From Patiria pectinifera (lineage: Eukaryota; Echinodermata; Asteroidea; Valvatida; Asterinidae): a stretch of DNA of 64,000 bases. The stretch lies in contig CM057135.1 in the NCBI GenBank assembly GCA_029964075.1, positions 30,617,366 to 30,681,365 of the forward strand. The letters run 5' to 3'. The first letter of the stretch is position 1. Each line of letters opens with the position of its first letter. Both the position numbers and the translations under genes were made by a program. Positions 1 through 64,000 of the stretch are shown one piece after another. The notes beneath the pieces were generated by a model. The model saw only the letters and a program-made list of their open reading frames with translations, made no database searches and was not told where the DNA came from.

Positions 1-703
1 GGTTCAGCATTATTTCGTAGAAAATTCTATGGAAAAAACCTGATTTTTGACAGAGCTACGAGGGGGGTTGACCCCCAACCCCTCCGCTCCTGGTCTCGCG
101 TCTGATCTGTTCAGGGGGAAAATAAAAGGTATCAAATTCATTTGTACTCTTGTCATATTATTTGCCGTGTCGTTTGTAAGGACTAAAAAAAACACAAATA
201 GGTATAGTGTTAATGTCTTCCTTGCTAATTTTTTTTTTGGGGGGGGGGAGTCGCGATTGGGCTACTTGAAGTTATTCAATTAAGTAATTTATTTAATTTT
301 CATATTTTTTAAAACTTTTCTTTTCATATAGGACATTATACATATTCCAACAACATTATGTGGACATCATTGATGAGAAAACAAGTACGTATATAGGCCT
401 ACCGAGAGGTTCAACCCACGGCGGCATGCTTCACAACGCCGTGGGGAAAAAACAACCCTATGTTCAGCAAATCTGTGTTAGAGCCAACAGACGCGTTGGT
501 GATAATCGAGAAATGGGCTTCACCACTGCAGTCCCTGATGAAGGCCATCGATGTCCTATAAATCGTAACAAAATGCAATCTTCGTTAGTTAACATAACAT
601 TTTTGAACATGTTGTCGGAAATCGAGTCCTATTTAATTCTGAAGTAGTTAAACACCAAGTCATCAACATATATATATATTTAGACCATGATGTCCGTGAG
701 TTA

Positions 704-902
704 TCGTTCCGGTTTGCGGTAACACCATGTGGTAATAACTACTGCTTAGAAGATATTAGTTCTGAAAAGAACTTGTCCTGCTTATTATCAACTTTGCTAA
801 GTAGTTTTTTGTTCTGATAAGAACAGTCCTGCTGTAAGTTCTAACGAACTTGTCTTTGGTCTCAACGTTTCGACTAGCCTGCTCTAGTCATCGTCAGGAG
901 AC
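704..902 (-). mobile_element. 199-bp retroelement-like insertion ending in a hammerhead-like motif
   Basis: The 13-bp word TGTCCGTGAGTTA occurs at 691-703 and again at 903-915, so bases 704-902 look like an insertion with a perfect target-site duplication. On the - strand the element begins exactly with the 5' strand of helix I of a hammerhead-like fold. Three 6-bp hairpins with 4-nt loops lie further in, at 758-773, 810-825 and 836-851. Penelope-like elements and related retrozymes are known to carry hammerhead motifs, and a short 5'-truncated or non-autonomous copy of such an element is the best explanation. No coding capacity is present. The insertion is well supported; the family is inferred. 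Confidence 0.65.
859..902 (-). ncRNA. Hammerhead-ribozyme-like motif
   Basis: Read on the - strand, GTCTC (902-898) pairs with GAGAC (863-859) as helix I. Next come the core CTGACGA, helix II GACTAG/CTAGTC around a six-base loop, GAAA, and C-GTT, which gives a 2-bp helix III and the NUH cleavage triplet GUU. The order is that of a minimal type I hammerhead. One extra base (T) lies between the core A9 and helix II, so activity cannot be assumed. With so short a helix III, any cleavage would probably need a dimer or a tandem copy. Confidence 0.55.
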
Positions 903-1797
903 TGTGTCCGTGAGTTAATTAAATATAATTGAAAACCAAGTCATCAACATATATATTATTTTTAGAGCATCCCCCCTGTCTTGATTTGAGTTATATTTAA
1001 TTATGTAGTAATTGAAAACCAAGTCATCAACATATGTTTTTTTTTAACATGTTGTCTGGAGTCGAGTTATATTTAATTCTCAATTAATTGAACACCAAGT
1101 CATCATGATCCACTTATTATTGTCAGGTGCTCAAGGGAAACTTTGCAGATTCAATTTTAATCATTTCTTTCAAAATCGCATTTTAAAAAAGATCACTTCA
1201 AAACTAATGTAGTGTGATCAACGCTTTGCTTCAAAGTTTTAAGTTTAACAGTGTTCAAAAGTTTGCTGTTTGATGATGATGTTCAGTGTAATAAAATATT
1301 GAGAAAAAAACACGCCTCGCTTTAAAGGTACATGTATGACTTATTTAGGCATTCCGCAAACATCAACCATTAGTCAACAAAATTGAGCAAATCTATGCAA
1401 TATACATGTAGTACCCAACATGTGACTCTTCTTAGTAACCAATAATTAAGAAAATACTAAAAACCGAAACTTGTCAAAAATTTGATCATTTTTCGATTAA
1501 TGGCTTACCAACAATTGGTTCTTTACATTTTCCCAACTGATAGATGATTAAAAATAAAAACTGTCCCGTCTGCAATTTTACTCAGATTTTAGGTAAACGT
1601 GTTTGCCTAACGGCCGCTGGGCGTTCGAAAAATGTGGATGTTGACTATTGTACAAACGTTGGGTAAAAAGTTGGGCAAAATTGACCATTTGTTTGCTGTG
1701 TACCAAACGGTTTCTAGAACCTAAAACATAACCCGTACCTACGGAACAAAACCGTAATAACGGCGTGTCCCTGGGGCATTGTAGAATTATTAGCCAG

Positions 1798-1890
1798 CTA
1801 GCGATGGCGGTAGCGATGGCGGTAGATCACGGAGGATAGACGGAAGTTACGAAGGAAGCGGCTAAGAAGCCCATGACGTCACTTCCGGCT
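1798..1890. promoter_or_regulatory. Candidate housekeeping-type promoter (CRE/ETS composite)
   Basis: A perfect CRE palindrome TGACGTCA (1874-1881) overlaps an ETS-type ACTTCCGG (1881-1888). Just upstream are two tandem 'gcgatggcggta' words and GGAAG-type ETS cores. Such clusters are typical of TATA-less promoters of broadly expressed genes. It could serve AASDHPPT or an unseen gene in either direction. No transcript evidence is available. Confidence 0.35.
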
Positions 1891-3419
1891 GTCTAATTTA
1901 TAACACCCAATAGTTCCTTCTTTTTTGTGTTTGTTTCAAGGATTGTATTCGATGTTTGCCCTTGGCGGGTAGATGACGGTTGTATCTACGGAGCTCGGAT
2001 GAGGGTTAGCGAGGGGAAATCAACCGAATCGCCGGGGCTCAGCTGCGAGAGAAAAGCCCGCTGTGTGTGCCAGCGCGGCTTGCCTTGTCGCCGTTTTTTA
2101 ATGAAATAGAAAATAATGTGATTATATGAGAGTGCGGATTTGACATGGGGGCTTTTCGTATTGCACGGTCAAATGGGAATTGGCTGTGTTAATAATTGTT
2201 CTGCCTCATCTATTGCTTCGTCAACAACTATTTTCCCGTCTTGGCTCAAAATAGTTTTCTGTAAAACAAAACAAAAATTAATTTGAATTTGCAAACCTGA
2301 CTTTTCACATTTATTGGATGAAATTCTAGTTTGGCCGACATGAAGACGGTTCCTCATTCCATAATTTACATTCCGGACACCTACAGTCATCATTCTCTTG
2401 ATCATCCGCGTTTGATTCTGAAACCATTGAGGGCGCTCTTGATGTGATCAGTGGCAGTGACTCTTACCCTTCATTGATCATGTTTCCCCCCCCCCCCCCC
2501 GCCCCTCCACAACCGGGGAAATGGTCCCCTTTCTACTATAAAGGCAGTACTGTTATAAAACAAAATGTTTAATTTCTTCAGTGTAATCTTTGGCTGCATA
2601 AACTGACAACAAAATGTTGAGGAGAAACACGCCCCGTGTTTGTACAGGTTGATGAACAAATATCAGGACGGTCGTTTTGGGTTTAAAAGATAAGATTTTG
2701 TTTTAGAATGACCTATAGTATAGTACTTTGTCGCCCTGTTCGTCTCCATAGTAATAAACAATAACAATGAAAAGAGTGCATCCTCAGAAACCAAATGCCA
2801 GACGAAGAGGACAAAAATACATGAAAGGTTGTGTATTGATCCTGTAAATGTCAGCATTTGTTCTGTGACACTTTTCTGCAATGGTGAGTGATGCAGCCAA
2901 AAGATCACACTTACACAGTACACAGGTGTGCCGTTCCCGCCCTCGACTTAATCGATAAATCAAGGATCGATACCACTGTCAGCCTTTTTGAGAGTGAATG
3001 ATTCGCAAAGCCATTGACCTGATGATCCTACGGATTAAATGGACATTTCATAGTAAATGTATGTATTGTACTAAAGTGTTGTACTAAAATAAAGCCTTAA
3101 AAATAAAAGAGCAAACTCGAGCTCCAAGATTTCAAGTTGTTACAAGAGCAAGACTTATCAATGATTGCAAATTTGTGTGTGCGACATCGACACATCGTGA
3201 AAGAAAGATGACCTGATTAATTCCTTGAATTGTCACAATTTGCCGATCCTTCAAGGTTTGAGCACCCTAAAACCTCGCGTTATTTGCAATGAAAATTTAA
3301 TGTTTATCTCGTTTCCCCTCGTATTGATTTGAGTAGTGGTGGCGCCCTTCTCCACCGCCGTCAGCTGTGTTTTTTATCGGTCAATAGGTGGCGCCCTTTG
3401 TAAGCAAAATGTAAAACGG
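1891..3419. other. Non-coding flank upstream of AASDHPPT
   Basis: No exon was recognised on either strand. A C15 run sits at 2486-2500. The short open frames here match no family and are of the length expected by chance. Confidence 0.5.
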
Positions 3420-3565
3420 CCGAGCATGAGCCGAGCAGCTAGCAGACGACAAGACAGTTGACCCGGATCTTGGATAAAGCCAATGACGTGTTTTTCTTGA
3501 AGTTCCGGCTCAGAAGTTTGAAACTATATTACATCCTTTGTTAAATTTTGTAGTAGTTTTTTTGG
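3420..3565 (+). promoter_or_regulatory. Candidate promoter and 5'-UTR exon of AASDHPPT
   Basis: A consensus splice donor TGG|GTAAGT follows base 3565. The next good acceptor, TTTCTTTCTAG, ends at 3917, just before the first coding exon. If the two are joined, the frame entering that exon has a TAG at 3554-3556 and no ATG before 3948, which supports 3948 as the start. The transcription start and the 5' limit given here are guesses. Confidence 0.35.
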
Positions 3566-3947
3566 GTAAGTTTTAGTGTGTCATGTCAATCGTTGTTTGT
3601 TCTTATTCCTCCATGCTTCAACAGAACGAGACTGCAGACAGTGCATGCAATGATGCATGGAGTACTAGCCCAGGTTGGACGAAGTCTTCATTGCAATACG
3701 ACTAACGTAGGGAGGAAAGGGAGTCCACCAGGGCTACATGGAGTACCAACTTTGCGCCTACATCATGTGTCATATGCATTGTGTGTGTGTTTATTTTGTT
3801 GTAAATGATGAACGAGTAGGCTACTAATCATATCTATCTCTGAAGTAAAGTAGATAAAATGAGGGTACTTTTGTAGAACAGTTGAATTTGAACTAATTTT
3901 GGTTATTTTCTTTCTAGAGTTGTACCGTGTTAGTGTTTGCTGTGTGT

Positions 3948-4094
3948 ATGATGGGGAGTGTACGTTGGGCCTTTCGTTTTGGATCATGGAAACCCACTCA
4001 AGCAGAATGGAGCCTGGCATCTAGGTGTATACAGCAAGAAGAAAAGGACAAGATTGGTAAATTTGTCTTCAAGAAGGACGGCAAGGCCTCCATG
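3948..4094 (+). CDS. AASDHPPT: AASDHPPT coding exon 1 (residues 1-49)
   Basis: The exon follows acceptor TTTCTAG (AG at 3916-3917) and ends at donor ATG|GTAAGA in phase 0. It carries the N-terminal half of the first pseudo-symmetric Sfp-type subdomain, including VRWAF and the conserved EEKDKIGKFVF stretch (E-E-K-x-x-I-G-x-F-V-F also in human). Confidence 0.92.
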
Positions 4095-7000
4095 GTAAGA
4101 TATTATTAGGATTGGAAAGAATGCAGCACTTGCCAAGTACTAATTTACATAACATGTCAGTCGTTTTACAAAATTAAGGCCTATACTGGGGGGATTGATT
4201 TTGTGGCTCGGGAACATTTCAAATATACTCTATAAATTTCATGACAACTCAGTGCTTTGTGATTTGAAAAGTAGTATCTGAATACTTCAATCTTTCCCGA
4301 ATTCAAAATTGAAAGACATTTCATAGGCCTATTTAATTTTGAAAAGTGTCTTCCTTTGAATGCCTTGAAGACATCTTCTAACCTGTGTCAATATGTCGTC
4401 ATCTGCATACGGTTCAACAAAAGTTCTTGCACTCATATTCGTTTGCAAAAAGTATAGTTGACTTTTCTTCCCAATCCTTTGTCTTCATCTAGGCAGGAAG
4501 ACTGCTCATCCGAAAAGTAGTTGCGGAGTCCTTATCATACCCCTGGAAAGAGATCAGCCTTGTTAGGACAGACAGAGGCAAGCCCTACCTAGCTAATGAG
4601 AACATCGCAGATCCTGATTTCTTCCCCAATTTCAACTTCAATGCATCGCATGCTGGAGACTACACCGTGTTGGCCGCTGAACCTGAGTGGCTCTGTGGGG
4701 TGGACGTCATGAAGGTTGAGAGTAGAGGTGAGGCCCATGGGCTCTCTGCACAAGTATTTGTCCTCCCCTACCTTTTCACGGCGACAAAGGTAGATAGCCA
4801 CTGTTTGCCCAGCAACTGTAATAAGACACCATGGGGCTTGGGCATACTCAAATGAAATCATGATTTTTTGAACTTACGAGTAAATTATGTAGTGGGCCCC
4901 ACATAATGTATTGATGGACTTATTTTCATGTACACAAACCAGTTGTGTATTCGAGTGGGTCTTGAGGGGTTACTTAAGTACAAACTTCTTGTTTTAACCC
5001 TAACCCACCTCACTCCTCCAAAATCCTCCTGGCGGTTTTGGAGGATTCTAGAGGATTGAGGATGAATGGTGATTGAATCAAATGAGGATTCTGATTTTTG
5101 GTTATCCTTCATTTATTTAAAAGTAAAAAAAGTTTTGGGGAGAGGGAGGAGGATGGAGGATTGGATGAATGCATTTTTTTTGAGGGGACTCTCTCAATTT
5201 TGAAAAAAATTTTAGAGGGAAAAAAAAATTTTGGAGGATTTTGGAGGATTGAGGATGGTTGTAAGCAACAAGGGCCTAGGGGGTTAGGGTTAATGATTTG
5301 ATTGCCATTAAGGCAATTTCCGTTCGGGAATGCTTTTTTTTTAAAGCCTCAACTGATTTTCATCAGAATTTCTTGGATTTTTTTTTAAATTTCAGGAACA
5401 CCCAGTATTCCTGAGTTTTTCCGTCTGATGACGAGGCAGTTGACTCCTCATGAATGGGAGGTCATACGAGCAGAGGACACAGAATGGAAACAGCTGGAGA
5501 TGTTCTACAGATTCTGGGTAAGATTGGATTCTTCTTTTATGACGTTGAATCATGGCATGGCATCTCCACCAGTGATTGAGTGAATGCTATTGCAGTTGAT
5601 GGAATACTGAAGGAGGGAATGGGGAAGATACTTGAATTACAGAGGGCAATCACTAGCATGCATTGCTGAGAAGTTAATGTGAGACTATTCCTAATGTAGA
5701 ATATCAGTGTTGTGTCCTTCAGCAAGCCATTTTACCATAATTTGGATAATAGAAGTGCAAGGCTGGCAGGTACTTGGTACTTGGTTACTTGGTTGGTTCT
5801 TCTCCTAAGGACTTCCACAAGAAAGTATAACTAGGAGGCCAGAAACACCGGGGCAAACCCATCCTTAGCGATAAGTGTTACTGGGTTCTTTTACAGGCCT
5901 TATACACCACACGGGACCTCCGGCTTAATGTCCCAAGCAATAATGTTTAAGTGCCTTGCTTAAGGGCACAAGGGTCCGGGCCCGGGCTCCAACCCACGCC
6001 ACTGTTGCCTCTGAAACACCAGAGCATGAGTCCGGTGCTCTTAACTGCTAGGCCATGACACTCCTGTTACTTGTCCTGATGAAAAGTCCTAAATATCTGA
6101 ATCATTTTTACTATATTTATCTGCAATCACACTTCCCTTATTTTCATCCCTTTGTGAGATCTATAAAGGGGTTTGCCAACTTGCCTCTATTTTATTTTGT
6201 ATTATCCCAGTGTTTGAAGGAGAGCTACATTAAGGCGATAGGGATTGGTTTGGGCCTCGACCTGCAGACGATAGAATTTCACCCAAACACCAAGGTGCTA
6301 CAGAAGGGAGTGGTCACTACAGACACAAAGTTCCATCTTAATGGCAAATTGGACGCCACTTGGTACTTCCATGAATCCAAGTTGGATGACCTGCACTTTG
6401 CGTGTGTCGCCCTCAAGCGACCAGATGGGGTAAGTCATGATTGTTATTAGGCCGTGTCCAACTCACTTGGCAATACCGGAATTAACACGTGCACCTATGG
6501 AAGCCACTGGCTAGTGGCTGCAAGTGGCTTCCTATAGACTTGTGTGTTATTGCCGGCCGTGCCAAGTGAATCAGACACAGCATTGTACTTTTCTTTGTCC
6601 ATGATTTGAGTTTGCCGCCCTCATTAGGATGATAACAATATTACACTTGTCCATAATTTGAGTCTGCCGCCCTCATTAGGGTAATAACATTATTATACTT
6701 GTCCAAGATTTGAGTCTGCTGCCCTCATTAGGCTGAATATTTGTAACTGTTGCCCATTGTCACATGAGGGCAGTCTTTACCTCATCAGTAAGTTTTCCCC
6801 ATCAGGGATCAGCTCGGCAAGTTGTTCGAGACGAGACATTTGATACCATGCCTTTCATTGCACAATTTTGTAGGACTGTAGTGATGTGCGTCATTGATTG
6901 TTTGTGCTAGTCGATACCTTCCAGAGCATTTGTTAGAATTGTGGATGATCGCTCTGCTTTGGAGGTTGATATCATGCCAAGATTTCTCTAGGGTCTGGCA

Positions 7001-10000
7001 AACTGAAAAAAGCTGGTGTTTTGACACAATTCCCACTGAGCGTCAACCTTGTTTCTGTGTCTTACTGGCTCTTAATATCAGTATCTACTGTGGAACAGCG
7101 TATTTTGAAATATTGAACTCTACCAACATATAGAATTTGAAACACTGTTGGCAAAGTGGCAGCCATTCCCTTTGCTATCATGCTGCTCCTTGTTCAACCA
7201 AACATTGTCCAATTGTTACATTAGGTGTTATTAAATTCCAACGAAATAAAGTAAATGAACCAGAACTGACCAGAATGCTCTTTTGAGACTCTCATCTTGG
7301 TTTTTTGCCTTCTCAACTTTAAAATAAAATTCATGCACATGATAATTAGTGTTCTTTCCATTTATAGCAAAATTTCAGTCCATGCATGTTACTTATATGT
7401 ACGTGATTATTTGACCCCTGTAATTTCTTAAGTTCAAGGAAAGTCCTCTGTATTGTTTTACACGTGAGCATTGCTGCCTCAGGGGTACCTGGACAGGAAA
7501 CAACTGAACTTAATATCTTGCTTTGCAGTACCCTCCAGCGTTCCCCTCTCAAATCCCAAATTTGCAGTCCATTGTGCCCCATTAGTGTGGAAATGCCCAT
7601 ATACCTTTCCTGAATGTGATTGTATTTTATGAACACTTTGGTAGATCACGGTCCATATTAATCCATGGATGCAGATCAGTTGTGCTATAAATCTGTCAGC
7701 GTGCATTGCTAAACATGGTCATTGTGTTCACTTTTAAGAGCAATTTAGTTAGGCCTTGAAGGATAACTTTAATCATTTATATTGTAATCACTAGACAATA
7801 TGGATTTCGTGGGGTTTAATAAAACCCTGTACAAAAACTGGAAGCTTTACAGAATTTTGAAAGCATTTTTGATTGCACTTCAAAAAAACCCACATTAATT
7901 TAGTGGTCTGTGGCCGAGCTTTCCCGCTTTTTCAATTAGTCTGCCTCCACTTGAAAGCACCCGGTACCGTCATCAAGGTCACAACGACATTAAAAATCGC
8001 TCTTCATATTTACATGTACAAAACGAATGTCATCATCTTCCTTCTATTCATGTTCAGCTTCAATTATTGAACATGTGGCCGTTAAAGGTGCAATACTGGC
8101 CAAACGCCTTGAAAGCGTTTTTTTTTCTCTCTACTGTTCCAAAGCGCCAGCTGGCTGTCACAAGCTATTAGCCATGTCGATTTTTGTAGACATGTCATTT
8201 TTTACCCTCAAGGTTTTAAAATGTTATTAATTTCTACAGAAATTTGTGTGCAGTGTGCGCCACTTGTCAAATTACTTGGCCTCACGATGATATTTAATAT
8301 GTGGCATAATTGCGTGGCAGGTGGAATTTAATGGACAATAAATGATATCCTTTCATCAGTCAAAAATAACCTGAATTCAGAGTGGCACAATTTAATGAGG
8401 GTACGGCCTAATTGTTGTCAAGATATTCTTGTAACTGTAATAGAATGACCTCGAGAAATTCTTGGTTAGTTGTGTCTTTCAGACCAGGTGCGGTTTAATG
8501 GATTTTAAAAAAATGGTTGCTGAAAGTATTACAAATTCCTCATATGGATGTTTTTTTATTTATCACGTTTCGTCTGATTTCTTAAAGCTTTAACTGCATT
8601 TGGTAAAATGTTAGACAGCTACGTTTAGGCCTAAAGCTCGAAATTTTGCTTTTGCTTTTTTTTTTTCTTTTTTTTTTTTTTAAAGTAATGACGTATACTA
8701 CTTGTTTTTGCCCCCATATTGTATCGTACAACCCGTAGAACAAATTTTGATGTGCATTTCTTTCTTCCATAAGTTGTGCTCTGAAATTGCCATGAATCCT
8801 TTTTCTCATACTCTTTGAGTCTTTGTGACACACACACCACAATGATGAAACCACGGGAGAAATCACGAAATCTCTCAATGGGTTGTTTTCAGTAAATCGA
8901 CCCATCATGTTCTCAGTATCAAAACCCCATGGGTAGATTGCTTGCAAAGCGAAGTTTAATCAAGGTGTAAATCTTGCACTGTTTGGACGTCACAAGTATT
9001 ATCGGTGACTGCAAATTGCAGAGTGCTTCTCTGAGGGTTGAAACAGTGGTCAATAGGAGGATGTCAGTTTTGTTATAGTTTGTAAAATTCCCCATTGATT
9101 TTGTGCATACTCTGCTCTATTTTCCTTCTTCAGAATTTACACTGAAGAGGTTCATACATGTACATGTATGTATGCGCAAACTACACATCTGACTAGAACC
9201 TACTTGATACATGCCCCGCAGTTGTCATAATGCAGCCTCGTATTGTATTATCATGATACATTGCCATCCACATTAAAGGGGTCAGTGAAGAACCTGCACC
9301 ATCAAACATTGATGCCGCATGTCAAACCAACCATGTGCATTTTACATTTGGTGTGCCTTCAGTTTCCAATTCAATGCGATTGGAAAGCCACGTGCTCTGC
9401 ATAATTTATAACTTTGGATGACGACCAAAGATGTACAATTTAAAAAAAATATATACCGGTAGGTTTGGTTTATAATCATATACTGAGCTGATGCTTTGAC
9501 CTTTTAAAATTTTGTTTTCAAATAGGTTTTCATGTTAATGCTCGAAAGTGGTTGGATAATTTTCCAGCTTCACAACTTGATTAATGACTGCTGATTTCTC
9601 TCAGCCATGTGCAAATATTGGAGGTACCCGTACATGTCCATGTTTTCTAAATGCACCACACTGAAAGTCAAGATCGTAGAACAGACAGTACGCTGCACTT
9701 GTTTGTAGAACATCCCCGTTGATTTTTCCACCGGCATAATTGATTGATGCCATATACTGACATGTAATGAAGCATAAATTTCACCGTATGTTTGTAGTCT
9801 TGTCCTGGATCTAGCCATGCTTCCTGTATCTCTGGCAAGTGTCATTTATTGGTTGAGGCACATGTTCGTGCATGCAAGGAAATGGTAATCGAACATTAAG
9901 ACGCGTACGAAGAAAACCTGTCCATATGATTTCTCAATTACGGTACCATCAATATTATCATGTCAGTGCTTGATGTGCCACGGATGGTTGCTGATGTCTT

Positions 10001-10779
10001 ATAATCAGGGTGTTGGTTTACGAAACATACATCAGAGACAATCAAGAGTAATTGTTAAGGCAGACACGATGGATTGAGAGTAGTTAAACGAGCGTCGAAG
10101 AGGATAGGACATTTATAATGAGTCGGGGGAAAACTAAATTCGACAGGAAAACTGTCAGATGGGTGTGCACGTCATACTTTTGAGAAGTGACTACATGGAG
10201 AAATACATCCCATGAAGGTGGGAAAGTTAACAAGAATGTTTCGGTCTATTTTCTTTGGATTAGCAGCAGATGTACGGCTCATTTTTTTAAAAGAAGCATT
10301 CACCGGTTATCATTTGGCCAAGTAACACAAAGACCTGTATTTGTTATGTGCTGGTCTTGAATCAGACGCCATCTCTCTTCAAACCTCCTTGAGATTTTCC
10401 CTCTTCAGTCAGTTTTCTTCAGAAAAAAAAACTGTACACAAATCAATGCAGCTGAACTGCTACAAAGATAGTTGATTAAGAGTAATGAGTTACTAAATGA
10501 CGTGGAGTATATTTCATTTGTCATTTGGCCGAGTCATGAATTGGAGCTTTTCCACAGCCCTGTCCCCCACTCTCTTTCTCTAGTCACCTCTGATAAATAT
10601 CCAATTTTCCCCCTTCTTCATAGGTATCAGCTGATGTCCATGTGCCAACCACCGTCTTTAAGGAACTTACATTCCCGGACCTCGTTTCCTCCGCACAGCC
10701 CTTATTACCAGAAGATACATCGTACTGGGAAGCCTTTGATAAGAAAAAGGAAAGACCCAGCGGTCATGATAAGAAGTGA
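3948..10779 (+). CDS. AASDHPPT: L-aminoadipate-semialdehyde dehydrogenase phosphopantetheinyl transferase (4'-PPTase), complete
   Basis: This cytosolic enzyme transfers the 4'-phosphopantetheine of CoA to a serine of carrier-protein domains (fatty acid synthase ACP, mitochondrial ACP, AASDH). Coding exons are 3948-4094, 4493-4727, 5396-5517, 6211-6429 and 10624-10779. They join in phase to give 292 aa, against 309 in human. The human family signature is clear throughout: GSVRWAF near the N terminus, NFNASH at residues 97-102, the metal-binding G-V-D120-V-M-K motif, and W168-x-x-K-E172-x-x-x-K176, the Sfp-type catalytic motif. The start is ATG 3948 or the adjacent ATG 3951; the second aligns better with the internal M of human MEGVRWAF. 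The human N-terminal extension is missing, which accounts for part of the length difference. The gene converges on gucy1b. No frameshift or premature stop was seen. Confidence 0.95.
4493..4727 (+). CDS. AASDHPPT: AASDHPPT coding exon 2 (residues 50-127)
   Basis: The acceptor is TTCATCTAG (AG 4491-4492) and the donor AGAG|GTGAGG, leaving one base of a split Gly codon. It encodes AGRLLIRK, the RTDRGKPYL CoA-site segment, the NFNASHAGDY motif and the GVDVMK metal site with Asp120. Confidence 0.95.
4994..5293. mobile_element. TTAA-flanked piggyBac-type MITE with telomere-like termini
   Basis: The element starts TTAACCCTAACCC (4994-5006) and ends with its perfect reverse complement (5281-5293). 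TTAA is the piggyBac target duplication, and piggyBac termini begin CCCT or CCCTA. Inside are GGAGGATT-rich subterminal stretches that also face each other as inverted repeats. At 300 bp with no open frame it is a non-autonomous element. It lies in AASDHPPT intron 2. Confidence 0.65.
5396..5517 (+). CDS. AASDHPPT: AASDHPPT coding exon 3 (residues 128-168)
   Basis: Acceptor TTTCAG (AG 5394-5395); donor TGG|GTAAGA; ends in phase 0. It encodes SIPEFF, the P-x-E-W segment and MFYRFW168. That Trp begins the W-x-x-K-E catalytic motif, so the intron splits the motif. Confidence 0.95.
5795..6065 (-). mobile_element. tRNA-derived SINE in AASDHPPT intron 3
   Basis: On the - strand the element opens with a tRNA-like head. 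A box-A-like TGGCCTAGCAGTTAAGAG lies at about 6054-6037 and a box-B-like GGTTGGAGCCC at 5994-5984. Next comes the 'cttgtgcccttaagcaagg' tail common in SINEs of marine deuterostomes. Box B has drifted from GGTTCGANTCC, so it is probably transcriptionally dead. The 3' limit is approximate. Confidence 0.7.
6211..6429 (+). CDS. AASDHPPT: AASDHPPT coding exon 4 (residues 169-241)
   Basis: Acceptor TTATCCCAG; donor GGG|GTAAGT; both phase 0. It starts with C-L-K-E172-S-Y-I-K176-A-I-G, the magnesium-binding catalytic motif, and ends at ALKRPDG, matching human ALRKPDG. Confidence 0.95.
6451..6582. mobile_element. Hairpin (foldback) MITE-like element
   Basis: Arms of about 55-60 bp face each other. 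The left arm begins GCCGTGTCCAACTCACTTGG and runs to GGAAGCCACT. The right arm contains AGTGGCTTCC and ends CCAAGTGAATCAGACACAGC. Pairing is imperfect and the loop is short. It starts about 20 bp downstream of the exon 4 donor of AASDHPPT. No clear target duplication was seen. Confidence 0.6.
6596..6743. repeat. Three tandem copies of a 52-bp unit
   Basis: Units begin at 6596, 6648 and 6700, each with TGTCCA-(T/A/G)-ATTTGAGT then CTGCCGCCCTCATTAGG or a close variant. The third copy is slightly shortened. A degenerate echo with 'gggcagtc' follows to about 6775. Confidence 0.8.
6744..10623 (+). other. AASDHPPT intron 4, remainder
   Basis: This is AT-rich intronic sequence without a recognised exon. 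It includes an 18-bp perfect palindrome CATACATGTACATGTATG at 9153-9170 and a long T-rich tract near 8655-8683. A pyrimidine-rich tract leads into the acceptor at 10622-10623. Confidence 0.7.
10624..10779 (+). CDS. AASDHPPT: AASDHPPT coding exon 5 (residues 242-292, stop)
   Basis: Acceptor TTCATAG (AG 10622-10623); the stop is TGA at 10777-10779. It encodes the conserved tail (F-x-x-L-x-F-x-D-L-x-S-S-A-x-P-x-x-P-E-D, Y/F-W), ending in a basic Lys-rich stretch. It lies 4.2 kb from exon 4. Confidence 0.92.
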   Translation, partial: VSADVHVPTTVFKELTFPDLVSSAQPLLPEDTSYWEAFDKKKERPSGHDKK

Positions 10780-12058
10780 CACTTTAAGAAGGAACACTTT
10801 ACCGGAGAGAAATGCCTGAGACTTGGACAATAATCCCTTGCTTGACGGCACGTGGACTCAATTTGAAATTTCACAGTGGAGCGCATCGAATCGATGAAAC
10901 CTAGGGACCAAATTGCATAGTTTTTCCTAGTTCTAATCGGTTAGAATGAAATTTTAATCCAAAGAGAGCAAGGAGTATATGGGCCAAGGTCTTCTAACTC
11001 AGTGATTGTCTCCTGTGACATTTACATCGTCTACTTGTTTTTTTTTGGCTGATGAGAGGTCCAGGAAAACGTCAGTCTTGTCATTCAGGAGACAGTTGGA
11101 TTGATGTGAACTGATCTGATCTGATCAAAGTTCAAGACTTGATAAGCGCCAGTAGTGCATTCCCATGTTCAATCTAAGAATGCATCACGAGCGAATGCAT
11201 TACCAGGATCACATGGGAATTGAACCCAATGGACCAGAAAGTAGTCACTCACATTTATTCTTTATAGTTGAGACATTTTTTTCTTAGCCAACTGGGCACT
11301 CGTTTTTTATTCTGCCCCAGAAACTACGTACATGTAGTTGTCAGTTTTTGTTATCCACTTTTTGTCCAATGCATCTTGAAAGAAAACATCCCGTAAGATT
11401 TAATGTTGGGTTTTGCCCTTCACCAACCCATTCATAATTCCATTTTATGAATATCCTGAACTATATCATTGAGGAGGCCTTGCTGTATTTCTGCCGTAAT
11501 ATATGATTATTAATTCACATTCATATTGTCAGTTTTTTTTTCATTTGTGAATCATCTTGTCAAAGTCTGGTGTGGTTTGATCAGATCAGATAAGCCATAC
11601 TTGCTTCTTTGTTGTCAAATGCCGGCCACTCACTATGATTGCCATCAGGAATATATCTCAGAAATAATGACTTTTCTAGAGTTGGTTCTAGATGGATGTG
11701 ATCTGTCACCACGAACACTGAACAAAAGAAGCATACACAATTCAAATTACATTTTAAAGTTTATTGCAATGGGATACCAAAGGAACATTACAAAGGGGAA
11801 GGGCTACAGAAAACTTTAATTTGTAAATCAAATAATCTAAACGCAATAGTAACTCTGGATGAAATACATGTACATCAAGCTGTTAACTATTACAATAGGT
11901 AGGAATATATCATGGTAACAAACCATGATTTTTTTTCAGACTTTTGTGATACCATAAGCTTTGATATCTCACTATTGCACTCATTTATAACTTTTTACAG
12001 AATACAAGTAGATTGATACAGTTTTGCTTCAACTTGTTTGACAAAAACTGTCAATAAA
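10780..12058 (+). other. AASDHPPT: Probable 3' UTR of AASDHPPT
   Basis: No further exon is seen after the stop codon. The first canonical AATAAA on the + strand is at 12053-12058, so the 3' UTR may run about 1.3 kb. A small CTGATCTGATCTGATC repeat lies near 11112. Confidence 0.45.
12053..12058 (+). terminator. Candidate poly(A) signal of AASDHPPT
   Basis: First canonical AATAAA downstream of the stop, in an AT-rich context. The assignment rests on position only. Confidence 0.4.
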
Positions 12059-12508
12059 TAACTAGGTAATCACATACTAAACTCAAAAGCATAACTTTTC
12101 ATCATTTGTGTTTGTTACCCTTGCCACACTAAATCATGTAATCAAGACCGCAATTCTGTATTGGAAAAATATCTTGTTTCTAATGTTACATTTTTGTTTA
12201 ATTTAGAGAGATATATTACACAAATAAATACTTTTATACATTTTTACATTAGATGAGACTGCTGTGCAGCTTGCCGAGGTGTTTAATCACAATACTCAAA
12301 TGTGTTCATTTGCTGACGCACTGTTATGCAGATTGTACAATATTAGACTTTTTAGAAAACATTAATATTCCTGACCTGAAGTATATAAAAGTCATTGCTT
12401 TTATTCGTTTCTGTGTAATTGTATCCGTTTCCAAGTGGTAGGGTCAACTGTTGTGTTATCCTCCAAAACTTCTAGAATCTGAATCAAACCAGTTGTTGTC
12501 GGTTACAC

Positions 12509-12514
12509 TTTATT
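12509..12514 (-). terminator. Candidate poly(A) signal of gucy1b
   Basis: First AATAAA on the - strand after the gucy1b stop (TTTATT on the + strand). A second lies at 12400-12405. This would give a 3' UTR of about 2 kb that includes the 123-bp minisatellite. Confidence 0.4.
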
Positions 12515-14558
12515 TGTGATTTCAACCATACTTTGTTGTAGCACAGCATTTCGCATGTACTATTCCTCAACTTACCCGCCATGGTTGAACTCATATCACA
12601 TTGCAATCTACCACTATGCTTGATCCAGTTTAGTCCGGTTCCAACCCGCTCTGATTCCTGACCCATATTCCTCTCAGTCCACCCCCTCATGTTACACTCT
12701 GGAGCCCCCCCCCCCCCCATCATGACACCCCTCCCCCTGCAGTGCTGGCTGATGTATCTCCCTCCACAGACACTCCTTCCAAATCCTATAATTCCGATTG
12801 AAACGTTATGATCCCCTACCCTTCTCTTCGGCTGGATTTGCCGTTCTGATTTAATTGACATTTGACAAGCGTGCCTTTCCCAAGACCCTGTTTTCATCTT
12901 ATAGGATTGGAGAAAAGGAGATTCCCTCCGCATCAGTACCTTTTGACTAATTTCGGACTCTGACGTCTTTCTGAAAGAGGAAAGCGTGGACTGAATGCGG
13001 CAGTAGCATCCCAGATTCTGGACCAAATTAAGTTTGGTGTCCTCCAGTTACTTTCGGAATCACAATTGGCTTTGAGAAATACTGTTAAGTCAAACTAACA
13101 AGGGAATAGCGCGAGGAGCTTGCAGCAGTAAATAATTGAATCTTCAAGCACTTGTTTGCATTTGCCCCTTCTTGTATGCACCTGCCACTGCAGGTGACTA
13201 AGGTGAAATCTGAACTATGGTAAAGGAATGCATCTAAGGCTACAAATGAGCTTTGTTCTGGTAACACCTGTGCCATGAGTGTATTTCAAATGAGAAGAAT
13301 CTCAGAAAGTCATGAACTTGAGGCAGTGTGAAACTTACTGTTACATCGACCTTTATGTGACAATGGTGATGGTTGAAAATGAGGGGAAATGGTAGTTGGG
13401 GATGCCATTAGCAGTTGGAAAGAGGCCAGAGGGTGATAATGTTGATAATGGTATAACAGTGCTGAAGATATGGAGTGAAGTAGTTTGGCAATTAGGAGCA
13501 GTTTGAAATTGATAAGGAGGATGAAGGGTGATGAGGAGGAGTCTGATTATCACGTTAGTGGTGATAATGGCGGTGATGGAGTTAGTGATTGGTGATAACG
13601 ATGGTGGTGATGGTGGTGGTGTGCAGGATGTTGGTGGTGATGGAGGGGATGGTAATGGCGATGGTGATGGTGATTATTGTGAAGGTAATGGCAGTGATTA
13701 TTGGGAAAGTGATGGCGGTGATTATTGGGAAGGTGATGGCGGTGATGATCTTGATTATGGTGTTAGTTATGATAATGGTGGTGATGATGTTAAGGAAGAT
13801 GGTGGTGATGGAGGTTATAGTGGGGATTATGATGGCGATGGTGATTATTGGGAAGGTGATGGCGGTGATAATCTTGATTATGGTGTTGGGTAGGATAATG
13901 GTGGTGATGATGTTAAGGAAGATGGTGGTGATGGAGGTTATAGTGGGGATTATGATGGCGATGGTGATTATTGGGAAGGTGATGGCGTGATAATCTTGAT
14001 TATGGTGTTGGTTATGATAATGGTGGTGATGATGTTAAGGAAGATGGTGGTGATGGAGGTTATAGTGGGGATTATGATGGCGATGGTGATCTTCATTATG
14101 GTGTTGGGTAGGATTATGATGTTAAGGATGACGGTGGAGATGGAGGTTATAGTGGTGGTGATGGTGACGATTGTGAAGGTGATGGTGTTGATTATGGTGG
14201 TATTATGGTGATAATGATGGTCATAATGGTGATAACACCACCCTGATGAGGTTGATTGAAGTCATTAATTGTCGTGGTGACGATGGCTATGGTTAAAAAA
14301 CCTTGTTTCCATACATCGATGGAAATGGTAGTGATAAACCTATAGCTATTTTCTTCCAGAGTGTCATCATTAGCCACCTGTCAACGCTGATTAATAAAAC
14401 ATCACTGCTTGAGGCTCCTAATTGTACCATTCATTGTTAATGAGACATCGAACAGGTGCTGATCATAACGATTGGGTCGGGGTAACAATGAACTTTTCAT
14501 TCTTGCTCAAAGTCAAATTGCTTATAATATATCGAAGAGCAAATTAATTGAGTGATGA
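12515..14558 (-). other. gucy1b1: Probable 3' UTR of gucy1b
   Basis: Region between the stop codon and the first canonical poly(A) signal. It contains a C14 run (12705-12718) and the GAT/GGT-rich minisatellite. A 180-codon open frame at 12484-13026 on the - strand has no family resemblance and runs through the homopolymer, so it is treated as chance. Confidence 0.4.
13540..14230. repeat. GAT/GGT-rich minisatellite with a 123-bp higher-order unit
   Basis: The block is built from GATGGT-type hexamers. Within it a 123-bp unit starting GGTGATGGCG repeats at 13732, 13855 and 13978 with very few differences, followed by a shortened fourth copy to about 14210. The third copy has lost one G. On the + strand the first 121 codons read as an acidic Gly/Asp/Tyr-rich frame, but a TAG in the second copy ends it. 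I regard this as a repeat, not a gene. Confidence 0.85.
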
Positions 14559-14703
14559 CTATTGCTCTGCTTCGCTCTGCTCCTCGCCCGCCTTCCTAGT
14601 CAGAAACCAACACTGCATCGGTTCCTTCCTACCCTTCATGACCACTGGTCCGCGGAACTCGAAGTGGAAAGTGGGGTCGTGGTTCTGGGGCTCCATCAAA
14701 CAC
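14559..14703 (-). CDS. gucy1b1: gucy1b exon 8 (residues 559-606, stop)
   Basis: Acceptor CTTTCTGCAG|G completes the split Arg codon, then [31 protein letters not shown], matching the human C terminus. It ends in an acidic, Gln-rich tail and TAG at 14561-14559. A GT microsatellite (14715-14730) sits in the acceptor tract. Exon 7 lies 3.4 kb away. Confidence 0.95.
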
Positions 14704-17700
14704 CTGCAGAAAGTACACACACACACACACGAAAGTAACAACCTCGTCAATAACCTTGTTCCCGGGGGCAGGCATTTGTATCTTGCATGTAATACCCCTG
14801 GGTAGTGGATTGGAATGCGTAGGTCTCATTAGATTGTGATTGATAACAAGTCATTGGTAAGACGATACCTAGATAGTTGATTGACTTTTGGCACCATGCA
14901 CTGACTATGATGCCCTCATTCTTTAAAGATTATGAACATTATAGTACTTAGTAGTGCAAAATATTCTTGGAAAGTTAACTCTCAGCATTGTTACTTTGTG
15001 CTACTGCAATGATACACAGCCCATCACAACATGCCTGCACTTGTTCAATCCCATTTAGCGGTAGACATGAAATTGAAGAAAAAAAATAGCGATACCGCTG
15101 CGCAGTATTTTCATATCGGCCCAGAGAGGTGTATTCTTGGAAAGTTAACTCTCAGCATTGTTACTTTGTGCTGCTGTAATGATACACAGCCCATCACAAC
15201 ATGCCTGCACTTGTTCTATCCCATTTAGCGGTAGACATTAAATTGAAGGAAAAAAATAGCGATACCGCTGCGCAGTATTTTCATATCGGCCCGGAGAGGT
15301 GTTTTCCCCTATAGTATGGGCATGTAAGTGATACTGTGCGTTACCAACCCCTAATACTAAGTCAGGACAGTGCACTCTCTTAGTGGACAATGAATGTTCA
15401 AATTGAATTTCGGAGGCTTTCACGGCGGAAACATCGTTGCCATTTGGCGCAACTTAATAGATAATGTAAACCCACTTAGGGCGAAATTGGCAAGACGCTC
15501 TATGTGTATTGCCATGTACGCAAATCGCTGCCATGTACGCAGTATAGGTACATGAGGAGGTCGTTCAAATCAATATAACCAAACTTTCTTTCTTTCCTAT
15601 GGGCACTTAATACTCCTTCTATCCCCTTGGCGGTTGCTGAGATCCTTGTTTTGTTGGATAGAGGTATGTTTGGCAATGTCCTACCCATGTCTCATGTTTG
15701 TTTTCTCTGCTCCGGGTAAAAGCATACTCTCTTGAGACGGTGTCAGCTATGTATTATCTTGGTAAATAATTGAAGCGAGGCAGTGGCGTTGCGTGGTACT
15801 CGCATAGAGAAACGAGAATGGCGTGAATGCATTGTGGTATTGTATACATCAGAATTCTGTGAGACATTTTTATAGGCCTTAGGGACATTCAGAGTTTAAG
15901 TACACATTCTTGGAACTCGGAGACAATGTCCTGGGAAAACTTGGTAACTTCGCGCTACTGAAACACTGCAGTTCAGTACAATATAGTGCGTAGATGCTTT
16001 TCGGTATTCATTTTGCTCGGTCTTAAAGTTTCTTGAAATACCTTTCTTCAAATTGAAGACATGATGATGTCTTTTTTTTTGCTACATAAACAAGCTTTTG
16101 CCCGCAGCCCGTGCGACCGCACATTTATGCACGATTACTAAGAAGCCCCATGGTTACAAGTGTTCTAATAGATCCCAAATTTGATTTGGGATTCATTTAT
16201 TCATGGCTAGATCAATACCAAACGTTTGAGCTTTCCTTCCACTGAGAGCCCCGCGCAAGTTATTGCATTTTAAATGGGATCGAATTACTACAATATCAGC
16301 GTATATCATGTTATACGGAGACTTTGGTAACGTCTAGGGCCAGGGGTAAATCTAAGACAATAGTGATATGAGAGGATCTGTTATTGTTGCGTTTGTTTCA
16401 TGTAGGCATCTCCATAATATTGATTGGAATTGCATCGACTTGACAGGTACAACCTCACCGTAAAATTTGAAGCGCGCGTATCGCACTGTTCGCTCGAAAT
16501 ACCCGGCAGAAACGTGCGTGAAACACTCCCTGCGCGGTTAAACATGTTCAAAACAACCTTAAAGATATCCCCGAAGATGTTGGTCTAAAGGATGTGAGAG
16601 TTAAGCAGAAATTGCAAAATGCCTAAGAAAACAAACGAGCGAAGGGTTGTTGCAGTCGGGCAGAAGACTTGTGGGTGTGAATTCGGTGTAGAATGTTATC
16701 AATCGTTCGGCGCCAATTTCCACTCATGCAGAAGAAGCCGCGCGTAGAAATAAAACGAAAACACGGATTTCTGAAAGCCGTTTGAAATGCTGGAGGCTAT
16801 ATGCAAGTGGGTTGAAGGTTTCGGCTAAATCTTCCTTTCACATTGTGTGAATAAAAAGGTTTTAAGAAAGTGAATTCAGGGCATTGGACTGTCACATTGA
16901 ATGTGTACAGGTAAAGTATATAGCTACAATAAATATGACGTTAACAGAAGTTAAGCTGAAAAACATTCAAAAGACAATGAAAGTCGGTTAGAAAAACATG
17001 CCTGAGATCATGTGTCATCTTTAAAGTTCTATTTTATTTGTACAAGGCCCAACAACAGTAGCCATCTCTTATGCACGTTGAATACATCATGGCACTCGTC
17101 TGTCATTGAATACAGTGCAACTTAAATAAATCAATCCTTCTAGCGACACTTGATCCCTCGTCAATGATAAAATTATATTTTGCTCCGAGCACCGTGGGCG
17201 AAAATGATATCAAACAGCACACCTCGAGTCCACAAAAGCTTGAAATCGTAACGGCGTATATACAAGACTTTGGTATAGCTGTTCTGGGTTGTCAGGCACG
17301 GCTATCGGCACGAGCGTCGAGGGGCTGTGTTTTTGTTCCCGCTTCGTGTTGAAATTCAATGCCGGATCGATCCACGTAACGAAACTTGATCTGTTGTCCA
17401 GGACAGAATATGTGATTTTTTTCTCCACTCTCTTCCCCAAGTTGAAGGTTGTGTGGTCAGGCGTGTTTCTCGGCAGTCTATGGCCGCCCTGCTGTCCGTT
17501 ATGCAACGGACCGGCTGCATAGTCCGTCACCACCGTATCGACAGGGTGTATAGATCGGGGAGGTGCAGGGTTTCCAACTGACATAGATTCGGAGCGGGAT
17601 ATTGTGCTTTCCTGTTGGGTTTGTGTTGCCAAAGGATCTGGAAGGTTTGGCGGGAGTTACCGCACTTTCCTCGCTATTCTGTCGATATTGTGACCTTAGA

Positions 17701-20700
17701 AATACAAACTGTACACGGGTCAACCTAGATTTGATCGCTAGTCCCCCTTATGTCGATTTTGTTTTGCGAATGTGAGTTATCCTGTCGTCACTTGTTACAT
17801 ATCTGTTAACAACACTTGATGCTTCCAAATAGGCCTACAAGACTCATTTTGGAAAGTGACAATAACTGGCGATTTCAAACAACATGTTTACAGATATATT
17901 CCCTGACTTTAATCAGAACATATTTATGCAAAATGGTAATGTAATCAACTTGTTGTGCCAGTATACATGTACATCATGATGTAAGCGACATTGAATATTC
18001 TGTACGTAGAATATGATAATTGGAGGTAAGATGCGGTTAAGATAGCTAGTGGAGAAAAAATGAGAGATTTTCACATCCCTGCCTGTGTGGATTTTGCGCC
18101 TGAACCTTGTTTCGAAGATAAACTGTATTTCCATACCTGTAGGCGTATTCAGATACATTGATACATCCAGTCTTGCCTGTGGTCTCAGTCCGACTTGTCA
18201 GGTTGACCGTGTTACCGAATAGGCAGTAGCGGGGCATGCGGGTACCAATCACACCGGTCACGACCTCACCACTGTGGATACCAATGGTTATCTGCAGGGA
18301 GAGCAATTGAAAGGTGACGGAGTAAGATATGAGATTGGTCTGGAGGAAGGGGCGTGTCATCAGGAGGGGGTGTCACTTTGTGCTGTCATGTTGTTCTAAT
18401 CTTTGTAGGCCTACGTGTGTTTGGTCTAGGTCCACAACCGTGTCTGGTCTTGTCATACCTAGATGTAACACCGAGCGATACAAGAAATCTACTATCCCAT
18501 CACTGGCCAGAATTTTAAAATAATATGTTAAATATCGGTCTAGCCTCTGTGATCTACTCTCTTTTGTAATGATAATTTTAAATAATGTTACACTTCAGTT
18601 TTAATCAGTAATGTCTTGTTTTAACATGTTTTTAGTAGTAATGATAATGATTAATTTCTTCCGTCATGCTTTGTACCTTTTAATTTACAATTTAAAGATT
18701 TATTGATTGTATGTTTAATACAATCAACTAAAATAAACTAAAATAACCTTGTACATTTAAATGTTTTCAGCCTGTGGGCTGCTTTTAATTCAAATAAATA
18801 AACCATAATAATAATATTTATTATTATTACCCTGGATTGGACATTCTGGGAGACATCCCCATAGACCTCTGCACAGAATTTTTCAAACTTAACTGTGCCC
18901 TAACCAAATATTCCCTTGTCCTTTTTCAACGAATTTTGGTATGTTTACTATTTAGGCCACGAGCAACAAATATAACCTAATTGCGACCATAAAATTGTGC
19001 CTCTAAAGGGGGCTGTGACATTAGGGAGACATGAAAATGTCTCCGTAATGACCGATATCTCCCATCGTGCGAAGAAATTACGATAACGTGTCTCCTTAGT
19101 GGTACCTTTACACGTAAAATAATAATAATAAACCTGCAATGGAATGATGTATTCTCTGAATATATCACAGGTAAAAACACGTCCTATGACGGCATTGCAG
19201 AAGGTTTGAAATGAACTTGGCAATTTCCTTTTAAAAAATAATCCGAAATTCTCATCAGTATGCATTGCTTCATAAACGTTAGGCTCATAAATATCATTTG
19301 TCCTATTTTGCAACACTGAATCGTTAGAAGGTATACACTTGATAATCCTCAAATGAAGATGTAATAAACTGTACAGAGAAAAACAGTTCTCGTGAATTCC
19401 CCTTCCACTGCCTTGCGCAGGCGTAATCGATCACATAAAGTTGTTTTCTCGTCCCAAAATATCCACGAGATGAGACTCGCTCTAGTTTCCAGGATAAATA
19501 TAGCAACGCTGGCAATGTATTGAAAGAAAATACGCATTGGGGCTGCATCTTCATAATAAAATATTGATTGTGCCGACCTGCCAAGTTTCTGGGCTAGATG
19601 CCTCAGGCCAAATCCGACCGCCAATGATTTTTGTTTATTAAACGGCAGGCTGAATTTTCTCGATAACACGATGTTGATTTCGTTGTTGGGCAGAAAATAT
19701 ATAATTGGTTTGCAATTGTTGGTTAAATTGCTCATATAGATTGGTAGATATTCAAGGAAAAGTTAACTCTTCCAGGGGCAGATCCAGGATTTTTTTGCAG
19801 AAGGGGGGGGGGGTGTTTCATCAGTAAATCAATGCTGAAATGTAGACAGGTTCTTTTCTCCGGACACTTGGCCTCCGTAAAATCAATAGGTAGATAGGTG
19901 AGGGAGGGTTGGGGTTGGGGCGGGGGTGGGGGGGGGGGGCTGGCTCCTACCATACTTTCAATGGGAGCGCTGTTTAAATCCGACGGTCATGAACACTATA
20001 TTACATAATAGTGTACACATAGGCCCTATCCCCGTACCCCAGCTGGCTCTGTCCGAATGTTGTGCACAGGCGGACATTATTACCGGTATAATTGCCATAT
20101 TTTTTTGCGTGTCAGAGCAGGGGTGGGGTTGTTTTCCCACTATTATTAATATATTTCTATTTAAAAAAATGAATCAGAGCGGGGCAACCCCCCCCCCCGT
20201 AATCATTCTTAAGATGAATATCACTTTCTCCCTTTTAAATTAATAATAGGCTAACTGTGAAAGTAAGAAGAACAAGTCAGAAATTCTTATCTTAGAATCC
20301 TTCTAACAAATACATTGATGTATTTGTTAAAAGTGAAATGTAGGTTTATCGATTATTTTGATACTTGCCTGTATCAATTATTTCTACTCACCACGATTGG
20401 TTCACCATCGACTGTGATGTCCCGCGACTGTTCCATAATCTGCAAAGCCATGCTCGCTATGCAACTTGCGTGCGTGTCACATGGCTCTGGGAGACCACTC
20501 ACAGCCATATACTTGTCACCCACCGTCTCCACCTGCCAATCAAATGTATAGTCAATGATGTAATTTTCTAAAATTAGCAAAACTGTATTGCTCATTTGCA
20601 TATGCATGCATATTCAAAGTTGTAGACGCGCACCAAATACGTCTTCCAACCAAAGTAAATGAGCCGCATCCTTAAAATAATCGTAACAATTATTATGGAA

Positions 20701-23700
20701 CAGCGAGTATTTCATTTCGTAATACGTCTTCTACCTACTATTTGTTGAAGAACACTTTAAGGAAAGGAAAAACACCGAATAACCCCAAGGAATACTACTT
20801 AGACCTTTAATTAATTTGACCCAGATGCTGCGCTTTTTCCTTTGATTGGGTGTCCGTTAAATTCGGCCATAGGGTAAGTTGAGGCTAATAGTGGCCAAAG
20901 GCACCGTATGCAGATTACTTCCACAAATATACTCAGTGTTCTGTTTCTTGATTTTTCTGCTTCGCGCTGGTCACACAATTGCACCACCGGCTATTTTTAT
21001 CATACAAGCGCCGGTATTATCATACTCACGGGTGCTGAAAATAACAGAATAAGTCCGCGGTTTCGAAATGGATTTTCCCACTTGGAATCCAATCAATAAA
21101 ATATTGGGCAGGTAGAAGTGAGAGTTATCAAGCCGTGGAGGTGAGTGCGCGTGAAATGGACTTTCAGGAGGAAAATCCTTCCCTCATGCATGAAATTATA
21201 CTTGATTCTCGATTTAAGAAAGTAGTTTTACGTAAGTCCATGCGTGATTCAAAGGCTTTCTTGGTCGCCTCTTGAACTGTGTTATTATTTTTATTCATTG
21301 ACTGGAAATAATGGAATATTTATTATTATGCTGGATAAAAAAATACGTTTACATATCGCTACTTTCATGAAGAAACCAATTCCTTTGCTGCATTCGTAAT
21401 ATTGGCATTGATAATATTTCCAATTACGTTCACACCGTATCAGGGTAACATCTTGGCGAAAAATGAAACCTCGAGTGCTTGTAAATCATCGACACAGAGA
21501 CGTGATTGAAAATATGACAAACAACCTTGAGTTACATTACAGCAAATAACGAGCTATGGTTTACTTCAAGCACCGCTCCCTGATGAGAAAAACACTCTAG
21601 ACGGCATGGTGCGCGGTGTCATACTCGCTGAATGGCTCTAAAATAAGCCGTATCGCTCTTGTGTCCTCACGTAGAACTCCGAGGGGGTGTACCGGGAGAA
21701 CATGCCTCCCGCGGGTCCGCTATACCGCGCGATCATCGCTAAGATCCTTGGCGCATCGTCTCTTCCCTTCTTCATATCAAAATCTGCAGGAGGCGCGAGG
21801 GCAACGAACCATTGATTAAAGCAATATCAGAGTTTGTTATCAATACGAATCGACTAAACTTGTGCGGACGATGACCTCCGTGCAGTTTGTGGATGGGCCT
21901 TACGCTGCAGAGAAGTCCTAATAGGAGTATTGTGTCAGTGGATGGTATCTTTCATGCGGCTTGGTGTGTTCGGGGATTGCTGGAGGCATTAACCGTGGGA
22001 TTATTCATAGCTTCTTTGGCGTCGACTGCAATGAGATAAACGGATTCTTATCGTGTGGGATGTGCGGGTATCTGTTGACACTGTGGCTCGTCCGTTCAAT
22101 GTTCATCTCCCAAAGATGATTGAATTGTTAAGACGGCAATGACTTGTCCGGTCCGGCTATAGCCTAGTCGATTGCAGTAGTGTGTATGAACTTCTGTTTA
22201 GGGTGCAAGTGCTTAATGAATTTCAACCATCCAGCAAAAACAGAAGTAAAACGAAAACAGAAACTAATATAAAATGTAAGAAAGTATACTAACCACATTT
22301 TAAAGTATGTATTCAAGTTCAGCACGCAACGGTTAATAATTGGTTTCAATTAAGTTCATGAGAGTGAAGAAATTGATTGCCATGGCATTACCTTGTACAC
22401 CTGGGGATTCACGTCCGTCAAGGCGTCAAACTTGGTATAGATGACATTGAGCAGGTTGACAACCACCATGGCGTCTCCGGACTTGCGGTGGCAGAAGTCA
22501 GAGAAGCCAGTGATACCGCTGAACATGATAGTCACCAACCCGTGTTTCTTGGCTGGTACCGGCCGACAGTGACGTAACTCCTGGGCTACGGTTGGCGGGA
22601 GAACCGAATACAGCAACCTGTACACGTGCAGGAGAAGGCAATTGAAGTCGAGGTCACTGTTTATACAAGTTGTGAGAAAACGCTAGAGTGTGTTCATGTG
22701 GTAATCATACTGATATACTGTAAATACTCTTGCAATGTAGAAACATAACTTAATGAATGTTTGTACAGTAGACCTACTGAATGTTTGTATTTCCTATTGT
22801 GTGTAGTGTGTATAACCTAATTGACCTCAAAGCAGCCATATAGGCCTTGCGCACATTGTTGGTAATTAGTTGACGTGTACTGTGCCTATTTATGGCATGA
22901 CTACAGGGAACCAGTGATGACTTGAACTCTGACCCACCTGTCTGTCTTGCTTTTCTCAACCTCCAAATCTCTGTATGTCTGCTGGAGTTTGTCCGTCAGA
23001 ATCTCCAGCTTCTGTGTCAGCTTGTATTCCGCCTCGAACTTCTCGGACTCCAGGACGAGATCTCGCGTGGCATCGTGAAGGGGCACGTCACTCAGGTACA
23101 ACTCGCGCGTGCGCAGATCGTCCAAGTTGACCACGTGGGGCGAGCAGAGGAAGAGGATCTCGTTGGAGTCCGGGATGTAGAGCATTTGACCCTTGACTTT
23201 GAGTCTGTGATGATTGAGGGATTCACTGATGCCCTCCAGACCGTGTTTGGTCTGAAGAACGAAGATGGTGTTCAGATGACTCAGAATAGACTTGAAGGCG
23301 AAGTCCATGTGAGGACGTACCATATTGAAGACAGTGGTGATGTCACAGCGGTCTGAAGCCAAGCAGGGAAGCAGACGTACCACTGAGTTGCCACACTGAT
23401 GGATGATCATGTTAGAGTCAAACATAATGTGGAAGGGGAAGATGCGACAGAAGGTAGCTGGGCTGATCTTAGGTTCTGCCGAGAAGACTCCCATGGTGTT
23501 GTAATCCTGACGCACGGTAGACTTATCCTCCTCCGTACTCTTCTCAATGATAGCAAACTGGACGTGGTCGCAGTCATCTCCCTTAGTCTTGATGATCTCC
23601 ACGTCCACATCGCCATTGTGGAGACTCTCAGATACAGACTTGACCAGGCCCACTACGATCCTCTCCAAACCAGGTCTCTCTGAGTAGTAGTGCAGCACAA

Positions 23701-26700
23701 GGGCGCCGTCACTCTCCCGCTTGCTGCATCGGAAGGAGGGCGCCCTCATACCGGGATAGATGGAGGCCAGATGATCGTGAAGGGCGTCCAGGTTCTGCAG
23801 GAAGTCACGTGTGTTAGAACCCAGGACCGTCAGGATGGTGTCGTAGCCCGATTCCTGGCAGAATTCGAAGAACATCCGACCGAAGGCTTCCAACAAGTCG
23901 TTGGCACTGATGCCTGTCACACAAAGTTAAAATAATTCATTAACATAATCAAGAAAACTATCGGTTCCCATAATGACGCCCTAGTGCTAAAAAGAGGTTA
24001 TTTTAAGCAAAAAGCAGGTTCATAACGTTTAGACGACTCTGCCTTTTGTCTTTTCCTTCCTTCCTAATGGTGGAAACATTCGAAACTCATTTGAAGGAAG
24101 TCTCTTGCGAGCGAAAGCAACAAACTCTTTGTTGCGTATTGTATGTGTTATTCCATAAATTATAACACCAAGCCTTGTGGAAGTAGATAATGTTATTTCT
24201 TTCTTATAATATCCCCACATCATTTACAACCTATAGGAGACAGATAGCGAAAAAAAGGCTGTATGTATACATATTATCAATTGATTCTTATTATAGTCGA
24301 ATTTGGATAGATCTAATTTCCTCCAAGGGCCCAAGGCTTTTTGAAACCCTGTACAAAGGCAAACCGAAAGATATTAAATTCTGAATTTAATTTTAAAACA
24401 CGGTAAATTTGTACATTTCCGTGGGTTTGTTTGAGTACAGGCCTGGAGTAAGCACGAGCTGGAAATTACAGTCACATACCGGCCATTTAGCCACGTTCCG
24501 GGGCTTATTTCGCCTGTTTTTCCGCTTCCCTTTGTGGGTCACCCGGAAAATGAAAAACAGCCACTTGTCACGTAGTTTGCAGTCTTAAGTGGGTGAGCGA
24601 ACGTCTTTATTGCGAGTGGCATAAAAAGGATACAATTCGGTTCTGTGTTCCATTTGCTTCTTCCGTGTTTACCAAGTTTAGCGAGGGATTCTTCGCCGGG
24701 CAAACATGGTCGGAAACGCTTGGCTGGCGGGCCGCTCGCCTCGGTAAACTTTCTCGTGCTGTCAAGAATCGTCGCGGGGAAGTCAGAGACACCGAGTTGA
24801 CAGTGAAATGGTCTTTGTCAGGAATTTCCTGAATGCCAGTCGATCGTGGAGCTGATGGATGTCATCACATGTTTGAAGTATAAATGGACAGCTTTGGGTA
24901 TTGCATGATACCGGCATTTTATTAGTATTTGCTCACTCAATTTAATTAATTCAGGGCCATCAAGAAAAAACAACAACATATTATAGTTAATTTCTATAGC
25001 TTGCATTTTTCTCGTCTTGCAGTTATCGGAGATCGAAGGATGCGGAAGAACGCATTTGTCAGTGCCCTTATATACAGATTGTTTTTTAATACTCAAACAA
25101 AATCAACGCTGCTTATTTTCTCGAAAATTAACAATTTAGACTTTCTAATAGTTAATTTCCTTTAATTGCCTATATTATCATATTATCAGACGATAATATG
25201 AACCCGTAGCTACATCGTGTCACAACTCATGATGATTTCCTTTAGATAAGTAACAACATTATTTTTTTAATACTTATAGACCGCGAGCGTAGAAAAGTCA
25301 TTCCCAAAGGCCAAATATTCTCAGAAATTTAAAAACCAGGTGGTAAAACGAAAAAGGGGGACATTTTAGAAAGAGCTGACGGAAGCTCGCGGTACATTTG
25401 GTATTTATTTATAGACCTGATAGACCTGATATCACCTGTCAAGATGAATGACATTCAAGAGCGAAATTTATCATGGAATGAGACATAACTTCCCCAGGAC
25501 GGAAATAGCCCCTGGCAGTATAAATGCAGACACTTTGAGGTGGGTTATTATTTAATAAACAGTATGTGCCGTTATTGTTGTCTGTCTGTCTCTCTCCTTC
25601 CTTCAGCAGGTGCGACACCTGTTCAAGGGAAAGTCATCTCTCACCCGTTGTCGCGAAAGACTCGTTCTCGCGAGAATTCTCACTTTATGACTCTGACAAG
25701 CCAGTAAATCTTTCATACGTTTTCTTCCCTTTTATTTGAGGTTTGATTGAAGTTTGATTGGTTGATGAACCGCGCTTTATAAAATACAGTTTGAACCAAT
25801 AGAGGACGCTGTGCCACAGAGGGGAGAAGGGTAGTTCATGTTACACTGATGGACGTTTTGATACCTAGACGCCCATGGCTCCCATTTACTCGGGGTCTGT
25901 GTGTTTACTCGATGCATTGGTGTTTTGCGACGCCATTTTGTGTCTCACATTGTGTTAATACGACTTTGGTTTCTCGTAAATAGAAAACACCATTACAGTG
26001 TGACATCTTTAGGTGTGCGCAAATTTATCGGGCGCAATAGGCTGTCAGAGAACGCAGCCACTTTGTTGATTCTTTCTTACCAGTGTTTGATTTGTACGTT
26101 CATCAGTAAACATCTACCGGCAGAAATGTCTCGTGGTCCGATCCCCGGAATCAATACAAGGAAGCACGACGTTTCCTTTGGCGGAGATAATTTTCCGGTC
26201 ACGGCCAGAGATTTACGGCATTAGCCGGTCGGATGTCGCTTGTCACGATGCGTTCTCCAATCGCGCACAGACCATTGTGATCACAGTCTGTGATCCGTGA
26301 CCCTGGCCCCAAGAAGATGTGGAGACTAACAGGGCAGTCTTGGATTGCAAAATCCAACAGAGAACAGAAAACACAGTGGTCTGTGCGTGATTGGAGAACG
26401 CATCGTGACAAGCGACATCCGACCGGCTAATGCCGTAAATCTCTGGCCATGACCGGAAGATGTACGTCACTGTTAATATGGGACCTGGACATCAATACTT
26501 TCTATCGTTCCGTTTGATTCTAGTAGTTTTACACTTCCCGCATCTACTGTAGGCCTAATAAATGCACATTTAGGTCTACTCTTAAAAAAGAAAACACCAC
26601 GTATTTTTGTATATTGGAAAGCTGTACAGCCAGAGGTCTCTTTAGCAATTTACACATCAAGCTTGCCTGCTTCCGTTCGTTCGACCCTGCTTTTTGTCGT

Positions 26701-29700
26701 TTGACAAAATGTCTTTATTTCTGACATGCGAACCGTTCTCCACGGTAGCTCAAGCACAAACCATGAGCACTGGAAGGTAGCAGCCGTGCGGATTAATCAC
26801 GCAATTCACCATAATGGTTATGATTTACTCCAAAAGGCTCGCACTTGGTATAACTCTGCACCAACGGCGTTAAATATATCAACGAAATACAGATTATCAG
26901 CTGCATTTTCATAATTTATGCATGAATTGTTGTTATTTTCAAATGGTACATGCAATCTATTTGCATATATCAAATTCTTATGATTTTGTTGCAAGGCACC
27001 CAAAACAGTTTTGTTCAGTGTCTTTCCATATACATGTACCTTTTAAACTTCATACCCTCACATATTTTATGACCAACCGTTAAAACGTCTCTCATTATAC
27101 GAATGATGGCAATTTATAATCTTTTTATTCACGGAAAACCTCCATGGGACTAATAAAAATAAGGGCACTGGCAATAACAAGATGGATGCACTCGAGCTTT
27201 TTTATGTTCCCGCCATAATAATATTAATTACGAATTGGCTACGAGGCAGGCTGCAGCTGCTCAAACACAGGTCACACTGATGAACGCAGAAAACGTTTAC
27301 CAGTCTTTCTTGCCCCTAAGCTAAACCCCTTCTATAGAGCAAAGGACACTTAAAGTTGGGGGAATACGACCGCCATGTTTGTCGACGGAAGTCCCGAACG
27401 CGATATTCACGTCATTCGCCACTTACTTCTGTTTCATGTACGAGATAAAAAAAAGAAGAAGCAAGATAGACGGATTGATTAAACTGTTATCTGTTCTTCC
27501 TCAAACAATCAGTACTTGTGACGACATAAGCAGCTTTGCTTGCATCATGGTTGTTTGGTACGTCAAATGGACTTCGGATTTCTTTATCCGTGGGGTAATT
27601 ATTTCTTTCCGAACCATAATTTTGACAGTGGACTTTGGACCGTTATTTAAACCATGGACAACCATTTCGGTCAAAGCGCTTGTTTGCCAAATTCATTTAC
27701 TTCTAGTTGTGTGACCACTAGGCGTAAGAACGGTTATGTGGTTAAGAAGAAGTAAGAAAATGGTTGGTTCAAACGTCTTTTCATTCAGTGTCGCGTAAGC
27801 AAAGCGATTTCGGTATACTTCATGTTTATCCTCTTCTTAGAGCACAGAGAATGGCGAGCAATTGCATTGACGCCCGACCTACAAGTCCAGGAGCAAATAT
27901 TATGCTTTCCAGTGCAAATAAAATGTATACGCAAATCGGCCTAGAAATAGCTCCAAAGAAAAACAGCCCTGGGGAGGCGAGATTCGAGTCAAAAATGGAT
28001 TTTTGTTTCGTGCGTAGTGCGCAAGTTTACTTGGTGTACTTGGTCATGCCTGGAGCTTAGAAGTACATGCAGAAAGGACTCTGCAATGACTGTGGGGGAC
28101 GGAGCGTGTCAGAGAAAAAGAGACAGGATAGAATAAGGAGTGACACGGCTAACAGGCACGGGAAGGCAACACGCACGGGAAGACCTCCCCATCGACCCGT
28201 TCTCTCCCAACTCGCCATCATCAGATACCTTGCTTTATTTACAACCTTCTCCCATCTTTGGCATATATCTCATCGGAGTGTCTTGGGGAGGATCACACCA
28301 AGATGAGGGGACCTGTCAGTAAACGGGAGATGTCCTTTAGTCGCTCGGCGGAAGTTAATGGTATAACGCCTTAATTGGGAGGTGTGTGAGCCAATGGATT
28401 GGAAACATGACTCCTCATGGCATTTTATTCTCTTTTGACAAGTGAAGACTATGTTTAAAACGTTTTGTTTGGGCAAAGTTTAGTTGCCCCTGTTAGAAAA
28501 TTAGATTAGTCACGAATGGTTTATATTTTCACCAAAATTATCATAATCCATACAAACTCGGAACCACAGCGTGCATTAAAGCTGTACGTCTAATATTGCA
28601 AACCTTGCCAGTTAGTTGTAAACACTATTATAGTATAAAAAAAAATCTGGAAAATTCAATACACGTCACTGATACACAGTAAATGGTAAGAATTTAAGTG
28701 GTGTAAATGTCAAGGAACTTTTTCAATCAAAGCGAGTTTTGCTATAATTTCCGCTTCGTGTCTCAAGGGCATACCAGCGTTGAAAGAAACCTTTTCACTC
28801 TAAACCAAAGGGCATTTGATTCTCCTGTCATTACTTGCAGTCAGAGTGATGATTTATTCACCACCATAACTATCTTGGCAGGAGTTTTTACAGCAATCTC
28901 GTGAGACTTTGCATTAGGGAATACTCAACACTTCAAGTGTCAGGGCCCTTTTCTCTCAAGCCGTTTGAATGTGTATCTTTTGTTTGCTTTAACCTCAGCC
29001 AGTTAAAACGTTATAGGATTTATTAAACATACATTGTATATAGTAACAAAAAAAAGTTTTTATTTGGCTTGTCAATAAGTGGGTGAGTAGATATTTCGTT
29101 GTGGTTGCATGCCGGTTCGTTTCTCTGTCCAGCCAGTGTGTCTGTCAATATTCAGATGTTTTGTTACCAATGTTTGGTGATTTGAAATAATATTTGTATG
29201 GTTGTTTGCTCAGTAAAACACTTTAATTAATCAGTACATATGTTTGATGTCTACGTCATTTTACTCCCTCCGCTGATGAGAGAATGGCCGCTAAATTACA
29301 TTGTTATGTTCATGGTCAGGTGAGTGCGTAGACACACTGTATGGCTAATTGCCTGATCATATTTCTCCTATCTTGTCTCCCATGTATTTGTTTTCTCCCT
29401 GATCAGCTTATATGCTATCCTCTTGATTGGAGCCGACGGTAGCTGATTTGAGTTGTCCTTGGCTGTCTGTGATGACCAGCAGGTACATGATTGATTGAGA
29501 GAGATCCCTGTGTCAGTCAGGTGCCTGGGACTTGCAGGATGGCAAGCACAAATTTAATTGAGGTGCGGAAAATGGCAGCCATAGAGTGTTTGGGTATCTG
29601 GTTTTATTAGCAATACCCTGCTTGGAGTGTGTACGAGTTGAGGAACATTTGTCTCCAGACATCTTGCGCATTTGGCTACTGGCGCTATGGTTTCCAAAGG

Positions 29701-32700
29701 GATAATGACAAATGGCTTGGGCTTAAAGGGCTCATGAAGTGCATATTTCTTAGGAACATATATTGCGCTACTTTCTAATCCTCTGAAGTGTATGAAGACT
29801 AATTGATATTCCTTTTTGGTAAATTTTTACTGAAAACTGCTCTTCTTTTAAAGTTTAATAAACATTTAAAATTGTCCATGCCTTTCCGGACAACTGAGGG
29901 CGCTGTTGTCGTGATGTCATTTCAGGGAGACACTGTTCATATTAGGTGTTTTTCTGTTGAAATAGTGAACCCAAAATAATGCTCATTGAAAACATTTGTG
30001 AGAAAAGTTTGCTCATTGGCCTACTGCCATGAACTGACACAACAACAAATCACTAATGAAAAGAAAGTTTACGACAGCGAAATATCAAAATTTTGTAAAC
30101 TTTTTGTGCCTAAACTAATTTCAACATTGAGGTTTCTGCCTGATATGACATCACACTTTTGCACATGAATATGGAAATTTGCATTAGCCTAAAAACTTAA
30201 AAGGCACACAATTACGCTTGAAAATGGCAAAATGAAAATTGAAAATAAGGTTAAAGGGACACAAAGGTGCATTTTCAAGGATTGCATTAAAACAAATTAC
30301 ATTTCATGTGCCCTTTCATTAAACGTCAAGTGTAATATCATATACAATCGCTTCTTAGCTAAGTATTTCTTCTTCTATTTTACTTTGAAATGACTAACCG
30401 CTATTTGCTGTGTGTACTTGTATTGAGCATTTTGCGCTAAACAAACATGTAATAATTTCATCCAGTTTATTTTGGTGTCTTAAATTATAATTTGGTACCT
30501 TAAATTAAAGTAGTGGCTCCTCGGATGCTCAGATTAAATGTCAATGCTGTATACAGGGAGCAAGACAAATATGGCTACAGTCTGCGTTGCATGATGAATA
30601 AACGTGCAACAAAAGAGCAAGGTTTCAGTAAGAGACGAATCTAACACGTGTTCCGTGTGATGCCGAGTCCCTTAATTAAGTTACATTCACTAAACAATTC
30701 AATTACAAATTCAAGCGACACTTATGTCGTGCGCTGTCAATTCCATTACGCGATATGAGAATCAAAGAACAGCGAAATCAATAAATTTGGGCCGAAAATA
30801 GTTAAAGCAAGTGTTTGACCTCTTTTTCTGTGCACAGAAACAAAAATGCCGGCTTTTGTTAACCGAAGATGTTCAGAAAGCCAAGAATACCAAATTGATT
30901 AGGATTGCTCATAAACGGCGAACCCGTCAAAGGCAGATGTTATCAAAATCTCAGCTGGTAAGCTGCTTTCTATCAAAGTTTCTTTTTTGCTCATCAACCA
31001 AAAAAAAAAAAAAGGATTTGCCTCCGGTTATGAATGAAGGTCCCAACTAGCGTAATAATGGAAGTGAAGACTCGTAATGATGAAAAAACAACATGAGTTG
31101 CCCATGAATCGATTGCTGTGACTGGGTCCTCAACTCTGTATATACGCGTGGTGTTTACAGTAACAACACTACACGTTCGTGCCGTCTTCCCTATATACCT
31201 ATAGACAATTCATATAAGATTCTTATGGTGCACCATTCAATGCACTTTTATACCAAGCATTCAGCCGTGAAGTGCCCAGGTCATTGACATTAAAACCAGT
31301 CAGCAGTTATGCATATGAATACAACAAATGACAGGAAATCAATGGCATTTTCTCAAGTTCGTTGAGTGGAACAATTACTTATGTGTTTTGTCAGTGACAG
31401 GCTTTGACTCGTTATGATAATTTCTTTTTGGGGAATGACACGTAATGATAAACATTTAGGGGAAGGGTTTATAGGAAGTAGTTAGGATTCGTTTAAAAGG
31501 GACAGTGTTATGACGTTAACTTTGGTTCATCTGGAATTATGGAAGCTTTCAGAAAACCTAGGAAATATCTCCATTCATAGCATCCAAATATATAGCTTTC
31601 TGCCTAAAGAGACTTGTGGATGCATATATATCATGTGTTCACCAAATCTTCAGGTAATCATGGGAGCATGCTCTGTATCACGTTACTAAGACAACAACAG
31701 TTGATACGTTACCAAGGACATGAACAGCAGCTGTAACCAGATCATATGTCTTCATGTCATCGTAGACGAGACGAGTTAGGAAATGCCCGTCAACCTCAAC
31801 CACCGCCTCTTTTCTGTGGGTACGATAAAGTACAAACAGACAATGATTAAATGGTGACACTGTGACCCGGGTTCGAATCCCGCCTGGCATCCTTGGGTCA
31901 ATATGTGGATTGTGTTTTCAGTCCCTACCTGATTCCGTGGTTTTTCCCCAGAATATCTTCTGGGCTTTTCCTCTCACCTCTAAAACTGTAATTTCTTCTC
32001 ATTAAGTTGTTTTCTCTCTAAGCTGGTGTGATGTTTCCCCTGGGATGCTTTGCTGACCATATTATGATACAGATACAGAATAATATACAAACGACGTCAT
32101 AACACGCTTGGAAGCTCATGTATCACTGTCTTGTTTGAAGTCGGTAAGGAGAATGTACCCGTGCGGTTACTTTCTCTGGTATTGAAACCACTCATGCACT
32201 GATTGACAATATTGGATATAGAGTGCATATTCAAAAATTGTGACGTCATATGACAATGTTTGACGACTAATACTGGCTCTTGTGACCTCAGGTCAGTAAC
32301 CTAATAGACTACTCATATTTGACTGTATGAATGTTTATACCAAGGCAAGTCCCCAGACTATCCCGTCGGTGTTAGAGTGATTGACTTGCTTCTATTTTTG
32401 TCTTAGTTAGGTAAATTTTCTTTGGTGAGGTTCTCATGAAATTCGTTTTTACAGGCCCTCAATCCAAATGCCAGCATTTGTCCTTTTTTTTCAAGCTGTG
32501 ATTTGATCGCAGCTTTGCTGGAATGTTTAGGAATAACATGAATATTATACTTGAGCTTGTTTCAAAGATGTGCAAATAGAGACGCGTTGTGAAAAGAATA
32601 CGGCACTTGAGATAACAAGCCTGTCAATCAGTGCGGGTTTTTTTTGTCAGTTTTGTAACTTTGAAATCTGCGATTCATGTGCCGTAGCTCTGCGAAATGT

Positions 32701-35700
32701 CAGAGAGGTAGGATTTCATCTGTATTTTCTAAACGAACCTGCGCCAAAATGAGTTTTCTTTTATGCAAAAGCAGACAGTGTTTGTGTAAACTGAGGCCCT
32801 TTATTGCATTTCGCTCCTGTGTTGAACCTAATACGCTCGGTTGAAGCGGCAATGCAATCATAAATTAAACATTACTGAATCAAGATTGATAGGATTATTC
32901 ACGCTGAATTTGTTTTCCTTGCGACTTCTTGAAGACCCGGGGATATTTTAGCACTTTCACTTGCCTGTTCGGTTGATAAGTCAACAGCATAAGTAAGGGA
33001 TGAGGATTTGAGTCAATATTTATAGGAAAAAAATTGTACTTCGTTTGCTTTACTTTAATTGGTTAACTTTGTCTTGTTATTGCGGTGGATATTTTAGCCA
33101 TGCAGGATTCTGATCTGCCTTCAAGTTCAAAACAAGTCAAGCAATGGTTCTATCACCGAGAAGGGTATGTGTGTAGATGGTACAATAAGATGGCCCCAAA
33201 CCGTCGGACTGTTTCTGAAGCTTTTCAGCATAAGATGAACCCATGGCTATCGGGTTGCGCGTGAGAAATGAGGAGGACTGGGGATGAAGATGATGAATGA
33301 TACATTGTGTGTCTCAGCACAGACCTAAAGATGCAGTCTGCATGCCTCATGATTTGCAGCATGGTTGTGATTGCAGACCACTCATCATGTTTCATGTATA
33401 TCATCTTAGATATCGTCGAAGACACCGTGCTTCATCATTGACGCTCGCCGTGATTAAGGCAGCGCCGATTAGCATCCCTGCACTCACGATGATGATGCAG
33501 TAGGCTTGCTCCTGGGTTAATACCACAGCTTTGATATAGGGACCCTCTGACGTCACGGAGAGAGTTATAGACACGAGAAGACTGCGCTCCCATGCACCGA
33601 CTACAGTTCAGGTGCGTTTGATAGATGGGTGCGCTAATCGATCGGGACTCGTCACGATGCTGGGGTGAATCAGGTGCAGTAATTTCCTACTTATGGTCGT
33701 GTTTAGAGCTAGACAGCTGACCGCTTGAATTAGCCAGCTTGAAGCTGAAACGGCACCTTTAAATCCCCTGTCCAGTTGGTTAGGTTCCCCTGCCTGATGA
33801 CCACGAAAATTAGCATCTTTCCTCGAGGGTATATCAAAGATAGCTTGTGAAGCTAACTTTTGTGACCACACTATTAGATTCGCTGTGTCAGCAAATGCCA
33901 TATTGAAATGGATATAATTTTTGTTGTAAATTCCAATATCATCTAGAAGAAGGATTTACAACCAGTGTGTCCAAACGACGATGACTTATGGGGCAGAGAC
34001 ATGGGCAACAACCAAAGAGATGGAACAAAATTTGAGTACAGGGAGCTATGTTAAGGGGAATGCTCAATGTATCATTACGGGACAAAATCAGACATACCTT
34101 CATAAGACAAAAAAACAACGGTCAAAGATGTCAAAGAGAGGATCAAGGAAATGAAATAGAGATGGGCAGGGCACTTAGCATGAAGACAAGACAACAGATG
34201 GACCAAGAGACTCACAGAATGGCAACCAAGGACAGGCAGAAGAAGAAGAGGTAGACAAAGGAGATGGAGAGATGAAATCACCACATACATGAACACGGCA
34301 ACATGGAGTAGAATGACAAACAGAAGAGAATGGAAACTACTCGAGGAGGGTTCATCCAACAATGGACGACCACAGCCTGATGATGATGATGAAATTTTAG
34401 AACTCTTGAGATCCATACTACTGACAGGTGAAGATGTTGGGGACCCATATCACGATGTCCAAACCTTCTAGTTTTCTCTTTACCCATCTTAGTTTGGCTG
34501 AGACTCAATGAGGCACTGGGTGTTCATTCAAATAACATTTGATATCAAGAAGTGTGAGGACGAGTCTTTCTATTAGGTCCAGACTGCCCCTTTAACCAAG
34601 TTCAACTCCCGTCCTGAGCCGCTGCTCTCCCTATTGTCCCATGGATATATTTCCCCTCTGATGACGGCTCCCGTCACGGATGCTTCGCGAAGCCAAAAGC
34701 TGGGAATTAAAACTGGAGATTAAAGACACTAGCTGATGCGCTTCAACTGAGAACGATGAGATAAAGAAGGTAGGAGCCTGAGGCATGCCCTGAGGATTCT
34801 GATCGTAATTAGGGAGCAGCAGTTGCATCACACGCGGGTCTTTCTCTCTCTGATCGGGGGAGATGCACGGGTCTCTACGGGGTTATTACTCGCCAACCAG
34901 CCGCTTAAGTCCGGGAGCAGTAGGGAAATTAATTTACATGTTCGGTGTCTGGACGAATGCGGGAAAAACAAATCACGAGAAGGGGGGGGGGGGAGAATCA
35001 GCTGTCTTTGTTTTGGAGATGAGCGGAGATTTGGCATCATCGATGTGTGACATTTGTGAATTATAATTGGTTTTTTCAGTGACCACGCTGGTCGCTGATG
35101 GGTAGAAAGATGAAATTCATAAATCTCGTTGTTCAAAAACAGGACACAGATAATTATAATGAAAGTTAAAATAAACTATTTATTAGCATTGGGATAGGCA
35201 ACTGAGTTTTGAATTGATTATTAAGGCGGGAGGCAGGAACCACCTGTCTTCAGGGATAATGGATTGTCTTCCCAGCTTGTTATGTCCGGATATTAATATT
35301 TTTAATCATTCTGATTGGGAAATCGTAAAGACGAATCATCTCCAGAGTCTCGCGTAATAAAACCACTTCGAATTATTCTGCATTACAGTGTGTGGAATAT
35401 TTTATTGGTGATTGTGGATTGTTTACACTGTCTTCTACAGTTGTTCATATTGATGGCTGGCTATTTTTGGAAGGATTCCTAAGTGTCTATTCTGAAGACT
35501 TCACAAACAGCAAAGGAAGAAACCTTCTGAATTAAAGACACTCCAGTGGTCAGAAGATCACCGCTGCAATCAATTGCATGAAAGTGACGTGCCGCAGAAC
35601 TTGAGATGCTTCACTAAGCCCGAAGAGGCACCCGAACCACCCGTGGGCAATATTCATGAAAACTGAGACATTTTCCCCTTGGATACCTTCACGGACAAGT

Positions 35701-38700
35701 ATCAGTCACCGTGGAAAGACTGTGACAAGCTGGAGGGTCTAGCGCGTCGCTGGTACGGTACAAGTCCCCCCTGTGGATGGCGCGGTGCCTGGAGGGCTCC
35801 GGAGTGCGGATGTGATACTCCACCGATGCGCACGCTTGGCTGCAGGCGGTCCATTCTGTTGCAAGTTGACAAATTCCTGCCGGATGTGAAATTGCAGGGG
35901 ACAGGGCCCTTTTGCTGGCTGCATGTCTAAGAAGAAACCCGGCAGAGTCACGTAGTGCGCCTCTTCGAAATACAACCTTAACCATTCTATTACCACCTGA
36001 ACAAGCCGATTAAGTTTTTTTTTTCGCCCGTTTTTACATCCAAGTGGCCAGTGGAGAGGAACTAGAACGTTGATTATCGGTAAAAGAAAATTGACGAAGT
36101 AAATTGTCATCAAGATTACAAGTCGGAGCTTGTTATACACCCGTGATTTAAAGTTGACAATAAGTTTTGATCGTTCTGGACAAAGAATGACATAATGTGG
36201 GCCAGGCAACATCTGTGTCCAATATTCAGTCTCACTTTGCCTTGATCTTTCAGGAATTTACCAACTACACCATTTATCATCTTGACTTCTACTAGTCTTG
36301 TGTTGCGCTGAGATGTCCTCTGACATTTCAAGAAGTTCACGCATGTCGCGGATGAGTAGATGAGATGCAAAACTTTTCATAAGATGAAAATGCAAGACGT
36401 CACAGCTGGTCTGGCTTCTCACTCGACGATGACCCTAACGTCAGGTGAAGGATGACCGACCAAGGTCACACGGGGAGAGTCACTAGAGACAACAACCAGG
36501 CTTGTTTTGATTAGTTGAAGAGGACAACACGATAGCTTTGGAAAACTGCGTTTTTTGCTTTCTAAAAATAGTCTGTAGACATGGTAGAGTACTGAAATTG
36601 CAGCCTTCAAGACCTAGATGTATTTGCATTATTGAATAGAATTTATTTAGAATTTATTTAGTCTTCCGTGTATTTGTAGTGCAGAGGCAAATACTTCAAA
36701 TGTAGACAGGACGAAGAGTGAATTTTGCTTTTAGCCATGATTAAAGTGGTTCTGCAGTAACATGGCCTACTTTATCTGTACACATGTCCTACTTTACTGC
36801 CCCTGAGTTGACTACTAATGCATCGCTATGTCTTTCATTCATGTCCCGTCTTCTGGGAAACCGCCTCTGAAATCAATACCCAAACCCATATCTTTTTATC
36901 CCACTTATCCAGCGTCTGTATTACCAATAAGTCTATCTGTGCATTCATACCCTCGCTCGGGGTCTGTGCGACTCATCTTCGTCAAGAATCAATATGGATG
37001 TCTTGGAGATGCTGTGCAATCAGGAAGGGGAAATATGAGACCAATGGCGGATCAGAGACCAATAAGAGCTGACCCGTAGAGATGGATGAATGCAAGCCGA
37101 CACACGGTATCGCTTTGATGCTCGTCACGGCACAGCTCTTCTCTTGCTTCTTAGAGATTTTCTTCCTATCTTAAAAGCCTTGCATTACAAGTAGGGACTA
37201 CAAAAGAATGTAATTCGACCATGAACTGAAGGCCAAAATTCCATGAGTTTTGAACATGTTCTACCTTGAAAATCAAGGATTGTTTCTGTAACAAGATGGG
37301 ATGTCATCAGGGCTCCAGAATAAAAACATTGCCAAGTACCACTCGGACATGTTTTCCCCCTCTTAGGATGTCACTTTCAAGAGAAGATGAGAAGAAAAGA
37401 ATGTGATCTGATTTTAATGCTGTCTCGACAGAGTCGTCTACTCAATCGTCGATTAGTCTGTCTCTTTGTAACCAGAGAGCGTGCTTGAGACACATCGGAG
37501 CGTAAACACCGAAACTCTGGAATTTGTCCAGAACTGTCTGACCTTAAACTATAATCTGCTGGCAGATTGATATCTCCTCATCCCTAGATCGTAAGTAAGA
37601 AAGAGGAGCCCTCACGTGCACGTGCGCCGTACTTTGGATTAACGGCTGAACTTGGCATTCGAGGACAGGGATGGCACCAGATCGATAAAACACGCTGGCA
37701 ACATTTTAAACGAAACACGAACATGTCAAGGATTGCAGTTTTGTCATGGAGGACTTGGGAAGATCAGACAGTCTCCATAATGACTATGCATCAATGATTA
37801 GATCAAAGAAAATAAGAAGGTAATGTTTGACCTTCCTTAGAATCCCGATTTAGAAACTTTGGTTTACGGTCATGAATGTAGTTTAAGGTCGCAAGTGGAC
37901 CAGAATGTTGATGGATTTTAAAGGAGTGTATTTCCCATTTGATTTAATTACATCATTGGATTGTGGTCTGTGTATACAGGGAGGTATTGAAACCGAGCAT
38001 GAATGTAACGATGCATGTACATGGCTTGTCAAATGTCAAGGGAGCATTGGAAAAATGTTTGAGTCATAAAACTGATCAATGATGAATAAAAGAACATTGT
38101 CCGTCCCTTACATTGATTGGTCATCATTCAACATAGCTCACAAGCCACACATTCTCTTGCAGGTTAAGTAGACAGAGTGTATTTACCCCAACCTGTGATT
38201 TATTTTCATCCTTGATAAAGTATCTGAATGTTCAAGCGAAGACAAACTTGAACTCATCACCGACAATACTGAATTGTAAATCAACATTGAAGGCATCAAC
38301 CTCTGCGAATATTATCGCCAAAACCCTGAGAGAAATAATAACCCTTCCATTGAATCAATTCTTATCTCTCACAGGCACGCGTTTATTTTTAGAGAACCTC
38401 TCTAAGATATTGATGCCTCCCATCTGCTTTAGAAGCAAAATAAAAGAGACTGACATGGAGTTCAAAGCAGAGGAGGGAAAAGTAGGTCAGTCTTAACGAC
38501 AAAGACACGTGAAATGCTCAGAGGGGACCGTGGACTTACGCCCTTAAAAGGTCTTCATGCACCGGCAGTGACAATTGATGCCTTACTCGAGAGTTTACCT
38601 TCTTTTTATGAGAAAAAACTTGATCATGTGCTACCCTGTGGGAAGACCGCGAGGAACCATAGAATTCGCAAATAATAAAAACATGCAAATCAAATTAGTA

Positions 38701-41700
38701 TTTTTTTCTGCTGCCTCAGTATTCTCTCAGAAGGTATAGTAGAGATCTTTTGACTTGCTTGTCAGTTTGTTTTACTGATAACTCGACATCACTAATTTCT
38801 TTTCAAAGGACATGTTACTGTCTTCCCTACTTCTCTATGAGGCCGTGTTATGAATGGGAAACTCGTTTGATAAAAAACCCTAATTTGTAAATGTCAAGGC
38901 AATAATGAGAAATGCCTGTGGAAAAACAGACCGTTGCAGTTTTAATTTAAGATCGCTATATGGTATATGTAATGGTCGACTTGCTAGTAGGTAGCCAATC
39001 TAGTCCACACTACGGCTATCCAGGTCTGCATGATTACCAAATGCATTTTCCAAATTAAATTTCTATATAGAGCGTCCAGGAACTGGATAGGCAATTTGGG
39101 GAATATGCTGATATGGCCCCTCGGTTCTAAAATGTGATCAAATGGATGTGTTTGGCCGCTGGCGCTTTATGTAATCACTGGTCTTTTATAAACAAAGTGA
39201 TAACGGAATATTTTTTCACATTGTCTTGTATCCTGGCGAGAAGTGCATGTACATGACTTTATAACAGGACCTTTTTATACAGTAAAAGATGGAGTGAGTT
39301 ATATGGTTATGGAGGATGTAGAATTTTATATATTATCTAGGCTCCTGTAAAGTAATAGCTTCCTCGTTTCTGATTGGTCAGTATTGCACTGCATATCACC
39401 TAACACGATTTTCAAGGTAAATGTTTTACGAATTTTCAGGTAAAAATATGTTTCTACTCAGTTCGGTACAGGATTATAATAGTCCATGTGACAGGGCGGC
39501 CGACAATATCAGTCGTGTAGCACATAAGGTGCACAGCTTCAAATTAAGACACATTGCTTCTTGTAGCCCCAATTTACTTGAGTCATAATGCAGTAGCCAT
39601 CCGCTGCTTGCGGTCAGTACTAGATGCCAATCTATCACAGCGCTGTACCAGTTTGACATTTTGCACTCTGTTGGGTGACTGCTCTCTCTCTCTCTCTCCG
39701 AGTGACCATCGCTTGGCAGAACTTCTCCGATGATAATCATCGAGCCCCCTGGGTCTTCGAATGCTCGTTCTTTATCATTCCTCCTCGCTACCCCATCACT
39801 TGGCAAGATGCTTGAGTGTTTCAAGCGAGCGGATGCACCCGCGGAACCAAACATCCTCGAGTTGAACTCGTGGGATTGCATCGAGGGGCTCTTTTGTAGC
39901 ATCCTAACCCCGGACTGACTGGACTCGTTACTCCGTCACGATCCGGAGTCGGGAGTGAACTTGGCTACCGGCTGAATAGGACTGGCCATATTTGTACAAG
40001 AAGACTCCCAGGGACGAGAGACATGTCGAACAAAATAACACAGCTAAAATCCTCCTGCCGAAGTCGGAGAGTAAACAGTCATATTTGCTGTAAGATTCGT
40101 ACATTATTCGCTCGGAATAGTATTCACATGTTCTATGACTTTTCATATTGAGAAAAATGTACGTCCTGAAGCAGTTGTCATGTAAGTACTGAAGCAGGCC
40201 TGAAACGGAAGCGTCTGAGTCTAGCAGGAGATTTGAATGGACATACGAATCACATTAATGTGTCAAAGAATCACCTTAATTAATTTGAAATGGAAGTGAT
40301 GTTAACGCTAGCTTAAGTCCATGATTTATATGTTTTAGTAAAGAATTTGTTTCAAGTGTATCGACCTTACTTCTTAGATAGATTATGTTTCTTGACAGTC
40401 CTCGATTATTGTTCTTACACTCGCAGTCGACATCCGCCATGTTGATTTTGTCACTTTCACATTCTGCACAATGGCACTATGGGTAACTATGACGTAGGTT
40501 CATGCAGTCTGGTGACTGGCACGTCAGGTGCCACTGTCATGCAGTTTTTGAATCGGGGGGGTCAGGTATCAGATCAAAATTGAAACTGTATCTTAAAATT
40601 GCCATTCGCCATATTAAAAAACACCGCCTGCCAATTTCTGTTATTTGCCCTCTCAAATTACCAAATCCCTTTCATGTTGACGCAAGTTTTGCCGCACCGG
40701 CCATCTTTAAAGCGGGAATACGATCTGGGTGACTTCGATTCATTCCTGTCTCCTTTTCAATTCCCTGAGTTCCATGACAGTCCCAAGCCATAAATTGAAA
40801 AGAAAAGTGATCCTAGTTCCGATTGGGATCCCAGGCCTAGCCGGCCTTGTTTCCCACCTGTGATGAGGGAGATCGGAGAAGAAAAAAAACCGCCGGGAAA
40901 CTGGTACATTTAAGTGACGGTAAAGCCCTGGGCAACACAAGTCCGTGTGTTTAATTTCCACGAGTAAATCTCCAGCATGCTCTATCCGAAGAAGATAAAC
41001 CCCAGTGTCCCGCTTCTGCAAAAACAGTGCATGCCTTGGAAACACTGATGATTATTTGTCTAAGCCCTGGAACAGAGCTGCACGGAGGATATTGGTAGTG
41101 ATTGTTTTTCAATTTGACATTTAGAATTTGGGAGGAGAAGTACATTGCGCTGTTAGAACTCGTTTTGGGAATAAGGTAACGGAAATCATGCTGCGTTGCT
41201 TGTAATAATGTTGTTATTCTGGCCAGGGCGATGCTAGCGACATATAATCAGCTCAGAGCCCGTTCTGGGAAGAACCAGGTCGGTAAATAAAATTACTAAG
41301 GGGTAAAGTGAGTGAGGGGAGGAGGAGATTATAAAGATACGGAGAGCGGAGAAACAGGGTAAGCGCGCTATCGGGAAATAACGGTCAGAGAGCTGGGGAA
41401 TACAATATTGGCAAATTATTGAAAGAGGAAAGAGAGAGAGGCTTGGGGTTTCATCGCACGAACAGGGCCGCCAGCCAAGAACGGCTGTGCAAAGATAGAA
41501 GTGTGACTAGAGAAGGTGTAAGACTACATTTGCACACCCCCAATAGAAGCTTGTTGGGAATGTGTTCAGTCTATATCTAGTGCACACAGCAAGCCGCTTG
41601 ACATACATACAGTCAGAGAGGCTCCGATATCTATCTTTTGTTGGCAGGTCATCTTAGCCTACTATGGAGACACATCTCATCAACATAAATACATTCTGTA

Positions 41701-44432
41701 AGAATTAACCGAGTGCTTGTGATATGCATCACTGACCTTTTATGAATTCGGAGACATAATTGTCATGACTGAACTTTGCTGAGGCTGGTTTCACATTAAT
41801 ATTGCGATCAAAACACAGGGGGGGGGGGAGCCATTTCGACCAATATGATTTCTGTCCATATTGAAGCCGAGCATAACATTTCATTCAAACTCCGTCTTCG
41901 ATATTCGACGTCAAGTACATGAAGGTAATATTCCCCGTCAGGGACAATTTAAAATTAGAAGTCGTACCTGCATTTTGCTTGAGGGCATTTGCCCTCTTTC
42001 TCAGGCTGCCCATACATCTTGTGTTGCTTCAGGCAACATGCCTCGTGCAATTAAAAGCACCCAAAACGACTGGTTGTCAAGCCATCTACAAGCGCGATCA
42101 GCTATTAGACCGTGTGTTATTCGCTTGCTCACAGCGACCTAATAAAGCAGAAACCTGCCTTCCTGTCCTCTGTCATTTTTTTCTCTCACTTTCAGACGGG
42201 ATGCGGCAAAAGGAGCCCTTAATCTCATATCATGGTTCGGTGCTTCCCTCCGCATTCAAACAGCGCGAGTGACGTCAGGGAACGGCGCATACACAAACTC
42301 CCCACTGCATGTGTTGTGGAATAATTATTGTTGATCATGACACGATTACCAAAACTCATGGGGATTGTCAATATTCAATCCTAAACGCAAAAACTGCCAG
42401 ATACGACGAAAAGTAAGGCTTCTAGCTGTACAGGACAAAGGTTAAACTCAAATGGTCGAAATAGGGTGCATTTAATGATGCAGTTTATACGTAAGTCACG
42501 CATGGAGAATCTTTATTAAATAAAAAATTATACATCTGATAATTTTGCCGTTAGGGTTAATCCGTGGTCTTATCAATTCAACTGTGTGTATTATCCACAT
42601 GCTAACACAAGAAGTCCCTAGTGTGATCAAAACAGATGAGAACGATTGTCATATACCTCACACAGTCATTACTGGTGACTCATTAGTCCGATAGGACTTG
42701 ATACGAACCACCGATATTTATAGATGTTTAGAAAATGGTGACATTTTTCAAGCATGGAATGGGCACATCGTTTTCACACGCACCGTACTGTCATGAAGCC
42801 AGTTGTGGAATTGTGGCGTAATTAGTTTATAGGAACATCCATCAAATCACCATCATTTGTTTGTTCTTCAAGTAATTGGACAGTTTCAATACATTGTACA
42901 GAGTAAACATGACTGTTTTTGGTATAATTTTAAGAATGCGAAACCATAAAAAGAAAATCCCTTTCCCCTCATCTTTGAAATTCTTCAAGCCTGAATTTGG
43001 CCATCGTATTAGTGAATAATTTACAGGTATGCAGTGTAGATGTAATGGTATAGTAACTATACCCTACGTGCCAATCTAACCCCTTCTTAAAATATAGAAT
43101 TAGCATAAAGGTAGCATGAATAAAGTCCCAGCGGCCGGTCGAGGGATTTGGTTATCGAATGTCACTGCACTATGCAGCACCGGGAGCTTAGGGTTTGGTA
43201 TGACGGGGGAAGATGCAATATGAACGGGTCGACGGGACTTACTTAATCGCCTCCCACTGTTCCTGGCCGAACTTGCGGAGTACAAGCAGCTCCAAGGCAT
43301 GGTTGACGAAGCCGTACTGTGGAATGGAGAAAACATACCAAACATGGCATTCAAAGTTTGGTTTTGTAGTTTGTTAAAAATATGATTCTTTCTTGTAAGT
43401 CACTGGATAAGAGAAAAAAAACCGTATAGGTTTTCAGCGTTTTGCGCCTACATCTGTCGTATATACGTGTTTGATCTATAAAATTGAACATGCATTTTAT
43501 CTTCGTAATCGTGTATAATGCCGTATGTGTTATAATCATGTAAACACGGGAGTTTTTATCAACATTAGACACTCAGTTGTGAGCTATTACCAGTGAAGTG
43601 TAGACATTTTTTATTAATCTGGGGAATACGAGGTCTGTATTGTGGAAATTGGTTTCTCAAACAATTGCCAATACTTGAGAAATATCCAGTTTCATTACGA
43701 AAAAGAAAATGTCAATAACGAGTAAAAGTGGAGGACATTTTTTTTTAACCGAGCGCAATTCGAAATTACTTCACAAGGGGAAACGGAAACATCGAAGAAA
43801 TTCAAAACGGCAGGCGTGTAAATCTAAGGCATCCTCCAAAAATACTTGTACCTTGAACGCGTCTCGCGTTGCTCATCTAGTGCGCGGGCTTCATTGATTC
43901 ATAGCTGCCGTAACCAATTTGTTTCACTTAGACTTATGAACAAAGTCTTTGGGTGTTCCTTTAGCTCGGGCTTTTTATCACGCACACACTCAACCCAAAG
44001 AGGTGGGCTGAGGAGAGTCGATTTACCGCCGGTTTTTGTGCTGGCCGATCGGTGTTAATGTTTTCTGCACCAGGGTTTGTATTAAGTGCATTTTTAGAGT
44101 ACAGGAAAAGCTGGCGTATCGATGACACCAGCACGTGCTCGAAACGTTGCTTTGAGGTTGAAGTTGTGCGCGTTCATAAAATACCCGAAGTGCAGTCTCT
44201 TGTCCTATATCCATACCAAATGATGAGGATGGTTCAGATGTTGTTAAGAGTCTGTGGAAGTTTTTTTCAATAAATTCAGCATTTGTCATGGAAAATAGTT
44301 TCTAAATCGTTGTTCACCCTAACTCCTCAACTGTACCATTCCAAATACCATGCCTGTCATATTTTATACCAGATGCACAATGTGTAAAAATAGCAAAAAA
44401 TGGAAGTAAGGAATTCAATACAAACTTACCAT
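14559..44432 (-). CDS. gucy1b1: Soluble guanylate cyclase subunit beta-1, complete
   Basis: Haem-containing beta subunit of the cytosolic NO receptor; with the alpha subunit it converts GTP to cGMP. Coding exons, in transcript order, are 44430-44432, 43243-43316, 31713-31813, 22938-23913, 22392-22617, 20392-20532, 18137-18291 and 14559-14703. All phases join, giving 606 aa against 619 in human. Domains: H-NOX (about 1-185) with the proximal haem ligand His105 and Y135-x-S137-x-R139; PAS/H-NOXA (about 200-350); coiled coil (about 340-385); class III cyclase (about 400-590). The cyclase carries the beta-type residues Glu462, Cys530, Asn537 and Arg541, equivalent to human E473, C541, N548 and R552. 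FSG replaces FSD at the metal-binding position, as expected for beta, whose partner alpha supplies the metal aspartates. The gene spans 30 kb and has no disruptions. Confidence 0.96.
14962..15301. repeat. Recent tandem duplication, two 170-bp copies
   Basis: Copies at 14962-15131 and 15132-15301 both run from TATTCTTGGAAAGTTAACTC to GAGAGGTG. I count about six differences, so the duplication is young relative to other repeats here. It lies in gucy1b intron 7, 260 bp upstream of the last exon in transcript sense. Confidence 0.9.
15302..18136 (-). other. gucy1b intron 7, remainder
   Basis: No family exon was recognised. A 140-codon open frame runs on the - strand at 17632-17210, in moderately GC-richer sequence. 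Its product resembles nothing I know and its acceptor candidates are out of phase with exon 7. Confidence 0.5.
18137..18291 (-). CDS. gucy1b1: gucy1b exon 7 (residues 508-559)
   Basis: Acceptor CCCTGCAG|ATA; donor TACAG|GTATGG. It encodes [16 protein letters not shown], then [16 protein letters not shown] with Cys530 (guanine contact), Asn537 and Arg541 (transition state), then INVSEYAYR. Confidence 0.96.
18957..19075. repeat. Dispersed repeat copy A with GGGAGACAT hairpin
   Basis: It shares a succession of words with 48115-48241: CCACGA, TTGCGAC, TAAAAT, CCTCTAAA, GGGAGACAT, AAATGTCTCC, TAATG and TCTCCCA. The central GGAGACATgaaaATGTCTCC is a self-complementary hairpin. It lies in gucy1b intron 6. 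Confidence 0.6.
19750..20240. repeat. Poly(G/C)-rich dispersed repeat region
   Basis: It contains G runs at 19803-19813 and 19928-19939 and a C run at 20188-20198, within sequence such as GGGGCAGATCCAGGATTT that looks like degenerate transposon-end material. No coding capacity or clear boundaries. It lies in gucy1b intron 6. Confidence 0.35.
20392..20532 (-). CDS. gucy1b1: gucy1b exon 6 (residues 461-507)
   Basis: Acceptor TTGGCAG|GTG; donor ATCGTG|GTGAGT; both phase 0. It begins [18 protein letters not shown]; Glu462 is the guanine-recognising residue (human E473). It ends VDGEPIV. Confidence 0.95.
20533..22391 (-). other. gucy1b intron 5
   Basis: About 1.9 kb of non-coding sequence between exons 5 and 6. 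I see no repeat, hairpin or RNA gene in it. Confidence 0.7.
22392..22617 (-). CDS. gucy1b1: gucy1b exon 5 (residues 385-460)
   Basis: Start of the cyclase domain: [21 protein letters not shown], then MFSGITGF, where Gly419 stands at the position that is Asp in metal-binding cyclase subunits. It continues [14 protein letters not shown]. Acceptor GTGTACAG|G; donor TACAAG|GTAATG, phase 0. Confidence 0.95.
22938..23913 (-). CDS. gucy1b1: gucy1b exon 4 (residues 60-385)
   Basis: This 976-nt exon carries most of the sensor and signalling half. It holds the rest of H-NOX with [14 protein letters not shown], His105 in ALHDHL and the Y-Y-S-E-R motif, then the PAS domain with PFHIMFD, QCGN and [11 protein letters not shown]. 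It ends with [17 protein letters not shown] and the coiled coil [15 protein letters not shown]. Acceptor TGTGACAG|GC; donor GACAG|GTGGGT. The loop after H-NOX (about residues 170-190) is shorter than in human, which explains most of the length difference. Confidence 0.96.
25665..25676. promoter_or_regulatory. TTCTCGCGAGAA palindrome, possible internal promoter element
   Basis: TCTCGCGAGA is a known core element of some TATA-less vertebrate promoters. Here a CCAAT word (about 25796) and TTTATAAAA (about 25777) follow within 130 bp. This could mark an internal promoter or enhancer, but it is a motif match only. Confidence 0.2.
26193..26458. mobile_element. Foldback element with 87-bp near-perfect arms
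   Basis: The left arm 26193-26279 is the reverse complement of 26372-26458 with about three mismatches, separated by a loop of about 92 bp. Both arms start TTCCGGTCA. If transcribed as part of the gucy1b pre-mRNA it would form a long double-stranded stem. No target duplication was identified. Confidence 0.85.
31713..31813 (-). CDS. gucy1b1: gucy1b exon 3 (residues 26-60)
   Basis: Acceptor CCCACAG|AAAA; donor CTTG|GTAACG. It reads KEAV, then [18 protein letters not shown], then VL, matching the human H-NOX segment around R-x-x-Y-D-D-S-K-T-Y-D-L-V. The 101 nt leave a phase-1 Gly codon. The introns on each side are the two largest in the gene. Confidence 0.95.
31831..32010 (+). mobile_element. 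tRNA-derived SINE fragment beside exon 3
   Basis: A perfect polymerase III box B, GGTTCGAATCC, sits at 31870-31880. It is followed by TGTGGATTGTGTTTTCAGTC, TTTTTCCCC and TCTCACCTCTAAAACTG, a tail typical of marine-invertebrate SINEs. No box A is recognisable, so the 5' part is truncated or decayed. It begins within about 20 bp of the gucy1b exon 3 acceptor, in antisense. Confidence 0.6.
33945..34393 (+). pseudogene. 5'-truncated non-LTR retrotransposon (RTE-like) reverse-transcriptase tail
   Basis: One frame reads RRIYNQCV then MTYGAETW (33945-34004). A second gives M-L-x-V-S-L-R-D-K-I-R (around 34052-34100). The first then resumes as IKEMK-stop-RWAGHLA (34142-34180) and as [26 protein letters not shown] and REWKLLEEG (34196-34350). 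These are the C-terminal landmarks of RTE-type reverse transcriptases. Frame changes and the in-frame TAG at 34157-34159 show it is dead. The 3' end is a short TGA repeat (about 34378-34392), usual for this group. It is antisense to gucy1b in intron 2. Confidence 0.8.
43243..43316 (-). CDS. gucy1b1: gucy1b exon 2 (residues 2-26)
   Basis: Acceptor CCACAG|TAC; donor ATTAA|GTAAGT. It encodes [17 protein letters not shown], nearly identical to human, the first helix of the H-NOX haem domain. It leaves two bases of a split Lys codon. Confidence 0.95.
43317..44429 (-). other. gucy1b intron 1
   Basis: A 1.1-kb intron between the start codon and exon 2. It includes GATGACACCAGCACG..CTCGAAACGTTG (about 44119-44145), a loose echo of the hammerhead-like words at 859-902 but without the full core. 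No exon was recognised. Confidence 0.7.
44430..44432 (-). CDS. gucy1b1: gucy1b exon 1: start codon only
   Basis: The exon ends ATG|GTAAGT, so the initiator methionine is its only codon; exon 2 opens directly with TAC GGC TTC (YGF). The upstream frame is closed by a TAA about 57 bases before the ATG, with no other in-frame ATG between. Start and junction are therefore well fixed. The 5' end of the untranslated part is unknown. Confidence 0.85.
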
Positions 44433-45010
44433 GATGTCAGCTTTGGTGATACCGCTGTCCCAAGTCTCTACCAGTTCCTGTGTGTAGACTTAACCGACAA
44501 AAACGGCTGGTACTTTACTCATGAAATTTGCTCCACGGTGTGTGGTACAGTCACCGGGTATACCGTGTAGCCGTCGAAAATCCTCGAACTCACTATACAG
44601 CAATGGTCAAATTTATGCCTCGATGTCCACCAAAATGGCGATAAAACGCCTTGTTTTCCTTACCGTAACTCCTTGTTTGGACGGCAGGGCGACGGATCCC
44701 GAATTAAGCGTGTCAGCGAGTAAGGAGTGGAATAATTTGCCGCCTTTTCCTGCGCGCGTGTACGACCCTCGCCTCCGCGTCAGGCGGGCGGTGATGTTTA
44801 CAAATGGGTAAGGGCTCCCTCTGTCGGTGAGTAGTAAAGGTAGCTGTGCATGCCTTCACGCGCAAACGTAGCTACTGAGAAAAAAAATGCATAGCCTTTG
44901 GAGAGTTAATGCTGGCTTAAAAAAAAATAGCGATGAAGCGGGATTGGTTGGTTCACCATGTACTTTACGGTACGTATATGTGCATACACGCGTACGCCGG
45001 GAGAGAAACG
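44433..45010 (-). promoter_or_regulatory. gucy1b1: CpG-richer 5' UTR and promoter region of gucy1b
   Basis: Upstream of the start codon the sequence becomes visibly richer in CG dinucleotides (44510-44800), with GCGGGCGG and AAAATGGCG words resembling SP1 and YY1 sites. This fits the promoter of the gene, but no TATA box or initiator could be fixed and the boundaries are approximate. Confidence 0.3.
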
Positions 45011-47529
45011 GGCCGGTCCTATAAGGTGGAATGTTACGAGAGTGCAAGGCGAGACTGTGACACCACAGCACAGCAAGGCATTAAGCTAACGGACACCCAG
45101 CGTGCTAATGATAGAAGGTGCCCGACTACATACCCTCATGGAGGAAGGACAATCTGTTTCCTTCCTCAATGTTATCCCACTCCGCAAGACGGGATCTTGC
45201 ATTTTTATCCTCAGAATTAAGAAAAATGCAAAAGAGGAAAGTCGCAGCCACAAAATTCAATTACATTAGCCAAATCGTCTGCATTTGTGCATATAAATAG
45301 AAGGAAATAATCGAGTTGACTGGTGTTATTTTTATGGATGACGATAGTCACAGAGTAACCCATATAGTGATGGATTTTCTCCCCTCTAAGTAACGGCATC
45401 TTTTGAGATGCTCTCCTTATGCAATAATAAACGACTGTCATCATTTGATGACATGATGGATACGGTCAACGCCAAGAATTCTCAGGCTGGCTAGCGGGAT
45501 GAGATTTGCAGATGTCTCGTGTATGGCTGACAATAAAGACCAATAGTTGGTAGGAATATCTGGAATTTTTGAGTGCCTTAATATTTCATTCAACCCCCAA
45601 AAGTAAGCAAAGTGACAACACGGGCCGTAACGGATGTTAGACATGATTGTCAAGTTTCCTTTCCCGCTGAAACCGTTGATAACTTTGAAAATTTGCCGGA
45701 ATTTGTGGATGTTTAGATTGTTCACTGTATTCATTCGTGGAGTCCGCATGGAAATACCATTAATGATAATGATAAATATTATACTTAATCACAAAAGTGA
45801 TAAAGCGTGAATTATTGTTTTTGCTTGTATTCAGTTTTAATTCGTCACGATGTGCTTAAACCTGTGCTCCAATAAGATTGTGTGTTCGTTTTCTGACATC
45901 GCACTGGGAACCTTTACGAACTGACAGGAAATATTTTATTGATGAAAACCTTTCATTTTTTTCCGAAACAGAGATGTAGCATAGAAAATATATTGTTGGC
46001 GCCGAGCTGTTATGAATTATTTGTTCATTCTGTCACTGGAAACAAAGTAAGATTGATGTTGGATACAAAATATCTCATTGTCGTCTATCTGAGTGGGCTT
46101 TGCTACAGTGATGATTGAGTACATTGGCTACATGTTATCGTCTTGTCTTGTACCAATTGCAGTGTTTACATAAGACATTTTGTTCACTTTAACATTGCAA
46201 GCTGAGTATGTTGTACCAACTCAGTTGCTTTGCTGTAGTGAGCCGGTTTTCGTGAGTTGTCCGTTAGTAAGTTCCGTAACATTCAACAAAAAGTTAATCC
46301 ATGCGGCCTTCCCTCAGCTTAATAGAAAATTGCAATCAGCCATTAGGGAGGAAAACAAAGAAGAGAGCAGGTACAGGCTTATGTATGGTTTCATGGCCAA
46401 TAGAGATCTGTTACCATCCAGGCTACCTGGATCCCAAATGCTCGATTGTAAACCAGTCTTATATAATTACACTTCTTTGCGCATGCGCGTTTCACCTAGA
46501 GGTAAACTCATCACAAGAGAACCTCCGCACGCCATGATTGGGAGGCGGGGGTTAGGGAATATTATCTCGCTGTAGAGGAGGGGGTAGGAGAATCTTCGGA
46601 GGTTGCTAGCGCAGCATTCCGTATATCTCCACGGTCATCTAGACGCACGGAGCCCGCTTAAACCACCCCCTCACACCCGCTTTCCCTCCTACTCACCGTG
46701 TTTTGAACGGTCTTATCTCATGCGTGACATTTGGCCGTATCCTTCATTGTATAAACACCGGTTATTTCTGTCCTTCTCCTTTCAATGCGGTCGGTATCTT
46801 CAAAGAAATGTTTCTATTAAAGTCATAAAGTTGCTAACAATAGAATATAATGGTTTATGTGTTTGCCAGCGATACTAAAAAAAGAAGAGTTCATTGAGAA
46901 ATCTCTATAGATTGTTGCACTAAACCGCATGAGAAAAGAATATCGGTTCAAAGACAACTGAGAAAGGAATATCGGTTCAAAAACAACCGAGTGTTATCTC
47001 GACTGAATAATTGAATGATAATAACTAGTCATCTTTAATTCAGATACCAGAAAACCTGACACTAAATTTGGAGCACCTGTGTACAGATAGTGAACAATAC
47101 TTGTGAGTAGCTGAGATACAATGATGCAAAATGCATTAGCTAGTTATCAAGCAACATCTTGGATAGCAATCGCTGTAAGAGGTTCGCAGGCGTTGCGCAC
47201 ATCCACACCCGTCGGTTCCCAGAGATGCAGGGAGCACCAGTGATGGTATTGAGAAGTAGACTCCGCGTGTATATAAACATACAAGCAGGAAAATCATTTA
47301 TAGACGAGCTGGAGGTTTCTATTCGGATTTTAAAAGAGGGGATGGGAGAATATTCCACACTTGCAGAGGGAACAATCTTAAAGGGAATGTACATCATTGG
47401 CTTTTGCTGTAATTTTCAGAAATGAACTATTTGAGGGGTTAATATAATAGACCAAATATTGTTACACTGACATGTTTGAAGTTTTTTTGTGTTCGAAAAT
47501 GCTGGAAAACCAAGAAAAACTAAAATGTT

Positions 47530-47621
47530 CCAGTAGTCTGGTTCCCTGACTCCACTAAAGATAAAATGGATCAATTTATAGATGCCGGAAAATTGTAAGG
47601 TAAGGGAACCAGTCTAGCTGG
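47530..47621. mobile_element. Small TIR element, 92 bp
   Basis: It starts CCAGTAGTCTGGTTCCCT and ends AGGGAACCAGTCTAGCTGG. The termini are imperfect inverted repeats of about 19 bp. No open frame and no clear target duplication. Confidence 0.45.
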
Positions 47622-48114
47622 CCTGCACCCGTTCATGAACATGTAACCAATAGCAAACAAAATTTGGACTGAAAAAGTGTAAAGTTGGAGCAGTAGTGGA
47701 AAAATAGTTAGGTTTTTCCAACGGTGGTCGGCCGACCACGACTGGAAATGTATACAAAAATACTATTTTCTTGAAAATGACTTCACACCAGGTGCCATAA
47801 TTTAACAGAATACTTTAGACTGTCATTTACCAACATCCTAGTAAGGTATTTAGTAAAAACTTGGTAGTTTTATTTTTCGATGTTTGCAAATGTTGTATTC
47901 TCTTTAAAAAGTCGTAATTGAGTACAGCCACAACAGTGCTTGTAGGTCAAGAGCGAATAAGTTATAGTTTTTGCTGCATGGTTTGTAATAAATGGAAGAG
48001 AGATTTTCTTTCTCCAAAAAGAGCTAGAAAATCTTTCTGCCCTGAATATTTCCACATTTTCAGGTACAAAATTCAGATACTACCCCCACGAATTTTAGTA
48101 TTATTACTAATTGG

Positions 48115-48241
48115 ACCACGAATTATCGATCTAGCCGTTTTGCGACACTAAAATGTTACCTCTAAATAGAAGCTGAGGCAGGAGACATTCAGGGAGACAT
48201 TCAAATGTCTCCATAATGCCACATGTCTCCCAAAGGTATAA
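48115..48241. repeat. Dispersed repeat copy B with GGGAGACAT hairpin
   Basis: Second copy of the family described at 18957-19075, with GGGAGACATtcaaATGTCTCC at its centre and CATGTCTCCCA near its end. Similarity is patchy, so both copies are old. Confidence 0.6.
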
Positions 48242-48251
48242 CTAATGACAC

Positions 48252-48282
48252 TTAAGTGTTCTCCCCAAAGGAGAACACTTAA
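48252..48282. repeat. Perfect 13-bp hairpin with 5-nt loop
   Basis: TTAAGTGTTCTCC, loop CCAAA, GGAGAACACTTAA. It lies directly after dispersed repeat copy B and may be its terminus. Confidence 0.7.
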
Positions 48283-51200
48283 CACTTAACAAGTAATTAC
48301 TTGGCCTTGGCCTTATTCTTATTTCACAAACAATGTTTCAGCGTCGGGTATGGTGCTTTATGTGTTAAATAATTAAAGCGACCGAAGTGTGTCTTTGGCT
48401 ACATAATGCATATGAGAAGTATGTTCCTTCAATTGATTATGGAGAGAATTGGACACTGTGTCCACCTGCTCCTCAAGGAATTGAATATCCTGAGGGATCA
48501 TCATCTTCAAATATTCATCACAAGTCTAGGAAACTTTCTGTATGATGATACCTATATGCTGGTGATTGCATTATTATGCATCGCGATTTCAGAACCATGG
48601 GAGTTCCAGTTTCAGATTCCTGGAGTGCAGATATCCATTTACACAGTCGTGTGGACTTTAGCTGAATTTGAAAGTGATTGATTGATCCATCACCTATTGC
48701 GAAGATCGGTCAGACAACTTCTGGTACTCTCTGAACTCTTTAAGTTTTTTTTCCGAGTTGATGTGGCTAGGTTCTTGTAAGGGGCTGTCATTATCACACC
48801 ACAGTGTAGCCAAGACTTCTGTACGAGGAGACACTGTACATCTTAAGATGATGCAGATTCTTTTGTGTTAACTGATCTAGCCCTCTGACATTTCCACGCA
48901 AACATAGATTCCTATAATAGATACGATTTGCTTCTGCTTGAAAGAAAGAAGTCTCGTAAAAACGTCTATGGGGTATATGATGAAAGACACTCACTAAAAT
49001 TAGACCAGTCGAAGATGACACGTCTAGTCATTGGGTTTTTAGCGAGGAAGTGCCAGTACAGACGGATTAACGATCAACAAACAGGTGCAGATTTCACTTA
49101 GAGACATGAGGGTCATTTCATTCTTTGGCATCGACTGGGATTGCTTTCGTAGTGTGACCTGACGTGGTCAAGATGAGACATGTTTCAGGCATGTGGAAAA
49201 CGCGAACATAGCCAGGGATAGCATCCCAAATAGCTGGCCATGCCCCTCAGGGTGTAGCTTTCTATGCAGACCAAGACAGAACCTAGAGAGCAAAAAAAAG
49301 GCAAATTTAAAATGTCAATTCGCACGTGGAAATAACACAGATACTTTGGCAACGTGATCAGGGATGCAATGGCACGCCAAACACTCGAAAGAGTAATTTC
49401 TTCAAGATACAGCTATAGATATACCAGTGAATTGGGAGGACCTGTCTCTCTCGGTTTTGATTACAGCTATAGTGTTAATCTAGACACCTCCCAATATTGT
49501 CCAACGTAATTAATTTGTCCCCCTTGAGTTTTTCGATCTTTTAACACACTTGTGCTTATGGTCTTCCCTACGGGAAAAGACTTCACAGCTTTAGGACGCC
49601 TACAGGCTGCTGTGTCCCTTGGGTGCTAGACTTGCAAAGGGCTCTCTACCAGTAGTCTGACGATAATTGTTAAAGTGCCTTCACGCACACACGTACACCG
49701 TTGCCTGGTAAAATCCAGGCACCACGTAACTCTATTAGTTTATGAACTGGTCACTATGAATTTCTAGAGTGGATACTGCAAGCATTTTGTCCGTGGTTAA
49801 ATGCACTGGGCTTCACAGGAATCTTGTAACAGTTCTGGGAAGAAAAGCAAAGATTGCTAGGGCGTTCGAGCCACGTGTAGACGAAATGACAGTCTATCCG
49901 CTTCTCCACCGGCGCCTCGCAACCAACGGTTTTTAATCAGTAGATCTGACACGTTAGAACACATGTACTGATGAGCATTCATTACAAGGCACTAAGCGGG
50001 GTAAGACGACCTGTATTGCCCTATTTCTGGGGGCACTTCGACGAGCTGAATTGCTCATCTCACCGTCTGCTTCGAACGACAAAATGGACTCTTTTCTCTC
50101 AAGTTTCCCCTGCGAAACTAAGTAAGTTGCTGGTTGCCAAATGATTGATCGTGTTTGCATTGGAGGTGACTAGCCACGCAAACGCGTCAACAATGGTCAT
50201 GTACAGCTGCCAGACAATACTGTTACTATCCAAAAACATGCCTTCAAAAACTTGACAATCATTTCACTGTAGCACCTCAAGGCATGAACGTAGCCTCAGG
50301 TATTAAAAGCGCGCCAAAATAAACGCGGCGTTGAAAGTTGAACTTGTTTTCCCGCGCGCGGGAGAGAAAGTAATAGTCAATATTGTTTCACCGTTAGCGG
50401 CGGCCAGGTGCAGCCGGACAATACAAGGGTCGAACGGTCCTCCAAACCGGATACTTGGAACTAGCTCCGTAGTGATTGCAACTCGGTGTTCCCATCGATT
50501 TGGTTTCATGCAGTCTAGAGTGGGGGTTATTTTGGTTTAGCTCAGTCTGCTTGTGTTTGTGTTGGTAATGTCGCAATGACCCTTCCGTGCCAGTGAATGT
50601 CGGTCAGACTGCCGTCTAATTCTGTCGATTTTTTTGGATACCTTCTTGACCTTGTGAGGTCTGATGGTGGGGAAATTGAATTATAATTTAGAATGCCGAA
50701 CGACTGACAGGTTGTTAGTTTTAAAGTAGATTGATGTGGACATATCAACGAGGACCGTTTAATTTTATAGTGCACTTAGCAGCTCTCTGCCACCTGAAAG
50801 TCAACGACCTCTCAAGTGCGTACAACTATCGCGATATACGTCCATTTCAGGATTGGTTTTACCTCTGAAATTTAGTGTGTCATCTTTTTGCTTTAAACTG
50901 TAACTCCTTTAGATACTGTAAATAAACATTGAGTGATTAACTTGGAATGAGTGGTCAACGCAGCACGTTTCAGTGGTTTGCTGTAAAGAGTAATGTATAT
51001 TTGTGAGAGAGAATCTTGCCGATTCGTCATTCACTAGTGACTGCTTGACAGAGCCGGTCTTGTACATACAGGACGAAAATGTATCACCACAAAAGAATTT
51101 GACAAAGTTGAACAATGATTAAGTGTTCACTTCTAGCCCCATAGTGGCATTAATCCTAGCGGCCATGTTTTTGTGACTCCCAGAGGCCGATCATGCAAAG

Positions 51201-54200
51201 CTAACCTATTGTGCAGCCTATCTGTAAATAAGTTTGCAAAAGTCAGTATGCTACTAAAAGTTTGTTAACTTTTGGTCACGTACAAGCGGGAAGCCTATTA
51301 AAGCATATACCCATACCGTATACGTTTATCATTTTAATCAAGTGGATATTTTTTGATAGCTTTCCCACTCATTCTTTCTCTCACCACCTTATACTTGTGT
51401 ATCTATTGCACCAATAGTGTTATAACTGAGGTGTGTTTATCTCATCCCAAACCGTCCATCAAGCAAGCCAACCGTTCTACCGTCCATCACTCGTCGCATT
51501 CATTATCGGCTGATCTCCTATAGAAACCCTTCCAAACAGACATGTAGAGCATGAAAGCCTGATGAGGCTGAAACCAGACTAAGGTATAGCGATTGTTCGG
51601 CTCGTTGAGTATTACGCTCACGCGATGCCAAGTCGCCAGAGCCTGAAGGCTTGCCGGCCTCATTTCTCTTTCACACCTTACCTCTTCCGAGAAGGTTTTA
51701 TTTGGTCATTCAATTTCGAAACTTTTTGTGGAGATCTTCATGGAGATCATAACCAGGACTTCTGAGATAGATTGAATCTCGTATCACCCATGATGACTTT
51801 AGATCCAGTTTTTAGAAGACCTTATCAAAGCACTAAACAGGCCTACTAGATTTGGGCTCGAGTTCATTAATTTCACGTCGTAAACGTCACTTTTACAGCA
51901 GTTATACCAAGTCTTCTGGAGCTGACGTGTAAGTTATCAAACCGATCAGCCATCTGCAACGAAATTAATTCGTCTGCAGACCTACCACGAGATCAGAGAA
52001 AAATGCATTCAAAATTATACCGCAGATTGTTAAATCGCAATTGTTAACATTCTGAATGCGTTTGCAATAGCGTCGTTATTATTAATGTCAAGATGTTCTG
52101 GCCTTACATCACGGGGAATGCTCCCACGCTGCGACAGCACGCGTCATTGCCCGATACCACGGCGATTCTTGTCCAACCTACCCGATACACCCACGTACGG
52201 CCCTGCACGCGTAGCGCTCAGTTCCAGCCTTGGCCTACCTTTCGCAACATGAGATAACTAATCACGGACGCTTCTGGAATGGGACCACGTCGTCTTCGCT
52301 TCGGGAATCGACTGGTGATAGAAAATCATTAGAAATGCTTGACTGCAATGAGAACACATATCACTAAACTCACGACGGATAAAAAAAGAAGTTGATGATA
52401 TCACCAACTGACTTTGCAATTGGATCACCACATTCGACCTACTCGATTTGTCAGATAGAATCGATTGTGATGGGTAATTTCAGTCAAGTTGAAGGGCCAA
52501 GTGACTGGCTAAGGATCGTTGGTTTTTATGGCTGCCTTACAAGGTTTAATTTTGTAAAAGGCAATTTCATTTTAACACACGAGCTTGGCAGCAAGAATTC
52601 CATGAGCGAAATTGCATCATGCTGCAACATTTTGTCATTTTTTTTTGGGCAATTGTTGATAGCGGTACGTCAAAGGGTTTTGATCTAATAATGTGGCAGA
52701 GTTGGAACCGTGCCAGTTCTCCTCTTCTGAATCATTTGAAAACTTTTTTTTTTTTACCCATTGAAGCCATTATATTCTTTATAACGGTTATATTTCATTT
52801 CGTTGGACCTATTGTACACTGCATCGCGCGCGCTACAGAGTAAGAATAAATTGCATTATACATTGTGTCAGTTTTCGCAGCATCGGTCATTTATTAAAAA
52901 AGAAAAAAAAACCAGAAACATTCCGTTGGTTTCCCTGATGGCATTCCAGTGGCCCGTAAACACGCAGTCACGAAGTGGCTCTCTGTATGTCAACATCAAA
53001 CAAGACGGACTCCTTACCCCCGATGAAATATTAGATAAAGGCAGAATTATTTTGATCTAGCGCCGTACACATTCCAACCTGGGAGCATTAAAAGGCCCCA
53101 TCTTCTCCTCTTGACTCGTTTTCATCACAAGGGTCCCTCTGATAGGAGCCTTGATAGCTGCAGCCACCGCTGTTTGGTACCATTGGAGACACGAGGACAT
53201 AAATAAAAGATTTCTTCCGTGATGTGGGTCCCTGTGATGACACATTTCAAGCTGGCCAGGACGCTGTGTTGTCCCGGCCAGGTGCTCGCCGTACGCCTCC
53301 CCAAGACGGACCGGGGAGAAATTGAGACCAGAGTGCCTCTTACATTAGTACTCGGTCGGGATAAACAATCTCTCTCGCTGTTTGCTAACAAATAGGACGG
53401 TCTTGAAGACTTTTTTATATCCTGCAAAAGATAGATGATGGGCAAAGGGGAAATGTCTTTGAACTGTCATCTCTGTCTCTTGCAGAGGTTGTTTCACTGA
53501 GTTGTGATTATATTATGCATGTATCATTTTGGTGACTTATCAGTCCCTGCATGCTCTATTTTTACAATTTTAAACCAAAATCAGTGTAACTTTTCCGGTG
53601 TTAAGTCTCTGTATTATCTTTCCAAATTAAATTTCGACCACCTACTTTATCTTTTTCTATCCCTAACAGTTCTGAATCCTCCAATTTCAATACGATTTTG
53701 CATAGCCCCTAGGGAGTTAGGGTTAATTAATGTTAGCCTCCATAACAGTTACCGAGCTGTGCTTTTGAGTCGTTGGGTCCACGACGTCACAAACCAGAAC
53801 CACATATTGCCTGTTTATCGTTAGCCAACTTGACGACCGGACGACGAATTTTCACTGGAAAAGTTTTTCCTCTCATATTACTCCTTAAACAATGTCAGCG
53901 AGAAATTTGCACAGAAAGTCTCCGATCGCCATTCGATAGCTTGCAAATTAGAACTGACATTTGACGTGTTCTCGTATGTATTTTCAAGCCGGTCACGGAC
54001 CTCCATTTTAGCGCGCTTTTAGCTGGTCGGTTGATTCCCAAGCGTGTTGCTTCGTAAGGTAAATTGGTACTTATTAGATTAACGATGTCTCGTTTGGTCT
54101 GGTATAACGTCAAACCTGTAGCCAGGACGTTTGAAGATAACTAGGATAATTAAAAATCTAATTACGTGTTTATGTACATTTTGGCAATCCTTAGGGTGTA

Positions 54201-57200
54201 TTGTTAGCTCAATTACTCGGATAGGCAACTCGAATTTCATGGTATTTTGTTAGTATGGATTTCTTTATTCATTTTATATTTCATTGTGATCTTGTCAAGG
54301 CATTGAATGATGTCTTGCTAACCATCGTTACTCGTTTGTTTAATGCATACGCGTTATCCAGAGTAATGCGATGTGTTTAAGATTAATCTTGCTATCATTT
54401 TGCAAGATTTGTGATATGGTCTTAACGTTCAATTAAGTGTTCCCCAAAGATTTCGTCATCGGAATTACACTTTTAAAGGTCACGTTGCATACAAATGGCA
54501 TTTTGCAAGCTTTAAAGTTTTATGTAGGATAAATGCCTCATATATTTAAATATAACCATGGAACTATCTTTCACAAACAACGTTTATGTAACGAAAAGTG
54601 GCCAAATTGGTACGAATTGATGTCCAAAAGCATGTTTTCTCTTGTCACGTCTATGTAGGATTACATCCAGCATGGTTGCTATGACGTCATTGGTAAAATG
54701 CCATCATGTCGGATAGTTATTATGCGGTTATGTGTCGTCTAACATGCTACATGATGTGGGAATTCCAGCCACAAAAGCTACTCTTGATCCTCATAATCCC
54801 GAATACAGGGAACTCGGGTGGTTGATTGCAATGGAAGGGACCAATAGCGGGAGCACTCAGACGATCTGAAGGGTTCAGCCTCATTAGCTGTCAAGGGTCC
54901 TTCAACGCCTGGGATTATTAGGCGATTCCTCGTCTGCTTGCTTACGTCTTCTCCTCCTCTCAACCCCTTGAAGATAAATAAAGACGCGTCCTTAAATAGA
55001 AATCGCCGTTGTCTGTGCAATCAAAATAACCTTCACTGCCGACTTGCCATAGGTATTCTCATAAATCAATAATTTTGACAGTGGAATACATGTGATGAAC
55101 TGATATAGACATTCAATATGATGCCAATGTTGAAATCATGCGTTAACAAACTTAAGAGTTGAAGTAAGTTTGATGGATGTTTTTTAAACTTTGTCCAAGC
55201 TTTTATAAGTAAAAAGCTTCAATCTGTTAATGTTTTGCGAGGGTTCAGGTACTTGATAGATTTCATGGTTTGGTTGATTAACATTATTTGAATTGTTAAT
55301 TAACTATTTGAATTAAGGACGATTGATTGGTACGCATGCGCGCCTGTCATTTGACCCTGTTTCACTCATATTACGCTGCACTTGTCAGATAATGACGCCA
55401 CGATGAAGGGTCGACTGCTTGCACTTGTTTATTTCTTTGGCTAGACTATGACGCATCCACCAATGTCCATTTCGTGGCAAGTTTAAGTGCGAAAAGACAA
55501 ATTGCTTATATTGTGTTGTTGGTTTTTGTGGCGGATCCTTTGTCGTAATGACTCCAATTTGGCGGGAATCGATGCGCGTGGAGTAGCTGCAGCGACTTAG
55601 TGGTTAAGTAGGTAAGCGTGCTGATTGAGCCTTGTCGATTTCTAGTCATAACTTGATTGGTGGGTGACGACAATTATAGAATCAAATTCCATAAAGACGT
55701 CACCGAGTCAAATTGAAGTTGAGGATGGGTAAACTTTGGCCAAGGACTGAGCAGTGCATCCATGTAGACCAGGGTCTTTAGGTTTGGTCCTCCAATGCAC
55801 TATTCGTCAGACTAGTTTTGTTTTGTAGACTTGCCTTATTATATAACAAAATTACAATCTTACAGTTGTCAGAAATGTCCCGTTCTAAATTGCTGAGTAT
55901 AGGAACATGTTCTCTTCGAACACCACATAAGTATGTTTTGGAAAGGTTGACTAGGACAGTTCCTTCTAAGTCAAGACGGCTTGCCAGGATCTGTGTGTAC
56001 CAACACCCGTGTACTTTTAAATGTGAACGAGAAGACCAGCATCGTGTTTTCACTGTATCAAACTCTTTAAATCTATCTGTTTGCCTTTTTTTTAATCATT
56101 TCTGGAAAAATCTGTATCTAAAGCGCCGAAATGGTCTTAGCGAAAACCCGTTTTTCATCGCTTTAGCTTAGTGAATCGCTAGTCTAGTATATAACACAAT
56201 AGATCAGAGATGACCCATCGAAATAATGGTAAATAAAGACGATGTGACTCACTTTGCTTGACAAAGAAGTGCTTTCGGCTGTGGCAGATTGAGATTTTAA
56301 TTTTTTCTGTATACATACGAAAACACCATTATCAAAGGATTCGGAATTCAATACATGTTTTAGATACAGTATTCCCCAGCCACACTATAGTCGTGATGAA
56401 TTTACAAAATATATTGCGAAAAACAAACTCCCTGTTTTAATCATTAAAATTGAGTATAATCGAATATTGAGGATGGTGTTTTCCCTTTATTTGAAACAAA
56501 GGGTTGTAGCGCATTAGGAAGTTAATGTCTTCTTAATAAGTTTTGAATCCGAAAAGTTGAAAAACAATTGAAGTTTTACGCCAACAAAATCAACATGATA
56601 TTTCTTTAATGTATAAGTGAGTTTAAACACGACCTGGCTTGTGCAACCTTTTAAAAATCGAATTATTCAGTCATTTTGATGTGCAGATAACCTAGCTTGG
56701 CACGAGATGTTCTGATTTTTCGAATTATTGAACTATATGCAGTTAACTTAATACCAATTCGTTCCACATGAGTCCTTCCATTCCGGAGACTGAATTTCAG
56801 GAGGCTTATTTCGCGTGTAGTTCATGTGATATGATTGTGCCATTCCTTTTTGCGTGAATGATCTTGGCGCTTTCGTTATCTGTGACTTCGTTGCCTTGAT
56901 CAGCATCAAAAAAGCTGTTCAAATCGCCTTGCCATATGGCAGCAGGTTTGACATATCCAAAGTATAATTTTTTTTTAATTTCAAAATGGCTTCATTGTGG
57001 AGTTAGAAGATTATTTATCCTCCCCTTTCAGTAGACGTATCTCCGTTGCTATAGCACGAGCACTAGTCGTATAGACTGTTTTCCTAGACTGTTATAACAT
57101 TCGAATAAACGCATGCCTTTGTTGTGAAATTATGAACGTCTGTAATTAATACATTCTATATGCCTCGGGATATGTAATGAACCAAACTGGTTTTTTCTTC

Positions 57201-60200
57201 TTACATCACGTACACTTATTGAATGTTCGTTGATCATTTTGATCACTCTCTTCAGGTTTCTTATCTTGGTCTGTGATCGAAGCCCCTGGTGCAGTTTTGT
57301 GTATGAAACGATTCGATATCTGCTTTATCGGCCACCTTGCATTACTTTAGTGCCTGTACCAAATGCTTTAAGGTTCTTGCAGGGAACGTGCGTATTAATG
57401 GTAAATTGTACACTGTGTTCGTGGCGGTAACACGTACTTACAACATACAGACAACATTGAAATTCAGTAAATATGCCCGAAACGTCAACCATCTTCTTTG
57501 CATTTATTCAAGTTTATTAAAATTCGAGTCCCGTTATCATGTTAGGAGTCACCTTTAAACTCAAATCCCTCAAAAATGTGTAACACTACGCAGGCATTTG
57601 TTAAAGGGACTCACACTTTGTGAAATCCCTTGTCTAATGGCTACGTTCCAATTTCGGTAATACTGAAATCTCTCAGGTGTTTGGCCATCTAACAAATTCA
57701 TTAATTGATGCCTATTTACACAACGAGGCAGATGGTTTGCCTTTATAAATATCACCATCGTTGAGCTTATATCCGTAAAGGTAATGATGCCGCGGAGGGC
57801 AAATAGTAGGGGATATAACTTACAATTACTACACGTTTATATTAGAGCCCAAAGAGGCTAGGAAATATTCTGTCTGATACGTGAATTGAATTCTATTTGT
57901 TAGACGATATGTCAAGAGTATACTCGATTGCCGAACCCTGTTTATGGCTTCCCTGATTGTTACAAAGTAGCTGCAATGCAATGACCGTAGTAAGTCATAA
58001 ACATGAGTATCGTAATGAATATCGTAATGAACGAGTGTCATTGTGTAACAACGGAATATCTGGCATTTAGTATTATTCTAACAGGTACATCTTGATTCAA
58101 AATGGCTTTATGGATTCCAATTTCGTAACTCGGTCGTAGAACGAAGAATCAGTGGCTAGGAATGTTTTCAAAACATATCGAAGCAACGGGATTTATGTTC
58201 TTTCTGTTTACCGGCCTCCAAATAAAACCTATCACATACTAACTACTTTGAAACTCGGGAGGATAATTTTCCATCAAACCTTTAGGAGCCTATTTTACTG
58301 AGAGCGTGAGGTTTTAAAATCTTCTCGCCTGGTATTCAGCAAATGGTAAATTTAAACGCGAAAACATCAGAAAACAGCCGTCTACTACTGCTCTGCAAAC
58401 AAATATAACGTAGTCGCTACATGTAATACCTTTTCTAGTGATTCAACTTAAAACTCACAAATTCTGCAACGGGGGAAGACGGAGGTGTACAGTTGGTATA
58501 AAGTTACAAAGTTAACCCAGTTTCAGCGTCAATGTTACGTCTCTTGAACGTACATAGGTCACGTTGTCGAATCATGTTTAGGTTATCCTGCAAAGACTTG
58601 AAAAATCACAATTGCGTCAAGAGTCGTGCACACTAGAAATATTAACAATTTACTTTATATCTGAATGTAAAATAAGTAGGAAACCTGAAATCAAAGTGTC
58701 CAAATGTTTCTATGATCTTGTTCTAAGTCTCGTCTCAATGAGGCTGAAAGTTGAAATACTATAGGACCGATACGAGTGGAACCGATAACGCTGCTCTTAA
58801 TCTAAATGTAACACCACTCCATTTATATCACATCAAACATTCGTTACTGTTTTGCATAGGCGAAGATGTAATATACAAAGGAAAACATACTTTCAAAGCC
58901 CGTGTTTGATAACATTATATTACAATACACACGAGCCATATATAGGCTACCTACGTCCTCCTCTGCAAAGTATGTGTCATTCCCTTTCACCAAATATTCC
59001 GCAGTGTTTTACAAATATACATTAGCTATATACAGTATAGTATCGTAATAGCTTACTTCTATGTCATATCTAACATTATATATTGTACATTATTTTAATT
59101 GAGTAGTTGTCCAACCGGCATATGAAATGCTATATGCCCTGCGGCAATTTGAAATGTTAAAGTTTTAATACACCACAGAAGAAAGAATTTTCGAAAAGCT
59201 GCCTTGATTTGTACAAATTCTTAGAAATCTTCGAAACTTATTTTCAATCCACTCTTATCTTGTTTCCTGACTCGGTTATAGCAATACTGAGCTCGGTTAT
59301 AACCAAATTAAGGCCATATATTATTCAGACCTCCTACATTGTCAACAGAAAAGCTATCATCTGCAAGTGGTATTCTTTGTCAGTTATTGTTTACCAAATT
59401 AAGGTTATACATGTACTTTGACCCAGGAGAGTCAAAGTAAGCCCTGCTCGTGCCAGCAATTAATTGAATTCTGATGTACAAATGTAAAACTAAGGAATTT
59501 CCGAGCTGAATATATTTGTTGAGTACACTCATTATCAGCCAACGGAACTTAAAATCCATACAATTAATACTTTGGCTGGTATCGACTCTTTCAGCTCGAC
59601 AAAAGGGTTTTTTTGTTTTATATAACAGCGAACGAACCATTCATGTTCTACATTGACTAATAATAATTGCTTGATAAACTGAAGGCATACCAGCAATACA
59701 AATAGGTAACAACGTATGATCAGTCTCGTTATTTGCGCAATTCAATTTCAAAGAAAAATGGTTGAAATGCTAATGTACATGTCACTCTTACCGTGATAGT
59801 GTCACGGCTAATAGTTTGAATGATAAAGAAAGAAACAACTAAAAAAAAACATTATTATCAAGCTTTGAAAAAATAAGATCAGTGTTAGTATTTCCGATAT
59901 GTACTTTCAAAAATCGAAGTTGAAATTCAACGGATAGACAAGGAGGTAGCGAGGTTTAAAAAAAAATGAAACATAAATAAACTAAGAATCTTGTTTACTA
60001 ATTTTTAAACCCGAAACCTACCAAATTTATCTAGATCACTAGTTCCGTCAGTCAGTCTCCTACATATTTGGTCCCTCAAATAGTAAAATTTCCAATCATA
60101 CAAACATGAAACGTTCAATGCGCTTTACAATATTTCTCAGTTTTCTTCTACAATACTCTAACAAACATTTCTGGCCTTAGTACTACCACCTTTTCCTTTT

Positions 60201-62398
60201 GAACTTTGTACATATAGTATCGTATAATAATACCAATACGTGTAAATATATCCAATTCACGGCATAACCAAAATATTTTGTATAATTCCTTTAGAATATA
60301 ACTGAATGTGTTATTTTCTTTTTCCTTGAATAATTGAATCTGCTGATATAGGTAGTGACCCTTACGGGGTGTCAAAGCTCATAAAAAAATATGAATTAAG
60401 CTCAGCCAACAGTGTAAAAGAAAAGAAGAAATGAAAGCGAGTACAAGCTATTTACTACAGATTTCTCTTTTTTCTTTTATGAATGTCGATCAAATCAATG
60501 TTCATTGGCAACTTGTAAAAAGGTTTTTCAAAAAAAAGTTGTTTATGAAATGATTTTACCGACCTTTTCACTAATACCGAGCACGTCCAGTTAATCCGGC
60601 CAAATTTGTCGTCTTCCCGCTAGACGATCGCAAGGGAGACGATATGAATATTCCCCCCCCCCCTGTTTTGATCGCTAATCTTTCCATGCATTAAGGGCAA
60701 AAACGTGATTCAAACTCAAAATTGAACATGACAAAATTAATATAATAACTCACATTTCAGCCCAAATTAAAGATAAACGATGGTTTCCTCCTCATTAACC
60801 ATGTTTTAGCCTCAAGCATTAACCTGTTCATCAATGTCTTCCAAAACAAGTCTGTCTTTTGCTCAGTCGTTATCAAGGTCAAGTCAACGCATGTTTTTTT
60901 CCTTCAAATATCCAACTGTTTGTCTTGGTTAAGGTTTCAAACAAGACCATACCAGTTTTATGATCTCACAAATTTTCAGATTTATGATAAACAGTGGTAT
61001 CGTTTTTGATACCAAATCGACTGTCCCTTGATGTTTGAACTCAGTCTGTCCGTCAGTCTCGTCTCTGTCCGTTCGTCTATGAACATCTGTTTGTCTTCCT
61101 TAAGAACAAGTCCTCTTAATTAGTCCGTCCACTTCTCGTTTTTCTTTGTGGAACATGAACTCACCAACCTTTTTCATATCCACCGCCTTATGGTATATAC
61201 GCTTGCATTGCCTCAAAAGAAAAACTGTTATTAAATCTACTGACATATTGGGAATCTTGGCAAGGTTGTAACGTAGCAGTTCACCTGGAAATGATGAGAT
61301 CCAGCTGTGTATAATGAACTTGATCTTTCCTCCATAAAACCAAAGTCAGTGAGTGAAGGCTTTTTTTATAAAGATGAATCACTCGGGCGTCACTTTAAGT
61401 CGCTGCAATGACTTGACGTCAGAAAAATATGTAAAAATGAAATCAAAATCAGTTATCAGACCGCATCCAAAATAATAAAAGCGAAGGCATGGCTGTCCGT
61501 GATGCTGTCTATTTCATCCAGACAAACCGCGGTTTGCTTGTCCGCTGACAAACTGACCTAATTGATGAGGATTGGGGATGGAAGCGAATTATCTCCTCTG
61601 CGTCATCACAATTATAGGTCATGGAAAAAGGGACTAAGGTTTATAAATATTGTCCATGGATGATAAATGAATGGCAGCCATTAAGGAAGGTTTGTGTGTA
61701 CTTATGGTTTTCCTTTTTGCCCAATTCGGTAATGCAAACAATTATAAGTAGGAGCATTTTTTTTGGTAAATCCTTGCTATAAATAGTGTGATTGATCAAT
61801 ACATCCAATGTTTGGAGATAGAAGTCTGGGTTTGTTATTTAGGCCTTTGTTTTACCTTATCACATGTTTATCACAGGGCAGTGTACTTTCTACTTTCAAA
61901 GTTGCTTTTACTCAGTCCTATAAGCACCTGTTTTCACTCGTCATATTCCCGGTATGATGGTATTTTTATTTATTAATAAATCAGACGCAGAAAATGTCTG
62001 GTGTGCCGCCTTGCTCCCTGAATTGACATTAAAGTCTCCGTGCATGACCTGCATCGTGATTTCCGTCCAGTCCTCAATATTGTCCGTCCGTTCACATTAT
62101 AAATAATTCATGAAGTCCAAGATTACTTTATTTAAAGAAGTCGTACATCACATGAATAACCCACCGCATCTTGAGGTCTCTATTGACATTCAAAAGCTAT
62201 TTACAGATAAAGTAAGGTCATTTTTATACTGTAAAGTCTACATGACTGTGTTAAAGGTATATACTCCAGGGGAAATACCACCCTAGTAATAGTATTAACA
62301 TCTTTGCTGTATTAAATCAGTCAAGTTTGTTGCATTGCCGCATTCCGTTGCAAAGGAGCAAAGTTTAAGTTTTAATTTGTCTGTCATGTTAATATTTT

Positions 62399-62404
62399 TT
62401 TATT
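62399..62404 (-). terminator. Candidate poly(A) signal of gucy1a
   Basis: AATAAA on the - strand about 425 bp after the gucy1a stop codon. Assigned by position only. Confidence 0.4.
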
Positions 62405-62827
62405 AAAGCATGCGCATTAACAACCAAGACTGATTTAACACCATGACAAAGTTAACACCATGCCTAACCGCCCAAAGAAACTGTATATTTGTATTGCAAT
62501 TTTCCCATGCAAGGTGCTATGCACGCACTGAACGCTCCTTCGACCAATAGGATTACCAAAATGCGCGTGTACCTCAACTTTAAGAACGCGCGATCGAGCG
62601 TGGTTCCACGTCAGTAAGCCGGTTTCGCGCACGCACCACTGATCACTTGCGCCCATTGGATAAACACGGCACTTTGCGCTTTTTCCGGTTCCAACGGTTC
62701 CAATGATTTTCAGTGCTACTTTGTGTGTAGTGGGCGTGGTTTAATTTAAAATGACGTCACATTTACGAACCGGATAGCCTCTACCTTTGCCGGATTATCT
62801 CTGGGAGTTGTCTGGTGTTTGATATTT

Positions 62828-62978
62828 CTACCAGAGTTTTTGGTCTTCCTCGTTGTCCGGATCGGGCTCGTAGCCGTCTAGGAAGTAGCATGTACCGGGA
62901 ATACTCTCAGGAAACCCGGCTGGGAGAGCCTCGCGTGGTCGGGGCGTGAAAGAAAACCTCCCGGACTTCTCAAGAAGT
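62828..62978 (-). CDS. gucy1a: Soluble guanylate cyclase subunit alpha, last coding exon (gene continues past 64 kb)
   Basis: The exon follows acceptor CTTTTTTCAG|A and completes an Arg codon. It then encodes LLEKSGRFSFTPRPREALP, FPESIPGTCYFLDGY and an acidic tail ending in Lys-Leu-Trp and TAG at 62830-62828. This aligns with the end of vertebrate alpha-1 (LLKDCPGFVFTPRSREELP, FP, IPG, C, FL-x-A-Y). The alpha subunit supplies the metal-binding aspartates of the heterodimer; those exons lie beyond the window. Its tail after the conserved block is shorter than in mammals. It has the same strand and order as the beta gene, 18 kb upstream of it. Whether it is closer to alpha-1 or alpha-2 cannot be told from 49 residues. 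Confidence 0.85.
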
Positions 62979-64000
62979 CTGAAAAAAGAGAAGCAATTCA
63001 ACACCAGATGTATATTATTATACATTAAACCTTTTTCCTTCGCATTTTGTAGATTTACCACAACATGTCCAAGTTAGCTGTGGATTAAAAAGCACCACAT
63101 GAACATCAAGAAACTGTGCTACTATAATGGCAGCTTCAGAATTTGTTAGTTAACTGTTCACTATTAAAAAGAGTTTTTTTTTTTTTAGATCACATTAAGA
63201 TGTCTTCCATTCATTCCATAGTAGACCTATACTATTAGTTTTCAAAGCATCCGGTATAATATACAGCGCCTGTGGTGACTTAATCCTGTTACTTCACGTG
63301 CCATAGGCGCCTCAATTTACCCACTGCTGTTGGTACACTTTCTTGAATGAAAACATCCCCCGCGCAAAATATCACTTGTAATCCGTAGTCATCAGCAAAG
63401 AGTGAAAGAAGGTCAGCTGCGCAGGCTTGCTTCGTTTCCTTTCATGCCTCTCAGCGATTATCAGCGTGATTAAGAACACTCGCAAGGATCACCAAACCGC
63501 GGGAAAAAATTATTGCCGCGGGAAAATATCTCAATGTTTTGTTTCTCACAGCTAGATCAGTCGCCTTTATGTTAATTTTCGTCGTATGCAGACGGCAAAA
63601 TAGTGGCCGGAGGATTTTGCCGCCATTACCCAGACAAGGAGAAATCGTGACTTAAGCTCGGCTCCGGGGTATGTTTGCGTAAATGTAATTGCAAAATATT
63701 CTGCCCCCTCCCCCTCCGTTTTTGGTACAATATATATAATTTCCCACTTGGAAAGTCTTCTTAATCGCGAATCTAGGGTAATTCTGATGTTCTTCAGATC
63801 CATCCTGATTTGCGAATATCATTCGGATGAGAGGATTTCTCCCATCTGACGTTCGTAATCAGCATAATGTAGCCTACTTCTACTTATATCAATAGTAACA
63901 TTCTACAATGTGTACCTAGGAATTATTGATGCGGATAAAAGTAATGAATTCATGGTAGGCTAATGAAATAAAGTCATGTTTCCCGTCTACTGGCATGTCG
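62979..64000 (-). other. gucy1a intron, truncated by window end
   Basis: No preceding exon is visible up to 64000, so the last intron exceeds 1 kb. Nothing else was recognised. Confidence 0.6.

Follow-up and report, generated by a model that had tools for sequence, protein, structure and literature searches.

Structure of the insertion

Within the 64,000-nt stretch of Patiria pectinifera DNA that we analyzed (hereafter, the window), a 13-bp direct repeat, TGTCCGTGAGTTA, brackets an insert of 201 bp at 704–904 (Table 1). Alignment with other members of its family gives a unit of 203 bp instead, because the TA at 702–703 fits the element and the repeat alike; the duplication measures 13 bp by direct-repeat search and 11 bp by a stricter script. 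Joining the flanks of the insert restores a unit of the ~76-bp tandem repeat that served as its target, and the restored unit aligns with its neighbors with an 11-nt gap. The original prediction had placed the duplication around an insert at 704–902; the 13-bp duplication stands, and the insert extends to 904. Judged from its sequence, the window copy, with a GC content of 0.40, is a solo terminal repeat (pLTR) with the short type of 3' end, from a Penelope-like element (PLE) with a minimal hammerhead, which is a known kind of element and agrees with the prediction of a short PLE copy bearing a minimal type I hammerhead. Element positions are counted along the minus strand, position 1 being window position 904 and position 203 window position 702.

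Table 1 Features of the window insertion and its target
Feature	Position	Strand	Basis
Target-site duplication, left copy	691..703	.	Direct repeat TGTCCGTGAGTTA
Target-site duplication, right copy	905..917	.	Direct repeat TGTCCGTGAGTTA
Solo pLTR unit of Penelope-like element	702..904	-	Family ends and flanks
"Short" 3' end ...GATA, one of the family's two alternative 3' ends	702..705	-	Flank comparison
~76-bp tandem repeat, the insertion target	915..1105; further copy 600-665	.	Repeat and joining of flanks
Minimal type I hammerhead ribozyme motif	859..902	-	Descriptor match with Markov control
Core CTGACGA	891..897	-	Sequence and descriptor
Additional T separating core from helix II	890..890	-	T in 48/48 aligned copies
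Helix II (889-884 with 877-872) and loop	872..889	-	Descriptor; both-side pair changes in related family
Predicted cleavage site GTT/GAGAC, between 864 and 863	863..864	-	5' ends of other copies

Copies across the genome and a reverse transcriptase ORF

We searched the host assembly (613.5 Mb in 1020 contigs) for further copies, as the original prediction had proposed. With window positions 640–960 as the query, the best 40 scored of 1266 first-look candidates gave 65 matches, and 46 of these, counting the window's own, were nearly complete and shared both of its ends, mostly at 97–100% identity. The pLTR measures 203–204 bp in the family, and an exact 22-mer of its 3' end occurs 617 times genome-wide (backward control, 0). 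Copies running past the ends, which the original prediction had reckoned against itself, were also found, upstream into an open reading frame (ORF) and downstream by a tail; since copies extend beyond both ends, the window insert is part of a larger element.

We classed 40 places, namely the window and 39 fetched loci that cover the remaining matches; these are the best-scoring places, and full-length copies are hence over-represented among them. They comprised 19 copies that stand singly, 20 head-to-head pairs, and an array (L029) in which five units follow one another head to tail and which has a short duplication of its own. By their flanks, eight of the single copies run upstream into common body sequence (the script's own "body" label caught five), and the other 11 are solo, five with the short end and six with the tail end. 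All 11 solo copies end at element positions 1–4. Duplications of at least 8 bp flank 10 of the 11 solo copies, and among the 20 head-to-head pairs 11 have one.

A body-side query, which yielded 127 first-look candidates against 1266 for the pLTR query, led to two loci in which an open reverse transcriptase (RT) frame ends ~26 nt upstream of the pLTR (L084 and L085; RVT_1 matches with E 1.3e-13 and 1e-13, respectively), and L086 shows the same arrangement by eye. Structure matches of the RT were weak, with telomerase RT among other RTs. The C-terminal part of the ORF product (P0001) reads, by eye, GVYRIPCSCGKVYIGETGR, a candidate for the GIY-YIG signature of PLEs; a Pfam search of the product gave no GIY-YIG match even at E 10. 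Among the fetched loci there was no complete pLTR-ORF-pLTR copy of this family, and the ORF copies found were 5'-truncated, with the ORF followed by the pLTR; we count this and the missing Pfam match against our preferred explanation. Candidate start codons stand ~130–170 nt downstream of the hammerhead. An ORF start at an ATG inside the pLTR (728–726) was considered but not retained, because in a related family the first ATG of the L096 frame lies in the tail. At two places (L048:4126-4578 and L087:1205-2534), the frame ahead of the pLTR includes ~23-aa repeats (QPTDTVERAGRSAGIPQHNAQ) that vary in number.

The hammerhead motif

Read on the minus strand from 902 to 859, the unit has the parts of a hammerhead in the predicted order (GTCTC, CTGACGA, T, GACTAG-AGCAGG-CTAGTC, GAAA, C, GTT, GAGAC). 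Our descriptor, which tolerated 0–2 extra bases ahead of helix II, matched once in the 64-kb window, and 50 order-1 Markov versions of the window together gave one match. The motif in the window has the core and helices I and II, no helix III, and one extra base. The proposed check against the Rfam hammerhead models came back negative: the whole window had no match at the gathering threshold, hence none to a hammerhead model, and 640–960 searched at E up to 10 had three matches, none of them a hammerhead. The minus strand of 850–906 folds at −17.1 kcal/mol (z −3.24), and its minimum-energy structure pairs part of the core and does not adopt the catalytic form.

The extra base between CTGANGA and helix II, which had been named as the main doubt about this fold, lost its weight on comparison: it is T in 48 of the 48 aligned copies that cover the position, and, by our reading, the RNA of an anole PLE in PMC11167929 has an extra U at the corresponding place. 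Some degraded copies differ at this position. In the best-scoring copies, substitutions numbered 6/1797 in helices I and II and the core, 3/288 in the loop, and 63/9216 in the rest. Copies within the window's family are too alike for covariation, and these counts do not demonstrate selection on the core; older copies often carry core changes.

A related PLE family (L096 and L098–L100), in which the RT is ~62% identical and 25 tail bases are identical, is more abundant than the window's family. Three of the six helix II pairs of L096 differ from those of the window on both sides, by reading. Its family has C at the position of the extra base and a core with GGAA in place of GAAA in all but three of the ~100 places listed, of 1009. 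This hammerhead-like motif, in L096 (C87:85400-86600) on the minus strand at ~400–450, may be active or may stand in another register.

Two 3' ends and head-to-head pairs

After ...GATA, copies continue either directly with target DNA or with CCGATACCCCACCATGCAAAGCCTCAAATC and a few further bases before target DNA begins, which makes a tail of ~35 nt. In 19 of the 20 head-to-head pairs there is one tail and one short end (binomial p 2e-5). The inverted partner ends before position 200 in three pairs (L023, L038, and L045), of which L045 is the sole exception to this pattern; without these three, 17 of 17 pairs have one end of each type. Because 19 of the 20 pairs carry one tail and one short end, we infer that each of two RT start sites would serve one DNA strand within an insertion. 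The anole Poseidon PLE PAc likewise has two adjacent internal RT start sites that match the tail, and both strands are cut and extended, with no apparent difference in start site between the strands in vitro (PMC11167929).

5' ends at the predicted cleavage site

The 5' ends of copies cluster at the position where the hammerhead is predicted to cut. A word that opens directly 3' of the predicted scissile bond, GAGACCAAAGACAAGTTC, has 500 occurrences genome-wide; extended by the six preceding bases it has 349, and by the twelve preceding bases 290, so that 151 places (30%) are lost at the first step and 59 at the second. We read 20 of the 151 first-step losses in list order, omitting five places of one C3 repeat and two known places, one of which has the hammerhead present with an insertion (C1:11489127) while the other starts at position 42 (C1:12073491, which is L109). 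Nine of the 20 had a changed hammerhead and 11 had no element sequence upstream. In 20 of the 59 second-step losses, also inspected in list order and including L107 and L087, 18 copies had a changed hammerhead, one copy was truncated (L165), and one had a duplicated junction (L172). Element sequence was thus missing upstream in 11/20 compared to 1/20 (Fisher p 0.0012, and the same with L122 and L123 counted once). By extrapolation, ~80 copies begin at the cleavage site and ~3 in the next six bases, with independent events being fewer: the starts are not all independent, as the shared upstream sequence of L122 and L123 and the five of the 151 lost places within one larger C3 repeat show.

At the 11 cleavage-site starts, no bases match in seven, two match in three, and three match in one, and the 11 copies have 10 different upstream sequences, with L122 and L123 having one in common. 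L101, L109, and L111 also start at the predicted cleavage site. We also read 39 sites at which the 3'-end word is listed singly, chosen nearly in list order and regardless of their 5' ends (L102–L120 and L141–L160). Of these, three copies start at position 42 (L109, L111, and L144, the last being the same place as L129), four start at positions 1–5, five run into the body, and the rest start elsewhere or beyond the stretch read. L160 starts at 46–47, where a stop ahead of helix I would fall. The 5' junctions of L110, L120, and L145 contain a duplicated hammerhead core, as if the enzyme had jumped on its template.

That many copies start where the cut is predicted makes cleaved RNA their probable template, and their starting point suggests that the ribozyme is functional in the cell. 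The excess at the cleavage site is clear in the window's family, and cleavage would be its likely but not proven cause. The 5' end of the window copy itself lies 41 nt upstream of the predicted site and was therefore not set by cleavage; judged by that end, it is a copy made from uncleaved RNA. The original claim that the position of the ribozyme defines the terminus therefore fails for the window copy but seemingly holds for a share of the others. If cleavage is indeed the cause, these ends would be a genomic record, with perhaps one in ten to one in six of the copies extending to this region starting at the base after the scissile bond. Our literature search turned up no earlier description of insertions that end where a PLE hammerhead cleaves; the first publications on these hammerheads lay outside its scope, and we make no claim of priority.

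In the related family, 921 of 1297 occurrences of the corresponding word keep the six bases upstream of the site, which is a loss of 29% compared to 30% in the window's family. CpG sites lie in these six bases, and three copies that we examined all keep them.

Proposed origin of the copies and alternatives

We consider it very probable that the insertion is a solo PLE pLTR that was made when reverse transcription started at an internal site on cleaved or uncleaved RNA. Transcription of the PLE would begin near element positions 1–3, at an element start whose TCAGTC is presumably initiator-like. The PLE protein would then nick target DNA and begin reverse transcription within the RNA, either at the pLTR/ORF junction (position 203, the short site) or ~35 nt beyond it (the tail site). 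Where the junction closest to the 5' end of the RNA is used, the cDNA would hold the pLTR alone, and its integration would leave a duplication of 8–13 bp, as at the window copy. The hammerhead at the 5' end of the RNA could remove the first 41 nt, if it is catalytic as its motif suggests, and cleaved and uncleaved RNAs would both be copied, the window copy stemming from the latter. The L029 array may stem from template jumping, from the 5' end of one RNA to the start site of the next. The combined proposal that the PLE hammerhead is active in vivo, that its cleaved product is a regular template, and that within a single insertion each DNA strand uses a different one of the two RT start sites goes further, and we favor it with some reservation.

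One alternative is a non-LTR retrozyme, which would be non-autonomous and would multiply through RNA that cleaves itself and is circularized. In its size, its type I hammerhead, and its GC content (0.40) the unit resembles the ~170–400-nt animal retrozymes of PMC7229834, and a retrozyme would account for the five head-to-tail units of L029 with their own short duplication. It is nevertheless very unlikely: the exact unit-to-unit junction word occurs four times, all in L029, against 617 exact 3' ends; the 11 solo copies end at positions 1–4 and not at the cleavage site; copies run on into the RT ORF; and the hammerhead has no helix III, as described for PLEs in PMC7761336. A specific version, in which the 203 bp are a retrozyme circle opened at one point, was rejected on the flanks: these contain body sequence or the tail, and tandem units occur in one array. 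A formerly complete PLE whose two pLTRs recombined, in the way that solo LTRs form, would likewise leave one pLTR between duplications. We rate this as unlikely, if conceivable for the window copy itself, because it leaves unexplained both the tail and short ends of solo copies and the inverted partners in half of the 40 places; moreover, pLTR ends are abundant (617), and body-side candidates number 127 against 1266 for the pLTR. That the hammerhead is a chance fold in an unrelated repeat would fit with the missing Rfam match, yet we regard it as extremely improbable given the single descriptor match in the window against one in 50 Markov copies, a pLTR location and an extra base like those of published PLE hammerheads, and the compensatory helix II changes read in the related family.

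The step from internally primed PLE copies to cleaved templates has a rival of its own, which bears on the 5' ends at position 42 alone: the RT could have stopped at the folded hammerhead, or microhomology or duplication at the DNA level could have produced these ends. The start of L160 at 46–47, the upstream sequence common to L122 and L123, and the similar drop in the related family with its odd core (921/1297) are in line with such an origin, whereas the fall of the start on the first base after the scissile bond, the 10 upstream sequences in 11 copies, and the lack of any matching base in seven of the 11 speak for cleavage. We therefore regard this origin as possible but doubtful.

Comparison with known systems

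Close structural parallels are found in the Penelope elements of Adineta vaga, for which the main text of PMC3846280 describes a pLTR of ~200 bp (218 bp in one case), truncated inverted pLTRs, solo pLTRs, duplications of 8–10 bp (a 9-bp TSD in one case), and a ~31-bp tail on one inverted pLTR. Unlike here, a hammerhead goes unmentioned in that main text (0 occurrences), and several of the solo pLTRs of A. vaga lack a duplication, whereas 10 of 11 have one in P. pectinifera. Animal non-LTR retrozymes are also short units with a type I hammerhead, but PMC7229834 describes them as tandem repeats, while the family described here has one array, and longer copies with an RT ORF.

The RNA of the anole PAc element shares the single extra U between core and helix II, by reading, but there the U belongs to the start codon, which the hammerhead overlaps, whereas here the start codons are candidates well downstream of it. 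In PMC11167929, no read ends at the cleavage site were detected in anole and cleavage was not needed in vitro, and we count both against our preferred explanation of PLE copies made from cleaved as well as uncleaved RNA; in P. pectinifera, copies do start at that site. With hundreds of copies in one genome, cleavage and start-site use would become readable from the ends of insertions, and a direct test on RNA is made straightforward.

Other repeats and PLE families

A third PLE family, ~36% identical, has many RT matches in open frames of up to ~900 aa (e.g., C14:47489835-47490830), and may have been active recently. PLE ORF fragments without a pLTR stand beside other open frames in L094 and L095, as if inside another repeat. 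On C3, five pLTR ends lie ~3.85 kb apart, with a last step of 5.5 kb (C3:17025884-17042958, including L101). We rejected these sites as tandem full elements, since L101 is stop-rich and has no long ORF after the tail; the insertion there seems to be carried along within a tandem repeat of larger unit size. In the window itself, further tandem repeats are present at 13669–14090 and 14962–15306, with unit lengths of 24 bp (88% matches), 123 bp (97%), and 170 bp (96%).
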